Shown in pieces: positions 1-54,485 of a stretch of DNA of 54,485 nt (position 1 is the first letter of the stretch; every line of letters begins with the position of its first letter). The notes under the pieces are model-generated. The model saw only the letters and a program-made list of their open reading frames with translations, did no database searches and was not told where the DNA came from. The stretch lies in contig CAMAWC010000016.1 in assembly GCA_945861875.1 (NCBI GenBank), forward strand, positions 1 through 54,485. The letters are read 5' to 3'. The stretch comes from Bordetella parapertussis. Its GTDB lineage: Bacteria > Pseudomonadota > Gammaproteobacteria > Burkholderiales > SG8-39. Made by a program: the position numbers and the translations under genes.

Positions 1-198
1 CCGATGAACACGCTGGGCGTTTCAATGGGCTGCGACATCGTGCGCGTGGGCTTTGAGGACAACATCTACCTTCCCGACGGAAAGCCGGCCAAACACAACC
101 ACGAACTGGTGGCGGCGATGGCGCGCATTGCGCGCGACTTCGGGCGCGAAGTGGCCAGCGTCGACGAAGCGCGGGAGATTTTCGGTTTAGCCGCTTGA
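1..198 (+). CDS. BKACE-type beta-keto acid cleavage enzyme, C-terminal fragment
   Basis: Only the last 65 or so codons are present; the reading frame is open at base 1, so the gene begins outside the window. The piece contains VRVGFEDNIYL followed by a LVAAMARIARDFGREVAS stretch and ends EAREIFGLAA, which matches the C-terminus of the DUF849/BKACE family. These zinc enzymes cleave a beta-keto acid with acetyl-CoA (3-keto-5-aminohexanoate cleavage enzyme is the best-known member). The substrate cannot be told from this fragment because the metal and specificity residues lie upstream. It ends 86 bases before the FKBP gene, which has its own promoter-like sequence. Confidence 0.75.
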   Translation, partial: PMNTLGVSMGCDIVRVGFEDNIYLPDGKPAKHNHELVAAMARIARDFGREVASVDEAREIFGLAA

Positions 199-210
199 GC
201 GGGAACTTTC

Positions 211-219
211 TGCTATAAC
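211..219 (+). promoter_or_regulatory. extended -10 promoter for the FKBP gene (predicted)
   Basis: TGCTATAAC is a TGn extended -10 with a near-consensus hexamer (TATAAC, 214-219), just after the upstream stop codon and about 65 bases before the FKBP start. No good -35 is seen at 16-18 bases, which fits the extended -10 class. Inferred from sequence only. Confidence 0.4.
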
Positions 220-284
220 GCACCGGGTCGGCAAGACGCCCGCGATCCTTGCTCCACACATCCAATCAAAATAGAAAGCACATC

Positions 285-692
285 ATGAAACGCTTTTGCC
301 TCGCCCTGCTGCTCGCCCTTGCCCTCCCCTCCACCTTCGCCATTGCCGCCGACGCCCTGATCAAAAAAGACACCGTGATCGGCACTGGCAAGGAAGCGGT
401 CGCCGGCAAGGACGTGGTGGTGCATTACACCGGCTGGCTGCACAATCCGTCGGCCGCGGATTTGCACGGCGCCAAGTTTGACAGCTCGGTCGGGCGCGGG
501 CCGTTCACCTTTGCGCTTGGCGGGGGACGCGTCATCAAGGGCTGGGATGAGGGCGTGGCCGGCATGAAGGTCGGCGGCAAACGCACGCTGATCATCCCGG
601 CCGGGATGGCTTACGGCAAACGCGGCGCCGCCGGCGTGATCCCACCCGATGCGACGCTGGTGTTTGACGTGGAGTTGCTCGACGTCAAATAA
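285..692 (+). CDS. FKBP-type peptidyl-prolyl cis-trans isomerase, exported
   Basis: A 135-residue protein with an N-terminal signal peptide (MKRFC, a Leu/Ala core, likely cleavage after about residue 21, AIA/AD), followed by one complete FKBP domain. Visible FKBP signatures are VVVHYTGWL, FDSSVGRGPFTFALG, VIKGWDEGVAGMKVGGKRTLIIP, and the final VFDVELLDVK strand. It should speed prolyl isomerisation of folding proteins in the periplasm. The ATG at 285 is chosen over an upstream in-frame TTG (249) because it starts the signal peptide and has AGAAAG just upstream. The gene is monocistronic: it has its own promoter and ends before a bidirectional terminator. Confidence 0.9.
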   Translation: MKRFCLALLLALALPSTFAIAADALIKKDTVIGTGKEAVAGKDVVVHYTGWLHNPSAADLHGAKFDSSVGRGPFTFALGGGRVIKGWDEGVAGMKVGGKRTLIIPAGMAYGKRGAAGVIPPDATLVFDVELLDVK

Positions 693-699
693 AGCAGTC

Positions 700-812
700 G
701 TCATTTCGAGGAGGCGAAGCCGACGCGGCAATCTTGTGGCATTGCGGTGTACGTCACAAGAGCGATGAGATTGCTTCGCGAAGTTTATCCCCGGAGGGGA
801 CTTCGCAATGAC
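700..812. repeat. dispersed palindromic element, GTCATT...AATGAC family (copy 1)
   Basis: The stretch opens with GTCATTTCGAGGAGGCGAAGC and closes with ACTTCGCAATGAC, so its ends are inverted repeats. An inner pair, CGGCAATCTTG and GAGATTGCTTCG, adds further self-complementarity. It lies in the spacer after the FKBP gene. The same GTCATT/AATGAC ends recur at 15510, 26196, 29682, 31735 and 38039 with different interiors. Confidence 0.7.
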
Positions 813-823
813 AGCATTCCAAT

Positions 824-851
824 AAAAAAAGGGGGCATCGCCCCCTTTTTT
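824..851. terminator. bidirectional intrinsic terminator
   Basis: AAAAAAA-GGGGGC-AT-CGCCCCC-TTTTTT: a GC-rich stem with a tiny loop flanked by A and T tracts, so it can stop transcription from both sides. It sits between the FKBP gene (+) and the convergent Gly-rich protein gene (-). Confidence 0.85.
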
Positions 852-866
852 ATTTGGCCGCAAAGC

Positions 867-1331
867 TTACGGTCCGGGCTTGCGCGGTCCGGCCTGGCGG
901 TTGCGCGCCTGCTTGAAGGATTTCTTGCCCTGGCGGCCACCACCACCGCCGCCGCCGCCCCCTCCACCACCGCGCGGCTGGTTGCCACCGGCCGATGCGT
1001 CCCGGCGCTGGCCCTGGCCGTCGCGACGGGGCGACTGACTTTGCCCCGGGTTCTGACCCTGGCCGTTGTCGCGGTTGGCCGAGGCCATGCTGATCTCGAG
1101 CTCGTTGAGTTCATCCCATTGCGCGTCGGTGCGCTCGCGCTCGGGAATGGCCATCAATTCTTTCATGCGCTGGCGCGGGCCGTTGTTGTTGTTCTGCTGG
1201 CGCTGCTGGCGCGCCTCGGCGGTCTGCTCGACGGGCAGGGCCTCGTTGCCCGGCTCGGGCTGGTTGGCTGGATTGGGCTGGTTGGTTTGCATCGGTTCCA
1301 TATTTTCCATATCGGGCTCTTTTGAATTCAT
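867..1331 (-). CDS. hypothetical protein with Gly-rich tract and basic tail
   Basis: I do not recognise a family. The 154-residue protein is low complexity: an N-terminal Met/Asn/Gln/Pro-rich part (NQPNPANQPEPGN), a central charged segment (ARQQRQQNNNNGPRQRMKELMAIPERERTDAQWDELNELE) that could form a helix, a run of about 12 glycines, and a very basic tail (RQGKKSFKQARNRQAGPRKPGP). The Gly-rich plus Arg/Lys-rich end resembles flexible nucleic-acid-binding tails, but that is inference. ATG at 1331 is used; ATG at 1310 has a better-placed AAAGAG and would give a protein seven residues shorter. Its product runs toward the shared terminator at 824-851. Codon use matches neighbours, so it is probably a real gene. 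Confidence 0.6.
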   Translation of the reverse strand: MNSKEPDMENMEPMQTNQPNPANQPEPGNEALPVEQTAEARQQRQQNNNNGPRQRMKELMAIPERERTDAQWDELNELEISMASANRDNGQGQNPGQSQSPRRDGQGQRRDASAGGNQPRGGGGGGGGGGGGRQGKKSFKQARNRQAGPRKPGP

Positions 1332-1461
1332 GTGCACATTATCGCATTCCCGGGCCAATGATGGCAGGGGGGTGGTAAAAGCCGGTTTTGGGCCGGATTT
1401 CCACCCGGCGGGGTCCGGCACCGTGGCGTCCGCGCATGTTGCGCCCTAATATGGGCCCATC

Positions 1462-2658
1462 ATGAGCGCCCAAGGCCCAAACGTCGCCCCGCAAGGGCAG
1501 ATTCCGCGCGGGGTCTGGGTGCTCGGCTTTGTCAGCCTGCTGATGGATATTTCCTCGGAAATGGTGCACAGCCTGCTGCCGCTGTTCATGGTCACCGCCC
1601 TCGGGGTGAGCGCCCTTACCGTCGGCCTGATCGAGGGCCTCGCCGAGTCGACCGCGCTGATGGTCAAGGTGTTCTCCGGCGCACTGAGCGATTACCTCGG
1701 CAAACGCAAGGGGCTGGCGCTGTTCGGTTACGCCCTTGGCGCGCTGACCAAACCCTTGTTCGCCATCGCCCCCGGCGCCGGCCTGGTGCTCACCGCGCGC
1801 CTGCTCGATCGCGTCGGCAAGGGCATACGCGGCGCGCCGCGCGACGCCCTGGTGGCCGACATCACGCCGGCGCATTTGCGCGGCGCGGCCTTCGGCCTGC
1901 GCCAGTCGCTCGACACCGTCGGCGCCCTGCTCGGCCCGCTGATCGCCGTGGGCCTGATGCTGCTCTGGGCGGATGATTTTCGCGCCGTGTTCTGGGTGGC
2001 GGTGATTCCGGGCCTGATGGCCGTGGGCCTGCTGTTCTTCGGCCTGCGCGAACCAGAACGCGCGCCGGCGGCAAAGCGCACGAATCCAATCCGCCGCGAC
2101 AACCTCAGGCGTCTCTCCGCCGCCTACTGGTGGGTGGTGGCCATCGGCGCGGTGTTCACGCTGGCGCGCTTTAGCGAAGCCTTCCTCGTGCTGCGCGCGC
2201 ACCAGGGCGGCATCGCGCTTGCGCTGGTGCCGCTGGTAATGGTGGCGATGAACCTCATTTACGCGCTGTCGGCCTATCCGTTCGGCAAATTGTCCGACCG
2301 CATGAGCCACACCCGGCTGCTGGCCGTCGGCCTCGCCGTCTTGTGCGCCGCCGACCTGGTGCTCGCCAGCAGCAACCACTGGACGGTGGTGCTCGCCGGT
2401 GCCGCGCTATGGGGCGTGCATATGGGTCTCACCCAGGGCCTGCTCGCCACCATGGTCGCCGACACCGCGCCGGCTGATTTGCGCGGCACCGCCTTCGGTT
2501 TTTTCAACCTGGTGAGCGGCGTTGCCATGCTTATCGCCAGCATACTGGCCGGATGGCTGTGGGACAGCATGGGGGCGGCGGCGACCTTTTACGTCGGCGC
2601 GCTGTTTTGCGTGATCGCGCTAGCCGGCTTGCTGCGCCAGCCGCGGCGCGCGGCATGA
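1462..2658 (+). CDS. major facilitator superfamily transporter
   Basis: A 398-residue integral membrane protein with about 12 hydrophobic segments. The loop after helix 2 has an MFS motif-A-like sequence (GALSDYLGKRKG), repeated in the second half (YPFGKLSDRMSHTR), as expected from the internal duplication of the fold. Other conserved parts are ARLLDRVGKGIRGAPRDALVAD and the symmetric GAALWGVHMGLTQGLLATMVAD. It is a secondary transporter of the inner membrane, probably proton-coupled; the substrate is unknown. The gene is divergent from the Gly-rich protein gene and is followed by a strongly palindromic spacer. Confidence 0.88.
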   Translation: MSAQGPNVAPQGQIPRGVWVLGFVSLLMDISSEMVHSLLPLFMVTALGVSALTVGLIEGLAESTALMVKVFSGALSDYLGKRKGLALFGYALGALTKPLFAIAPGAGLVLTARLLDRVGKGIRGAPRDALVADITPAHLRGAAFGLRQSLDTVGALLGPLIAVGLMLLWADDFRAVFWVAVIPGLMAVGLLFFGLREPERAPAAKRTNPIRRDNLRRLSAAYWWVVAIGAVFTLARFSEAFLVLRAHQGGIALALVPLVMVAMNLIYALSAYPFGKLSDRMSHTRLLAVGLAVLCAADLVLASSNHWTVVLAGAALWGVHMGLTQGLLATMVADTAPADLRGTAFGFFNLVSGVAMLIASILAGWLWDSMGAAATFYVGALFCVIALAGLLRQPRRAA

Positions 2659-2696
2659 CAAGGGACTCGCGGTGCGGTCATAAATCCGCAGGAACA

Positions 2697-2809
2697 GGCT
2701 GGAAAGCCCCTTGCAGGGCGCGCCTCGGCCGATAGGCCGAGGCCGTTCGACGGGCGCCGAGAATTCTCGGCGGAACCCCCGTCTCACCGCCCACGGCCGG
2801 TTTCCAGCC
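2697..2809. repeat. multi-hairpin palindromic element (REP/BIME-like)
   Basis: Outer inverted arms GGCTGGAAA (2697-2705) and TTTCCAGCC (2801-2809) enclose three smaller hairpins: CCCT-TGC-AGGG (2709-2719), CCTCGGCC-GATA-GGCCGAGG (2723-2742) and an 18-base perfect palindrome CGCCGAGAATTCTCGGCG (2755-2772). Read on the minus strand, its right end starts ATCGGCTGGAAACC, the 14-mer shared with the repeats at 13501, 18088 and 29813. It lies between two convergent genes. Confidence 0.75.
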
Positions 2810-2835
2810 GATTATCCCGCGGCGAAGACAAATTG

Positions 2836-3885
2836 CTAGGAAAGCATCGCGTCGTTCCAGGTGAAAATCGCCGGCATGCCCCCGGTGTGCACAAACACCA
2901 CCGCCTCGTCCTTGCGGAACTTGCCCTCGCGAATATGGGCAATCATGGCGGCGGCGCATTTACCGGTGTAGATGGGGTCGAGGATGATGCCTTCGTGCCG
3001 GCCGAACAGCTGCACGGCCTCGTTGCCCGCTTCGCTGGGGATGCCATAGCCCTTGTCGACGAAATTGTCGTAGTTGATGATGTCCTCCGGGTCAACCGTT
3101 ACCGCAAGCCCGAGCAGCGCCGCGGTCTGGTTGGCGATGGACGCAGTGCGATTGGGCACGTCGTGTTTGTGGCTGGCGGTCACCCCGCGCATGCCGAAGC
3201 GCCCGCCAAGCGCCTTTTTGGCCAGTGCAACGCCGGCCTGCCCTTTCCCGCCGGAGGACATGTACAGGCAGTCGGCCTCGACACCCTCGGCGTGCAGCTG
3301 GTCCAGCATTTCCATGGTGGCATCGAGATAGGCGAGTGCCGAAGCGACGTCGAACATCGGATTGTCGTTGAGAATGTAGGGGCGGCCGCCGGCGGCGCGC
3401 AGCTCGCGCGCCGTTTCGTCCATCAGCACGCGCTGCGTCGCGGCATCGGGCGCAAAACGCACTTCGGCGCCCAGCACATAATCGAGCAGCAGATTGCCCT
3501 GCACCACCGGCGGCCGCTCACCCTCCAGAACGAGGATGGTGCGCAGGCCCAGCTTATTGCAGGCGCCGACGGTCTGGCGCGCCGAATTGGACTGCAGGTC
3601 GAGGCCGACGATGACGGTGTCGGGGTTTTCCTCCAGCGCCCGCGCAAGGCGGAATTCCAGGTTGCGCAGCTTGTTGCCCCCCAGCGCCACGCCCGTCATG
3701 TCATCGCGCTTGACGAAAATGCGCGGTCCGCCCAGATGCTTTGCCAGGTTGGGCGCCTCCATCATCGGGGTCGGCCGCACCGCGATACGCAGCCGCGGAA
3801 TGCGCGCGATTCGCTCGCGCATGGCGGCGAACAACCGGTAATCGGCTGCAGGCTTGCCCGCTGCTTGGGGGATCACTTTTTGCAT
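2836..3885 (-). CDS. PLP-dependent deaminase, D-cysteine desulfhydrase/ACC deaminase family
   Basis: A 349-residue member of the fold-type II PLP family. The PLP lysine is in GVALGGNKLRNLE (K72). SNSARQTVGACNKLGL and the Gly/Ser-rich phosphate-binding segment YMSSGGKGQAG follow, and the C-terminal FVHTGGMPAIF motif is typical of D-cysteine desulfhydrase and ACC deaminase. These enzymes release ammonia (and H2S or 2-oxobutyrate) from small amino acids. The true substrate is uncertain; the operon context suggests an amino compound other than ACC. It is the last gene of the iclR-led operon, 19 bases after the aldo/keto reductase. Confidence 0.85.
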   Translation of the reverse strand: MQKVIPQAAGKPAADYRLFAAMRERIARIPRLRIAVRPTPMMEAPNLAKHLGGPRIFVKRDDMTGVALGGNKLRNLEFRLARALEENPDTVIVGLDLQSNSARQTVGACNKLGLRTILVLEGERPPVVQGNLLLDYVLGAEVRFAPDAATQRVLMDETARELRAAGGRPYILNDNPMFDVASALAYLDATMEMLDQLHAEGVEADCLYMSSGGKGQAGVALAKKALGGRFGMRGVTASHKHDVPNRTASIANQTAALLGLAVTVDPEDIINYDNFVDKGYGIPSEAGNEAVQLFGRHEGIILDPIYTGKCAAAMIAHIREGKFRKDEAVVFVHTGGMPAIFTWNDAMLS

Positions 3886-3904
3886 CGGGATTCTTTCAGG
3901 CGGT

Positions 3905-4915
3905 TTATGACGGGGTCGGGGCCGCTTCCGGGATCAGGCCCTCGCGACGCAGGTCCTGCCAGAAGGCCTGCGGGATCGCGTGGCGCATCTTGGCCACCGC
4001 GTCCTGCCAATGGCCGGTGCTCTTGACGCCAGCCAGAACCACCTCGACGGCCGGATGTGCCAGCGGGAACTGCAGCGCTGCTGCGCGCAGAGGCACGGAA
4101 TGGCGGTCGCACACCACTTCAATGGCAGCGACGCGCGCCACGAGTTCTGCGGCCGCCGGCTCGTAATTGAAACGCACCGGTTGCGCGGCCGGCTTCACGC
4201 CGGTGGCGAGGATGCCAGAGTTAAAAGGCCCGCCGATGGCGACACGCACGCCGCGCGCCTCGCACAAGGGGAGCAGTTCGGGCAGCGCACCATGGTCGAG
4301 CAGCGTGTAGCGCCCGGCGAGCAGCAGGCAGTCGAGTTCGGCTTCGCGCAGTATCTCCAAGCAGGTGGGCCAGTGGCTGACGGCCACGCCGATGTGGCGC
4401 ACGAGGCCCTCGCGGCGCAGTTGCTGCAGGCCCGGAATGGCCTCGGCAATGACCTGGCGGATCACGTGCGGCGCACGCTCGCCGTGCGTCATCACGCTGC
4501 AGTCATGCACGAAGGCTATGTCGATGCGCTCAAGGCCCATGCGCGCAAGGCTGTCCTCGATGCTGCGGCGCACGCCTGACGCCGAGTAGTCGAAGTGCTG
4601 CCGGAACGGCAGCCCGTCGACGTAGGCGAGGTAGTCGCGCGGCGCATTGGCGTCCGGGGTCAGCAGGCGCCCGACCTTGGTCGACACCACCACCGAGTCG
4701 CGCGGCAGGCCGGCCAGCATGCGACCGAAGCGCTGCTCGCTGCGACCGTGGCCGTAATGCGGCGCGGTGTCGAAGGTCACGCAGCCGTCGGCGGCAATCG
4801 CCTGCAGCACCTCCTGCGCGGCCTCGTCGCTGATGGCCGAGTACATGTTGCCGACCGGCGCACCGCCCAGGCCCATGGCGAGCCCGCCGCGCGTGGCGGC
4901 GAACACGCGCTTCAT
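3905..4915 (-). CDS. aldo/keto reductase, D-threo-aldose/pyridoxal dehydrogenase type
   Basis: A 336-residue TIM-barrel NAD(P)-dependent oxidoreductase. The catalytic tetrad is visible as D49 and Y54 (FDTAPHYGHG), K80 (VVSTKVGRLL) and H137 (DIAFVHDCS). The N-terminal GLGGAPVGN and the SGVRRSIEDSLARMGLERID stretch place it with the L-fucose/D-threo-aldose 1-dehydrogenase and pyridoxal 4-dehydrogenase branch. The start at 4915 is fixed by an ATGA overlap with the stop of the Bug receptor gene upstream (4912-4915), implying translational coupling. It probably oxidises or reduces an intermediate of the operon's pathway. Confidence 0.87.
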   Translation of the reverse strand: MKRVFAATRGGLAMGLGGAPVGNMYSAISDEAAQEVLQAIAADGCVTFDTAPHYGHGRSEQRFGRMLAGLPRDSVVVSTKVGRLLTPDANAPRDYLAYVDGLPFRQHFDYSASGVRRSIEDSLARMGLERIDIAFVHDCSVMTHGERAPHVIRQVIAEAIPGLQQLRREGLVRHIGVAVSHWPTCLEILREAELDCLLLAGRYTLLDHGALPELLPLCEARGVRVAIGGPFNSGILATGVKPAAQPVRFNYEPAAAELVARVAAIEVVCDRHSVPLRAAALQFPLAHPAVEVVLAGVKSTGHWQDAVAKMRHAIPQAFWQDLRREGLIPEAAPTPS

Positions 4916-5889
4916 TGCGGTGTCAGACCGGCAGCCTGAATCAGCTGGGTCCACATGGCGACGTTGGACGCCATGGTGTCGCGCAGCGCCGCGGGCACGG
5001 CGTACTTGGTGTCATAGAGCGTGGCATCCCAGGAGTTCATTTTCGAGATCACGTCGGGATCGCGGATCGCCGCCTGCAACGCACCCGACAGCTTGTCGAT
5101 GATGGGCTTTGGCGTGCCGGCCGGCGCGAACAGGCCGTACCAGACGGTCATAGCACCCAGGTCGTTCAAGCCGCCCTCGGCCGAATAGGGCACCGACGGC
5201 AGGCTGGAGATGCGCTTGTTGCCGGTGACGACAAATGCATTAACCGCGCCGCCCTTGACCTGGGCCACGCTGCCGCCGGTGCTGTCGCACATCAGGTCGA
5301 CTCGGCCGCTCTGGATGTCCACGTAGGCCGGGGCTGAACCCTTGTACTGCACCATGGTCACCTTGGCGCCGACGGCCTTCTCGAACAGCATCGCGCACAG
5401 GTGCGTGCCGCTGCCCATGCCCGAGGAGGCCATGGTCACCTTGTCCTTGTTCTGGCGCACGTACTCGATCAGTTCCTTCGAGTTTTTTGCCGGCAGATGC
5501 TTGCCGCCCACCACCAGCATCGGGATCTCGGCAATGAGGCCGATGTGCTCGTAGCTCTTGACCGGGTCGAACTGCAGGTTCTTGTACAGCGCCGGCGCCG
5601 TCGACAGCCCGATATGGTTCATCAGGATGGTGTAGCCGTCCGGCGCCGCCTGCGCCACCTGGCGCGAACCGAGCACGCTGCCGGCGCCGGTGACATTGGC
5701 CACCGTCACCGGCTGACCAAGGCTCTTGCGCAGAGAATCGGCCAGCACACGCGCCATCAGGTCGGCGCCGCCGCCGACAGCGTAGGGCATGACCAGCGTG
5801 ATGGGCTTGGACGGCCACGCGTCCTGCGCAGACGCAGTCCCGGCAAGCAGTAACAGTCCTGCAATGGTGCTCAACAGTTGCTTTTTCAT
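4912..5889 (-). CDS. Bug/TctC-family periplasmic solute-binding receptor (1)
   Basis: A 325-residue protein with a clear signal peptide (MKKQLLSTIAGLLLLAGTASAQ) followed by the Bug/TctC fold: AWPSKPITLVMPYAVGGGADLMARV, ANVTGAGSVLGSRQVAQAAPDGYT, and a C-terminal LFAPAGTPKPIIDKL. Bug proteins bind small acids and related compounds in the periplasm and usually deliver them to a TctAB membrane pair; no TctAB is encoded here. AGGAGA precedes the ATG at 5889. Its place between the aminotransferase and aldo/keto reductase genes suggests that it captures the substrate of this pathway. Confidence 0.9.
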   Translation of the reverse strand: MKKQLLSTIAGLLLLAGTASAQDAWPSKPITLVMPYAVGGGADLMARVLADSLRKSLGQPVTVANVTGAGSVLGSRQVAQAAPDGYTILMNHIGLSTAPALYKNLQFDPVKSYEHIGLIAEIPMLVVGGKHLPAKNSKELIEYVRQNKDKVTMASSGMGSGTHLCAMLFEKAVGAKVTMVQYKGSAPAYVDIQSGRVDLMCDSTGGSVAQVKGGAVNAFVVTGNKRISSLPSVPYSAEGGLNDLGAMTVWYGLFAPAGTPKPIIDKLSGALQAAIRDPDVISKMNSWDATLYDTKYAVPAALRDTMASNVAMWTQLIQAAGLTPQ

Positions 5890-5947
5890 GTTGCGTCTCC
5901 TGGTGGTTGGTGCAACGGCATTCCGTCCTTTTACCCCTGTTGCGCTG

Positions 5948-7276
5948 TCAGGCCCGGTGCATGCGATTGGCAATCACATGCTCGATGCGCTCCAGCGTCT
6001 GGTCGATATCCTGCTCGGTGTGCGCGGCCGACACGCGTCCTTCAGAGCCCGGCTTGAAAGCCACGCCCTGGGTCATCAGCGCGATGTGGTACTGGCGGCG
6101 CGTGGCCGACTCGCCGGCCGCCTCCTCGCGGTGGTCGCGCGGCGGCCTGTCGAGGCCAAAGTAGACCTGGAACAGGCAGCCGATCTGGTTGACCACCGCC
6201 TGTTCGCCATGGCGCGCCAGGATGTCGCGGATCCCGGCCGCGGCACGTTCGGCCAGTACGGCGGCCTGTTTCTGCGGCTTGCCGTCGGCGAGCTGTTCCA
6301 GAGTGGCGAGCCCCGCCGCCATCACGGCGACGTTGCCGCTGTAGGTACCAAAAATCTCGACGCGCTTCTCCTGCGGGCGTTTCGGGTCGAGCACGTCCAT
6401 CACCTTCTGCCGGCCCGCCACAGCGCCGACCGGGAAACCGCCGCCCAGCACCTTGCCCAGTAGCGTGATGTCGGGCAGCACGCCGATCAGCTCCTGCACA
6501 CCGCCCGGCGCCATGCGAAAGCCGGTGACAATCTCGTCATAGATGAGCACCGCACCCAGTTCGTCGCAGATGCGGCGCAGGCCGCGCAGGAACGCCGGCT
6601 CCGCCGCAATCACGCCCGAAATGGGTTCAAGGATGACGCCTGCCAGGTCATCGGCGTGGCGGCGCAGGATCGCCTCGGTGCGCTCCAGGTCGTTGTAAGG
6701 GCAGACCAGCGTGTCGGCGTAGGCCGCCGGCGGGATGCCGCTGCAGTCTGGACGGTCGAAGGGCGAACGAAACCCCATGTGCAGGCCGTCGATGACGCCG
6801 TGGAACGTACCCTCGAAACGCGCGATCTTGTTGCGGCCGGTGTAACCGCGCGCCACGCGCAGCGAATGCGCCGCCGCTTCAGAGCCCGAGTTGGTGAAAC
6901 GCACCAGTTCAGCCGAGGGCACCATGTCGACCACCTTGGCCGCGAGCCTGCCGATGAGGTCGTGGCTCATGCCGAAATGCGTGCCGCGCTTGAGCACCGC
7001 CGAAACCGCGTCGGCGACTTTCGCATTGGCATGGCCCATGAACATGGTGCCGTTAGCCACCCAGTAATCGATGTACTCGTTGCCGTCGACGTCGGTCAGG
7101 CGGCAGCCGGACGCATGGTCGATGTGCAGCGGATAAGGCGGCCAGAACCGGTTGGAGTGCGTGACCCCGCCCGGAAGCACCTTCAGCGCCTCGGCGTGCA
7201 GGCGCGCGGAACCCGGCGTCCGCTTGCGGTACAGCGCCTCGGTGGCGGCGAAACCGGCGGTGGCGGGTTCAGGCAT
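5948..7276 (-). CDS. class-III aminotransferase, glutamate-1-semialdehyde aminomutase-like
   Basis: A 442-residue fold-type I PLP enzyme. The PLP lysine is K275 in LLGKVLGGGFP, with D247/E248 in LIYDEIVTGFR, and the SGSEAAAHSLRVARGYTGRNK segment binds the cofactor phosphate. The sequence is closest in style to HemL-like enzymes (LPGGVTHSNRF at the N-terminus) but sits in a catabolic operon, so it is more likely a transaminase or aminomutase for the operon's substrate than a second tetrapyrrole enzyme. The start at 7276 overlaps the upstream amidohydrolase gene by 8 bases; an upstream start would lengthen the overlap. Confidence 0.83.
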   Translation of the reverse strand: MPEPATAGFAATEALYRKRTPGSARLHAEALKVLPGGVTHSNRFWPPYPLHIDHASGCRLTDVDGNEYIDYWVANGTMFMGHANAKVADAVSAVLKRGTHFGMSHDLIGRLAAKVVDMVPSAELVRFTNSGSEAAAHSLRVARGYTGRNKIARFEGTFHGVIDGLHMGFRSPFDRPDCSGIPPAAYADTLVCPYNDLERTEAILRRHADDLAGVILEPISGVIAAEPAFLRGLRRICDELGAVLIYDEIVTGFRMAPGGVQELIGVLPDITLLGKVLGGGFPVGAVAGRQKVMDVLDPKRPQEKRVEIFGTYSGNVAVMAAGLATLEQLADGKPQKQAAVLAERAAAGIRDILARHGEQAVVNQIGCLFQVYFGLDRPPRDHREEAAGESATRRQYHIALMTQGVAFKPGSEGRVSAAHTEQDIDQTLERIEHVIANRMHRA

Positions 7277-8393
7277 GCCGCGGCTCCGGCGAAATGCCTG
7301 CTGGCTGGATCGAGAAATAGAGCTCGTCGGCATTGCGGCCGAGGATCATGTCCATATCCGATGGCGCAATGAAGGTGCAGTACTTGCGCAGGTAATTGAG
7401 CGACTGCGCGTAGGTACAGCTCCGCTCAATGTTGGGCATGTCGGCACCCCACATGAATTTGCTCGGCCCGGCACGCTTCAGGGCTTCGCGGATGATCGGC
7501 TGCGCCTCCACATAGGGGTACTCCCAGCCGCTGCCGTACAGGATGGGAAACAGGAACTCGGTGGTCACCATCGGGTGGCGGATCAGCGCCCACAACTCCT
7601 CGGGAATCACGCCGGGCGAACTGAACGCGCTGCCCGGGAACCCGTGCGTGAGCACGTGGCGGATGCGCGGGAAGCGCTTGATCAGGTTGTGCAGGCGCAT
7701 CACCTCTTCCATGTAGGCGGCATGGCTGGTGCGCTTGACCGCCACGCGGATGTCCCACAGCACCGGGATCCCGAGCGCCTGCACCTCCTCCCAGAATCGC
7801 TCGTACTTCGCGTCGTCGAGGTGATTCTCGTAGTTGCTGTTGCCATAGCCGTTGCACTCGAAGTACAGTGCCGTCAGCCCGAGGTCCTTCACCGCATGGC
7901 GCAGCGCGTCGATCTGCACCTTGCTGTCGGCGGCATCCTCGTCCACCGCGGTGCAGGCACGGAACTTGTGCGGCCAGCGGCGCACGCAGTCGGACAGGTA
8001 CTCATTGGTGAGCCCGTACATCTTGGCGAACTGCAGCATGCCCTTTCCGACGCCGACATACTGCATCTGCGCCAGCATGCGCTCGGGTTTGGACTCCATC
8101 ACCTCCAGCGACACCGGGAAGAACTGTATGTAATAGGCCTCGCCATCGTGCTCCCACTCGAAGCGGCCGTAGGGTCCGACACGAAAATTGACGTCGAGCA
8201 ACCCGGGAAAGCCCGGCGTCTTGCCGTCCCACAGGGTGGGGCCCCCGGCAAGACCATTGTCGCGGAACCGCCGCCCGCCCTGCGGGTGCGTGGTCATGTG
8301 CCGCTGCAGGAAACGCAGGTGGTCGGCCTCCGATGCGTAGATGCCCTTGTTACTGACATAGGGAAATGCGTGGGCGTGGGCGTCAACGATCAT
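7269..8393 (-). CDS. amidohydrolase-2 family metal-dependent hydrolase/decarboxylase
   Basis: A 374-residue TIM-barrel protein. The metal-binding HxH is at the very N-terminus (MIVDAHAHAF, H6 and H8); a later His lies in RHVLTHGFPGSAF, and the barrel-end Asp is in MWGADMPN. This is the ACMS-decarboxylase/amidohydrolase-2 group, which hydrolyses lactone or amide bonds or decarboxylates acids. AAGGAG lies ten bases before the ATG at 8393, which decides the start over an upstream one. It is the second gene of the operon, directly after iclR, so it may act early in the pathway. Confidence 0.83.
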   Translation of the reverse strand: MIVDAHAHAFPYVSNKGIYASEADHLRFLQRHMTTHPQGGRRFRDNGLAGGPTLWDGKTPGFPGLLDVNFRVGPYGRFEWEHDGEAYYIQFFPVSLEVMESKPERMLAQMQYVGVGKGMLQFAKMYGLTNEYLSDCVRRWPHKFRACTAVDEDAADSKVQIDALRHAVKDLGLTALYFECNGYGNSNYENHLDDAKYERFWEEVQALGIPVLWDIRVAVKRTSHAAYMEEVMRLHNLIKRFPRIRHVLTHGFPGSAFSSPGVIPEELWALIRHPMVTTEFLFPILYGSGWEYPYVEAQPIIREALKRAGPSKFMWGADMPNIERSCTYAQSLNYLRKYCTFIAPSDMDMILGRNADELYFSIQPAGISPEPRHA

Positions 8394-8407
8394 GCCGGGT
8401 AACTCCT

Positions 8408-9187
8408 TCAGGAATGGTCCACCGGCCGCGCCGGCGCACCAAGTTTCTTGGAAATCTGCGCTGCGCATTCGGCCACCGCGCGCCCATGGGCGGCGAGGTT
8501 CCGATCAAGCAGCTTCGCCGCCGGCAGCACGCTGGTGATGGCGGCGGTGGCGTAACCATCGCGCGAAATCAGCGGCGCCGCCACACCGCGAACCCCTTCG
8601 ATGGCCTCCTCGTCAGTGTAGGCGTAGCCGAGCCGCCGCACCTTCTTCAGTTCGCGCAGGTAGGCCTCCAGGCCGGTGATGGTGCTGCCGGTGAAGCGCT
8701 GGTCGAGCCCGGCCCCAAGCGCATGGGCGCGCAGGCTTTCGCTGGCGAAGGCCAGGATGGCCTTGCCGCTCGCGCCAAAATGCAGCGGCGAGCGCTCGCC
8801 AATCGGACGCACCAGACGCAGCGGCAGCGGGCTCTCAAGGGCGTCAATGATAACGTTGGCGTCTCCGTGCACGGCGCGGATGTGGATCGCACCCTTGGTC
8901 TTCTCGCGCAGCGTGAGCAGGTGGGGCCGCGCGGTGGATATCAGTATCGCGTCGCCGTGGGAGCCCGCCGCCGCGCCGAGGTGCTGCACCTTCCAGCCCA
9001 GCCGGTACTTGAGCGTCTCCGGGTCGCGCTCGACAAACCCTTCAAGGGCCAGGGTGTCGAGGATGCGATGCACGCGGCTCTTGTACATGCCAAGCCGGTC
9101 GCTCAACTCGGTCAGCCCCCACTCGGGCCGGCCCGGTGAAAAGGATGACAAAACCGCAAGACCGCTGGCTAGTGCGTCGATGGCCAT
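8408..9187 (-). CDS. IclR-family transcriptional regulator
   Basis: A 259-residue protein. Residues 1-60 form the winged helix-turn-helix (LASGLAVLSSF, WGLTELSDRLGMYKSRVHRILDTLALEGFVERD), and the rest is the GAF-like IclR effector domain (FGASGKAILAF, GYAYTDEEAIEGVRGVAAPL). It heads the operon of catabolic genes on the same strand and probably controls its own promoter at 9225-9252 in response to the pathway substrate. The effector is unknown. Confidence 0.92.
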   Translation of the reverse strand: MAIDALASGLAVLSSFSPGRPEWGLTELSDRLGMYKSRVHRILDTLALEGFVERDPETLKYRLGWKVQHLGAAAGSHGDAILISTARPHLLTLREKTKGAIHIRAVHGDANVIIDALESPLPLRLVRPIGERSPLHFGASGKAILAFASESLRAHALGAGLDQRFTGSTITGLEAYLRELKKVRRLGYAYTDEEAIEGVRGVAAPLISRDGYATAAITSVLPAAKLLDRNLAAHGRAVAECAAQISKKLGAPARPVDHS

Positions 9188-9209
9188 GTTCTATTAGATG
9201 GAACCGTTT

Positions 9210-9226
9210 GTTCTACAGAAAAGAAC
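9210..9226. promoter_or_regulatory. candidate IclR operator
   Basis: GTTCT-N7-AGAAC, an inverted repeat that covers the expected transcription start and touches the -10 of the iclR promoter. A third half site, GAAC (9201-9204), lies five bases closer to the gene. The position suits autorepression. Inferred, no binding data. Confidence 0.35.
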
Positions 9227-9252
9227 TATACCCAGACCAGCCGGAACGTCAA
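9225..9252 (-). promoter_or_regulatory. sigma-70-type promoter of the iclR operon
   Basis: On the minus strand TTGACG (9247-9252), a 16-base spacer and TATAGT (9225-9230) form a near-consensus promoter. The expected start of transcription is about 9218, some 30 bases before the iclR ATG. Confidence 0.6.
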
Positions 9253-9453
9253 GCACCGCGACGGCGCACGGCGGCGCAGGAGCAGGCCGCGTCACTGCAA
9301 ATAGCGGGAGGGATTGCGCGGAAATCATCGGCGCGCCGGTGCACGACGGCAGCTGGGTGTTGCGATAGGCAGCCGGCGCGGTCGCTTCTAGCACGCAGGA
9401 CTAGAGCATGTCAGGCGTTGGATCCATTGTGGCGCCGTGCCGGAATTGTACGT

Positions 9454-9855
9454 TCAAGGTGCCAGCCGCGCGCGGATCGCGGCGATGATCTCTTCCACCG
9501 GTGACTGCTTGGATACGGCGGCGCGCCCGCCCAGCTGGTTGCCACCGGCCTTGATGTCCGAGGGGGAGGCGAGCGAAGTAAGGTATATGAGCGGGATATG
9601 GCGCAGCTCGGGATGCGAGAACAGCGCCACCGATATGTCGCCGCCGTCCATGCCGTCGACGCCGCTCTGCAGGTCGATGTCGCACAACACCAGGTCGGGC
9701 CTGCCCTCGCGCACAAGCTCTAGCACACCCTCCGACGAGCTTGTCGTAATCAATTCGAATTCGCCGCCGAGCTTGACGGTAAGGTAATCGAGCACCGCCT
9801 CGTCGTCGTCTATCAGCAGCAGTTTCTTGCGCACACCACCATCCATCCGCTTCAC
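9454..9855 (-). CDS. stand-alone response-regulator receiver protein
   Basis: A 133-residue protein that is only a CheY-like receiver domain. The acidic pair is in LLLIDDDEA, the phosphorylated Asp is D59 (LVLCDID), the Thr/Ser switch is in IYLTSLAS and the conserved Lys in AAVSKQSP. There is no DNA-binding or enzymatic output domain, so it probably relays phosphate or binds another protein. The GTG start at 9855 overlaps the stop of the kinase gene (GTGA, 9852-9855), so the two are translationally coupled. The 266 bases between it and iclR, apart from the iclR promoter, show nothing I can identify. Confidence 0.85.
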   Translation of the reverse strand: MKRMDGGVRKKLLLIDDDEAVLDYLTVKLGGEFELITTSSSEGVLELVREGRPDLVLCDIDLQSGVDGMDGGDISVALFSHPELRHIPLIYLTSLASPSDIKAGGNQLGGRAAVSKQSPVEEIIAAIRARLAP

Positions 9856-12329
9856 TCCCGGAGATTTACACCCAGTTCGAGTCTAACGCGCTCGATGTGG
9901 CGCTGCAATTGCCCGCACCGGCGCCGCAGGTCGCCGAGGTCGGCGGCATCCGCCGACTGCTCGATGGCGCGGCTCGCCGCCGCCGCCCAGGCAAAGCCGT
10001 AAAGCCCCAGTCCGCCGGCAAGCTTGTGCGCGATGCCGCGCGCCTGCCCGCGTTCGCCGGCATCGAGCGCAGCGTGCAATTCGGCGAGCAGCGCCCCGCG
10101 CGAGGAAAAAAACTTCGGCAGCATGGCGTGCAGGTCGGCACTCACCGCAACCGGGTCGTCGATGCCGGCGGCGGCGACGGGCACCGCCGCTTCGCCCGGC
10201 GTACCTCCGGCCGCCGCCGCGTGCAATAGGGCGTGGATGCGTTCGCGCGTCGCCGGCTTGCCCAGGTAGGCGTCAAAGCCGGCGCTGTGGCAGCGGCGCC
10301 GTACGAGGTCGTCATCGTAAGAGGAAAAAGCCACCACGGTGGCCGGCGACCGCCCGGCCTGCGACTCCAGTTCGCGCCAGCGCGCCAGCGCGTCAAACCC
10401 GTTCATCACCGGCATCTCCAGGTCCATGAACACCACATCCGGCGGGTTGTCGCGAAAGTGGTCGAGCGCGGCGCGGCCGTTGATCGCCGTGTCCACCTGC
10501 AGCGGCGGACTGGGCAGGGAATGGCGCATGAAGGTGAGGTTGAATTCGTCATCGTCCACCACCAGCACGCGCAGCGCGGGCAGCGGGCGCTCGGGCGCCG
10601 CAGGCGCGCTCGCCACCGCGGCCGGGTCGCCGGGTGCCTGCACCGATGCGGGCAGCGGCGGCAGGCGCAGGCTCAGCGTGGTGCCGTCCGCCTCGGAGGT
10701 GTACATCAGCAGGTCGCCGCTTTGCACCTGCGCCATCAGGTGGGCCGAATAGGTGCCAAGGCCGAAACCGCCGACCTTGCCCGAGGTGGCGTACTTTTCA
10801 AAAAACCGCTCGCGCATCGTCGCCGGCACAACGCCCTTGTTGTGGATGCGCAGCACCACATCGCCTGCGCCCACCTCGCAGTCCACGCCGACGGTGCCGC
10901 CCTCGGGCGAGGCCTCGACGGCGTTCTTGATAAGGTTGGCGATAATCGAATAGCACAACAGTTCGCTGCCCCAGGCGTGCAGCTTGCGGCCGGCGGCCAG
11001 CGTCTGGCCGCCGCTTGAGAGCACAATACCGACGCCCTTGGTCTGGGCGTGCTCGCGCACCTCGCGCGCCACCGTCACCACCAGACCGGCGAGGTCCACC
11101 GCCCGCGGGCTGAAGCTGTACTCGCCCTGCTCCATTCGATACAAGTCCACCGACATGTTTACGAGGTCGAGGATGCGATAGGCCGCGCCCTCCACCATAC
11201 CCAGCAATTCCTCCTCGTGCGCGTCGAGTTTGCGTCCCTCGCGAATGAGCCGCGGCACCGTGAGAATGCTGTTGAGCGGCGTCTTAAGGTCGTGGCGGGC
11301 GATGCGCTCGACCTCCTCGCGTACGCCGATGGCCGAGCGCAGGGTTTCGTTCTGGTCGGCCAGTTGCTGCGCCTGCACGGCGATCTGGTTGTGCGAATTG
11401 CGCAAGTCCTCGTCCTGGCGGTAGCGCGCCGTGACGTCGATGAGCGAGGCGATGTAGCGCACCGCCAGGCCTTCCTCATCATGGATGAAAATGCCCTCGG
11501 CGTGCACCCAGATGGTCGAACCGTCGGCGTGTATCAGGCGGTAGTCGCCGGGGATATGCCGGTGCACGCCGCTCTTTACGCTGAGGTCGCGCGTGCCGGC
11601 GAGAAACAGCTTGTAGCGCGCCTCGCGTTCATCCGGATGAACGAACTCTTGGAATGGCGGCCAGCCCGAGGTATCGGTGTCGGCGCCATAACCGAGCATC
11701 TCCTTCATCCGTGCGGAGTACTGCACCGCCGGCGCACCACGGTCCCACTGGTAGGAGCCGGCGCGCGTGGCGCGCACCAGCAGCTCAAGGCGTTCGCGCT
11801 GCTCGGCCTCCTTCGCCTGCTCGGCCTCGAGCACATAGGAAAAGATGTTGGTAAACACAATGGTCAGCAGTTGCGCCGCGACGATGCGCAGCGCCACGTC
11901 GGAGGCGAGCGTGTAAAAGGCCACGCCACCGACCACGGTGACAAGAATCACGTTAAAGACGTTGGCAAGCCGCCGGTCGAGGATGAAGTGCAGCAGCAGG
12001 ATGGCCGGGAAGGACCAGAAAATACCCAGCAGGCCGCGCAGCCAGATCGCCACGATGAGCGTAAAAATGATCAGCGCAAAAGCCAGCGGGATGGGCACCG
12101 GCAGGCGGCGCTTCCAGTGGATGGCGAGCGCGTCGGCGACAAACACCGCCACCAGCGTCAGCACCGTGACCCCGACAAAGGTAAAGCCCTTGACGAGGTT
12201 GAACAGGCCAAAGGGCAGCAGCACCACGGTGGCGATGATGGCCAGCGCGTAGAGCATTCTTTCGCGGTAAGCGGCGACGATCGACGCCGCCGGCCTGCCG
12301 CTCGAATCAGGAATTTTCAGCCAGCTCAT
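9852..12329 (-). CDS. hybrid sensor histidine kinase with PAS, receiver and HPt domains
   Basis: An 825-residue inner-membrane kinase. Domains in order: about five hydrophobic helices (residues 25-165), a PAS/PAC domain (about 185-303), a short coiled coil, HisKA with the phospho-accepting H346 (RIARHDLKTPLNS), an HATPase_c domain with N-box IIANLIKNAVEAS and G-box GGFGLGT (520-526), a receiver domain with D636 (VVFMDLEMPVMNG), and a C-terminal HPt domain with H768 (GIAHKLAGGLGLYGF). This gives a full His-Asp-His phosphorelay in one chain, probably handing phosphate to the coupled single-domain regulator downstream. The signal sensed is not evident. Confidence 0.92.
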   Translation of the reverse strand: MSWLKIPDSSGRPAASIVAAYRERMLYALAIIATVVLLPFGLFNLVKGFTFVGVTVLTLVAVFVADALAIHWKRRLPVPIPLAFALIIFTLIVAIWLRGLLGIFWSFPAILLLHFILDRRLANVFNVILVTVVGGVAFYTLASDVALRIVAAQLLTIVFTNIFSYVLEAEQAKEAEQRERLELLVRATRAGSYQWDRGAPAVQYSARMKEMLGYGADTDTSGWPPFQEFVHPDEREARYKLFLAGTRDLSVKSGVHRHIPGDYRLIHADGSTIWVHAEGIFIHDEEGLAVRYIASLIDVTARYRQDEDLRNSHNQIAVQAQQLADQNETLRSAIGVREEVERIARHDLKTPLNSILTVPRLIREGRKLDAHEEELLGMVEGAAYRILDLVNMSVDLYRMEQGEYSFSPRAVDLAGLVVTVAREVREHAQTKGVGIVLSSGGQTLAAGRKLHAWGSELLCYSIIANLIKNAVEASPEGGTVGVDCEVGAGDVVLRIHNKGVVPATMRERFFEKYATSGKVGGFGLGTYSAHLMAQVQSGDLLMYTSEADGTTLSLRLPPLPASVQAPGDPAAVASAPAAPERPLPALRVLVVDDDEFNLTFMRHSLPSPPLQVDTAINGRAALDHFRDNPPDVVFMDLEMPVMNGFDALARWRELESQAGRSPATVVAFSSYDDDLVRRRCHSAGFDAYLGKPATRERIHALLHAAAAGGTPGEAAVPVAAAGIDDPVAVSADLHAMLPKFFSSRGALLAELHAALDAGERGQARGIAHKLAGGLGLYGFAWAAAASRAIEQSADAADLGDLRRRCGQLQRHIERVRLELGVNLRE

Positions 12330-12338
12330 ACTGCGGCT

Positions 12339-12366
12339 ATTTTAGCGGCGAGCGCATCGGTTGCAG
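12339..12366 (-). promoter_or_regulatory. candidate promoter for the hybrid kinase gene
   Basis: CTGCAA (12361-12366), 16 bases, TAAAAT (12339-12344) on the minus strand. Transcription would start only a few bases before the ATG at 12329, and no Shine-Dalgarno sequence is seen, so the mRNA may be nearly leaderless. Confidence 0.3.
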
Positions 12367-12389
12367 GATTTTATGCGGGGACAGGCTGA

Positions 12390-12412
12390 AAACCCTTGCC
12401 CAGTAAGGGTTT
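12390..12412. terminator. hairpin after the ABM gene, possible weak terminator
   Basis: AAACCCTT-GCCCAGT-AAGGGTTT, an 8-base-pair stem with a 7-base loop, 12 bases after the ABM stop codon. On the minus strand it ends in a short T run, then TCAGCC, so termination may be partial. Confidence 0.45.
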
Positions 12413-12423
12413 GCGGCAATCGC

Positions 12424-12732
12424 TCATGCGGCGGCAAGCACATGCACGGTGCGGCCGGCGATCATGTCCTTCACCCTGGCGCCATAGGCGGCCATGTGCG
12501 GCGCGGCGGCGTGGGCCTTGAGCGCGTCCATGTCGGACCATTTCTCGATCACCAGGAAGGTGTCGGCTCCAGCCTTGGTCTGGAACGGCGGCGCCGGGTC
12601 GGCGTCGATGACCGGGCCGTATTCGATGCAGCCCTGCTCGGCCAGCACCGCCGGCACGTTGGCGCGAAAGTGCGTGAGGATGGCTTCGCGCAGGCCGGGC
12701 TTGGCGGTGATGACGGCGACGACGTGGATCAT
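12424..12732 (-). CDS. antibiotic biosynthesis monooxygenase (ABM) domain protein, putative quinol monooxygenase
   Basis: A 102-residue ferredoxin-like alpha/beta protein of the YgiN/ABM type. It starts MIHVVAVITAKPGLREAILTH, then EQGCIEYGPVIDAD, FLVIEKWSDMDALKAHAAAPHM, which are the usual ABM landmarks (the Glu-Lys-Trp strand and the His-containing helix). Members oxidise quinols or other small aromatics without cofactors; the actual substrate is unknown. AAGGAG lies upstream of the ATG. It follows the MarC gene by 29 bases and is probably co-transcribed with it. Confidence 0.82.
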   Translation of the reverse strand: MIHVVAVITAKPGLREAILTHFRANVPAVLAEQGCIEYGPVIDADPAPPFQTKAGADTFLVIEKWSDMDALKAHAAAPHMAAYGARVKDMIAGRTVHVLAAA

Positions 12733-12761
12733 GGCGGTTACTCCTTGGTGAATGGGGAAGC

Positions 12762-13430
12762 TCAGGCTTTAATGTGGTTGAGCGCGGCCCAGCCGGTCCA
12801 CATGATTTCTATGCCTATGCACAGCAGGATAAAGGCAGTGAGGCGCATCATCACCATGGTGCCGATCTCGCCCAGCCAGCCGAGCACTTCGGCGGCCTGG
12901 CTGAAAACGAGGTAGAGCACCAACGCGATCAGCAGCGCGCCGAGCATGGCAACCACGGCGCCGGCGATGAACAGCGCCGGCGAGGCGGGAATGCTCGCCC
13001 CCAGCGCGATCGAGGCAGCGATGGTGCCCGGCCCGGTGGTGAGCGGAAAGGTGATGGGGAAAAAACTGCGCCGCACGATTTCCTCGTCCGACAGGCGGCC
13101 GGCCTTTTCCACCGCGGCGAGCTTGAGGCCGTCGGCGTCGTTGCTCTCCAACATACGCCAGGCCGTGGCCGCCACCAGCAAGCCGCCGCCGATGCGCACG
13201 ATGGGCAGTGAAATGCCGAAAATATCCAGCACATAATTGCCCACCAGGATGGAAACCACGACGATGATCCAGCTGTTGATCGCCACCTGGCGCGCGAGGC
13301 GCCTCGCCACCGACTTGTCGCCGCCGGTCGTGGCGACAAACAGCGGCGCCGAGCTGAGCGGGTTGATGATGGGCAGCAGCGTCAGCGGCACCAGCACCAG
13401 CGATTTCAACAGGGGAACCATCCACTCCAT
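12762..13430 (-). CDS. MarC-family integral membrane protein
   Basis: A 222-residue membrane protein with six hydrophobic segments. Family landmarks are the first helix with TLLPIINPLSSAPLF, a basic loop, RIGGGLLVAATAWRML, and the FPITFPLTTGPGTIAASIALG segment. MarC (UPF0056) proteins were once linked to multiple antibiotic resistance, but their function is not established. The ATG at 13430 is preceded by GGAG and gives the usual family length; a longer upstream reading adds no conserved sequence. Confidence 0.87.
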   Translation of the reverse strand: MEWMVPLLKSLVLVPLTLLPIINPLSSAPLFVATTGGDKSVARRLARQVAINSWIIVVVSILVGNYVLDIFGISLPIVRIGGGLLVAATAWRMLESNDADGLKLAAVEKAGRLSDEEIVRRSFFPITFPLTTGPGTIAASIALGASIPASPALFIAGAVVAMLGALLIALVLYLVFSQAAEVLGWLGEIGTMVMMRLTAFILLCIGIEIMWTGWAALNHIKA

Positions 13431-13500
13431 GGCAACTCCGACGGCAGGCGAGACGTGATTGGAATTGTGATTGTGCCTGAACGCTCTCCGGCACGGTGCC

Positions 13501-13540
13501 ATCGGCTGGAAACCCGCGTCTGGCAAGGCTTTTCAGCCGA
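13501..13540. repeat. ATCGGCTGGAAACC family repeat (copy A)
   Basis: Begins with the shared 14-mer ATCGGCTGGAAACC and closes with TTTTCAGCCGA, so the ends (TCGGCTGGAAA/TTTTCAGCCGA) pair with one mismatch. It lies in the spacer between marC and the next Bug gene. Confidence 0.7.
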
Positions 13541-13573
13541 CAGCCTATCCAGACTACCGCCCGCCTGATTGGC

Positions 13574-14539
13574 TTACTCGGGCTCGAATTTCGCCGCCTT
13601 GAGCAAGCCGACGCCCTTGACCAGGTCGGCGCGCATGAATTCGACAAAGGCGTTCGGGTCGAGATAACCGGGCACGATGCCGGCCGCTTCGATGCGCGCG
13701 GTAAATTCCGGTTGCTTCACGCCTTCGGCAATCGCCGTGGCAATGCGGCTGGCAACGGCCGGCGGCAGGCCCTTCGGTCCCCACACGCCGTACCAAGAGG
13801 CAATAGTCAGCTCGGGCATGCCCGCTTCCGCGGTGGTCGGGATATCGGGGTTGGCCTTGCTGCGGCTCGCGCCGGTGATGGCCATGCCGCGCACGCGCCC
13901 GCCCTTGGTTTGCGGCAGCAGCGCCGTGGCCGAATCGATCATGATCTGCACGTTGCCGCCCATGACGTCGGCCAGCGCCGGGGCGGTGCCCTTGTACGGG
14001 ACGCCCTGAAGGTTGACGCCGGCAATGCGCATGAACTCCAGGGCGCCAAGGTGGCCCGCCGAGCCCATGCCCGAGATCGCCATGTTGAAACCGCCCGGAT
14101 TTGCGCGCACCGCCTTGACCAGGTCCGCAAGATTCGTTGCCTCGACCTTGTTCGAGGCGATGATCAGCAGCGGCGCCTGGCCGACACGGCCAAGCGCGGT
14201 GAAATCTTCGAGCGGGTCATACGGCGTGGACTTGACCACGTTCTTGCCCAGCAAAAACAAGCTGGCGTTGAACAACAGCGTGTAGCCGTCGGGATCGGCG
14301 CGACGCGCCTGGTCGCTGCCAACGGTGCCCGAACCGCCGGCGACGTTGTAGACCACCACCGGCTGGCCGAGCCGGTCGCTCAGGCGCTCGGCCATGATGC
14401 GGCCCAGCGCATCGGTGCCGCCCCCGGGCGGATAGGGCACGATCAGGCGAATCGGCTTGTTCGGGTAAGCCTGCGCGGCTACACCCGTGGCAAAGAGGGC
14501 GGTCAGTGCAAAAGCGATTCCCGCAATAATTCGGCGCAT
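13574..14539 (-). CDS. Bug/TctC-family periplasmic solute-binding receptor (2)
   Basis: A 321-residue protein with a signal peptide (MRRIIAGIAFALTALFATGVAAQ) and the Bug core: YPNKPIRLIVPYPPGGGTDALGRI, NVAGGSGTVGSDQARRADPDGYT, and VNLQGVPYKGTAPALADVMGG, the region that forms the ligand pocket. GGAGATG precedes the ATG. It is adjacent to a gene for a family-3 binding lipoprotein on the same strand, with 145 bases between. No TctAB transporter is nearby, so delivery must use components elsewhere or the protein acts as a sensor. Ligand unknown. Confidence 0.9.
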   Translation of the reverse strand: MRRIIAGIAFALTALFATGVAAQAYPNKPIRLIVPYPPGGGTDALGRIMAERLSDRLGQPVVVYNVAGGSGTVGSDQARRADPDGYTLLFNASLFLLGKNVVKSTPYDPLEDFTALGRVGQAPLLIIASNKVEATNLADLVKAVRANPGGFNMAISGMGSAGHLGALEFMRIAGVNLQGVPYKGTAPALADVMGGNVQIMIDSATALLPQTKGGRVRGMAITGASRSKANPDIPTTAEAGMPELTIASWYGVWGPKGLPPAVASRIATAIAEGVKQPEFTARIEAAGIVPGYLDPNAFVEFMRADLVKGVGLLKAAKFEPE

Positions 14540-14684
14540 GGGTGCATCTCCGTGTCGGGACTGGGGACTTGGCTACGTGTTACGAACCACCCGGCGCAAG
14601 CACCCGCGCCGGCAGTGTCCGCCAGAGAATACCAAGAAACGGGGAGATCGACCCCTGATTGGCGACCTGCCTGGAAACTACGGG

Positions 14685-15482
14685 CTATTGCGTCCCGGGC
14701 GCCACGCTGCCGCGCAGGCCGGCGCGTTCGGCGGCGCGCTGCACCGCGCCGGCGGCGTTCAACTCCTCGGCAAAACGGCGCATAAAAGCCATGCCCTCGC
14801 CGCGGCCCTTGGGGATGCCGATGGCAAAGTGCTCCACGCCCCAGCGGCCGGCCAGCACGCGCGAGCCGGAAAACTCGTCGGACATGGCGAACAGGATGGC
14901 CTTGTTGGTGGCAAAGGCGTCGAGCTTTTGCTGCGACAGCATGTCGATGGCCGCCTTGACGTTGGGCGCCTCGGTGATGGTGGCGTTCCTGAACACCTTG
15001 GAGAGCACGCCGCGCGTGGTGCTGCCCTGGGTGACGCCGACACGCACGCCGGGCTTGTCGACATCGGCAATGGCCTTGATGGCCGAAGCACCCGGCACGA
15101 GGTAACCAAGCTCCACGTCCAGCACCGGCTGGGTGAAGTCCACTTCAAGGGCACGCGCCGGAGAAGCATTGGTGACGGTGAAGTCCACCTTGCCGTCCTT
15201 CAAGGCCACCACCACCTCGGCGACGCGCGGGAACTCGACGTACTCCACGGGCACACCAAGCCGGCGCGCCAGCTCCGCGCCCAGCTCATAGGTGACGCCG
15301 CGCGTCTCGCCTGAAGCGGCATGCCTGATCATCGATGTCGGGCTGCCCGGATACACGCCGACGCGCAGCTTGCCGCTGGGGGCGAGCGCCCTGGCGATGT
15401 GCGGATCGGCGACGGGAGCGCCGGCGCAGGCGGTGAGCAGTGCGACAAGCAATAAAACAACCAGGCGGCGAATAGTGTTCAT
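14685..15482 (-). CDS. ABC-type amino-acid-like substrate-binding lipoprotein (SBP family 3)
   Basis: A 265-residue protein. The lipobox LLTAC puts the lipidated Cys at residue 19, so it is membrane-tethered. The mature part has the family-3 signatures GKLRVGVYPGSPTSM, GVTYELGAELARRLGVPVEYVEFP, LKDGKVDFTVTNASPARALEVDFTQPVLD and GVTQGSTTRGVLSK. Such proteins bind polar amino acids or opines and feed an ABC importer; no permease or ATPase gene is beside it. The start at 15482 has GAGGAA upstream. A repeat element (15510-15592) lies immediately upstream. Confidence 0.87.
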   Translation of the reverse strand: MNTIRRLVVLLLVALLTACAGAPVADPHIARALAPSGKLRVGVYPGSPTSMIRHAASGETRGVTYELGAELARRLGVPVEYVEFPRVAEVVVALKDGKVDFTVTNASPARALEVDFTQPVLDVELGYLVPGASAIKAIADVDKPGVRVGVTQGSTTRGVLSKVFRNATITEAPNVKAAIDMLSQQKLDAFATNKAILFAMSDEFSGSRVLAGRWGVEHFAIGIPKGRGEGMAFMRRFAEELNAAGAVQRAAERAGLRGSVAPGTQ

Positions 15483-15509
15483 GTATTCCTCAGTGACGCA
15501 GCCTGCATT

Positions 15510-15592
15510 GTCATCCCCGCGAACGCGGGGATCCATGGGGTTTCGGCGCGACCCCATGGATTCCGGGTTGCGCTACGCGCCCCCGGAATGAC
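15510..15592. repeat. GTCATT...AATGAC family element (copy 2)
   Basis: Opens GTCATCCCCGCGAACGCGGGG and closes CCCCGGAATGAC; contains the inner pair ATCCATGGGGTTTCGG and ACCCCATGGATTCCGGG. Closely similar to the copies at 29682 and 31735, including the ACCCCATGGATTCC core. Confidence 0.8.
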
Positions 15593-15621
15593 GGTAGTGA
15601 GCTCCAAACAATCACCCCGGC

Positions 15622-16608
15622 TCAATCGGCCCTGATCCCCGCCGCCTTGATCACGCCAGACCACTTGTCAATTTCCACCTTGAGAAAGCGGCCGAACTCG
15701 GCGGCGTCCTGCGGTTCGACGGTGGCGCCGACGTTGTTGAGTTTTTCGCGCACGCCGGGGTCGGTCAGGGCCTTGAGCATTTCGGCGCTGAGTTTAGCCA
15801 GCACCTCCCTTGGCGTTGCCGCCGGCGCAACCATGCCCCACCACACGCTCGCCTCAAAGCCCGGCAGGCCCGCCTCGGTGAAAGTCCGCACCTCGGGCAT
15901 CAGCGCGATGCGCTTGTCGCTGGCAACCGCCAGCGGCAGCAGGCGTTGCGAGCGCACATGCGGGATGGCCTCGAGCGGGTTGATCACCATAAAGGACAGG
16001 CGGTCACCCAAGAGGTCGGTGATGGCAAGCGAGCCGCCCTTGTAGGGAATGTGCAGCACGTCTATGCCGGCGCGGGTCTTGAACAATTCGGATGCGAGGT
16101 GGCCCGAGCTGCCGTTGCCGGCCGAGCCGTAGTTGAGCTTGCCCGGCTGCGCCTTGGCCAGGGCGATGAGTTCGGCAAGCGTCCTGGCGCGCGAAGTCGG
16201 ATTGACCACCAGCACCAGCGGCGCATAGCCGATGCGCGCCACCGGCGCAAAATCGCGCAGCGCGTCAAAAGGCATCTTGGCAAGCAGCGCGCCGTTGGTG
16301 GCAAGGCCGTTGGCACCCATCAACACGGTATAGCCGTCGGCCGGCGCCTTGGCGACAAAGTCGGCGCCAAGGTTGGCGCTGGCACCGGGCTTGTTGTCGA
16401 TGACAAAGGGCACGCCCATTTGCAGCGACATCTGCTGCCCCACCGCACGCGACACCACATCCACCGCGCCGCCGGCGGCAAAGGGCACGATGATGTGGAT
16501 GGGCTTGGACGGGAAGGCCTGGGCCCATGAAAGTGCCGGCACGGCCAGGCTAAGGCATAGTGCCGCGCGCCAGTTCAGGGCACGGGACATACGATGGGTC
16601 TTTGTCAT
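15622..16608 (-). CDS. Bug/TctC-family periplasmic solute-binding receptor (3)
   Basis: A 328-residue protein. After MTKTHRMSRALNWRAA comes a hydrophobic signal peptide ending SWAQA, then the Bug core: FPSKPIHIIVPFAAGGAVDVVSRA, DNKPGASANLGADFVAKAPADGYT, and VLHIPYKGGSLAITDLLGD. GGAGG lies four bases before the ATG at 16608; the next Met (16590) is possible too. It is divergent from the HTH/nucleotidyltransferase pair with a 183-base AT-richer spacer between. Ligand unknown. Confidence 0.89.
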   Translation of the reverse strand: MTKTHRMSRALNWRAALCLSLAVPALSWAQAFPSKPIHIIVPFAAGGAVDVVSRAVGQQMSLQMGVPFVIDNKPGASANLGADFVAKAPADGYTVLMGANGLATNGALLAKMPFDALRDFAPVARIGYAPLVLVVNPTSRARTLAELIALAKAQPGKLNYGSAGNGSSGHLASELFKTRAGIDVLHIPYKGGSLAITDLLGDRLSFMVINPLEAIPHVRSQRLLPLAVASDKRIALMPEVRTFTEAGLPGFEASVWWGMVAPAATPREVLAKLSAEMLKALTDPGVREKLNNVGATVEPQDAAEFGRFLKVEIDKWSGVIKAAGIRAD

Positions 16609-16711
16609 CTGTCCTCCGGGGAATCTTGTTGTTATTTGCGCCGGTATTGTCGTGCCCGACCGGAACGGCGTAAATGGCATATGTGCACTATCAGCTATGC
16701 TGGGGCGACAT

Positions 16712-16728
16712 GTATTTCGAACGAATAC
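16712..16728. promoter_or_regulatory. candidate operator in the divergent spacer
   Basis: GTATTTCG-AA-CGAATAC is a near-perfect inverted repeat (one base missing from one arm) in an AT-rich stretch upstream of the HTH gene. A second palindrome, TACATGTA, lies at 16770-16777 close to the HTH start. Either could be bound by the HTH protein. Inferred from symmetry and position. Confidence 0.35.
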
Positions 16729-16791
16729 CATATGCTCATTATGAATCCCTATTGAAGCACAAAATAGCTTACATGTAGTACAATCGAAGGC

Positions 16792-17379
16792 ATGAAAAAC
16801 GATCCCGCCATCGCGTCAGCGGACGACAAAGCCCGCATCCCGAAACAGATCGGGCTGCAAGTGCGTGCTGCACGCAAGGCGAAGGGCCTTTCCATTCGGG
16901 CCGCTGCGCAACAACTGCAGTGCTCGCCGCGCTTTGTCCTGCAGCTCGAACAGGGCAAACCCACCGCGCGCATGGACAAGGTGTTGCAAACGCTTTCAGG
17001 ATTGGGGCTGCAACTGTCCGTGCAGGCCGAGGGTGCCGCCGCGCCGGCCGATTCGCGGCAGCAAACGGCGAGGCTTGACGCACGCGCAAAACAAGGCCTG
17101 CATGAAGAGCGGCTCGCAAGGGCGCATGATCGCGTGGCGACAATGCTTGCCCTCGATGCGGCAGGGCCCGATGCGATCGAACGCGCCCGCAGCCAGGTGC
17201 GTAAATGGGCCGACAACCATATCTGCAGCCAATGGTACGTCGATCAATGGGGCGCCATTCTTGCGGGCTCGGGCCGGGACATCGCCTTGAAAATGCTGCG
17301 CCTGGAAAAGTCCGATGCAAAGGCCTTGTTCCAGAACACGCCGTTCGGATTTTTGGTGCGCGGGCACATGCGGCCATGA
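16792..17379 (+). CDS. XRE-type HTH protein, putative antitoxin/regulator of a two-gene module
   Basis: A 195-residue protein. Residues 20-75 are a HipB/XRE-like helix-turn-helix (IGLQVRAARKAKGLSIRAAA, SPRFVLQLEQGKPTARMDKVLQTLSGLG). The remaining 110 residues form a second, mostly helical part rich in Arg, Ala and Trp (ERARSQVRKWADNHICSQWYVDQWGAIL, ending FGFLVRGHMRP) that I do not recognise. Its stop overlaps the start of the next gene (ATGA, 17376-17379), so both are made together. The layout, an HTH protein followed by a nucleotidyltransferase-like protein, resembles toxin-antitoxin modules such as AbiEi/AbiEii. The upstream 100 bases are markedly AT-richer than the surroundings. Confidence 0.75.
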   Translation: MKNDPAIASADDKARIPKQIGLQVRAARKAKGLSIRAAAQQLQCSPRFVLQLEQGKPTARMDKVLQTLSGLGLQLSVQAEGAAAPADSRQQTARLDARAKQGLHEERLARAHDRVATMLALDAAGPDAIERARSQVRKWADNHICSQWYVDQWGAILAGSGRDIALKMLRLEKSDAKALFQNTPFGFLVRGHMRP

Positions 17380-17963
17380 ATATTGAGCAGCTCGACAAAC
17401 TCTTCACGGCAGTCTCAAAAAAGCATCACGCGAAGACTTTCATCATCATCGGCAGCCTGACCGTGCTTGGCTTGATCAACGAACGAAAAATTCCCGATGC
17501 AATGATCGTCTCGGCAGAGGTCGATGCCTATCCCGAGGATGATCCGGACCGCGCTTTCGAGATTGCCGATGATTTTGGACTGGGCAGTGCATTCGAACAG
17601 GAGAACGGCTACTACTACGATGCCGTCTCCCCCGACCTGCCGACGCTGCCTCAAGGCTGGGAGAAACGGCTGATTGCTTACCTGCTGCCCGGCGGAACGC
17701 TGCTCAAATTCATCGAACCCCACGATGCCGCCATTGCCAAATACGCGCGTGGCGAACGCAAAGACCTGCAATGGATCAGCGCCGGCATAGCCGCCTCCAT
17801 TCTGTCGGTGGCGACGCTGGAGTACCGCTTTCGCGAAACCGTTTTCGCCGACGACCCCGAGCGCGAACGCGTGCGCGCGGCGATTGCGCAGGCGATCGTG
17901 CGAGCCGACGTGCGAGCCGACGTGCGGACCGACGTGAAGACATCGAAGCGGCGCAAGACCTGA
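17376..17963 (+). CDS. nucleotidyltransferase-like protein (DUF6036 type), putative toxin partner
   Basis: A 195-residue protein. It starts MNIEQLDKLFTAVSKKHHAKTFIIIGSLTVLGL, where IGS is the usual start of the nucleotidyltransferase signature, followed about 20 residues on by SAEVDAYPED as the acidic (E/D)xD metal site. PQGWEKRLIAYLLPGGTLLKFIEPHDAAIAKYARGERKDLQWI matches the DUF6036 group as I remember it. A possible role is transferring nucleotides to tRNA or protein, as in MenA/AbiEii toxins, but that is inference. The C-terminus holds a tandem repeat (ADVRADVRTDVK) before a basic end. It is coupled to the HTH gene by an ATGA overlap. Confidence 0.72.
   Translation: MNIEQLDKLFTAVSKKHHAKTFIIIGSLTVLGLINERKIPDAMIVSAEVDAYPEDDPDRAFEIADDFGLGSAFEQENGYYYDAVSPDLPTLPQGWEKRLIAYLLPGGTLLKFIEPHDAAIAKYARGERKDLQWISAGIAASILSVATLEYRFRETVFADDPERERVRAAIAQAIVRADVRADVRTDVKTSKRRKT
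17898..17936. repeat. 12-base tandem repeat inside the nucleotidyltransferase-like gene
   Basis: Three units of GTGCGAGCCGAC (third unit GTGCGGACCGAC) followed by GTG. It keeps the reading frame and encodes VRAD-VRAD-VRTD-V, so unit gain or loss would change tail length by four residues. Confidence 0.8.
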
Positions 17964-18087
17964 AACCGGCGCGCGTTAAACCTTTCGCGCTATGAAAATT
18001 TACAATCGTAGCGAGATACGCCCCGGCTGAGGCCGGCGGCGGCTTGAGTCCCTTTTTGACCCATCCCGTTTAAATTCGAGAAGGCAA

Positions 18088-18130
18088 ATCGGCTGGAAAC
18101 CCGCGTCTGGCGGGCATTTCCAGCATATGG
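18088..18130. repeat. ATCGGCTGGAAACC family repeat (copy B)
   Basis: ATCGGCTGGAAACCCGCGTC then TGGCGGGCATTTCCAGCATATGG; the ends GCTGGAAA and TTTCCAGC pair. Located in the 218-base spacer before the hydratase gene, which otherwise holds nothing I can identify. Near-identical to the copy at 29813. Confidence 0.75.
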
Positions 18131-18181
18131 CACTCGCCACGAAGCCGATGAAACCAATCGCCGGTTTCGATTGCGTGGGAC

Positions 18182-19036
18182 ATGAACCATGGCCTGCCCC
18201 ATACTATTGCGACCATGATAGCGACGCCTGATCTCGGTGCGATAGCGCGGGAAGTTAAAGCCGCGCAAGACAGTGGCGGACCGCTTGAGCCATTCACCTC
18301 GCGCCATGGCGGCATTGATGACGCCCAGGCCTATGCCGTCGCCGGCCTCGTGCACGCAGCGCGCCTCGCCGAGGGCGCAGTGCCGGTCGGGCGCAAGATA
18401 GGCTTTACCAACCCGGAGATGTGGGACTTGTATGGCGTGCGCGCGCCGGTCTGGGCCTACGTTTACGCATCGACGGTCGAATTCCTGGCCGACTCGCGCG
18501 GCAGTTGCCGGCTCGGCCACTTTGCCGCGCCGCGCATCGAACCGGAAATCGTTGTGCATTTTCATACCGCGCCGCCGGTGGGTGCGGACGCTGCCGCGCT
18601 GCTCGCCTGCATCGACTGGATCGCCCACGGCTTTGAAGTCGTGCAGTCGCATTACCCCGACTGGAAATTCCGCGCCGCCGACACCATCGCCGACGCCGGC
18701 ATGCACGCGCGCCTGCTGGTGGGCGAACCGCAGCCGGTTGGCAAGCTCGGCGCCACGGTGTTGTCAGATCTGGAGCGCTTTACGCTGAGCCTGTCCTGCA
18801 ACGGCGAGGTGCGCGAACAAGGCAAGGGCACCAATGTCCTCGGTAGCCCGCTGAAAGCGGTTGCTCACTTGATCGGCGTGCTCGCAAACCAGCCCGACAG
18901 CCGGCCATTGCAGGCGGGCGAGTTGATGACGACGGGCACGATTACCGCGGCGCCGTACATCAACGCCGGGGAGGCGTGGACTACGGCGATTGAGGGAATA
19001 GCCCTGCCGGGGCTGGCATTGAAACTTGAGGCTTAA
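18182..19036 (+). CDS. 2-keto-4-pentenoate hydratase (MhpD-type, FAH superfamily)
   Basis: A 284-residue protein of the fumarylacetoacetate-hydrolase superfamily, hydratase branch. Visible marks: VGRKIGFTNPEMWDLYGVRAPVWAYVY, the metal-site region RIEPEIVVHFHT, GFEVVQSHYPDWKFRAADTIADAG, and the C-terminal ELMTTGTITAAPYI. Such enzymes add water to 2-hydroxypenta-2,4-dienoate in meta-cleavage pathways of aromatics, or act on related 2-keto acids. It stands alone without the aldolase/dehydrogenase partners, so the pathway is open. ATG at 18182 has a weak GTGGGA upstream; ATG at 18215 is an alternative start. Confidence 0.85.
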   Translation: MNHGLPHTIATMIATPDLGAIAREVKAAQDSGGPLEPFTSRHGGIDDAQAYAVAGLVHAARLAEGAVPVGRKIGFTNPEMWDLYGVRAPVWAYVYASTVEFLADSRGSCRLGHFAAPRIEPEIVVHFHTAPPVGADAAALLACIDWIAHGFEVVQSHYPDWKFRAADTIADAGMHARLLVGEPQPVGKLGATVLSDLERFTLSLSCNGEVREQGKGTNVLGSPLKAVAHLIGVLANQPDSRPLQAGELMTTGTITAAPYINAGEAWTTAIEGIALPGLALKLEA

Positions 19037-19067
19037 GCCCGCAGCAGCTTGAAATAAACGCTGCCCC

Positions 19068-20048
19068 TCACTCGACCTTGATACCAGTCCGCGCCACAAG
19101 GTCGGTCCATTGCTGGATCTCGCGCGTCATGCGCGCCGTGAATTCCTGCGAACTTATCGACATCACGCGCGCGCCCTGGCCGTTGAACAGTTCGCGCACC
19201 GTCGGCTTTTCCATGATCTTTGCCAGCTCGGCCTGCAGGCGCGCCACGGCCTGCGGCGGCGTGCCTGCCGGCGCCAGGAGGCCGAACCAGATGGGCGCGT
19301 CATAGTCGGCAAAGCCCTGCTCGGCAAACGTCGGCGCGTCGGGCAGCAGCGGGCTGCGCTGTGAGCCGGTCACACCGAGGGCGCGCAGCCTCCCGGCCTT
19401 GATCTGCCCGCTGGCACTGGCCAGGCTGGAAGTGCCGAAATCAATGCGACCGGCAACGGCTTCGGTGATAGACCCGGCAACGCCCTTGTAGGGAACGTGG
19501 ATCACGCGGATCTTGGTCTTGTCAAAAAACAGCGCCGCGGCGAGGTGGGACGAGGTCCCCTGCCCGCCCGAGCCAAAGGTCAGGCTGTCGGGCTTTTCCT
19601 GTGCGAGGCGCACCAGCGCGCGGGCGTCGGCCGCCGGCAGGTCAACGCGCGCCCACATTGCAGTGGGCGCTTCGGCCAGCAAGGCCACCGGCACAAAATC
19701 CTTGAGCGGCTGGTAGGGCAGCTTGGGGAACAGCGCCGGGTTGACGGTGAAGGTGTTCTCGGTAAAGAGCAGGGTGTAGCCGTCGGGCTGCGACTTGGCC
19801 ACGGCGTCTATGCCGATGATGCCGCTCGCCCCGGTGCGGTTTTCCACGATAACCGTTTGCCCCAGCGGCTCGGTGAGCTCAGCCGCCACGCGGCGCGCCG
19901 CGACGTCGGTAAATGACCCGGCGAGGTAGGGAACGACGATGCGGATGGGCTTGGCCGGCCAGGTTGCCTGCGCCACCGCCCCGCCGCAGGCAAGGGCGAG
20001 TCCAGCCGCAACAAGGGCAAGCCAGGAAGGTCTGTACATTGAGTGCAT
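19068..20048 (-). CDS. Bug/TctC-family periplasmic solute-binding receptor (4)
   Basis: A 326-residue protein with a signal peptide (MHSMYRPSWLALVAAGLALA, ending GGAVAQA) and the Bug core: WPAKPIRIVVPYLAGSFTDVAARRV, NRTGASGIIGIDAVAKSQPDGYT, VIHVPYKGVAGSITEAVAG. The more usual GG of the phosphate-loop-like turn is GS here (LAGSFTD). GGGAGAA precedes the ATG at 20048; an ATG nine bases on is possible. It is the last gene of the MaoC-RidA-CoA transferase operon, 29 bases after another Bug gene. Two receptors in a row suggest two ligands or two affinities for one ligand. Confidence 0.89.
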   Translation of the reverse strand: MHSMYRPSWLALVAAGLALACGGAVAQATWPAKPIRIVVPYLAGSFTDVAARRVAAELTEPLGQTVIVENRTGASGIIGIDAVAKSQPDGYTLLFTENTFTVNPALFPKLPYQPLKDFVPVALLAEAPTAMWARVDLPAADARALVRLAQEKPDSLTFGSGGQGTSSHLAAALFFDKTKIRVIHVPYKGVAGSITEAVAGRIDFGTSSLASASGQIKAGRLRALGVTGSQRSPLLPDAPTFAEQGFADYDAPIWFGLLAPAGTPPQAVARLQAELAKIMEKPTVRELFNGQGARVMSISSQEFTARMTREIQQWTDLVARTGIKVE

Positions 20049-20077
20049 GGTTGCTTCTCCCTCTTCCGCCGTGAGAC

Positions 20078-21031
20078 TTACTCTGCCTTGATGCCGGTGT
20101 CCTTCACCACCTTGGCCCACAGCGTGACTTCGTTACGCAGGAAGGTGACAAACTCATCCGGCGTGGAAGGGGTGAGCACCACACCTTGCGGCGCCGCCTG
20201 CGCCTTCACTTCCGGGTCTTCGAGCAGTGTGCGTGAAGCCGAGTTCAGGCGGGCGATGATGGCCGGCGGCGTGCCGGCCGGGGCGAGCAGGCCGTACCAG
20301 GTGGTGGCGACAAAGTTGATGCCCGACTCGACGACCGTGGGAATCTCCGGGGCGAGCGGCGAGCGCTTGGCGCCGGTGACGGCGAGGCCCTTCAACTTGC
20401 CGCCCTTGACCTGCGGCAGCGTGGTGCCAATGCCCGAGATCACCAGTTGCACGTCGCCTGACATCACCGCCGCCATGGCCGGCGCCGCGCCCTTGAAGGG
20501 GATGCGCGTGATCTGTATGCCGGCAAGCGAGTCAAACAGTTCGGTGGCCAGCAGCGTCGGGCTGGAGGTCGCGCCGTAATTGAGCGCGCCCGGCTTGGAC
20601 TTGGCCAGTGCGATGAATTCTTTCAGGGTGTTCACAGGCAGCGAAGGCGTGACGGCGATCATGTTGGGCGATTCGCCAACCAGCGTGATGGGCGCAAAGT
20701 CTTCCACCGTGCGATAGGGGACCTTCGGGTAAAAACTCGCATTGATGGCGTGCCCGGCCGAGGCGAAGAACAGGGTGTAGCCGTCTGGCGTGGCCTTGGC
20801 CACCATATCGGCGGCGATAACCCCGTCCGCGCCGCCCTTGTTCTCTATGACCACCTGCTGGCCCAGCACATTGCCCAGGCGTTGCGCAAAGACGCGGGCG
20901 ATCGCGTCGGTGGGTCCGCCGGCGACAAAACCCACCACCATGCGGATGGGCTTGGTCGGGTAGGTTTGCGCCACCGCATTGGACATTGTAAGCAGGATTG
21001 CAGCTAAGGAAAAGGCAAGTCGTTTCATCAT
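20078..21031 (-). CDS. Bug/TctC-family periplasmic solute-binding receptor (5)
   Basis: A 317-residue protein with a signal peptide (MMKRLAFSLAAILLTMSNAVAQ) and the Bug core: YPTKPIRMVVGFVAGGPTDAIARV, ENKGGADGVIAADMVAKATPDGYT, ITRIPFKGAAPAMAAVMSG. AAGGAG stands three bases before the first of two adjacent ATG codons and six before the second, so translation may begin at 21028. It directly follows the cupin gene and precedes receptor 4, in the same transcription direction. Confidence 0.9.
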   Translation of the reverse strand: MMKRLAFSLAAILLTMSNAVAQTYPTKPIRMVVGFVAGGPTDAIARVFAQRLGNVLGQQVVIENKGGADGVIAADMVAKATPDGYTLFFASAGHAINASFYPKVPYRTVEDFAPITLVGESPNMIAVTPSLPVNTLKEFIALAKSKPGALNYGATSSPTLLATELFDSLAGIQITRIPFKGAAPAMAAVMSGDVQLVISGIGTTLPQVKGGKLKGLAVTGAKRSPLAPEIPTVVESGINFVATTWYGLLAPAGTPPAIIARLNSASRTLLEDPEVKAQAAPQGVVLTPSTPDEFVTFLRNEVTLWAKVVKDTGIKAE

Positions 21032-21071
21032 GTGCTCCTTGATAAGTGTGATGTGCGGGGTCGTGACGGGT

Positions 21072-21467
21072 TTATTTGCGCACGACCTTGTCGGGGTTTT
21101 CGCCGTAGGGCGGCGAGTAAATGATCAAGACCTTCATGCGCTCGGAGGTAACGCGCACCGAATGAAACACGTCGGCCGGAAAAAAGCACAGGTCGCCGGC
21201 GCGCGCCTGGTGGGTGACGCCGTCGATGATAACCTCGGCCTCGCCCTCAATGAAGTACTGCGCCTGCTCCATGCACGGGTGGGCGTGGGTGGAAACGCCG
21301 GCGCCTTTTTCGACTTCGCCCAGCACGACTTCCATGTATTTCGCGCCGTTGATCGCCGCCGATACCAGGCGGGTGTTCTTGGTGCCGGTGTGGTTGGCCG
21401 GCGAGTAGGACTCCATGTCGTCCGGTCGGAGCACATATTTTGAAGTCGGTTTTTCGATGGCGTTCAT
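21072..21467 (-). CDS. small single-domain cupin
   Basis: A 131-residue beta-barrel protein. The first cupin motif is STHAHPCMEQAQYFIEGEAEVIIDG (metal ligands two His, a Glu-like position and a following residue), and the second is GDLCFFPADVFHSVRV with its His. The family covers isomerases, dioxygenases and binding proteins, so activity cannot be assigned. GGAGGGTGAAGG stands before the ATG. Its place in the CoA-thioester operon suggests it acts on, or senses, the free acid. Confidence 0.83.
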   Translation of the reverse strand: MNAIEKPTSKYVLRPDDMESYSPANHTGTKNTRLVSAAINGAKYMEVVLGEVEKGAGVSTHAHPCMEQAQYFIEGEAEVIIDGVTHQARAGDLCFFPADVFHSVRVTSERMKVLIIYSPPYGENPDKVVRK

Positions 21468-21485
21468 GCCTTCACCCTCCGTGAT

Positions 21486-21935
21486 TTATTCAGGCGCGCT
21501 GTCGCGGCAGCGGATCAGCGCGTGCTTGTCGTTGCGAAACACTTCTTCGTCGCGCTGGTTGTACACGTGGTCGCGAAACACCACCAGGCCCCGCCCCGGC
21601 TTGGAGGTCAGGCGCTTTTGCACCACCTCGACCTCGGTGCGTATGGTATCGCCGGGGCTCACGTGGCGCAGGAACTTGGCGCCCTCAATGCCGGCCAGCG
21701 CCACCACGCTGCCCTGGAACAGCTCGCCCGTCATTGCGGTGGAAAACGACATCACCAGGTGGCTGGGACAAATGCGCCCGGGCAGGCCGCGCGATTGCGC
21801 ATAGGCGTCATCGAGGAACAGCGGTACATCGTAGCCCACCAGTTTGCAAAAAGCGTCCTGGTCGGCGGCTGTGATGAGCCGCGAGGTGGTCGGGTAGGTC
21901 GCGCCGACTTCAAAGTCTTCGTAAAAGCGCGTCAT
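21486..21935 (-). CDS. MaoC-like hot-dog fold hydratase/dehydratase (1)
   Basis: A 149-residue hot-dog protein (YEDFEVGATYPTTSRLITAADQDAFCKLVGYDVPLFLDD, then SPGDTIRTEVEVVQKRLTSKPGRGLVVFRDHVYNQRDEEVF). The N-terminal part matches MaoC dehydratases, but the usual Asp-x4-His hydratase dyad is not in its classic form (DVPLFLDD instead of DxNPIH), so catalysis may differ from that of crotonase-like MaoC enzymes. Its ATG overlaps the stop of the CoA-transferase gene (21932-21935). Confidence 0.8.
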   Translation of the reverse strand: MTRFYEDFEVGATYPTTSRLITAADQDAFCKLVGYDVPLFLDDAYAQSRGLPGRICPSHLVMSFSTAMTGELFQGSVVALAGIEGAKFLRHVSPGDTIRTEVEVVQKRLTSKPGRGLVVFRDHVYNQRDEEVFRNDKHALIRCRDSAPE

Positions 21936-23173
21936 GACGCAGTCTCCGCGACGCGCACCGCGCCGCCCGCAGCAAGGCGCGCGATGTCAGCGGCGTCATA
22001 GCCCGCCTCGCCCAGCACCGCCTGCGTGTGCTGGGCAAATTTCGGCGCGACACCCGGATGGCGCGCCGCCTCGCCGTCAAAAAAACCGGGCGAGGCGAGC
22101 ATGCGCGTGCGGCCCACGCCGGCGTGCTCGCGCGCGACCAGGGTGCCGGTGTTGGCGAGGTCCGGGTCGGCCGCCACATCGGCGAGGGAATTGACGCGCT
22201 GCGCCGGGAAGCCAAGCCGCGCCGCGAGAGCCTCCCATTCGGCGACGGTGCGCGTGCCGGCGACTGCCGCAATCATGTCGTAGAGCTCGCCGACATGGGC
22301 GTTGCGCTCCACCGCGTTGGTGATGCGCACATCGTCCGCCAGCTCGGGACGGCCGGTTTCGCGAAAGAACTGCGCCCACTGCACGCCGCTGTAAGGCGTC
22401 ATGGCGACATAACCGTCCTTTGCGGTGTAAATGCGCCGGCCGCGCGCGCTCATCACGCGGTGATAGCCGATTTCGCCGCGGGCCGGCTCATAACTTTCGC
22501 CCTGCAGGTGCTCGATCAGCATGAAGGCCGCGAGGGTTTCATACATGGGCACGTCGATCAGGCCGCCGCGGCCGGTCACGGTGCGCCGGTACAGCGCGGC
22601 GAGCACCGCGCAGGCGAGGCCCATGCCGGCGACCTTGTCGGCGAGCAGGCTTTGCACAAAGCGCGGCACGCCGTCCTCACCGGCATTGAGCGCGGCAAGG
22701 CCGGAGGAAGTCTGGATCACGTCGTCAATGGCCGCGGCGTCGGCACGCGTGTTGGCCTTGGCAAAGCCGGTGGCGGTGCAATACAGGATGCGCGGGTTGA
22801 TCGCGGCCACCGCCTCATAGGAGAGGTCCAGTCGGTCCATGGCACCGCGCCTGACGTTGTGGATGAACACGTCGGCGGTGCTGATGAGCTTGCGCAGCAC
22901 GGCGCGCCCGTCCGGCGTCTTGAGGTCGACGGCGACCGAGCGCTTGCCGCGGTTGAGATTCAGAAATATGCAGCCCATGCCATCGGAGGCCACCGACCCG
23001 GCGTGGCGCATGATGTCGCCCTCGGGCGGCTCTATCTTGATGACGTCGGCACCGTAGTCGGCGAGGATTTGCGTGGTCAGCGGCCCGAACACCACGGTGG
23101 TGAGGTCGATGACGCGCACACCGGCGAGCAGCGCGGCCTCCGCGGGTTTTGCGCTTGTTACCGCTGCGTTCAT
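21932..23173 (-). CDS. family III CoA-transferase (CaiB/BaiF)
   Basis: A 413-residue enzyme. The N-terminus reads AGVRVIDLTTVVFGPLTTQILADYGADVIKIEPPEGD, the hallmark of formyl-CoA transferase-like proteins, followed by FLNLNRGKRSVAVDLK. The likely catalytic Asp is in AAIDDVIQTSSGLA. Family III enzymes move CoA between an acyl-CoA donor and a free carboxylic acid, activating the acid for later steps. The start at 23173 leaves 16 bases after the ridA stop. With two MaoC-type hydratases nearby it probably activates an unsaturated or hydroxy acid imported through the Bug receptors. Confidence 0.9.
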   Translation of the reverse strand: MNAAVTSAKPAEAALLAGVRVIDLTTVVFGPLTTQILADYGADVIKIEPPEGDIMRHAGSVASDGMGCIFLNLNRGKRSVAVDLKTPDGRAVLRKLISTADVFIHNVRRGAMDRLDLSYEAVAAINPRILYCTATGFAKANTRADAAAIDDVIQTSSGLAALNAGEDGVPRFVQSLLADKVAGMGLACAVLAALYRRTVTGRGGLIDVPMYETLAAFMLIEHLQGESYEPARGEIGYHRVMSARGRRIYTAKDGYVAMTPYSGVQWAQFFRETGRPELADDVRITNAVERNAHVGELYDMIAAVAGTRTVAEWEALAARLGFPAQRVNSLADVAADPDLANTGTLVAREHAGVGRTRMLASPGFFDGEAARHPGVAPKFAQHTQAVLGEAGYDAADIARLAAGGAVRVAETAS

Positions 23174-23189
23174 GGAGGGTGCCCGCGTC

Positions 23190-23600
23190 CTATTTTTCCG
23201 CCGACGGATCGCGCAGCACCGCGACGGCCGAGATTTCGATGAGCGCGTCCTTGCGCAGCAGGCCGGCGACCAGCACACCCGCCGCCGCCGGCTGCGCCGT
23301 CTTGAAAAACTCCCGCCGCACCGCCGCCGTGGCCTTGTAGTTCTCGGTGGTGGTGAAGAACTCCTGGGTCTGCACGATGTCGTCGCAGGAACCGCCCACC
23401 GACTTGAGCAGCGCCTCAAACTTGCGATAAATCTGCCGCGTCTGCTCGACGATGTCCCCGGGCGCGGTGATCTTGCCGGTCTCATCGGTGCCGGTGGCGC
23501 CGGACAGCCAGATGGTGTTGCCGACGCGCATCGCCGGGGCAAAGGTGTAATGCGCCGGCCAGGGCTTGCCGGCGGTGACAGGTTCGCGAATTTCGGACAT
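23190..23600 (-). CDS. RidA/YjgF-family enamine-imine deaminase-like protein
   Basis: A 136-residue RidA-fold protein (GNTIWLSGATGTDETGKI, DIVEQTRQIYRKFEALLKSVGGSCDDIVQTQEFFTT, LLRKDALIEISAVAVLRD). The Arg of the classic RidA active site (usually near the C-terminus in RxxVxV) is not obvious, since LRKDALIEISAVAV holds a Lys at the matching region, so it may belong to another RidA subgroup. RidA proteins hydrolyse reactive enamines or imines. The gene overlaps the MaoC-2 stop by one base (TGATG) and sits upstream of the CoA-transferase. Confidence 0.82.
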   Translation of the reverse strand: MSEIREPVTAGKPWPAHYTFAPAMRVGNTIWLSGATGTDETGKITAPGDIVEQTRQIYRKFEALLKSVGGSCDDIVQTQEFFTTTENYKATAAVRREFFKTAQPAAAGVLVAGLLRKDALIEISAVAVLRDPSAEK

Positions 23601-24079
23601 CAGCTTTTCTCCTTTTCGTTCTGCTTGTTTTCGTCCTGCTTGTTTTCGTCCCTCTTGTGTGGCATGACGCGGTAAACGTGGAATCCCTCCAGCAGGGTTT
23701 CATCGCGCTGGTTCAGCAGCTTGGTCTTGAAGCGGGCGAAGCGACGCTGTTCCTCGTTCCAGAGTTTTTCCAGCACGAACACGGGTCGTATGGTGTCGCC
23801 AACCAGCGCCGGCTTGAGAAAGCGGCAGCCCTGCTCGACAAAGATGAAGCCATCCATGCTTTCGCGCATGGAGGATGCGCCCAGCGCCGTCAACGAGGCG
23901 AGCAACAGCCCGTGCGCCAGCGGCTTGCCGAAATGGCTTTGCTTGGCGTATTCGACGTCGTAGTGAATGGGATGCACGTCGCCGGTGACGCCGGAGAAGA
24001 GCAGGAAGTGCGCGTCAGTGAGCGTCTTGGACGGCCCGCCGAAGCTATCACCCACCTGTAGTTCCTTGGCCTTGTTCAT
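23600..24079 (-). CDS. MaoC-like hot-dog fold hydratase (2) with repetitive basic/acidic tail
   Basis: A 159-residue protein with the classic R-hydratase signature: LLFSGVTGDVHPIHYDVEYAKQSHFGKPLAHGLLLASL, where D and H of DVHPIH form the catalytic dyad. VEQGCRFLKPALVGDTIRPVFVLEKLW continues the hot-dog fold. It should hydrate or dehydrate an enoyl-CoA. The C-terminus is an unusual hydrophilic tail, KRDENKQDENKQNEKEKS, encoded by a 15-base tandem repeat. It is the first gene of the operon; AGGA lies eight bases before the ATG. Confidence 0.87.
   Translation of the reverse strand: MNKAKELQVGDSFGGPSKTLTDAHFLLFSGVTGDVHPIHYDVEYAKQSHFGKPLAHGLLLASLTALGASSMRESMDGFIFVEQGCRFLKPALVGDTIRPVFVLEKLWNEEQRRFARFKTKLLNQRDETLLEGFHVYRVMPHKRDENKQDENKQNEKEKS
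23613..23657. repeat. 15-base tandem repeat in the 3' end of the MaoC-2 gene
   Basis: Three in-frame copies of TTTTCGTCCTGCTTG (with small variants at one or two bases), encoding the KQDEN-type tail on the minus strand. Only this tail is repetitive; the hot-dog domain upstream is intact. Confidence 0.8.
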
Positions 24080-24205
24080 TTTTGGTCCTGGTATGTGTAT
24101 GTTGCGGGACAGGGTGGCGTTGCTGGGATGCCCATGGGCGCGCCGCCTTCGCCGACCGGCAGCCGAAATCCCATTGCGCCAGTCGGCCCTTTCCAGACTA
24201 TTACC

Positions 24206-25033
24206 CTAGCGCCGCGGCAGCCTCATTTGCACACATTCGAGCTCAGACTTCGCGGCCAGCACCCCGCTCTCGCCGCGCTTGACGTGCACCGTGGTGTGCT
24301 TGGCCACGGCTTTGCCGGCCGCCTCGCCTGTACCTGAGAGCACGAAGTAAAAGCTGTCTTCTTCCAGCGCCAGCTTGGCGCCGGCATCTACCTTGTAGAA
24401 GGCGAGCTTGGTTTCGCGCTCGGAGAACACGCCCATGAGCTTGCTTGCCACACCGGGCTGGTCCTTGACCGGCACCCACTCGAAGTTGCCCGAATTCATG
24501 AACACCGGGCGCTCATAGCGCTCCTTCGGGTAGACCAGCGGGCGGCTATGTATGTGTTCCCACACGGCTTCGTAGGCGTCCTGGTTGACCTTGGTGCCGT
24601 CGGCCTTGTAATGCGTGTACACGCCCTTCTCGAATTTGCCCTTCTCCTTGAGCGCGCCGGCGGCGCGCTCTTCCTCGGACTCGGCGGTGTAGCCCGAGCC
24701 GCTGGCGCCGCCGTATTGCAGCAGCAGGTTCCAGGTGACGCCGCTGGAAGTCTGCGGGCCGTAACGCGTGCCTTCGGGAAAATAGCCTATGGCGCCGGGC
24801 GTGAAACAGCCGTCCTTGTCGTAATCAAAGGCACCTTCGAGCTGCAGGCGCACCTGGTCGAAGTTGTGGCGGTGGCGCGGCGAGAAAAAATCGCCCTCGA
24901 TGTTGACCAGCTTCAAGGCAAAGTTGTCGGGGCCGGGCTCGCCCTCGAGGATGCGCACGGCGCGGATGACGCCCTCGCGGATCTGGTTGTTGAGCGTGGT
25001 GAGGGTGCGGCTTTCGATGGGGACAACTTGCAT
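24206..25033 (-). CDS. bicupin-like protein, paralogue 1
   Basis: A 275-residue protein of unknown function. The first cupin barrel has SPRHRHNFDQVRLQLEGAFDY (His, His and Gln as possible metal ligands) and PGAIGYFPEGTRYGPQT as the second motif. The C-terminal half (KLAFYKVDAGAKLAL, FYFVLSGTGEAAG, HTTVHVKRGES) looks like a second barrel that has lost its metal His residues. By eye about 60% identical to the protein encoded at 26313-27140. ATG at 25033 has GGAGA upstream. It is divergent from a Bug receptor gene. Confidence 0.78.
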   Translation of the reverse strand: MQVVPIESRTLTTLNNQIREGVIRAVRILEGEPGPDNFALKLVNIEGDFFSPRHRHNFDQVRLQLEGAFDYDKDGCFTPGAIGYFPEGTRYGPQTSSGVTWNLLLQYGGASGSGYTAESEEERAAGALKEKGKFEKGVYTHYKADGTKVNQDAYEAVWEHIHSRPLVYPKERYERPVFMNSGNFEWVPVKDQPGVASKLMGVFSERETKLAFYKVDAGAKLALEEDSFYFVLSGTGEAAGKAVAKHTTVHVKRGESGVLAAKSELECVQMRLPRR

Positions 25034-25113
25034 GGGGGTCTCCGTGGATCTGGGGCGCAGGCGGTCTGGCCTGCCGCAACATGGTACCGCAAGCGGGCGC
25101 CCACGCGTGCCGA

Positions 25114-25142
25114 TTGCGTCGGCGGGAAGCATTCCTTAATAT
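25114..25142 (+). promoter_or_regulatory. sigma-70-type promoter for Bug receptor 6
   Basis: TTGCGT (25114-25119), 17 bases, TAATAT (25137-25142). Expected start of transcription is about 25149, leaving AAGGAG (25158-25163) and the ATG at 25171. This also supports the chosen start. Confidence 0.55.
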
Positions 25143-25170
25143 GAACCATCGTCCAATAAGGAGCAATCTG

Positions 25171-26166
25171 ATGCGAGTATTCGAAACCGGTTTTGCCGCC
25201 CTGCTGGCGGGGCTCGCCCTGCTCGCCGCCCCCGCCACCGCCACCGCGCAGTTGGAGAATTTCCCGAACAAGCCCATTCACTTTGTCTCCTCGTCGGTGG
25301 CCGGCGGGCTGACCGACGTGGTGGGACGGGTGCTGGGTGACAGGATGTCCGCCAGCCCCGACATGCGCGGCCAGTCCGTCGTCATCGATAACCGCCCCGG
25401 CGCGGGCGGCGTGATCGCGGCCATGTCCGTGGTGAACGCGGCGCCCGACGGCTACACGCTGCTGATCGCCGACTTGTCCAATTCGGCCATCGCCCCCTTG
25501 CTGATGGAAAAGCCGCCCTACGACACGCTACGCGATTTTGCCGCGGTGTCGCTGATTGGCACGACGCCGTTTTACCTGGCGATCAACACCTCGCTGGGCG
25601 TGAACAACTGGCAAGAATTCGCGGCGCTGGTCAGGGCCAATCCGGACAAGTACTCCTACGGCACCTCGGGATCCGGGACGATTCATCACCTTGCCACCGA
25701 AATGATGAAAACACGCGCCGGCCTCAAGCTGGTGCATGTGCCCTACAAGAGCAGCGGGCAATCGACGCCGGCGCTAGTGGCGGGCGACATCCAAGTCTTG
25801 TTCTCGGCCTACCAGGCGGTGGTGCCGCACATCAAGACGGGCAAGGTCAGGCTGCTGGCGGTGGCCAGCCCCGAGCGCTCGGCGCAGGCGCCCGATGTGC
25901 CGACTTTTTCCGAGCTGGGGGTGAAGGACATGATTTTCGTGCCCTCGGTGCATGCGCTCGCGCCGGCCGCCACGCCCAAGCCGGTGATCAACAAGCTCTC
26001 GGCCGAGATCAAGAAGGCCTTGCAGACCCCCGAGGCGGTGAAGCGCTTTGAGGGACTGGGCATTGACCCGCTGGGCACCACGCCCGAGCAGCATCTGATG
26101 CAGCTCACCTCCGACCAGGCGGTGTATCGCGCGGCGGTGAAGTTGTCGGGGGCGAAGGTCGAGTAA
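25171..26166 (+). CDS. Bug/TctC-family periplasmic solute-binding receptor (6)
   Basis: A 331-residue protein. The signal peptide is MRVFETGFAALLAGLALLAAPATATAQ cut here into its charged start, hydrophobic core and AxA end; the Bug core follows with FPNKPIHFVSSSVAGGLTDVVGRV, DNRPGAGGVIAAMSVVNAAPDGYT and LVHVPYKSSGQSTPALVAGD. AAGGAG seven bases before the ATG at 25171 is decisive over an upstream ATG at 25141. It is the only Bug gene here on the plus strand, flanked by the two bicupin genes facing it, which suggests a functional link. Confidence 0.88.
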   Translation: MRVFETGFAALLAGLALLAAPATATAQLENFPNKPIHFVSSSVAGGLTDVVGRVLGDRMSASPDMRGQSVVIDNRPGAGGVIAAMSVVNAAPDGYTLLIADLSNSAIAPLLMEKPPYDTLRDFAAVSLIGTTPFYLAINTSLGVNNWQEFAALVRANPDKYSYGTSGSGTIHHLATEMMKTRAGLKLVHVPYKSSGQSTPALVAGDIQVLFSAYQAVVPHIKTGKVRLLAVASPERSAQAPDVPTFSELGVKDMIFVPSVHALAPAATPKPVINKLSAEIKKALQTPEAVKRFEGLGIDPLGTTPEQHLMQLTSDQAVYRAAVKLSGAKVE

Positions 26167-26195
26167 GAGAAAGCATGGCCAAAGCTCCCCCAATC

Positions 26196-26292
26196 GTCAT
26201 CCCCGCGAATACCCTCCGGGTACTAGAGCGGGGATCCACCTTAACCGTCGACTTTCTAAATCAAAATGGATTCCCGCTTTCGCGGGAATGAC
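26196..26292. repeat. GTCATT...AATGAC family element (copy 3)
   Basis: Opens GTCATCCCCGCGAATACCC and closes TTTCGCGGGAATGAC, with the inner matching parts GGGGATCCACC and ATGGATTCCCGC. It separates the convergent Bug 6 and bicupin 2 genes. Confidence 0.75.
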
Positions 26293-26312
26293 GGAAATCT
26301 CTCGAGACGTTC

Positions 26313-27140
26313 CTAAAGCTGCGGCAGGCCGATTTGCAGCAGCGCGGTAGCTTCGGTGGCAACGAGGCTCGCCGTTTCGCCGGCCTTGAGGTCGATGGTG
26401 GTGTGCTTGAGGCAGGGCTTTCCCGCCACATTGCCCTTGCCTGACAACACAAAAAACAAACTCAAGGGTTCGAGCGCGAGCGTGGCGCCGGCATCGGCCT
26501 TGAAAAACGCCAGACGCGTACCGCGCTCGGAAAACACGCCGACTGTTTTGCGTGCGCAGCCCGGCTGGCCGTCCATGGGCAGCCAGGCAAAGTGCGCCGG
26601 GTTCATCAGCACCGGGCGCACGTAGCGTTCCTTGGGGTAGATGAGTTCGCGGCCGTGGATGTGCTCCCAGATCGCCTCGTAGGCGTCCTGGTTGACCTTG
26701 CTGCCGTCGGGCCTGGTATGGGTGAACACGCCCTTCTCGAACACACCCTTTGACTTGAGCGCCTCGGCGGCTTTCTGGCCCTCGGCTTCGGTGGTGTAGC
26801 CGGCGCCGCTGGCGCCGCCAAATTGCAACAGCAGGTTGGAGGTGTCGGTTTCGCAGGTCTGCGGGCCGTAGCGCGTGCCCTCTGGAAAATAACCCAGCTC
26901 GCCCGGCCCGAGTTTGCCGTCGGCGGCATAGTCGAATGTACCCGCCAGCTGGAAACGCACCTGGTCGAAGTTATGGCGGTGGCGCGGCGAAAAATACTTG
27001 CCTGCGATGTTCACCAGCCGCAGCGAGAAATTTCCCGGTCCGGGCTCGCCCTCGATGATGCGGTAGGCGCGGATGACGCCGTCGCGGTACTGGTTTTTGA
27101 GCTGTGTCTGCTCTATCGATTCGAGGGGGGTGACTTGCAT
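26313..27140 (-). CDS. bicupin-like protein, paralogue 2
   Basis: A 275-residue protein, same length and layout as that at 24206-25033: SPRHRHNFDQVRFQLAGTFDY, PGELGYFPEGTRYGPQT, KVNQDAYEAIWEHIHG, YPKERYVRPVLMNP, and a degenerate C-terminal barrel. The start at 27140 (MQVTPLES) aligns exactly with the start of the paralogue. Function unknown; cupins with this long, two-barrel form include dioxygenases and isomerases. The HigA gene ends just upstream. Confidence 0.78.
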   Translation of the reverse strand: MQVTPLESIEQTQLKNQYRDGVIRAYRIIEGEPGPGNFSLRLVNIAGKYFSPRHRHNFDQVRFQLAGTFDYAADGKLGPGELGYFPEGTRYGPQTCETDTSNLLLQFGGASGAGYTTEAEGQKAAEALKSKGVFEKGVFTHTRPDGSKVNQDAYEAIWEHIHGRELIYPKERYVRPVLMNPAHFAWLPMDGQPGCARKTVGVFSERGTRLAFFKADAGATLALEPLSLFFVLSGKGNVAGKPCLKHTTIDLKAGETASLVATEATALLQIGLPQL

Positions 27141-27147
27141 GGGGGGG

Positions 27148-27435
27148 TCAGGCCGTCTCAAGGGCGACGTGCACGCGGCGGCCGATGGCTGTGGCGATAT
27201 TCACCAGCGCATCGAGGGAAAAGCGCGATACACGGCCGCGCAACAAGTCGTTGATCCGCGGCTGCGTAATACCGCAATGCTTGGCCGCCGCGGCCTGCGT
27301 CCAGCCGCTTTCCTTCACGATAGCGGCGATTTGCTGCATTAACTCGGCACGCGCACGCAGATTGGCGGCCTGTTCAGGCGTATCAGCAAGGGCATCCCAA
27401 ACGCTGGCGTAGGCTTCGACTTTGGCTTTGCTCAT
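27148..27435 (-). CDS. higA: HigA-type XRE antitoxin
   Basis: A 95-residue protein with a helix-turn-helix in residues 40-85 (ESGWTQAAAAKHCGITQ, PRINDLLRGRVSRFSLDALVNIATAIG) and a helical N-terminus. It should neutralise the toxin encoded just upstream and repress the shared promoter at 27765-27793. Its ATG overlaps the toxin stop by four bases (27432-27435), the usual HigBA order with the toxin first. Confidence 0.87.
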   Translation of the reverse strand: MSKAKVEAYASVWDALADTPEQAANLRARAELMQQIAAIVKESGWTQAAAAKHCGITQPRINDLLRGRVSRFSLDALVNIATAIGRRVHVALETA

Positions 27436-27758
27436 GTGCGACCTTTCATCAATTCCCTGAACCGTTCGGCGGCGAGGTCAATGTCACGCTTTGCCGTCGC
27501 CTGCGTCTTTTTCTGGAAGGCATGCAGCACATGCACGGCATCTGCCAGGCGTGCGGTGTAAGCAACCCGGTATGCACCGGATTCATCGCGCACCCGGATT
27601 TCCTCCACGCCCTTGCCTATGGATCGCATGGGCTTGAAATCGTCCGGCTGCAGTCCGCGTTGCACCCGATCCAGCTGGTAACCCATGTCATGACGCGCGT
27701 CTTCGGGAAATTCGCGCAAGCGCTTTAACGAGTCGCCAAGGAAGCTGACGGGCTTCAT
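27432..27758 (-). CDS. higB: HigB/RelE-type toxin (Gp49-like family)
   Basis: A 108-residue protein (MKPVSFLGDSLKRLREFPEDARHDMGYQLDRVQRGLQPDDFKPM, GVEEIRVRDESGAYRVAYTARLADAVHVLHAFQKKTQATAKRDIDLAAERF). The RVAYTARL strand and HAFQKKTQ are typical of phage-derived Gp49-like/HigB RNases that cut mRNA on the ribosome. The ATG at 27758 lies about seven bases after a strong -10, so the message may be leaderless. Both genes look intact, with no frameshift. Confidence 0.88.
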   Translation of the reverse strand: MKPVSFLGDSLKRLREFPEDARHDMGYQLDRVQRGLQPDDFKPMRSIGKGVEEIRVRDESGAYRVAYTARLADAVHVLHAFQKKTQATAKRDIDLAAERFRELMKGRT

Positions 27759-27764
27759 GTGTTG

Positions 27765-27793
27765 ATGATACTGGTTTGGATATACAATGACAA
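27765..27793 (-). promoter_or_regulatory. promoter of the higBA operon
   Basis: TTGTCA (27788-27793), 17 bases, TATCAT (27765-27770) on the minus strand, a near-consensus match. Transcription would begin at or next to the higB ATG. Confidence 0.6.
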
Positions 27794-27845
27794 GCGTCGT
27801 TGACGGCCGGCCTGGGCCAGAAAAACCCCTTGCAGGGCGCAACCC

Positions 27846-28481
27846 TCAAGCCGCGTAGCCGAGCACCGCAAAAAAGTGAAATGCCGAGCCGGCGATGACA
27901 AAGCCGTGCCAGATGGTGTGGGCATAGCGCAGGCGCGAGTCGAGGACGAAGAACACCACGCCAACGCTATAGGCGAGGCCGCCGGCAACGAGCAACATGA
28001 TGCCGGTGCGCGCCACGTGTTCGGTGAGGGGCACCACGGCGATGAGCACCAGCCAGCCCATGACAAGGTAAAGCCCGTTGGAGAGCCACGGCCGCGACAG
28101 GCGGTTGCAGGCCTTGAGCGTGACGCCGGCGACGGCCATGGTCCACACCAGCCCGAACAGCGTCCAGCCCCAGGGGCCGCCCAGCGCACCCAGGGCGAAT
28201 GGGGTGTAGGTGCCGGCAATGAACACGTAGATCGAACCGTGGTCGAGCTTGAGAAAGACGCGCTTGGCGCGGCCGGGAGGCAGGGCGTGGTAGAGCGTGG
28301 AGGTGAAGTACAGCAGCAGCATGGTGACGGCAAACACCGCCATGCCCACCGCGTTGGCCGGGCCAAGCGGACTCGCGGCGTCAAACAGAAAGGGCAAGGC
28401 CGCAATCGCCGCCACCAGCGCGAGGCCGTGGCTTACGCTGTTGGCAATCTCCTCACCCAAGCTTTGTTGGCGTTCGCCCAT
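27846..28481 (-). CDS. hemolysin III / TrhA family membrane protein
   Basis: A 211-residue protein with seven hydrophobic helices (PAQR-like fold). The family marks are EEIANSVSHGLALV, FTSTLYHALPPGRAKRVFLKLDHGSIYVFIAGTYTPFAL and the C-terminal YAHTIWHGFVIAGSAFHFFAVL, which carry the conserved His and Asp residues of the zinc-type site. Older annotation calls it hemolysin; more recent work on the family links it to membrane homeostasis. ATG at 28481 is chosen because the longer reading runs into the korB gene. It shares 65 bases of spacer with korB. Confidence 0.86.
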   Translation of the reverse strand: MGERQQSLGEEIANSVSHGLALVAAIAALPFLFDAASPLGPANAVGMAVFAVTMLLLYFTSTLYHALPPGRAKRVFLKLDHGSIYVFIAGTYTPFALGALGGPWGWTLFGLVWTMAVAGVTLKACNRLSRPWLSNGLYLVMGWLVLIAVVPLTEHVARTGIMLLVAGGLAYSVGVVFFVLDSRLRYAHTIWHGFVIAGSAFHFFAVLGYAA

Positions 28482-28546
28482 GGCGACCAGTGTGGCACGC
28501 TTTGCAACGGCCGGCTGTGCGCCGCCCAACACAGCGGCGGCGCGCG

Positions 28547-29602
28547 TCAGCGCATGCTGGCGTTGATTTTTTCCAGCGCCGCCGAGCCCGGGCACAGGTC
28601 CTTGGCGCCCAGCTTGTTGAAGGCCGTGTCCACGGTATGCAGGTGGGCGTGCAGATCTTCGGCTTCGGGGTGGACGTAGAGGAGGCCGGTGATGACCTCG
28701 CCCTTGGCGGCGTGTTCGCTGATCAGAGTGGCGGCGTTGATGCGGTTGGTCGGGTCGTATTCGGGATGCGTTTTGCGCAGGCGCACGATGCTGCCGTCGT
28801 GCTGCGGCACGTCGATGACATCGCCCTCGTTGTAATCGACGGTGATTTCTTCGCGGTTGGGCCAGAAGTCGAGGCGGTTGACGACCTCGTTGTGCTCGCG
28901 CATGTAGTCGTAGCTCTTGGTGCTGCCGGCGTGGTTGTTAAAGGCCACGCAGGGGCTGATGACGTCGATGAAGGCGGCGCCGGGGTGGGCGATGGCCGCC
29001 TTTACGAGGGGCACCAGCTGCTTTTTATCACCGGAAAAACTGCGTGCGACAAAGGTGGCGCCCATCAGGAGGGCGAGCGACACAGTGTCGATGGCCGAAT
29101 CGGAATTGACCACGCCGCGTTTGCTCTTGGAGCCGCGGTCGGCGGTGGCCGAGAACTGGCCCTTGGTCAGGCCGTAGACGCCGTTGTTCTCGAGGATGTA
29201 GGTCATATTGACGCCGCGGCGCATGACGTGGGCGAACTGGCCTATGCCGATGGAGGCCGAATCGCCGTCGCCGGAGACGCCGAGGTAAATGAGGTCGCGG
29301 TTGGCGAGGTTCGCCCCGGTGAGCACCGAGGGCATGCGGCCGTGCACGGTGTTAAAGCCGTGCGAGTTGCCAAGGAAGTAATCGGGCGTCTTGGATGAGC
29401 AGCCTATGCCCGAGAGCTTGGCCACGCGGTGCGGCTGGATGTCGAGCTCCCAGGCGGCCTGGATGATGGCGGCCGAGATGGAGTCATGGCCGCAGCCGGC
29501 GCACAGGGTGGAGACCTTGCCCTCGTAGTCGCGGCGGGTGTAGCCGACCTTGTTTTTCTGCAGGGTCGGGTGGTGGAGCTTGGGTTTGGTGATGTAGGTC
29601 AT
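28547..29602 (-). CDS. korB: 2-oxoacid (2-oxoglutarate-type):acceptor oxidoreductase, beta subunit
   Basis: A 351-residue thiamin-diphosphate-binding subunit. Cys34 and Cys37 (STLCAGCGHDS) and a further Cys in GIGCSSKTPDYF suit a 4Fe-4S cluster; GVSGDGDSASIGIGQFAHVMRRGVNMTYILENN is the ThDP/Mg site. It is the catalytic partner of korA and should decarboxylate 2-oxoglutarate (or another 2-oxoacid) to its acyl-CoA while reducing an electron acceptor. The ATG lies only four to five bases after the edge of a palindromic repeat fragment, with no clear Shine-Dalgarno sequence. Confidence 0.88.
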   Translation of the reverse strand: MTYITKPKLHHPTLQKNKVGYTRRDYEGKVSTLCAGCGHDSISAAIIQAAWELDIQPHRVAKLSGIGCSSKTPDYFLGNSHGFNTVHGRMPSVLTGANLANRDLIYLGVSGDGDSASIGIGQFAHVMRRGVNMTYILENNGVYGLTKGQFSATADRGSKSKRGVVNSDSAIDTVSLALLMGATFVARSFSGDKKQLVPLVKAAIAHPGAAFIDVISPCVAFNNHAGSTKSYDYMREHNEVVNRLDFWPNREEITVDYNEGDVIDVPQHDGSIVRLRKTHPEYDPTNRINAATLISEHAAKGEVITGLLYVHPEAEDLHAHLHTVDTAFNKLGAKDLCPGSAALEKINASMR

Positions 29603-29606
29603 TTGT

Positions 29607-29651
29607 CAGAACCCCATGGATTTCGGGTTGTACTTGGTGCCAGGAATGACG
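29607..29651. repeat. half copy of the GTCATT...AATGAC element
   Basis: GAACCCCATGGATTTCGGG through GCCAGGAATGACGG: it matches the right halves of the copies at 15510 and 29682. It abuts the korB start codon. Confidence 0.7.
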
Positions 29652-29681
29652 GCTGAAGCACCCAAGCAAGGATCAATCGCC

Positions 29682-29772
29682 GTCATTCCCGCGTACGCGG
29701 GAATCCATGGGGTTGGTTTCAATACCGCGAACCCCATGGATTCCGGGTTCCGCTGCGCGGCCCCGGAATGAC
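29682..29772. repeat. GTCATT...AATGAC family element (copy 4)
   Basis: Opens GTCATTCCCGCGTACGCGGG and closes CCCCGGAATGAC, with AATCCATGGGGTTGG and ACCCCATGGATTCCGGG inside. Lies in the korA-korB spacer. Confidence 0.8.
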
Positions 29773-29812
29773 GGTGTAAATATGAAGGACGGGCGTTTAT
29801 TTTCATGATGTC

Positions 29813-29853
29813 ATCGGCTGGAAACCCGCGCCAGACGGGCCTTTCCAGCATAT
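29813..29853. repeat. ATCGGCTGGAAACC family repeat (copy C)
   Basis: ATCGGCTGGAAACCCGCGCC then AGACGGGCCTTTCCAGCATATT; nearly identical to copy B at 18088. It abuts the korA stop codon. Confidence 0.75.
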
Positions 29854-29856
29854 TCA

Positions 29857-31704
29857 TTAAGCTGCCTTGCCTTTTTTGGTGATCGGCTCGACGTTCAGCG
29901 CCCTCACCCGCTCCTCGATTTCCTTGATGATGAAGCGCGCGGTGATGGGGGTGCCGTCGTAGTGCAGGATGGGCATGAGGTGGGCCGGGTCGATGTTCAG
30001 TTCGTTTACCAGCAGGGCGCGGAACTGCGCGTCGCGGTTTTGCTCGATGACGAACACCTGCTCGTGGCTGGAAATGAAGTCAAACACCGAGTCGGGAAAC
30101 GGGAAGGCGCGGATGCGCAGGATGTCCACATGCATGCCGTCGGCCTCGAACACCTCGAGGGCCTCGTGCATGGCCGGGCTGGTCGAGCCAAAGTAAATGG
30201 CGCCGAATTTGGTTTTCTTGTGCGCCTTGGTGAGAATGGGCTGCGGCACCAGCGCCTTGGCGGTGTCGAACTTTTTCAGCAGGCGCTGCATGTTGTAGAT
30301 GTAGTCCGCGCCGGCCTCGGAATAAATGGCGTAGGGATTCTTGCTGGTGCCGCGGGTGAAGTAACCGCCCTTGGTCGGGTGGGTGCCCGGATAAGTGCGA
30401 AAAGGAATGCCGTCACCATCCACATCCAGATACCTGCCGAATTCCTTGCCGTCGTTGAGCATTTTTTCCGTCATGACCTTGCCGCGGTCGTACTCGTGCT
30501 TGTCGTCCCACTCAAAGGGCTCGGACAGGCGCTGGTTCATGCCGATATCAAGATCGGTCATCAGGAACACCGGCGTTTGCAGGCGGTCGGCGAGGTCGAG
30601 GCATTGCGCCGCCATGGAAAAGCACTCGGTCGGGTCTTCGGGGAACAAGAGCACGTGCTTGGTGTCGCCGTGGCCGGCGTAGGCGCAGGCGAGAATGTCC
30701 GATTGCTGGGTGCGCGTGGGCATGCCGGTGGAGGGGCCGCCGCGCTGCACGTTGAAGATGGTGGCCGGTATTTCGGCAAAGTAGGCAAGGCCGATGAATT
30801 CGGTCATCAGCGATACGCCCGGGCCGGAGGTGGTGGTGAAGGCGCGCGCGCCGTTCCAGCCGGCACCGACAACAATACCGATGGAGGCGAGCTCGTCCTC
30901 GGCCTGCACGATGCCAAACTTGTTCCGCCCGGTGTCCTTGTCCACACGCAGCTTGGCGCAGTATTTCTGGAAGGCCTCGGCAAGCGAGGAGGACGGCGTG
31001 ATGGGGTACCAGGCGCAGACCGTGGCACCGCCGTATACGGCGCCCAGGGCGGCGGCGGCATTGCCCTCGACAAGGATTTTCTTGCCCACGGCGTTGGCTT
31101 TCTTGACCGTCAGGCCGATCGGGCACTTGAGGTTTTGCAGCGCGTAGGTGCGGCCCAGTTGCAGTGCGTGCACATTGGGCTTGAGCAGGGCTTCCTTGCC
31201 CTTGTACTGCTCGCCGATAAGGCCGGCGATTTCATCGGCGTCCATGTCGAGCAGGGCCGACAGCGCGCCGACGTAAATGATGTTCTTAAAGAGCTGCCGC
31301 TGGCGCGGGTCGGTGTAGCTCATGTTGCATATTTCGGTGATCGGCATGCCGATCACATTGATGTCGTCGCGGAACTTCGAGGCCGGCAGCGGCTTGGTGT
31401 TGTCGTAAAAGAGGTAGCCGCCGGGTTCGATTTCCTTGACGTCGGCGTCCCAGGTCTGCGGGTTCATCGCCACCATCAGGTCAACACCGCCGCGGCGGCC
31501 AAGGTAGCCCTTCTCGGTGACGCGCACCTCGTACCAGGTGGGCAGGCCCTGGATGTTGGACGGGAAAATATTGCGCGGGGACACCGGCACGCCCATGCGG
31601 ATGATGGACTTGGCGAACAACTCGTTGGCCGAAGCCGAACCCGAGCCGTTGACGTTGGCGAACTTGATGACGAAGTCGTTTACGGCCTCGATGCGTTTGG
31701 TCAT
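29857..31704 (-). CDS. korA: 2-oxoacid:acceptor oxidoreductase, fused gamma-alpha subunit
   Basis: A 615-residue protein. Residues 10-190 are the gamma-type domain (NGSGSASANELFAKSIIRMGVPV), and the rest is the alpha domain (EGNAAAALGAVYGGATVCAWYPITPSSSLAEAF, TTTSGPGVSLMTEFIGLAYFAEIPATIF, FVIEQNRDAQFR). This fusion is usual for KorA-like subunits of two-gene or three-gene enzymes. With korB it forms the core oxidoreductase. The start at 31704 has AAGGAAAG in front; a longer reading only adds repeat-derived sequence. Genes korC and korB flank it on the same strand. Confidence 0.89.
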   Translation of the reverse strand: MTKRIEAVNDFVIKFANVNGSGSASANELFAKSIIRMGVPVSPRNIFPSNIQGLPTWYEVRVTEKGYLGRRGGVDLMVAMNPQTWDADVKEIEPGGYLFYDNTKPLPASKFRDDINVIGMPITEICNMSYTDPRQRQLFKNIIYVGALSALLDMDADEIAGLIGEQYKGKEALLKPNVHALQLGRTYALQNLKCPIGLTVKKANAVGKKILVEGNAAAALGAVYGGATVCAWYPITPSSSLAEAFQKYCAKLRVDKDTGRNKFGIVQAEDELASIGIVVGAGWNGARAFTTTSGPGVSLMTEFIGLAYFAEIPATIFNVQRGGPSTGMPTRTQQSDILACAYAGHGDTKHVLLFPEDPTECFSMAAQCLDLADRLQTPVFLMTDLDIGMNQRLSEPFEWDDKHEYDRGKVMTEKMLNDGKEFGRYLDVDGDGIPFRTYPGTHPTKGGYFTRGTSKNPYAIYSEAGADYIYNMQRLLKKFDTAKALVPQPILTKAHKKTKFGAIYFGSTSPAMHEALEVFEADGMHVDILRIRAFPFPDSVFDFISSHEQVFVIEQNRDAQFRALLVNELNIDPAHLMPILHYDGTPITARFIIKEIEERVRALNVEPITKKGKAA

Positions 31705-31734
31705 GCTGCTTTCCTTCTGTGTGCGCCTTTTGCC

Positions 31735-31831
31735 GTCATTCCGGGGCTGCGAAGCAGAACCCGGAATCCACGGGGTTGGGGTTCGTGGCAGGCCGACAAA
31801 CCCCATGGATTCCCGCGTTCGAGGGAATGAC
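31735..31831. repeat. GTCATT...AATGAC family element (copy 5)
   Basis: Opens GTCATTCCGGGGCTGCGAAG and closes TTCGAGGGAATGAC; contains AATCCACGGGGTTGG and ACCCCATGGATTCCCG. It lies between korC and korA. Confidence 0.8.
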
Positions 31832-31858
31832 GGAGTCCTGGTCCGATAGCAGCGCCGT

Positions 31859-33694
31859 TCATGCTGCTTTCCTTGTCGCGGGGGCCGCCTTGCCTTTGTG
31901 GCAGCCGGGGCCGGCGTGGGTCATGTTGAGGATGAATTTTTGCATGTCCCAGGCGCCGGTGGGGCAGCGCTCGGCGCACAGGCCGCAGTGCAGGCAAACG
32001 TCCTCGTCCTTGGCCATGATGCGGCCGGTCTTGAGCGCGGTTGAAACGTAAAGGTCCTGCGAAAGGTCCTTTGCCGGCGCGTTGAGGCGGGTGCGCAGGT
32101 CGGCCTCTTCGCCGTTTTCGGTGAAGGTGATGCAGTCCATCGGGCAGATGTCGACACATGCGTCGCACTCGATGCACTGCGCGGCGTTGAACACCGTCTG
32201 CACATCGCAGTTGAGGCAGCGCTCGGCCTCCTTGAAGGCAAGCGCGGCGTCAAAACCGAGCTCGACCTCGACCTTGATGTTCTTCAACGCGATTTTTATG
32301 TCTTTCAGCGGCACCTTGAAACGCAGGTCGTTGACCGGGGCGTTGTCGTAGCTCCACTCGTGTATGCCCATTTTTTGCGAGTACAGGTTGACCATGGGCG
32401 GCGGGCGGTCGGCGATGTCCTCGCCGGAGCAGAATTTATCTATGGAGATGGCCGCGTCGTGCCCGTGGGCCACCGCCCAGATGATGTTTTTCGGGCCGAA
32501 TGCCGCGTCACCGCCGAAGAACACGTTCTTGATCGAGGCCTGCATGGTGGTGGTGTCGACCACCGGCATGCCCCACTTGTCGAATTCCAGGCCGATGTCG
32601 CGCTCGATCCAGGGGAAGGAGTTTTCCTGTCCCACGGCGACCAGCACGTCGTCACACTCAAAGGTCTGGTCCGGTTCGCCGCTGGGGATGAGGCTGCGCT
32701 TGCCCTTGGTGTCGTAAATGGCCTTGACCTTCTCGAAGCTCATGCCGGTGAGTTTGCCGTTGCTGTGCAGGAAGGCCTTGGGCACGAGGTAATTGAGGAT
32801 GGGAATGCCCTCGTGTGCGGCGTCTTCCTTTTCCCAGGGACTGGCCTTCATTTCCTCGAAGCCCGAGCGCACGATGACCTTGACGTCTTCACCGCCGAGG
32901 CGCTTGGAGGAACGGCAGCAGTCCATGGCGGTGTTGCCGCCACCGAGGACGATGACGCGCTTGCCGATCTTTTCGATGTGGCCGAAGGAAACCGAGGACA
33001 GCCAGTCGATGCCGATGTGGATGTTCTTGGCCGCGTCCTTGCGGCCCGGCACATCGAGGTCGCGCCCACGGGGGGCGCCCGAACCGACGAACACCGCGTC
33101 GTAGCCTTTGGTGAGCAAGTCCTTGAGGCTGTCGATGCGCTCGCCGCCGCGGAATTCCACGCCCAGGTTGATGACGTAGCCGACTTCCTCGTCGATGACT
33201 TCTTCGGGCAGGCGGAACTTGGGGATCTGGCTGCGTATCATGCCGCCGGCGCGCTTGTCGCCGTCGAACACGGTGACTTCGTAGCCGAGGGGCGCAAGGT
33301 CGCGCGCCACGGTAAGCGCGGCCGGGCCGGCGCCGATGCAGGCGATTTTCTTGCCGTTGGATTTTTTCGGCTTGGCCGGCAGGCGCGCGCTGATGTCTTC
33401 CTTGAGGTCGGCGGCGACGCGTTTTAAACGACAAATCGCCACAGGCTCAGGTTTCGCCAGATTCTCTTCTTCCACGCGGCCGCGACGGCAGGCCGGTTCG
33501 CAGGGGCGGTCGCAGGTGCGCCCGAGAATGCCCGGAAAGACATTCGATTCCCAGTTGACCATGTAGGCGTCGCCGTAGCGGCCTGCCGCGATCATGCGGA
33601 TGTATTCGGGTACGGGGGTGTGGGCCGGACAGGCCCATTGACAGTCGACTACCTTGTGAAAGTAGTCGGGTGCTGCAATATCAGTCGCCTTCAA
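31859..33694 (-). CDS. korC: KorC-like FAD/NAD(P)-binding iron-sulfur subunit (GltD type)
   Basis: A 611-residue electron-transfer flavoprotein. The N-terminal Fe-S region has C18, C22, C61, C65 and C69 (CDRPCEPACRRG), the FAD site is KIACIGAGPAALT, the NAD(P)H site RVIVLGGGNTAMDCC, and the C-terminus carries ferredoxin-type clusters (CIECDACVDICP, CLHCGLCAERCP). This architecture is like glutamate synthase small subunit plus ferredoxin. In Azoarcus evansii the 2-oxoglutarate oxidoreductase has a third subunit of this kind that links it to NADP, so korA, korB and this gene probably act as one enzyme. Confidence 0.87.
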   Translation of the reverse strand: MKATDIAAPDYFHKVVDCQWACPAHTPVPEYIRMIAAGRYGDAYMVNWESNVFPGILGRTCDRPCEPACRRGRVEEENLAKPEPVAICRLKRVAADLKEDISARLPAKPKKSNGKKIACIGAGPAALTVARDLAPLGYEVTVFDGDKRAGGMIRSQIPKFRLPEEVIDEEVGYVINLGVEFRGGERIDSLKDLLTKGYDAVFVGSGAPRGRDLDVPGRKDAAKNIHIGIDWLSSVSFGHIEKIGKRVIVLGGGNTAMDCCRSSKRLGGEDVKVIVRSGFEEMKASPWEKEDAAHEGIPILNYLVPKAFLHSNGKLTGMSFEKVKAIYDTKGKRSLIPSGEPDQTFECDDVLVAVGQENSFPWIERDIGLEFDKWGMPVVDTTTMQASIKNVFFGGDAAFGPKNIIWAVAHGHDAAISIDKFCSGEDIADRPPPMVNLYSQKMGIHEWSYDNAPVNDLRFKVPLKDIKIALKNIKVEVELGFDAALAFKEAERCLNCDVQTVFNAAQCIECDACVDICPMDCITFTENGEEADLRTRLNAPAKDLSQDLYVSTALKTGRIMAKDEDVCLHCGLCAERCPTGAWDMQKFILNMTHAGPGCHKGKAAPATRKAA

Positions 33695-33956
33695 TATGCC
33701 ATCTCCTTGGCGCCACCTGTTGGCGGTAGGGACAGGCCTTGGGTAAAGCCGTGTCCGGGTCGTTGTTTGACGCCGGAGGAAGCCGGCGTGGGGCGCGTGC
33801 GCGACATATTACGCCCGCCGCAGCGACAAAGAAAGGGTCTGTAATATCAAACGAATGACCCGGGTCAAAGGGCCTTCAATTCGGCGGGCGCTTAATTGCC
33901 CCGGGGTCGCAATCCGCGCCGCCAAAGACCCCCGGTTGAAAAGGGTTTTGGCCCGG

Positions 33957-34415
33957 CTATTTAATCCGGCGCAGGGTCGGCTTGCCCTTGGGCCGGGTCG
34001 GCGGGGTATCGGGCGGGGTGGGCAGGGCATCGGTTTGGCTGCCGGACGGGGAAGCGGATGCCGTCTCATCGGACTCAAACGATGTCGACTGGCTGTTTTC
34101 GGTGTCAAAGGACATGCCGCGACCGTTTTCACGCGCATAAACGCTGGAAACCGCGCTTATTGGCACGTAAATCTCGCGCGCCACGCCGCCAAAGCGCGCC
34201 TGCAACTCGACCGCATCGTTGCCCAGGTTGAGCTTGTTGGCCGCCACCGGGCCGATATTGAGCACGATTTCGCCGTCGCGCACGTACTCCATCGGCACCC
34301 GGGTGTTGGCGTCGACCACCACCGCGATATACGGCGTGAAACCGCTTTCTATGCACCATTCATAAATGGCGCGAACCAGGAAGGGTTTGACGGGGGGGAT
34401 GGCGGGTTCGGACAT
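33957..34415 (-). CDS. sspB: stringent starvation protein B, ClpXP adaptor
   Basis: A 152-residue protein. Residues 1-105 are the SspB substrate-binding domain (FLVRAIYEWCIESGFTPYIAVVVD, VPMEYVRDGEIVLNIGPVAANKLNLGNDAVELQARFGG). A flexible tail rich in Ser, Thr, Asp and Pro follows, ending in the ClpX-binding basic end KPTLRRIK. It hands ssrA-tagged peptides to ClpXP. It follows sspA on the same strand, as is usual in betaproteobacteria. The 262 bases downstream toward korC hold no gene I can support. Confidence 0.92.
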   Translation of the reverse strand: MSEPAIPPVKPFLVRAIYEWCIESGFTPYIAVVVDANTRVPMEYVRDGEIVLNIGPVAANKLNLGNDAVELQARFGGVAREIYVPISAVSSVYARENGRGMSFDTENSQSTSFESDETASASPSGSQTDALPTPPDTPPTRPKGKPTLRRIK

Positions 34416-34440
34416 GGCGGTGTCGCTCTCGTCGCGGGAA

Positions 34441-34488
34441 TCCCGGGAAATCGTAACCCCATGGATCCCCGCTTTCGCGGGGATGACG
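34441..34488. repeat. half copy of the GTCATT...AATGAC element
   Basis: GTAACCCCATGGATCCCCGC through CGCGGGGATGACGG, the right half of the element, placed between sspA and sspB in the same orientation as other copies. Confidence 0.65.
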
Positions 34489-34503
34489 GCGGCTAGGCCG
34501 CCG

Positions 34504-35103
34504 TCACTTGCGCATCACTTTCTCGGAAGGCGTCAGCGCCTCGATGAAGGCCGGGCGCGAGAACAGGCGTTCGGCGTATTTCATCAGCGGTGCGGCCGAC
34601 TTGCCCAGGGTGATGCCGTAGTAGTCAAGGCGCCACAAGAGCGGCGAGATGGCCACGTCGAGCATGGAAAAGTCATCGCCCAGCATGTGCTTTTGCTTGG
34701 CGAACACCGGCGCGAGCTCGGTCAGGCGGTCGGTGACATGGGAGCGCGCCTTGTCCTGCTGTTTCTGGTTGCCCTTTTCCAGCGCCTCGATCTGCGAGAA
34801 CAGCTCGACCTCGAAGTTGAACAGGAACAGGCGCGCGCGGGCGCGCATCACCGGGTCGGCGGGCATCAGCTGCGGATGGGGAAAGCGCTCGTCGATGTAC
34901 TCGTTGATGATGTTCGACTCGTACAGGATGAGGTCGCGCTCGACGAGGACCGGCAGGCGGTTGTAGGGGTTCATCACCGCGATGTCCTCGGGCTTGTTGA
35001 ACATGTCGACGTCGATGATCTGGAAGTCCATGCCCTTTTCGTAGAGCACGATGCGGCAGCGTTGCGAAAACGGGCAGGTGGTTCCGGAATAAAGATTCAT
35101 CAT
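34504..35103 (-). CDS. sspA: stringent starvation protein A (GST-like)
   Basis: A 199-residue protein with a thioredoxin-like N-terminal domain (MMNLYSGTTCPFSQRCRIVLYEKG) and an all-helical GST C-terminal domain. In E. coli SspA binds RNA polymerase and activates stationary-phase and acid-stress genes. MMNLYSG is the usual family start, so the ATG at 35103 is used (35100 also possible). It follows the cytochrome c1 gene with a hairpin in between. Confidence 0.92.
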   Translation of the reverse strand: MMNLYSGTTCPFSQRCRIVLYEKGMDFQIIDVDMFNKPEDIAVMNPYNRLPVLVERDLILYESNIINEYIDERFPHPQLMPADPVMRARARLFLFNFEVELFSQIEALEKGNQKQQDKARSHVTDRLTELAPVFAKQKHMLGDDFSMLDVAISPLLWRLDYYGITLGKSAAPLMKYAERLFSRPAFIEALTPSEKVMRK

Positions 35104-35135
35104 GGTGTTATGGCCTATAAGACGTAAAGACGAAG

Positions 35136-35156
35136 GCGGCGGGCCATGCCCGCCGC
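35136..35156. terminator. GC-rich hairpin between petC and sspA
   Basis: GCGGCGGGC-CAT-GCCCGCCGC, a nine-pair stem with a three-base loop. On the minus strand it is followed by TT and then CGTCTTT, so it may only partly terminate petABC transcripts before sspA. Confidence 0.45.
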
Positions 35157-35231
35157 TTTCAAGCATTGGTGTTGCGTACCGGGGTATTGCGTACCGGCTC
35201 GGGGCAACGCCCCTGTCATGCCAGGTTGCTG

Positions 35232-35987
35232 CTAGTGCACGTCCTTCCAGAACTCGCGCTTGAGCAGCCAGGCGAGCACCAGCATGACACCCAGCACCAT
35301 CAGCACCAGGAAACCGACCTGCTTGCGCTGCAACTGCCCAGGCTCGCCCATCCAGACGAGAAATGCGGTGAGGTCGCGCACGGTGTGGTCGTATTCGAGC
35401 GCCGACTGCGAACCGGGGACGAGGGTTTCAAACCTGGCCTTCATCAACGGATTGCCGTGGCCGTCCTTGAGCGGCTTGCCGTCGGAGCCCTTGACCGCCT
35501 CCTCGACATGGCTCCTCTCACCCTGCAGTTGCCAGAGTATGTGCGGCATGCCGACGTTGGGAAACACCGTGTTGTTCCAGCCGGTGGGCCGGGCGTCGTC
35601 ACGGTAAAAACTGCGCAGGTAGGTGTAGAGCCAGTCGGCGCCGCGCGCGCGCGCGATCACCGTCAGGTCGGGCGGCGTCACGCCGAACCATTCCTTGGAA
35701 TCGACCCTGGGCATGGTGATGTTCATGTTCTCGCCGACTTTTTCCGCCGTAAAGAGCAGGTTGTCCTTGATCTGCTCGTCGGTGAGACCGATGTCGCGCA
35801 GGCGGTTGTAGCGCATCATCGAGGCCGAGTGGCAGTTGAGGCAGTTGTTGACGAAGGTGCGCGCGCCCGCCTGCAGGCTCACGAGGTCGGCGACGTCGAT
35901 CGGCGCGCGATCGAGCTTGACACCTTCATTGGCGAAGGCGGCGCCCGAGGCGAAGGTGAGGGCTATGAGAAGTTTTTTCATGTTCAT
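35232..35987 (-). CDS. petC: ubiquinol-cytochrome c reductase, cytochrome c1
   Basis: A 251-residue protein with an N-terminal signal peptide (MNMKKLLIALTFASGAAFA), the heme c site NCLNCH (C49, C52, H53), the likely axial Met near NVGMPHILWQ, and a C-terminal membrane anchor (VGFLVLMVLGVMLVLAWLLKRE). It carries electrons from the Rieske protein to soluble cytochrome c. The ATG at 35987 overlaps the petB stop (TAATG); the second ATG at 35981 is nearly as good. Confidence 0.94.
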   Translation of the reverse strand: MNMKKLLIALTFASGAAFANEGVKLDRAPIDVADLVSLQAGARTFVNNCLNCHSASMMRYNRLRDIGLTDEQIKDNLLFTAEKVGENMNITMPRVDSKEWFGVTPPDLTVIARARGADWLYTYLRSFYRDDARPTGWNNTVFPNVGMPHILWQLQGERSHVEEAVKGSDGKPLKDGHGNPLMKARFETLVPGSQSALEYDHTVRDLTAFLVWMGEPGQLQRKQVGFLVLMVLGVMLVLAWLLKREFWKDVH

Positions 35988-37306
35988 TACCCCGTCACCC
36001 TTTCCGGTACCGGCTTCACAGAATCGATTTTGGTGTACCACGGCATCAACAGGAAAAACAGGAAGTAGATGACCGTGCAGATGCGCGCAACCACGGTGGC
36101 GCGCTCGGCGCCGCCCAGCCAGGCGCCGGCCTGGCCCCAGACGTTGGTCGCCTCGGTTCCGAGGTAGCCGAGGATGAGGAACACCACCACGAACACCGCC
36201 AGCGCCGCCTTGAAAATCGGGCCCTTGTAGCGGACCGACTTGACCGGGCTGCGGTCAAGCCAGGGCATGGCGAAGAAAATCATCGTCGCCGCACCCATGG
36301 CGACGACCCCGGGGAACTGCGAGTCAAACAGCGGCGGCACCGCACGCAAGATCGAGTAGTAAGGCGTGAAATACCACACCGGTGCGATGTGCAACGGGGT
36401 TTTCAGCGGGTCGGCCGGCAGGAAGTTGTTGGCCTCGAGGAAGTAGCCGCCCATCTCCGGCGCAAAAAACAGGATCAGCGAAAAGACGATGAGGAAGACC
36501 ACCGCGCCAAAGCTGTCCTTGACCGTGTAGTACGGATGGAAGGGAATGCCGTCCAGGGGGACGCCGTTGGCGTCCTTCTTGTCGTTGATCTCGATGCCAT
36601 CGGGGTTGTTCGAACCCACTTCGTGCAGCGCAATGAGGTGCGCCGCGACAAGGCCGAGCAGCACCAGCGGCAGCGCGATCACATGGAAGGCGAAAAAGCG
36701 GTTGAGCGTGGCGTCGGAGACGACATAGTCGCCGCGAATCCACAGCGACAGGTCCGGCCCGATGAAGGGCACCGCGCCAAACAGGTTGACGATCACCTGC
36801 GCGCCCCAGAAGGACATCTGCCCCCAGGGCAGCAGGTAGCCGAAAAACGCCTCGCCCATCAGCACCAGGTAAATGAGCATGCCGAAGATCCACAGCAGCT
36901 CGCGCGGCTTGCGATAGGAGCCGTAGAGCATGGCACGGAACATGTGCAGGTAGACGACCAGGAAGAACATCGAGGCGCCGGTGGAGTGCATGTAGCGGAT
37001 CAGCCAGCCCCAGGAGACCTCGCGCATGATGTATTCGACCGAGGCGAAAGCCTGCGCCGCGTCGGGCTTGTAGTTCATGGTAAGGAATATGCCGGTGACG
37101 ATCTGGATCACCAGCACCAGCATGGCAAAGCCGCCGAAGTAGTACCAGAAGTTGAAGTTCTTCGGCGCATAGTACTTGGCGAGGTGGGCGTTCCAGTTCT
37201 CCATCAGCGGGAAACGCGCGTCGACCCAGGTCAGCAGGTCGGAGGCGGGCTTGTTGAGCACGCCCAGGTCGGTTACGACGACCGGTTCTTTTTTGCTGGC
37301 AGCCAT
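35987..37306 (-). CDS. petB: ubiquinol-cytochrome c reductase, cytochrome b
   Basis: A 439-residue integral membrane protein, the catalytic core of complex III. The four heme-binding His are in YMHSTGASMFFLVVYLHMFR and FAFHVIALPLVLLGLVAAHL. The Qo-site motif reads PVWY (APVWYFTPYYS) rather than the PEWY of mitochondrial and alphaproteobacterial enzymes. It is followed by LFDSQFPGVVAMGA and the C-terminal helices. It lies 3 bases after petA and overlaps petC by one base, so petABC is one operon. Confidence 0.95.
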   Translation of the reverse strand: MAASKKEPVVVTDLGVLNKPASDLLTWVDARFPLMENWNAHLAKYYAPKNFNFWYYFGGFAMLVLVIQIVTGIFLTMNYKPDAAQAFASVEYIMREVSWGWLIRYMHSTGASMFFLVVYLHMFRAMLYGSYRKPRELLWIFGMLIYLVLMGEAFFGYLLPWGQMSFWGAQVIVNLFGAVPFIGPDLSLWIRGDYVVSDATLNRFFAFHVIALPLVLLGLVAAHLIALHEVGSNNPDGIEINDKKDANGVPLDGIPFHPYYTVKDSFGAVVFLIVFSLILFFAPEMGGYFLEANNFLPADPLKTPLHIAPVWYFTPYYSILRAVPPLFDSQFPGVVAMGAATMIFFAMPWLDRSPVKSVRYKGPIFKAALAVFVVVFLILGYLGTEATNVWGQAGAWLGGAERATVVARICTVIYFLFFLLMPWYTKIDSVKPVPERVTG

Positions 37307-37309
37307 CGC

Positions 37310-37903
37310 TCAGGCCCCCTTCTTGTCTTCGCCGATCACGATCCGGGTGTCGGACACGAAGGCGTATTTGGGAACTTCAAGGTTGATTGGAGCGGGCACG
37401 CCCTTGTAGACGCGGCCGGCGAAATCGAACTTGGAACCGTGGCAGGGGCAGTAGAAACCGCCGTTCCAGTCGGCGCCCATGTCGGCCTTGGCCTCTTCGG
37501 GCTTTAACTGTGGCGAGCAGCCGAGGTGGGTGCACACGCCCACCAGCACGGCAATTTCCTCCTTGATGGAGCGGTATTCGTTCTTGGCGTATTCGGGCTG
37601 TTGCGGCACCTTGGACTGCGGGTCGGCGACGATGCCGTCGTCCTTTTTGATGCTGGCGAGCATTTCCTTGGTGCGGCGGATGATCCAGACCGGCTTGCCG
37701 CGCCACTCGATCACCTGCATGTCGCCGGGGGCGAGCGCACTGATGTCGGCCTCGACCGGGGCGCCCATGGCCTTGGCGCGCTCCGAGGGCAGCATGCTGG
37801 CGGCAAACGGCAGGGCTGCGGCGACGCCGCAGGCACCGCCCGCAGCCGCGGTTACGACGATCAGCCTGCGCCGACCGGCATTGATTTCCGGAGGATTGCT
37901 CAT
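37310..37903 (-). CDS. petA: ubiquinol-cytochrome c reductase, Rieske iron-sulfur subunit
   Basis: A 197-residue protein. A twin-arginine-type N-terminus (GRRRLIVVTAAAGGACGVAAAL) serves as export signal and membrane anchor. The 2Fe-2S ligands are in CTHLGC and CPCHGSKFD. It accepts the first electron from quinol at the Qo site. The gene leads petABC; a strong promoter lies at 37949-37978. The tatABC genes on the same strand nearby would export it. Confidence 0.95.
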   Translation of the reverse strand: MSNPPEINAGRRRLIVVTAAAGGACGVAAALPFAASMLPSERAKAMGAPVEADISALAPGDMQVIEWRGKPVWIIRRTKEMLASIKKDDGIVADPQSKVPQQPEYAKNEYRSIKEEIAVLVGVCTHLGCSPQLKPEEAKADMGADWNGGFYCPCHGSKFDFAGRVYKGVPAPINLEVPKYAFVSDTRIVIGEDKKGA

Positions 37904-37948
37904 GACGGGAAAAGCTCCAGTGAAGGGGGAAATTCAGGAATGGCGGCG

Positions 37949-37978
37949 ATTATACCGGACGGAGCTGAATTTCTCCAA
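37949..37978 (-). promoter_or_regulatory. petABC promoter
   Basis: TTGGAG (37973-37978), 18 bases and a consensus TATAAT (37949-37954), about 45 bases upstream of the petA ATG. Confidence 0.65.
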
Positions 37979-38038
37979 ATTTTAGGGGCTAAGCCACTGA
38001 AAAACAGGGGGAAAGAGCCTATTCCCCCGCGCCATCGT

Positions 38039-38116
38039 GTCATTCCGAGCACAGCGAGGAATCTGCTTTTGAATCAGACATGAAGCAGATTCCTCGGCCT
38101 GCGGCCTCGGAATGAC
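38039..38116. repeat. GTCATT...AATGAC family element (copy 6)
   Basis: GTCATTCCGAGCACAGCGAGG at the left and CCTGCGGCCTCGGAATGAC at the right, with GAATCTGCTTTTGAATC and ATGAAGCAGATTC inside. An almost continuous hairpin, lying between petA and the NIF3 gene. Confidence 0.8.
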
Positions 38117-38139
38117 AGGAATGCACCGCGGGGCGGGAC

Positions 38140-38889
38140 TTAAACCGGGTTGGGAATGTCGATGAAGCGATGCTCGAGGCCGAATTTGGCCGCGAGGTGC
38201 GCCCCCAGCGCCTGCACGCCAAAGCGCTCGGTCGCATGATGGCCGGCGGCGATATAGGCGACGCCGCTCTCGCGCGCGAGGTGCACCTGCGGTTCGGAGA
38301 TCTCACCGGTGAGAAAGGCGTCGATGCCAAGCGGAATGGCGTCCTCGAAATAGCCCTGCGCGCCGCCGGTGCACCAGGCGATGCGCGCGATTTTCTGCGC
38401 CGGATCGCCGATGACGGCCGGCGCGCGCCCGAGGCGCGATTCGATGTGCGCGGACAAGGCGGACAGCGACTGCGCCGTGCCAAGCCGACCGTGCGCGACA
38501 ATATTCTGCTCGCCCGCCCTGCCCTCTTCGATGAGGCCCAGCAGTGCGCCCAGTTGCGTGTTGTTGCCCAGTTCAAGGTGGGCGTCGAGCGGCAGGTGAT
38601 AGGCGTAGAGGCTGATGTCATGCTCGAGCAGCAAGCCGATGCGGCGGCGGCGTGTGCCGGTGATGCGCCCGTCCTCGCCTTTCCAGAAATAGCCGTGGTG
38701 CACCAGCAGCGCATCGGCGCCGGCGGCGACGGCCGCCTCGATCAGCGCCTGGCTGGCGGTGACCCCGGTGACGAGGCGGGAAACGCTTGCGCGGCCTTCC
38801 ACCTGCAGCCCGTTTGGGCAATAATCGTGGAAGCGTGGAACCTCGAGCAGCGTATCGAGATAGCGGGCGAGTTCGTCACGTTGCATCAT
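38140..38889 (-). CDS. NIF3-family dinuclear metal-centre protein
   Basis: A 249-residue protein of the NIF3/YbgI family. Metal ligands are found in LLVHHGYFW (both His), YHLPLDAHLELGNN (Asp and His), and the C-terminal IAAGHHATERFGVQALG. LDTLLEVPRFHDYCPNGLQVEG is the family start. Members bind two metals and have been linked to GTP cyclohydrolase I-like folds, but their role is not settled. It is divergent from the DegS-like protease gene. Confidence 0.88.
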   Translation of the reverse strand: MMQRDELARYLDTLLEVPRFHDYCPNGLQVEGRASVSRLVTGVTASQALIEAAVAAGADALLVHHGYFWKGEDGRITGTRRRRIGLLLEHDISLYAYHLPLDAHLELGNNTQLGALLGLIEEGRAGEQNIVAHGRLGTAQSLSALSAHIESRLGRAPAVIGDPAQKIARIAWCTGGAQGYFEDAIPLGIDAFLTGEISEPQVHLARESGVAYIAAGHHATERFGVQALGAHLAAKFGLEHRFIDIPNPV

Positions 38890-39003
38890 GTTCTGCCCTC
38901 AGCGTCGTTCGTTCAGCATTTTCACCAGCGTTTTCACCAGCAGATACGCAGCATTGTACTTCGGGCGACCGGGACGGCGGCGATCGGCATTACCGGGATT
39001 ATC

Positions 39004-40185
<1,182 letters not shown>

Positions 40186-40191
40186 GCCGGC

Positions 40192-40977
40192 CTACTTGGG
40201 TTGCTCGACCGGGGTGCCGGCCTCGGCCTCCGCCTTGGGGGCGTCCGGATCGGTTGCGGCGCGTTTGCCGACAAAGCGCCCGAGCAGGATGCCCAGCTCG
40301 TAGAGCAGGCACATCGGGATGGCCAGCAGCAATTGCGACAGCACGTCCGGTGGGGTGACCACCGCGGCAACGACAAAGGAGCCGACGATGACATAGGGCC
40401 GCGCCTGGGTCAGTTGTTCGATGTTCACCACGCCCATTCGCACCAGCACCACCACTACGATGGGAATCTCGAAAGTGAGGCCGAAGGCGGCGAACATGGT
40501 CATGACAAAGTTGAGGTATTGCTCGATATCCGGCGCAGGGGTGATGCTCTTTGGGGCGAATTCGTTGATGAAGGCAAAGATCTTGCCGAACACGAAGAAA
40601 TAGCAAAACGCCACACCGCACAGGAACAGCCCGGTGCTGGCGACGATGACCGGCAGGGCAAAACGCTTTTCGTGCTGGTAGAGGCCCGGTGCGATGAACG
40701 ACCAGGCCTGGTAGAGCACATAGGGCAGCGCCCCCATGAAGGCGACCATCATGGTGACCTTGACCGGGATGAGAAAGGGCGTGACCACGCCGGTGGCGAT
40801 CATCTTGGTGCCCTCGGGCAGCGCCTTCATCAGCGGCAGCGCCAGCGCATCGTAAATGGCCGAGGACCCGGGCCAGAAAAACAGCACGACAAACACCACG
40901 GCCACGGCGAGCAACGCGCGCAGCAGCCGGTCGCGCAACTCGACCAGGTGGGAAATAAAGGTGTCCTGGACGCTCAT
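40192..40977 (-). CDS. tatC: Tat translocase subunit TatC
   Basis: A 261-residue protein with six membrane helices. Characteristic parts are the start [81 protein letters not shown] and [23 protein letters not shown]. TatC recognises twin-arginine signal peptides together with TatB. Its ATG overlaps the tatB stop by four bases (40974-40977). It is convergent with the protease gene, six bases apart. Confidence 0.95.
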
Positions 40978-41495
40978 GCGCTGCCGGTCTTGGCCGCTTG
41001 CTGCGGCGGGTTGCCGACCGCGGCGTCCGGAGCGGCCGGCGCGGGCTCGGCCACCACCGGATTAAAGTGTTCGGCCGGGGGAACCGGGATCTCGGCCGCC
41101 GGCGCGGGGGCCGGGATGCCGTCGGCGGCCGCCTGTATCGCCGCATCCATGCCGGTGCCGTCGGCGGCCGGTGCGGCAACCGCCTTGCTGGCGTCGTCCA
41201 GCGCCTCGGTGACCGGGGCGATGCTCTGGTTGATGGCCTGCTCTGCCGAATTGATTTGCGTGGTGACGGAAGTCTCGACTTCCTTGGCGGCGTCGGTGAA
41301 TTGCGTCTGGATCTTGCGCAGTTCGTCGAGCTCCATTTCGCGGTTGATGTCGGCCTTGACGTCATTGACGTAGCGCTGCAGGCGGCCGACCAAGAGGCCC
41401 ACCGTACGCGCGACCTTGGGCAGGCGCTCGGGGCCGATGACGATCAGCGCAACGACACCAATGACGACTAACTCGGAAAATCCGACATCAAACAT
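40974..41495 (-). CDS. tatB: Tat translocase subunit TatB
   Basis: A 173-residue protein. The N-terminal helix is [26 protein letters not shown], followed by a long amphipathic helix ([30 protein letters not shown]) and a Pro/Ala-rich tail. GPERLP is the TatB signature. It partners TatC in signal-peptide binding. It follows tatA after a 105-base gap that holds a strong intrinsic terminator. Confidence 0.94.
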
Positions 41496-41533
41496 GGCTG
41501 GGTGGACTTGGGAAAATGGGGCTGCAGCGCCTG

Positions 41534-41565
41534 AAAAAACAAACCGCGCAGGAGCGCGCGGTTTG
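41534..41565 (-). terminator. intrinsic terminator between tatA and tatB
   Basis: On the minus strand CAAACCGCGC-GCTCCT-GCGCGGTTTG forms a perfect 10-pair stem with a six-base loop, followed directly by TTTTTT (41539-41534). It lies after the tatA stop and before the tatB start, inside a transcription unit that must also supply tatB and tatC. Confidence 0.8.
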
Positions 41566-41600
41566 CGTGGAGCGGGACTGTGCGACGGCTTGCCGTCGCC

Positions 41601-41825
41601 TCAGGCCTTGCTCTCGGTCTTGGTGTGCGCCTCCACGTCTATCGTGCGGCCGGTCACCTGCGCGTCAGCGGGCTTGTCTGCGGCGCCGGATTCCTTCATG
41701 CCATCCTTGAAGCCTTTGACAGCGCCGCCCAGGTCGGAACCCATGTTGCGCAACTTCTTGGTGCCAAACACCAACATCACAATGACCAGGACGATCAGCC
41801 AGTGCCATATGCTGAAAGAACCCAT
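41601..41825 (-). CDS. tatA: Tat translocase subunit TatA
   Basis: A 74-residue protein: one N-terminal membrane helix ([21 protein letters not shown]), the hinge [10 protein letters not shown], an amphipathic helix ([15 protein letters not shown]) and a polar tail. It forms the pore of the Tat system, and many copies are needed per TatBC. It lies 79 bases downstream of the HIT gene. Confidence 0.94.
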
Positions 41826-41904
41826 TGTTGCCTCCGTTAACTCGGTTACGTTTGTCCGGTATTCGAACCAGGACTGATAGACACGCCCCGTTCACTATTT
41901 CCCG

Positions 41905-42276
41905 CTATTTCCTTCTGGCCACCATTGAGCCCAATGGTTCGGGACCGCCGATGACGTGCATATGCACATGATACACCTCCTGCTGCCCCACGCGCCCGGT
42001 GTTGATGATGGTGCGAAAACCGTCGCCGGCCCCCTGCTCGCGCGCCAGGCGCCCCGCCACCGTGAGCATCCTGCCCATGGCGCTGGTGTGCTCGGAACCG
42101 GCCTCATACAGGCTGGCGACGTGCATTTTGGGGATGATGAGGAAATGCACCGGCGCCACCGGGTGCAGGTCGTGAAAAGCGAGCACTTCCTCGTCCTCAA
42201 ACACCTTTTTCGCCGGGATCTCGCCCCTGACGATCTTGCAGAACACGCAGTTCGGGTCGCCCGCATTCGTTGACAT
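41905..42276 (-). CDS. HIT-family nucleotide hydrolase (HinT-like)
   Basis: A 123-residue protein with the HIT triad VYHVHMHVIGGPEPLG near its C-terminus and the N-terminal CVFCKIVRGEIPAKKVFEDEEVLAFHDL, whose Cys residues may bind zinc. HinT-type enzymes split AMP from small amides. The ATG at 42276 overlaps the hisE stop by one base. Its place between hisE and tatA is common in betaproteobacteria. Confidence 0.92.
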   Translation of the reverse strand: MSTNAGDPNCVFCKIVRGEIPAKKVFEDEEVLAFHDLHPVAPVHFLIIPKMHVASLYEAGSEHTSAMGRMLTVAGRLAREQGAGDGFRTIINTGRVGQQEVYHVHMHVIGGPEPLGSMVARRK

Positions 42277-42638
42277 CAGCGTTTCTCCGACTCGCTGCGC
42301 ACGCCGTCCTTGCGCGCGGCTTTTTCGTCTATGCCGGAAATGCCCTCACGGCGTCGCAATTCCATCAGCACGTCCGAGGGCTTGAGGCCGTAGTGCGCCA
42401 GCATGACAAGGCAGTGGAACCACAAGTCGGCGGTCTCGCCGACGATGCGCAGGCGGTCACCGTCCTTGGCCGCCATCACCGTCTCGGTGGCTTCCTCGCC
42501 GATTTTTTTCAGGATGGCGTCCTCGCCACGGGCGAGCAGGCGCGACACATAGGAGGCATCCGCATCGCCGTCCTTGCGCGCCTCGATCACCTGCGACAGG
42601 CGTTCGAGGATGTCGCCGGTGTGCTTGTCATTTCCCAT
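42276..42638 (-). CDS. hisE: phosphoribosyl-ATP pyrophosphatase
   Basis: A 120-residue all-helical MazG-type protein ([69 protein letters not shown]). EEATE holds the metal-binding acidic residues. It hydrolyses PR-ATP to PR-AMP in histidine synthesis. ATG at 42638 overlaps the end of hisI, so a fused hisIE is separated here into two overlapping genes, as usual in betaproteobacteria. Confidence 0.93.
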
Positions 42639-43011
42639 AAATCTCCTTCGGGTCCTTGAGGACCGCATCGGTCACCACCCAGCCGCCGTTCTCCAGTTTC
42701 TGGAAAAAGCAATTGTGGCGACCGGTATGGCAGGCAATGCCGCCGACCTGCTCGACCCTGAGCAGCACCACGTCCTCATCGCAATCGAGGCGCACTTCCA
42801 GCACTTTTTGCAGGTGGCCCGATTCCTCGCCCTTGTGCCAGAGTTTCTTGCGCGAGCGTGACCAGTACACCGCCCGGCCGGTCTTTACCGTCTCTTGCAG
42901 CGCGTCGCGGTTCATCCATGCGAGGGTCAGCACCTTGTTGCTCGCGGCCTCCTGGGTGATCACCGGCACGAGGCCGTTGGCGTCCCACCTGACCTTGTCG
43001 AGCCAGTTCAT
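42628..43011 (-). CDS. hisI: phosphoribosyl-AMP cyclohydrolase
   Basis: A 127-residue enzyme. The metal ligands are in [29 protein letters not shown] (acidic cluster plus two Cys and His). [22 protein letters not shown] is the substrate-binding region. It opens the purine ring of PR-AMP. It follows hisF across a repeat-filled spacer. Confidence 0.94.
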
Positions 43012-43018
43012 GGGGGCG

Positions 43019-43150
43019 TGAAAGGTGAAAAGTGAAAAGTGACGGGAGCGCCCGCGCAGGCGCCACGCCCAGCGCGTTCAATATTCACCCCTGCCCGCTT
43101 GGTTTTACCTTTCACCTTTCACCTTTCACCTTTCACTTTTCACTTTTCAC
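43019..43150. repeat. heptamer repeat array between hisF and hisI
   Basis: GTGAAAGGTGAAAAGTGAAA at 43019-43043 and an inverted run of seven-base units, TTTCACC (several) then TTTCACT, at 43103-43150. The two parts are complementary, so the spacer can form a long imperfect hairpin. Confidence 0.8.
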
Positions 43151-43153
43151 GCT

Positions 43154-43945
<792 letters not shown>

Positions 43946-43954
43946 GGGGAAATA

Positions 43955-44070
43955 GTGCGAAGTGAAATGTGAAAAGTGAAAGGTGAAGAGAGACTAGCAG
44001 TGGCAGGCCGATAGTCGGTGGGTCTTATTCACTTTTCACTTTTCACCCTTCACATTTCACCCTTCACCCC
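43955..44070. repeat. heptamer repeat array between hisA and hisF
   Basis: GTGAAATGTGAAAAGTGAAA at 43955-43990 and TTCACTTTTCACTTTTCACC with further TTTCACCC-type units at 44027-44070, again complementary. The hisA stop codon lies inside the second block. Confidence 0.8.
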
Positions 44071-44810
44071 TTGGCGGCCAGTTTGTCAGCTGCGGCCTGG
44101 GCCTTCTTGAAATCGAGCGTGCCCTGGTAAATGGCGCGTCCGGTGATGACGCCGGTGACGCCCTCGGATTCGATTTTGCACAATTCCTTGAGGTCGGTCA
44201 GGCTGGTGAGGCCGCCCGAGGCGATAACCGGGATGGTGAGTTCGCGCGCCAGTTTTACGGTGGCCTCGACGTTGACGCCGCTGAGCATACCGTCGCGGCC
44301 GATGTCGGTGTAGATCACCGCCTCGACGCCGTAGTCCTGGAACTTGCGCGCGAGGTCGACCACGTCATGGCCGGTCATTTTCGACCAGCCTTCGACCGCG
44401 ACCTTGCCGTCCTTGGCATCAAGGCCGACGATGATATGCCCGGAGAACGCCGTGCAGGCATCGCGCAAAAAGCCGGGGTTTTTCACCGCCGCCGTGCCGA
44501 TGATGATGTAGGACACGCCGGCGTCGATATAGCGCTCGATGGTGTCCAGGTCGCGAATGCCACCGCCCAACTGCACCGGCAGGTCATCGCCCACCGCCTG
44601 CAGGATGGACTTGATCACCGCTTCGTTCTTGGGCTTGCCGGCAACCGCACCGTTGAGGTCAACAAGGTGCAGGCGCCGCGCGCCCTGTTCCAGCCAGTGC
44701 CTTGCCATGGCGGCGGGGTCTTCGGAGAACACGGTGGACTGGTTCATGTCCCCCTGCTTGAGGCGCACGCAATGCCCGTCTTTGATGTCGATGGCCGGAA
44801 TGATCAGCAT
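44064..44810 (-). CDS. hisA: ProFAR isomerase
   Basis: A 248-residue TIM barrel paralogous to His[22 protein letters not shown] carries the catalytic Asp (AID), with [44 protein letters not shown] (second Asp) and [14 protein letters not shown]. It isomerises ProFAR to PRFAR. Its C-terminal end runs into the heptamer array. Confidence 0.96.
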
Positions 44811-44879
44811 GGTGGTTTGGCGATAAGGGTGTGCATGGAGCCTGCGCGATATGGCATCAGTCGGCAGGACGGGAGGGGT

Positions 44880-45512
44880 TCAAGGCTTCCAGTTTACAAA
44901 GTTGGCCAGCAAACGCAGCCCGGCAGCCTGGCTTTTTTCCGGATGGAATTGCACGGCGAAAATATTATCCCGTGCCGCGGCGCAGGTAAAGGGAAAACTG
45001 TAGGTGGTGGTGCCGGCGACCAGCGCCGGGTCCGGCGTGTCGGCGTAGTAGCTGTGGACGTAATAAAAGCGCGATCCGGACGGAATGCCGGCCCACAGCG
45101 GGTGGCCGTTGGTCTCAACCTGGTTCCAGCCCATGTGCGGCACCTTGAGCGGGCCGTCCTTGGCGGCGCGCATGAGCTCGGCCGGAAAGCGCCTGACCTT
45201 GCCCGGCAGCACGGCCAGGCCGGGGGTGTCGCCCTCCTCGCTGGATTCGAACAGCATTTGCAGGCCGATGCACAGCCCGAGAAAAGGCTTGCTGCGCGTC
45301 GCCTCGAGCACCGCCGGGCGCAGGCCCCGGGCATCGAGCTCGCGCATGCAGTCGGGCATGGCGCCCTGCCCGGGAAACACCACGCGGTCGGCGCCCGCGA
45401 CCTCGCGCGGGTCGGAGGTGACGATGACCCTGGCCTCTGGCGCCACATGTTCCAGCGCCTTGGAAACGGAGCGCAGGTTGCCCATGCCGTAATCGATGAC
45501 AGCGATACTCAT
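44880..45512 (-). CDS. hisH: imidazole glycerol phosphate synthase, glutaminase subunit
   Basis: A 210-residue class-I glutamine amidotransferase. Nucleophile Cys is in FLGLCIGLQML, and the His/Glu pair in VQFHPEKSQ. PGQGAMPDCM is the oxyanion strand. It supplies ammonia to HisF. ATG at 45512 (MSIAVIDYGMGN) gives the family start; the Shine-Dalgarno is weak. A hairpin spacer separates it from hisB. Confidence 0.95.
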   Translation of the reverse strand: MSIAVIDYGMGNLRSVSKALEHVAPEARVIVTSDPREVAGADRVVFPGQGAMPDCMRELDARGLRPAVLEATRSKPFLGLCIGLQMLFESSEEGDTPGLAVLPGKVRRFPAELMRAAKDGPLKVPHMGWNQVETNGHPLWAGIPSGSRFYYVHSYYADTPDPALVAGTTTYSFPFTCAAARDNIFAVQFHPEKSQAAGLRLLANFVNWKP

Positions 45513-45563
45513 GGCTGCGGAATGATGAATAAAGGCAATGGATGCATGACGGGGTTTTCTCGC

Positions 45564-45612
45564 GGCTATCACCCGGAAATCCGCGCCAGGCGCGGGTTTG
45601 CGGGTGATTCAG
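45564..45612. repeat. hairpin spacer between hisB and hisH
   Basis: CACCCGGAAATCCGCGCC, a short loop, then GGCGCGGGTTTGCGGGTG: a long nearly continuous stem. Its layout recalls the ATCGGCTGGAAACC family, but the sequence is only distantly similar. Confidence 0.5.
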
Positions 45613-45650
45613 TGTTTAACGATTGTGGTTTTCAAGCCGCCGCAAGTGGT

Positions 45651-46238
45651 CTAGAGGCTGCCCTTGGTCGAGGGCACGGTGCCGGCGGCGCGCGGGTCGG
45701 CCTCGACCGCCATGCGCAACGCGCGGCCAAAGGCCTTGAACACCGTTTCACACTGGTGGTGGGCGTTGGTGCCGCGCAGGTTGTCAACGTGCAGCGTCGC
45801 CAGGGCGTGATTGACAAAGCCCTGGAAAAACTCGTGCGCGAGGTCGACGTCGAATTCGCCGATCAGCGGACGGGTAAAGGGAACGTGGAATTCCAGGCCC
45901 GGGCGGCCAGACAGGTCGATGACTACGCGCGACAAGGCCTCGTCGAGCGGCACATAGGCGTGGCCGTAGCGGCGCACGCCTTTTTTATCGCCCAGCGCCT
46001 TGGCCACCGCCTGGCCGAGGGTGATGCCGATGTCCTCGACGGTGTGGTGGGCGTCGATGTGCAGGTCACCCTTGGCGCTGATCTCCAGGTCGATCATGCC
46101 GTGGCGGGCGATCTGGTCGATCATGTGGTCAAGAAAGGCCACGCCGGTCGCCAGTTTGGAGGCGCCGGTGCCGTCCAGATTGACGCTGACGCTGATCTGG
46201 GTTTCAAGGGTGTTGCGGGTGACACTGGCGGTGCGCAT
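45651..46238 (-). CDS. hisB: imidazoleglycerol-phosphate dehydratase
   Basis: A 195-residue, dehydratase-only HisB (no phosphatase domain). Metal-binding His motifs are [32 protein letters not shown] and [17 protein letters not shown], in the usual order. It removes water from IGP. The ATG at 46238 is used rather than an in-frame TTG two codons earlier. Confidence 0.96.
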
Positions 46239-46306
46239 GGTCAAAGATTACCTTAATTGCTGCCGTTTCTCATACCGGGATTCACAGCGGAACTCAGCGC
46301 AGGCCC

Positions 46307-47392
46307 TCAACCCTGGGCCAGCGCCTTGAGCATGATGCTGTTTTCTTCCGGCGTGCCAACGGTCAGGCGCAGGCAGTTGGCCAGCATCGGATGGGAACCG
46401 TGGAAATTCTTCACCAGCACGTGCTGCGCCTTGAGCGATTCGAACAAGGCCTGGCCGTCGGGAAAGCGCGCCAGGATGAAATTCGCCTCGCTCGGAAAGA
46501 TCTGCACGCCGGGCAGTTTTGCCAGCCCCGCCGCCAGCACCCCGCGTTCGGCGCGGATTTTAGCCGCCTGGTCGTTGAGGAGATCGATGTGGCCGAGCAA
46601 TACCGTGGCGATAATTTGCGTCGCCACCCCGACGTTGTAGGGCGGCCGCACCTTGTTGAATTCGGCCATCAGTTCGGGCGCGGCGGCGGCGTAACCGAGG
46701 CGCAGCCCGGCCATGCCGATCTTGGACACCGTGCGCATGACGATGAGGTTGGGGAACTCGGCCAGGCGCGGCATAAAGCTCTTGCCGGCAAAGGCGAAGT
46801 ACGCCTCGTCCACCACCACCAGCCCGGGCGCGGCGCGCAGGATGCGCACGACATCCTCCTCCGGGTAAAGGTTGCCGGTCGGATTGTTCGGGTAGGCGAG
46901 AAAGACCAGCGCCGGCTGGTGCTCATCAAGCGCGGCGACAAAGCGCGCGGCATCCAGCGAAAAATCGGCGTTAAGCGGTACGCCGACAAAGCGCATGTGC
47001 GAGAACACCGCGTTCATGCGGAACATGGCGAACGAGGGGTCGGGCGCGAGCATGACCGCGCCGGGCTTGGCCAGGGTCTGGGTGACGATGGTGATGATCT
47101 CGTCCGAACCGTTACCGATCAAGAGGCCGGCGCCTGCCGGAATGTTGAAGCTGCGGCGCAGCGCCGCCGCCAGTTCGGGCGCGGCCGGATCCGGGTAGCG
47201 GTTGATCAGCGCATCGGCCACGGTGCGGCCGATTTCGGCGCGAACGGCATCGGGCAGGCGGTAGGGATTCTCCATGGCGTCGAGCTTGACCATACCGGTG
47301 GCGCTGGGCACGTGATAGGCCGACAACGCGCGGATTTCCTCGCGCACAAGCTGCTGCACCAGTTGCGTCACGTCAGGCGACGCGCCGCTCAT
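46307..47392 (-). CDS. hisC: histidinol-phosphate aminotransferase
   Basis: A 361-residue fold-type I PLP enzyme. The PLP lysine lies in [16 protein letters not shown]; other marks are [26 protein letters not shown] and [13 protein letters not shown]. It transfers the amino group to imidazole acetol phosphate. It overlaps the hisD stop by four bases. Confidence 0.95.
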
Positions 47393-48702
47393 GAGCCGAC
47401 CCGGTAGCGCGCCGACTGGGCGTGCGCCGGCAGGCCTTCGCCGGTGGCGAGCACATCGGCGATGCGGCCCAGGGTCTGCGCCCCTTCGCGCGAGACGTTG
47501 ATCAGGCTGCTGCGCTTCTGGAAATCATAGACGCCCAAGGGCGAGGAAAAACGCGCGGTGCGGGCGGTGGGTAGCACGTGGTTGGGCCCGGCGCAGTAGT
47601 CGCCGAGGGCTTCGGAGCTGAAGCGCCCCATGAATATCGCCCCGGCATGGCGGATTTTTTTCGACCATTGTTCGGCGTTTTCGACCGACAACTCGAGATG
47701 CTCGGGGGCGATGCGGTTGGCCACTTCACAGGCCTCGTCGAGGTCGCGGGTGAGGATCAGCGCGCCGCGCCGCGACAAGGAGGCGGCAATCACCGCCTTG
47801 CGCGGCATGGTCGGGAGCAGCTTGTCCATGCTCGCCGCCACACGCTCGAGAAATGCGGCATCGGGCGAGAGCAGGATGGCTTGCGCCGCCTCGTCATGCT
47901 CGGCCTGGGAGAACAAGTCCATGGCGATCCAGTCCGGATCGGTCTTGCCGTCACAGATCACCAGGATCTCGGAGGGCCCGGCAACCATGTCGATGCCGAC
48001 GGTGCCGAACACCCGGCGCTTGGCCGCGGCGACGTAGGCGTTGCCCGGTCCGACGATTTTGTCGACCTGCGGAATGCTCTGGGTGCCGTAGGCCAGCGCG
48101 CCTATGGCCTGCGCGCCGCCGATGGTGAATACCAGGTCAATGCCGGCGATGGCCGCGGCAGCGAGCACGAGGTCGTTTTTTTCACCGTCGGGCGTGGGCA
48201 CCACCATCACCAGTTCGGCCACGCCGGCCACCTTGGCCGGAATAGCGTTCATGAGCACCGAGGACGGGTAGGCAGCGCGTCCACCGGGCACGTACAACCC
48301 GGCCCGATCGAGCGCGCTGATGCGCTGGCCGAGCACCGTACCGTCGGCCTCGCGGTACTCCCAGGACTGCGCGACCTGGCGCTCGTGATAGCCGCGCACG
48401 CGCGCCGCGGCCTGCTCCAGGGCTTCGCGCTGCGGCCTGCCGATGCGCGCCAGGCTGGCCTGCAAATCCGCGGCACCCAGCTGGAGATCGGCCATGGACG
48501 CGGCTTTCAGGCGATCGAACCTGGCGGTGTATTCGAGCACGGCGGCATCGCCACGCGCCTTGACGTCGGCAAGAATGGACGCGGCGGCGGCCTCGACAGC
48601 CGCATCGAGCGATGCGTCAAAGGCGGTCAGCGCCTTGAGTTCGGCGTCAAAGCCGGCCGCGGCGGTCGACAGGCGCCTGATTTCAGCCACGGGACACCGC
48701 AC
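47389..48702 (-). CDS. hisD: histidinol dehydrogenase
   Basis: A 437-residue zinc enzyme ([82 protein letters not shown], with the catalytic Glu/His pair in APEHLE). It oxidises histidinol to histidine in two steps. The GTG at 48702 gives a 20-base overlap with hisG; a GTG at 48690 would start VAEIRRL and may be the true start. Confidence 0.95.
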
Positions 48703-49330
48703 CGGCGATGCTGTCTATGAGCGGCTGCAAGGCGGCGCGCTTTAACTTCAGCGCCACCTGGTTGACGATCAGCCGCGAACTGATGGGCGCGATTTCCTCG
48801 ACCGCGCGCAACTTGTTGGCGCGCAGCGTCTCGCCCGAAGAGACCAGGTCGACAATGGCGTCGGCAAGCCCGACCAGCGGCGCCAGTTCCATCGAACCGT
48901 AGAGCTTGATCAGGTCGACGTGCACGCCCTTGGCGGCAAAGTGTTCGCGCGCGGTCTGTATGTACTTGGTCGCCACGCGCAGGCGCGCGCCCTGCTGCAC
49001 GGCGCGCTCGTAATCAAAGCCCTCGGGCACCGCCACCATCATGCGGCAGCGCGCGATGCCAAGGTCGAGCGGCTGGTAGAGGCCGGCGCCACCGTGTTCC
49101 ATCAGCACGTCCTTGCCGGCGACACCGAGGTCGGCCGCCCCGTACTGCACGTAGGTGGGGGTGTCGGAGGCGCGCACGATGATCAGCCGCACATCGGCAC
49201 GACTGGTGCCGATGATGAGCTTGCGCGAGCTTTCCGGGTCATCAGCCGGCACGATACCGGCGGCCTTGAGCAGTGCGGCGGTCTCGTCAAAGATGCGGCC
49301 CTTGGACAGGGCGATGGTGATTGTGGACAC
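48683..49330 (-). CDS. hisG: ATP phosphoribosyltransferase, short form
   Basis: A 215-residue HisG_S ([63 protein letters not shown]). The length shows that the C-terminal regulatory domain of long HisG is absent; short forms need the separate HisZ protein, which is not in this window. Starts with GTG at 49330. It opens the his operon, 1.2 kb after murA with a duplicated murA end in between. Confidence 0.95.
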
Positions 49331-49453
49331 GGCAGTGCCTGGGGCAAAAGGGCGATTTTACCGCAAACAGGGCGCGGAACGCGAAGGAAACCCTTATTTT
49401 TCAGGGTGTTCTGATGAAGCACGCGCAGCGCACCCGCCCCGTCAGCAGCTCAA

Positions 49454-49493
49454 TGCACGCGGCGAATCCTGGCGCCCAGCTGCGAGAGCTTTT
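49454..49493. repeat. duplicated 3' end of murA, upstream copy
   Basis: Forty bases identical to 49599-49638, the codons for the MurA C-terminus. This copy is outside the gene, 105 bases downstream of the true murA stop in the direction of murA transcription. It has no start and is not expressed as protein. Confidence 0.9.
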
Positions 49494-49594
49494 GGCTATG
49501 GCCGCTCACTATGTTCGCTTAACGTCGCGCTGCGCGCGAGTTAGCCTTCGCCGAAAGCTCTAGAACCTTGAAAAATAGGGTATTGCCGCGACCC

Positions 49595-51104
<1,510 letters not shown>

Positions 51105-51191
51105 GGGGCTGTCTGCCTGTGATGAATTAATCGGGAAGTGTGGATTGTATGGCGATCACGCCGCCACGGTAAGCGCCGGCGCGTCCGCGGC

Positions 51192-51947
51192 TCAACTGCG
51201 AAGCTTGTAGCCGGAGCGCAGCATGGACAATGCCAGCCATATCAGCATTGCGAGGAAAGCCAGAACGATGGCGAGCGAAACCACGGGATTGACGTCGGAG
51301 ACGCCGAAAAAACCGTAGCGAAAACCGTCGATCATGTAAAAAAACGGGTTCAGGTGCGACAACTGCTGCCAGAACGCCGGCAGGGAATGAATGGAATAGA
51401 ACACACCGGAGAGAAAGGTCAGCGGCATGATGATGAAATTCTGGAAGGCGGCGATCATCTCGTACCGGTCGGCCCAGACCGCGGCGATCAGGCCGAGCGC
51501 GCCCAGCAAGGCGCTGCCGGCAAATGCAAAGGCGAAGATCCACAGCGGATGCTGGAATTGCAGGTCAACCAGCCAGAGCGTGCAAAGGAGCACGCCGACG
51601 CCCACCACCAGCCCGCGCACCACCGCGGCGAGCACGTAGGCGGCGAAGAACTCGAGGTAGGACAGCGGCGTCACCAGCATGAAAATCACGCTGCCGGAGA
51701 TTTTCGACTGGATCATGCTGGACGATGTGTTGGCAAAGGCGTTTTGCAGCACCGACATCATCACCAGGCCGGGCACCAGGAAGGCGGTGTAGCGCACGCC
51801 CTCATAGACCTGCACATGGTCTTCCAGCACGTGGGAGAAGATCAGCAAATAGAGCAAGGCCGTAAGAATGGGGGCGGCAACGGTCTGGAAGCTCACCTTC
51901 CAGAAACGCAGCAACTCCTTGTACAACAGCGTGGGAAAGCCGCTCAT
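51192..51947 (-). CDS. ABC-2 type permease (YadH-like)
   Basis: A 251-residue protein with six hydrophobic segments (LLYKELLRFWKVSFQTVAAPILTALLYLLIF, NTSSSMIQSKISGSVIFMLVTPLSYLEFFAAYVLAAVVRGLVVG, FLSGVFYSIHSLPAFWQQLSHLNPFFYMIDGFR). The last motif is the ABC-2 signature. It forms the membrane part of an exporter with the adjacent ATPase. Its start overlaps the ATPase stop by four bases. Confidence 0.9.
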   Translation of the reverse strand: MSGFPTLLYKELLRFWKVSFQTVAAPILTALLYLLIFSHVLEDHVQVYEGVRYTAFLVPGLVMMSVLQNAFANTSSSMIQSKISGSVIFMLVTPLSYLEFFAAYVLAAVVRGLVVGVGVLLCTLWLVDLQFQHPLWIFAFAFAGSALLGALGLIAAVWADRYEMIAAFQNFIIMPLTFLSGVFYSIHSLPAFWQQLSHLNPFFYMIDGFRYGFFGVSDVNPVVSLAIVLAFLAMLIWLALSMLRSGYKLRS

Positions 51948-52873
51948 GCCAACGCCGTTTTTTCGGCGGCGCTTTCACGCTGCATGATTTCGACAAACAC
52001 TTCCTCGAGGTCGGGTTGGGCGACCTCCATTTCCTCAATGCGGCAGCCGGCGGCGCGCAGTGCGGCAAGCCTGGGCTCGACCTCGTCAAAGCTCTTGAGC
52101 TTGAGGACATGCCCGCGGTCGTCGGCATGGTGGACCAGTGCGGCAAGTTCGGGCGGCAGGTCGTTGCCCGACAGGCGCACACGCAGGTGGACGTGGTGCT
52201 GGAAGCGATTGAGCAGGTTGCGCGTCGTATCAAGGGCGACGACACGCCCGGAGCGCAGCATGGCGATGCGCCCGCACAAGGCCTCGGCTTCCTCGAGATA
52301 ATGGGTGGTAAGGACGATGGTATGGCCGTCAGCGTTCAGGCTGCGGATGAACTGCCACAAGCCCTGCCGCAATTCGACATCCACGCCGGCGGTCGGCTCA
52401 TCGAGCACGATCACCGGCGGCTTGTGCACCAGCGCCTGCGCCACCAGCACGCGCCTTTTCATGCCGCCGGAGAGCGCACGCATGTTGGCATCGGCCTTGT
52501 CGGTGAGGTCAAGGTGGTGCATCACCTCGTCTATCCACGCGTCGTTTTTGCGCAGGCCGAAGTAGCCCGACTGGATGGCAAGGGTCTCGCGCACGGAAAA
52601 AAACGGGTCGAATACTAGTTCCTGGGGTACAACACCCAGCGCGCGCCGTGCCGCGCGGTAATCGGCGGTGACATCGTGGCCCATGACGCGGGCGCTGCCC
52701 GAATCGGCGCGCGTCAGACCCGCCAGCACACTGATTAATGTTGTTTTCCCGGCGCCATTGGGCCCGAGAAGGCCGAAGAATTCACCGCTCTCGACTTTGA
52801 GGTCTATGCCCGCGAGGGCCTGGAGCGAGCCGTAGCGCTTGCCGATCTGCCGGACTTCGATTGCTGGGGTCAT
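51944..52873 (-). CDS. ABC transporter ATP-binding protein (YadG-like)
   Basis: A 309-residue ATPase with Walker A GPNGAGKTT (37-45), signature ALSGGMKRRVLVAQAL, Walker B PVIVLDEPTAGVD, and the H-loop in VLTTHYLEEAEAL. The C-terminal part after residue 220 is the DUF4162-like extension of this group. Substrate is unknown; its place between mla genes and bolA/murA is conserved in betaproteobacteria and suggests a cell-envelope role. Confidence 0.92.
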   Translation of the reverse strand: MTPAIEVRQIGKRYGSLQALAGIDLKVESGEFFGLLGPNGAGKTTLISVLAGLTRADSGSARVMGHDVTADYRAARRALGVVPQELVFDPFFSVRETLAIQSGYFGLRKNDAWIDEVMHHLDLTDKADANMRALSGGMKRRVLVAQALVHKPPVIVLDEPTAGVDVELRQGLWQFIRSLNADGHTIVLTTHYLEEAEALCGRIAMLRSGRVVALDTTRNLLNRFQHHVHLRVRLSGNDLPPELAALVHHADDRGHVLKLKSFDEVEPRLAALRAAGCRIEEMEVAQPDLEEVFVEIMQRESAAEKTALA

Positions 52874-52915
52874 GCGGGCGGGGTCACGACGGGGGCGCGA
52901 CCCGGATTGAAAAGG

Positions 52916-53188
52916 CTATTGGAGGATTTCCGTGACGGCGTAGAGCTTGGCCATGTTGCGCATCGACTCGGGCAGGTTGGCGAACTGCAACTTGCGTCCC
53001 GCCGCCGCGGCCTGGCGCTTCCATTCCACGGCCAGGGCGATGGCCGCCGAGTCGGTGCTGGTCACCGCGGCAAAATCGACAACGCTTACGCCGTCGACAA
53101 GGAGGGGCGCGCTTTCGGCGAGCATCGCCGCGGCGACACCCAGCGTCACCGCCCCGTCCAGGACCAGGCGATCGCCTTCGCGCCGCAT
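52916..53188 (-). CDS. mlaB: MlaB-like STAS protein
   Basis: A 90-residue STAS-domain protein (LVLDGAVTLGVAAAMLAES, VDFAAVTSTDSAAIALAVEWKRQ). The Ser/Thr pair in the TSTDSAA loop matches the MlaB site. It is the cytoplasmic regulator of the MlaFED phospholipid transporter. It overlaps the mlaC stop by one base. The mlaFED genes are expected upstream of mlaC/mlaA, outside this window. Confidence 0.88.
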   Translation of the reverse strand: MRREGDRLVLDGAVTLGVAAAMLAESAPLLVDGVSVVDFAAVTSTDSAAIALAVEWKRQAAAAGRKLQFANLPESMRNMAKLYAVTEILQ

Positions 53189-53802
53189 CAGGTTTTTGTT
53201 TCGAGCTGCTTGTTCTTGCTCGACAGCGTCTTGATCAGCCCGTCAATGCCGGCGCTGCGGATTTCGCTGGTAAAGGTCTCGCGGTAGTTGGCCACCAGGC
53301 TGACCCCGCCCACTTCGACGTCAAAGACTTTCCAGCCGGCGGGGGTTTTTTCCATGCTGTAGTCGATCGTCACCGCCTGCGTCCCCGGTTGCTTGATTTC
53401 GGAGCGTACCTTGACCTCGGCATCAGCCGCCTGGGCGCGCAGCGGCTTGAACTCGATGACCTGGTTCTTGTAGGAGGCAAGCGCGGTCGAATAAGTGCGC
53501 ACCAGCAGGGTCTTGAACTGCTCGACCAGCAGCTTTTGCTGTTCCGGGGTGGCGCGGCGCCAGTTGACTCCCACGGCGTAGGCCGTCATGCGGTCAAAAT
53601 TGAAATGCGGCAGGACTTTGACTTCGACCAGTTCGACGATTTTCCTGGTGTTGCCGCTCTGGATTTCCTTGTCCTTGCGGATGATGTCCAGCACCTCATT
53701 CGAAATACCCTTGACCAGCGCATCAGGCGCCACTTCCTGGGCGAGGGCGGGCAGCGGGGTCAAGGCAATGAACAACGGGAACAAGTAAGCAATTAGCTTC
53801 AT
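53188..53802 (-). CDS. mlaC: MlaC periplasmic phospholipid-binding protein
   Basis: A 204-residue protein with a signal peptide (MKLIAYLFPLFIALTPLPALAQ) and the MlaC fold (FNFDRMTAYAVGVNWRRATPEQQKLLVEQFKTLLVRTYSTAL, AGWKVFDVEVGGVSLVANYRETF). It ferries phospholipid between MlaA in the outer membrane and MlaFED in the inner membrane. Coupled to mlaB by a one-base overlap. Confidence 0.93.
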   Translation of the reverse strand: MKLIAYLFPLFIALTPLPALAQEVAPDALVKGISNEVLDIIRKDKEIQSGNTRKIVELVEVKVLPHFNFDRMTAYAVGVNWRRATPEQQKLLVEQFKTLLVRTYSTALASYKNQVIEFKPLRAQAADAEVKVRSEIKQPGTQAVTIDYSMEKTPAGWKVFDVEVGGVSLVANYRETFTSEIRSAGIDGLIKTLSSKNKQLETKT

Positions 53803-53804
53803 GG

Positions 53805-54485
53805 TTATCGGATCTGCAGGATGACATCATCGGAAAAACGCACCACGGCAGTGGCGGTGACTGGCGAGGCAGTAATGAGCGTTGCCGTTACATCTGGCGC
53901 GGCGTTCGGCGTCCTGAGGGCAACGCCGTCGGCAAACACGGTATAGGTTACCGGGAAGGCAATCAGCTCCGAACCCGCGGCGGACGGCGTAACGACCGCA
54001 GCCGAAGCCCGAACAGGTGGCAATGGCGCAATGGCGGCAGGCACAGCAGCCGCAGCAACATCGCCGGACTGGATCGGCAATACCGCCGTCTTCGGCTCGG
54101 CCTCATCCGGCTCAATCGCGGCATCCGGCTCCAGGGGCGGCGCATTGCCGTCGTAAATCTGGTTGCGGCGATATTGGAAAAAAGCATCGCGCGTAAAGGA
54201 ATACTTATCCAGTGCCGCCTCTTCAAGCAGATTGCTCGCCTCGAGCAGGTTGGCACGCGTGCTCACGCCTTGCAGGGCGATGAGCGAATTGCGCACCGAG
54301 ATGTCTTTTTCCATCAGCAGCGGGCTGGCTTCCCAGTCCACCACCAGGCTCAGACCATCGCGCACCGAACTGGGACCGAAAAAAGGCAGCACCAGGTAGG
54401 GACCGCTGCCGACACCCCATTTTCCTATGGTCTGGCCGAAATCCTCATTGTGCTTTTGCAGGCCCGCCTCGCTCGCTATGTCGAG
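53805..54485 (-). CDS. mlaA: MlaA/VacJ outer-membrane lipoprotein, 5' end outside window
   Basis: The reading frame is open to the last base (54485) and contains NEDFGQTIGKWGVGSGPYLVLPFFGPSSVRDG, a VacJ hallmark, then ALQGVSTRANLLEASNLLEEAALDKYSFTRDAFFQYRRNQIYDG. MlaA removes misplaced phospholipid from the outer leaflet. After the usual end (around YDGNAPP) there is an unusual tail of more than 100 residues: a Pro/Ala/Glu-rich linker and a hydrophobic, Val/Thr-rich stretch (FPVTYTVFADGV). The N-terminus and lipobox are missing here because of the window edge. Confidence 0.9.
   Translation of the reverse strand, partial: LDIASEAGLQKHNEDFGQTIGKWGVGSGPYLVLPFFGPSSVRDGLSLVVDWEASPLLMEKDISVRNSLIALQGVSTRANLLEASNLLEEAALDKYSFTRDAFFQYRRNQIYDGNAPPLEPDAAIEPDEAEPKTAVLPIQSGDVAAAAVPAAIAPLPPVRASAAVVTPSAAGSELIAFPVTYTVFADGVALRTPNAAPDVTATLITASPVTATAVVRFSDDVILQIR

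What the first reader, a model, noticed from the sequence alone, without database searches (positions are those of the whole stretch)
41534..41565. Perfect intrinsic terminator inside tatABC, after tatA
Seen: a 10-pair perfect stem, six-base loop and six Ts on the coding strand between tatA and tatB. Known: TatA is needed in large excess over TatB and TatC. Inference: partial termination sets the TatA:TatBC ratio at the mRNA level.
Basis: partly seen in the sequence, partly recalled or inferred. Interest (0 to 1): 0.52.

Follow-up and report, generated by a model that had tools for sequence, protein, structure and literature searches.

The report
Conserved terminator between tatA and tatB
Right after the first gene of a bacterial protein-export operon sits a stop signal for transcription that has been kept in many related bacteria with changing letters, and that most likely lets the cell make far more of the pore protein TatA than of its partners TatB and TatC.

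Summary
It is real: under one fixed criterion the window's family has a sense-strand terminator at this junction in 53 of 88 loci, against 4 antisense, a mean of 2.25 in shuffles, and 0-4 of 81-83 at three other junctions of the same operon. The sequence turns over between genera while hairpin, U-tract and position stay; compensatory changes support the stem. Zoogloea, Thauera and Aromatoleum/Azoarcus carry their own version. It is rare elsewhere in the order (4 of 85) and absent in 40 other Gammaproteobacteria plus E. coli. The gap to tatB is too short for a promoter in most cases, so TatBC must come from read-through. Partial termination tuning TatA over TatBC is the best reading, but is unmeasured. 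Internal stoichiometric terminators are known (Clostridia ABC importers), E. coli uses differential decay for tatA, and Vibrio has a terminator after tatB. So this is a new member of a known kind. Translation also contributes: tatA has a Shine-Dalgarno nearly everywhere, tatB rarely.

The parts
41601..41825 (-). tatA, 74 aa, with a GGAGG Shine-Dalgarno before its ATG
   Evidence: ORF; NCBIfam TatA 5.5e-36; 5-base SD match
41582..41599 (-). first small hairpin (7 bp, loop CAAG) directly after the tatA stop, no U-tract; function unknown
   Evidence: in the minimum-energy fold
41540..41565 (-). terminator hairpin: 10 perfect pairs, 6-nt loop
   Evidence: conserved in place in relatives
41534..41539 (-). 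U-tract, six Ts
41496..41533 (-). rest of the tatB leader: no Shine-Dalgarno, best promoter-like match only 6 of 12
40974..41495 (-). tatB, 173 aa
   Evidence: TIGR01410 5.7e-22
40192..40977 (-). tatC, 261 aa; only tatC match found in the genome
   Evidence: (TIGR00945 1.6e-64)
41905..42276 (-). HIT-family gene upstream of tatA, end of the his gene run
42276..42668 (-). hisE
42628..43011 (-). hisI
43154..43945 (-). hisF

Best explanation
It is a leaky intrinsic transcription terminator placed in the his-HIT-tatA-tatB-tatC gene run just after tatA. Polymerases coming down the operon transcribe tatA; at the hairpin plus U-tract a large share stop and release an mRNA ending after tatA, with a stable 3' hairpin; the rest read through into tatB and tatC. 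tatA mRNA therefore exceeds tatBC mRNA, and a strong tatA versus SD-less tatB ribosome site adds to the excess of TatA protein. Shown: genes, hairpin, U-tract, sense-only conservation at this junction, compensatory changes, short promoter-free gap, SD difference. Inferred: that it terminates in vivo, that termination is partial, and that the ratio is what selection keeps.
For: 53 of 88 same-family loci have such a sense terminator, against 4 of 88 antisense, mean 2.25 (max 8) of 88 shuffled, and other junctions HIT|tatA 4/83, hisE|HIT 0/81, tatB|tatC 0/83; 17 of 1567 coding 100-nt windows. The result holds at thresholds -8 to -14 kcal/mol (53, 53, 52, 45 of 88). On a tree of 241 loci the trait clusters (15 changes, 63 in shuffles), with one clade 32 of 33 and a Zoogloea/Thauera/Aromatoleum clade 16 of 18. 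The letters differ by clade. The stem shows 95.9% paired cells and 18 both-side changes against 6.3 shuffled. Of 69 f1 spacers with a hairpin of -12 or lower, 51 have 4 or more Ts in the 7 nt after it, 6 of 69 in the 7 nt before. The stem ends within 35 nt of the tatB start in 48 of 74 loci and within 45 nt in 51 of 74 (window 44); no promoter-like match of 8/12 or better in 74. tatC has no second match in the genome. Precedent for the mechanism: PMC9045158.
Against: No transcript or protein data. 35 of 88 same-family loci, 81 of 85 loci of other families and 41 of 41 loci outside the order (E. coli included) lack it by this criterion, so the TatA excess does not depend on it. The SD difference is present with or without a terminator, so the terminator may be a minor contributor. 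The criterion was fixed after a first look at the spacers. MAG loci dominate the sample.
Confidence: 0.72

Rival explanations
1. The hairpin is mainly a block to 3'-5' exonucleases: the operon is transcribed evenly, cut behind tatA, and the tatA part is protected, as in E. coli.
For: E. coli tatA mRNA is more stable than tatBC mRNA (PMC5927463, passages). A terminator hairpin would protect the tatA end anyway. The window carries a second hairpin next to it.
Against: Dar and Sorek say their protective hairpins were not followed by a uridine tract and mostly lay inside the downstream gene; here 51 of 69 strong f1 spacer hairpins have 4 or more Ts behind them and the hairpin is in the spacer.
Confidence: 0.15
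2. Termination is complete and tatBC has its own promoter, so the two units are separate.
For: Window gap is 44 nt, just long enough for a promoter overlapping the hairpin; in the Thauera/Aromatoleum/Zoogloea group 45-57 nt remain in most. Promoters other than sigma-70 were not scanned.
Against: In 48 of 74 loci 35 nt or less remain. No promoter-like match of 8/12 or better in 74 loci, 1.7 expected. Any promoter inside tatA would still meet the terminator.
Confidence: 0.06
3. It is a conditional switch (attenuator or antitermination site) that changes the TatA:TatBC ratio with growth conditions.
For: The window's fold holds an extra outer helix and a first hairpin. In the GGCGCC group letters beyond the U-tract (TTCTC) are partly conserved.
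Against: No competing antiterminator seen; no Rfam family reaches its gathering score (SorY 24.6 bits against 111, Leu_leader 23.3 against 50). The spacers of relatives share no further structure that I found.
Confidence: 0.05
4. Chance hairpin or a dispersed repeat without function.
For: GC-rich genomes form hairpins easily; 4 antisense hits of 88.
Against: Single copy in the genome; sense-only enrichment and clade conservation.
Confidence: 0.02

Closest known systems
Internal intrinsic terminators behind substrate-binding-protein genes of ABC importers, Ruminiclostridium cellulolyticum (PMC9045158; abstract and passages read)
   Same: Stem-loop plus U-rich tract in the spacer between a high-copy first gene and low-copy membrane partners; read-through share sets the ratio there.
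   Different: Clostridia and ABC importers, with RNA evidence; here tatABC in betaproteobacteria, no RNA evidence.
tatA mRNA stabilisation in E. coli (PMC5927463; passages read)
   Same: Same operon, same bias: more tatA than tatBC mRNA.
   Different: By differential decay; operons with an intrinsic terminator between genes were left out of that study; the E. coli tatA|tatB spacer is 3 nt.
tatAB suboperon of Vibrio parahaemolyticus (PMC8577284; passages read)
   Same: A Rho-independent terminator inside tatABC, seen in direct RNA sequencing and predicted from sequence.
   Different: The site yields a tatAB transcript, so it lies after tatB, not between tatA and tatB.

Membership tests
Intrinsic (Rho-independent) terminator | G+C-rich stem-loop | tested here: met
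   10 pairs, -17.1 kcal/mol
Intrinsic (Rho-independent) terminator | U-tract directly after the stem on the transcribed strand | tested here: met
   six Ts; 51 of 69 strong hairpins of the family
Intrinsic (Rho-independent) terminator | RNA 3' ends at the U-tract in vivo or in vitro | not testable with these tools
   no RNA data at hand
Internal stoichiometric terminator (as in PMC9045158) | Lies between a gene needed in excess and its low-copy partners in one operon | tested here: met
   for the genes; the excess of TatA is from the papers, not measured here
Internal stoichiometric terminator (as in PMC9045158) | Downstream genes depend on read-through, no own promoter | tested here: inconclusive
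   little room and no sigma-70-like match, but no transcript start data
Internal stoichiometric terminator (as in PMC9045158) | Termination efficiency matches the ratio of transcripts | not testable with these tools
   needs RNA reads
Protective hairpin of differentially decaying operons (PMC5927463) | Hairpin without a uridine tract | tested here: not met
Attenuator or riboswitch leader | Member of a described RNA family | tested here: not met
   nothing at gathering score in 40100-42300
Attenuator or riboswitch leader | Competing antiterminator structure | tested here: inconclusive
   the outer helix does not compete with the terminator stem; only the window's own fold was looked at

The most novel reading that the evidence does not exclude
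The point just after tatA is a place where bacteria have repeatedly installed, and kept under selection, different mRNA-level devices to make TatA exceed TatBC: terminators of several unrelated sequences in betaproteobacterial lineages, protective decay in enterics, a later terminator in Vibrio. In this view the terminator's efficiency should track the TatA:TatBC need of each lineage.
Probability: 0.4. Interest if true: 0.62.

Novelty: new member of a known kind. Interest (0 to 1): 0.47.

Why it matters
How cells make the TatA excess that the Tat pore is thought to need is only partly known. A terminator kept at one fixed place while its letters change, also in cultured Zoogloea, Thauera and Aromatoleum/Azoarcus, gives a direct handle: change one hairpin and read the TatA:TatBC ratio and export. 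It also adds a case to the set of operons in which an internal terminator is conserved as a likely ratio setter.

Tried and rejected
Rejected: dispersed repeat (26-mer single copy). Rejected as explanation by a known RNA family (only sub-threshold matches). Rejected for most loci: separate tatBC promoter. Outside the order the feature was not found: 0 of 41 loci (40 regions taken out of 126 genomes with a TatA match, plus E. coli K-12). In other families of the same order 4 of 85 loci (24 loci, 40; itself matched 246 of 250 genomes, so most were not fetched). I wondered whether genomes without the terminator carry extra stand-alone tatA copies instead; counts tallied by eye (2 of 52 against 5 of 33) gave Fisher p = 0.10 and ignore kinship: dropped.

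Rows dropped before counts: L047 and L059-L062 (stand-alone tatA, no tatB); L078 and L117 (layout not found); ten named loci that repeat other loci (one search lists them), so named loci with a terminator are 23 of 78 before and 17 of 68 after removal. 13 of 98 family genomes had no TatA match. The 88 family loci come from 85 genomes; three have a second tat locus (L172, L187, L195). Near misses count as absent: L111 (-9.7 kcal/mol).

Literature: eight searches of the held open library; none listed a terminator between tatA and tatB. This says nothing about subscription journals. Papers seen: PMC5927463, PMC9045158 and PMC8577284 as abstract and/or passages; all others only as search listings.

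Full report
What is there. The gene run is on the minus strand: hisF, hisI, hisE, a HIT-family gene, tatA (41825-41601), tatB (41495-40974), tatC (40977-40192), identified by ORFs and NCBIfam profiles. Between tatA and tatB lie 105 nt. They hold a small 7-bp hairpin right after the tatA stop (41599-41582), then the reported hairpin (41565-41540, ten perfect pairs, loop GCTCCT) and six Ts (41539-41534). The gap from the stem to the tatB ATG is 44 nt. The scan of the whole window with my script lists no other intergenic hairpin plus U-tract on the minus strand within the his-tat run, nor one behind tatC, whose end lies 6 nt from a convergent plus-strand ORF.

Is it more than chance? I took the tatA|tatB spacers of relatives: 88 loci of the window's own family (85 of 98 genomes with a TatA match), 85 loci of other families of the order, and 80 named contigs from genome contigs (the best 80 of 584 relatives), 78 of them usable. 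The criterion (stem of 5 or more pairs, at most one mismatch, four G-C pairs, -10 kcal/mol or lower, 4 or more Ts in 7) was written after I had looked at the first spacers, so controls matter more than the count itself. Result: family 53 of 88 sense, 4 antisense, mean 2.25 and maximum 8 in 20 rounds of shuffling; HIT|tatA 4 of 83, hisE|HIT 0 of 81, tatB|tatC 0 of 83; 17 of 1567 windows of 100 nt inside coding sequence. These other spacers are shorter (medians 15-35 nt with flanks against 94), but fixed 100-nt stretches behind each stop give the same picture: 53, 1, 0 and 2. Thresholds from -8 to -14 change little.

What is kept. The letters are not the same: GGGCGCC/GGCGCCC with TTTTNTTC in one large clade, GATGCCGGG/CCCGGC with TTTTTT in another, CAAACCGCGC/GCGCGGTTTG in the window, AGGGGCGC/GCGCCCCT in the Zoogloea/Thauera/Aromatoleum group. 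The place is kept: the stem begins a median of 21 nt after the tatA stop (quartiles 20 and 24) in 74 loci. In an alignment of 38 hairpins of the GGCGCC type, 95.9% of cells pair, 18 cells show changes on both sides against 6.3 in shuffles, and slid structures do far worse; the structure was derived from these sequences, which favours it. Of 69 family spacers with a hairpin of -12 kcal/mol or lower, 51 have 4 or more Ts in the next 7 nt, and 6 have them in the 7 nt before. This speaks for termination rather than a bare structural block.

Where it occurs. On a quick tree (FastTree) of 241 loci the label needs 15 changes, 63 in shuffles; one clade has it in 32 of 33 rows, the Zoogloea/Thauera/Aromatoleum clade in 16 of 18, and the small clade around the window in 5 of 6. 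Azonexus/Dechloromonas and Comamonadaceae rows lack it. Other families of the order: 4 of 85. Forty loci from other parts of the class and E. coli K-12: 0 of 41; the E. coli spacer is 3 nt. The tree cannot tell gain from loss.

How it most likely works. tatC has no second match in the genome (93% complete), so TatC has to be made from here. A promoter behind the terminator has no room in most relatives: 35 nt or less from stem to tatB start in 48 of 74, 45 or less in 51 of 74, and no match of 8/12 or better to a sigma-70 consensus in 74 loci. So read-through is the simplest source of tatBC mRNA, and termination must be partial. In addition, tatA has a Shine-Dalgarno match of 4 or more bases in 236 of 240 loci and tatB in 37 of 241 (summed over its four groups; tatB starts were placed by similarity to the window's TatB). 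This translational bias exists with and without terminators and may be the older, more general part of the ratio. The shares of the two cannot be told apart here.

Against known cases. PMC9045158 (abstract, passages) shows internal terminators behind substrate-binding-protein genes setting ABC importer ratios in Clostridia; the mechanism proposed here is that one in another operon. PMC5927463 (passages) shows that E. coli tatA mRNA outlasts tatBC mRNA; its protective hairpins lack a U-tract and it excluded operons with terminators between genes. PMC8577284 (passages) reports a Rho-independent terminator that makes a tatAB suboperon in Vibrio parahaemolyticus. No searched paper describes a tatA|tatB terminator.

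Limits. Everything rests on sequence. MAGs dominate; family and genus codes are anonymous, and I did not name the family.

Noticed in passing
L047 (G000:C39) 1695-1865 +: A second, stand-alone 56-aa TatA-like ORF in the same genome, 79% identical over 53 residues, with no tatB or tatC nearby.
   Followed up: partly
window 41490-41606 -: In the minus-strand fold the tatA stop region GCCUGAG pairs with UUCAGGC just behind the U-tract, enclosing both hairpins in a three-way junction; z = -3.48. Could matter for read-through RNA or be chance.
   Followed up: partly
window 41496-41515 and 41826-41845 -, and 241 related loci: tatA has a Shine-Dalgarno match nearly everywhere (236 of 240 loci), tatB rarely (37 of 241), whether or not a terminator is present.
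   Followed up: partly
alignment A1, columns after the stem: In the GGCGCC-type group the letters behind the U-tract (roughly TTCTC) are also partly conserved; no explanation.
   Followed up: no
window 43020-43155: Between hisI and hisF, runs of GGTGAAAAGTGAAAAGTGA and, 70-100 nt on, the reverse complement type CACCTTTCACCTTTCACTTTTCAC: an inverted, repeat-rich spacer inside the his genes.
   Followed up: no
window 40185-40192: tatC and a convergent plus-strand ORF end 6 nt apart, with no strong terminator found for either.
   Followed up: partly
window 826-850: Palindromic AAAAAGGGGGC...GCCCCCTTTTT, a terminator-like site on both strands.
   Followed up: no
L172, L187, L195: Second tatA-tatB loci in three genomes of the family, with a 9-nt spacer, no terminator and no his genes found beside them; they group together in the tree.
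   Followed up: partly
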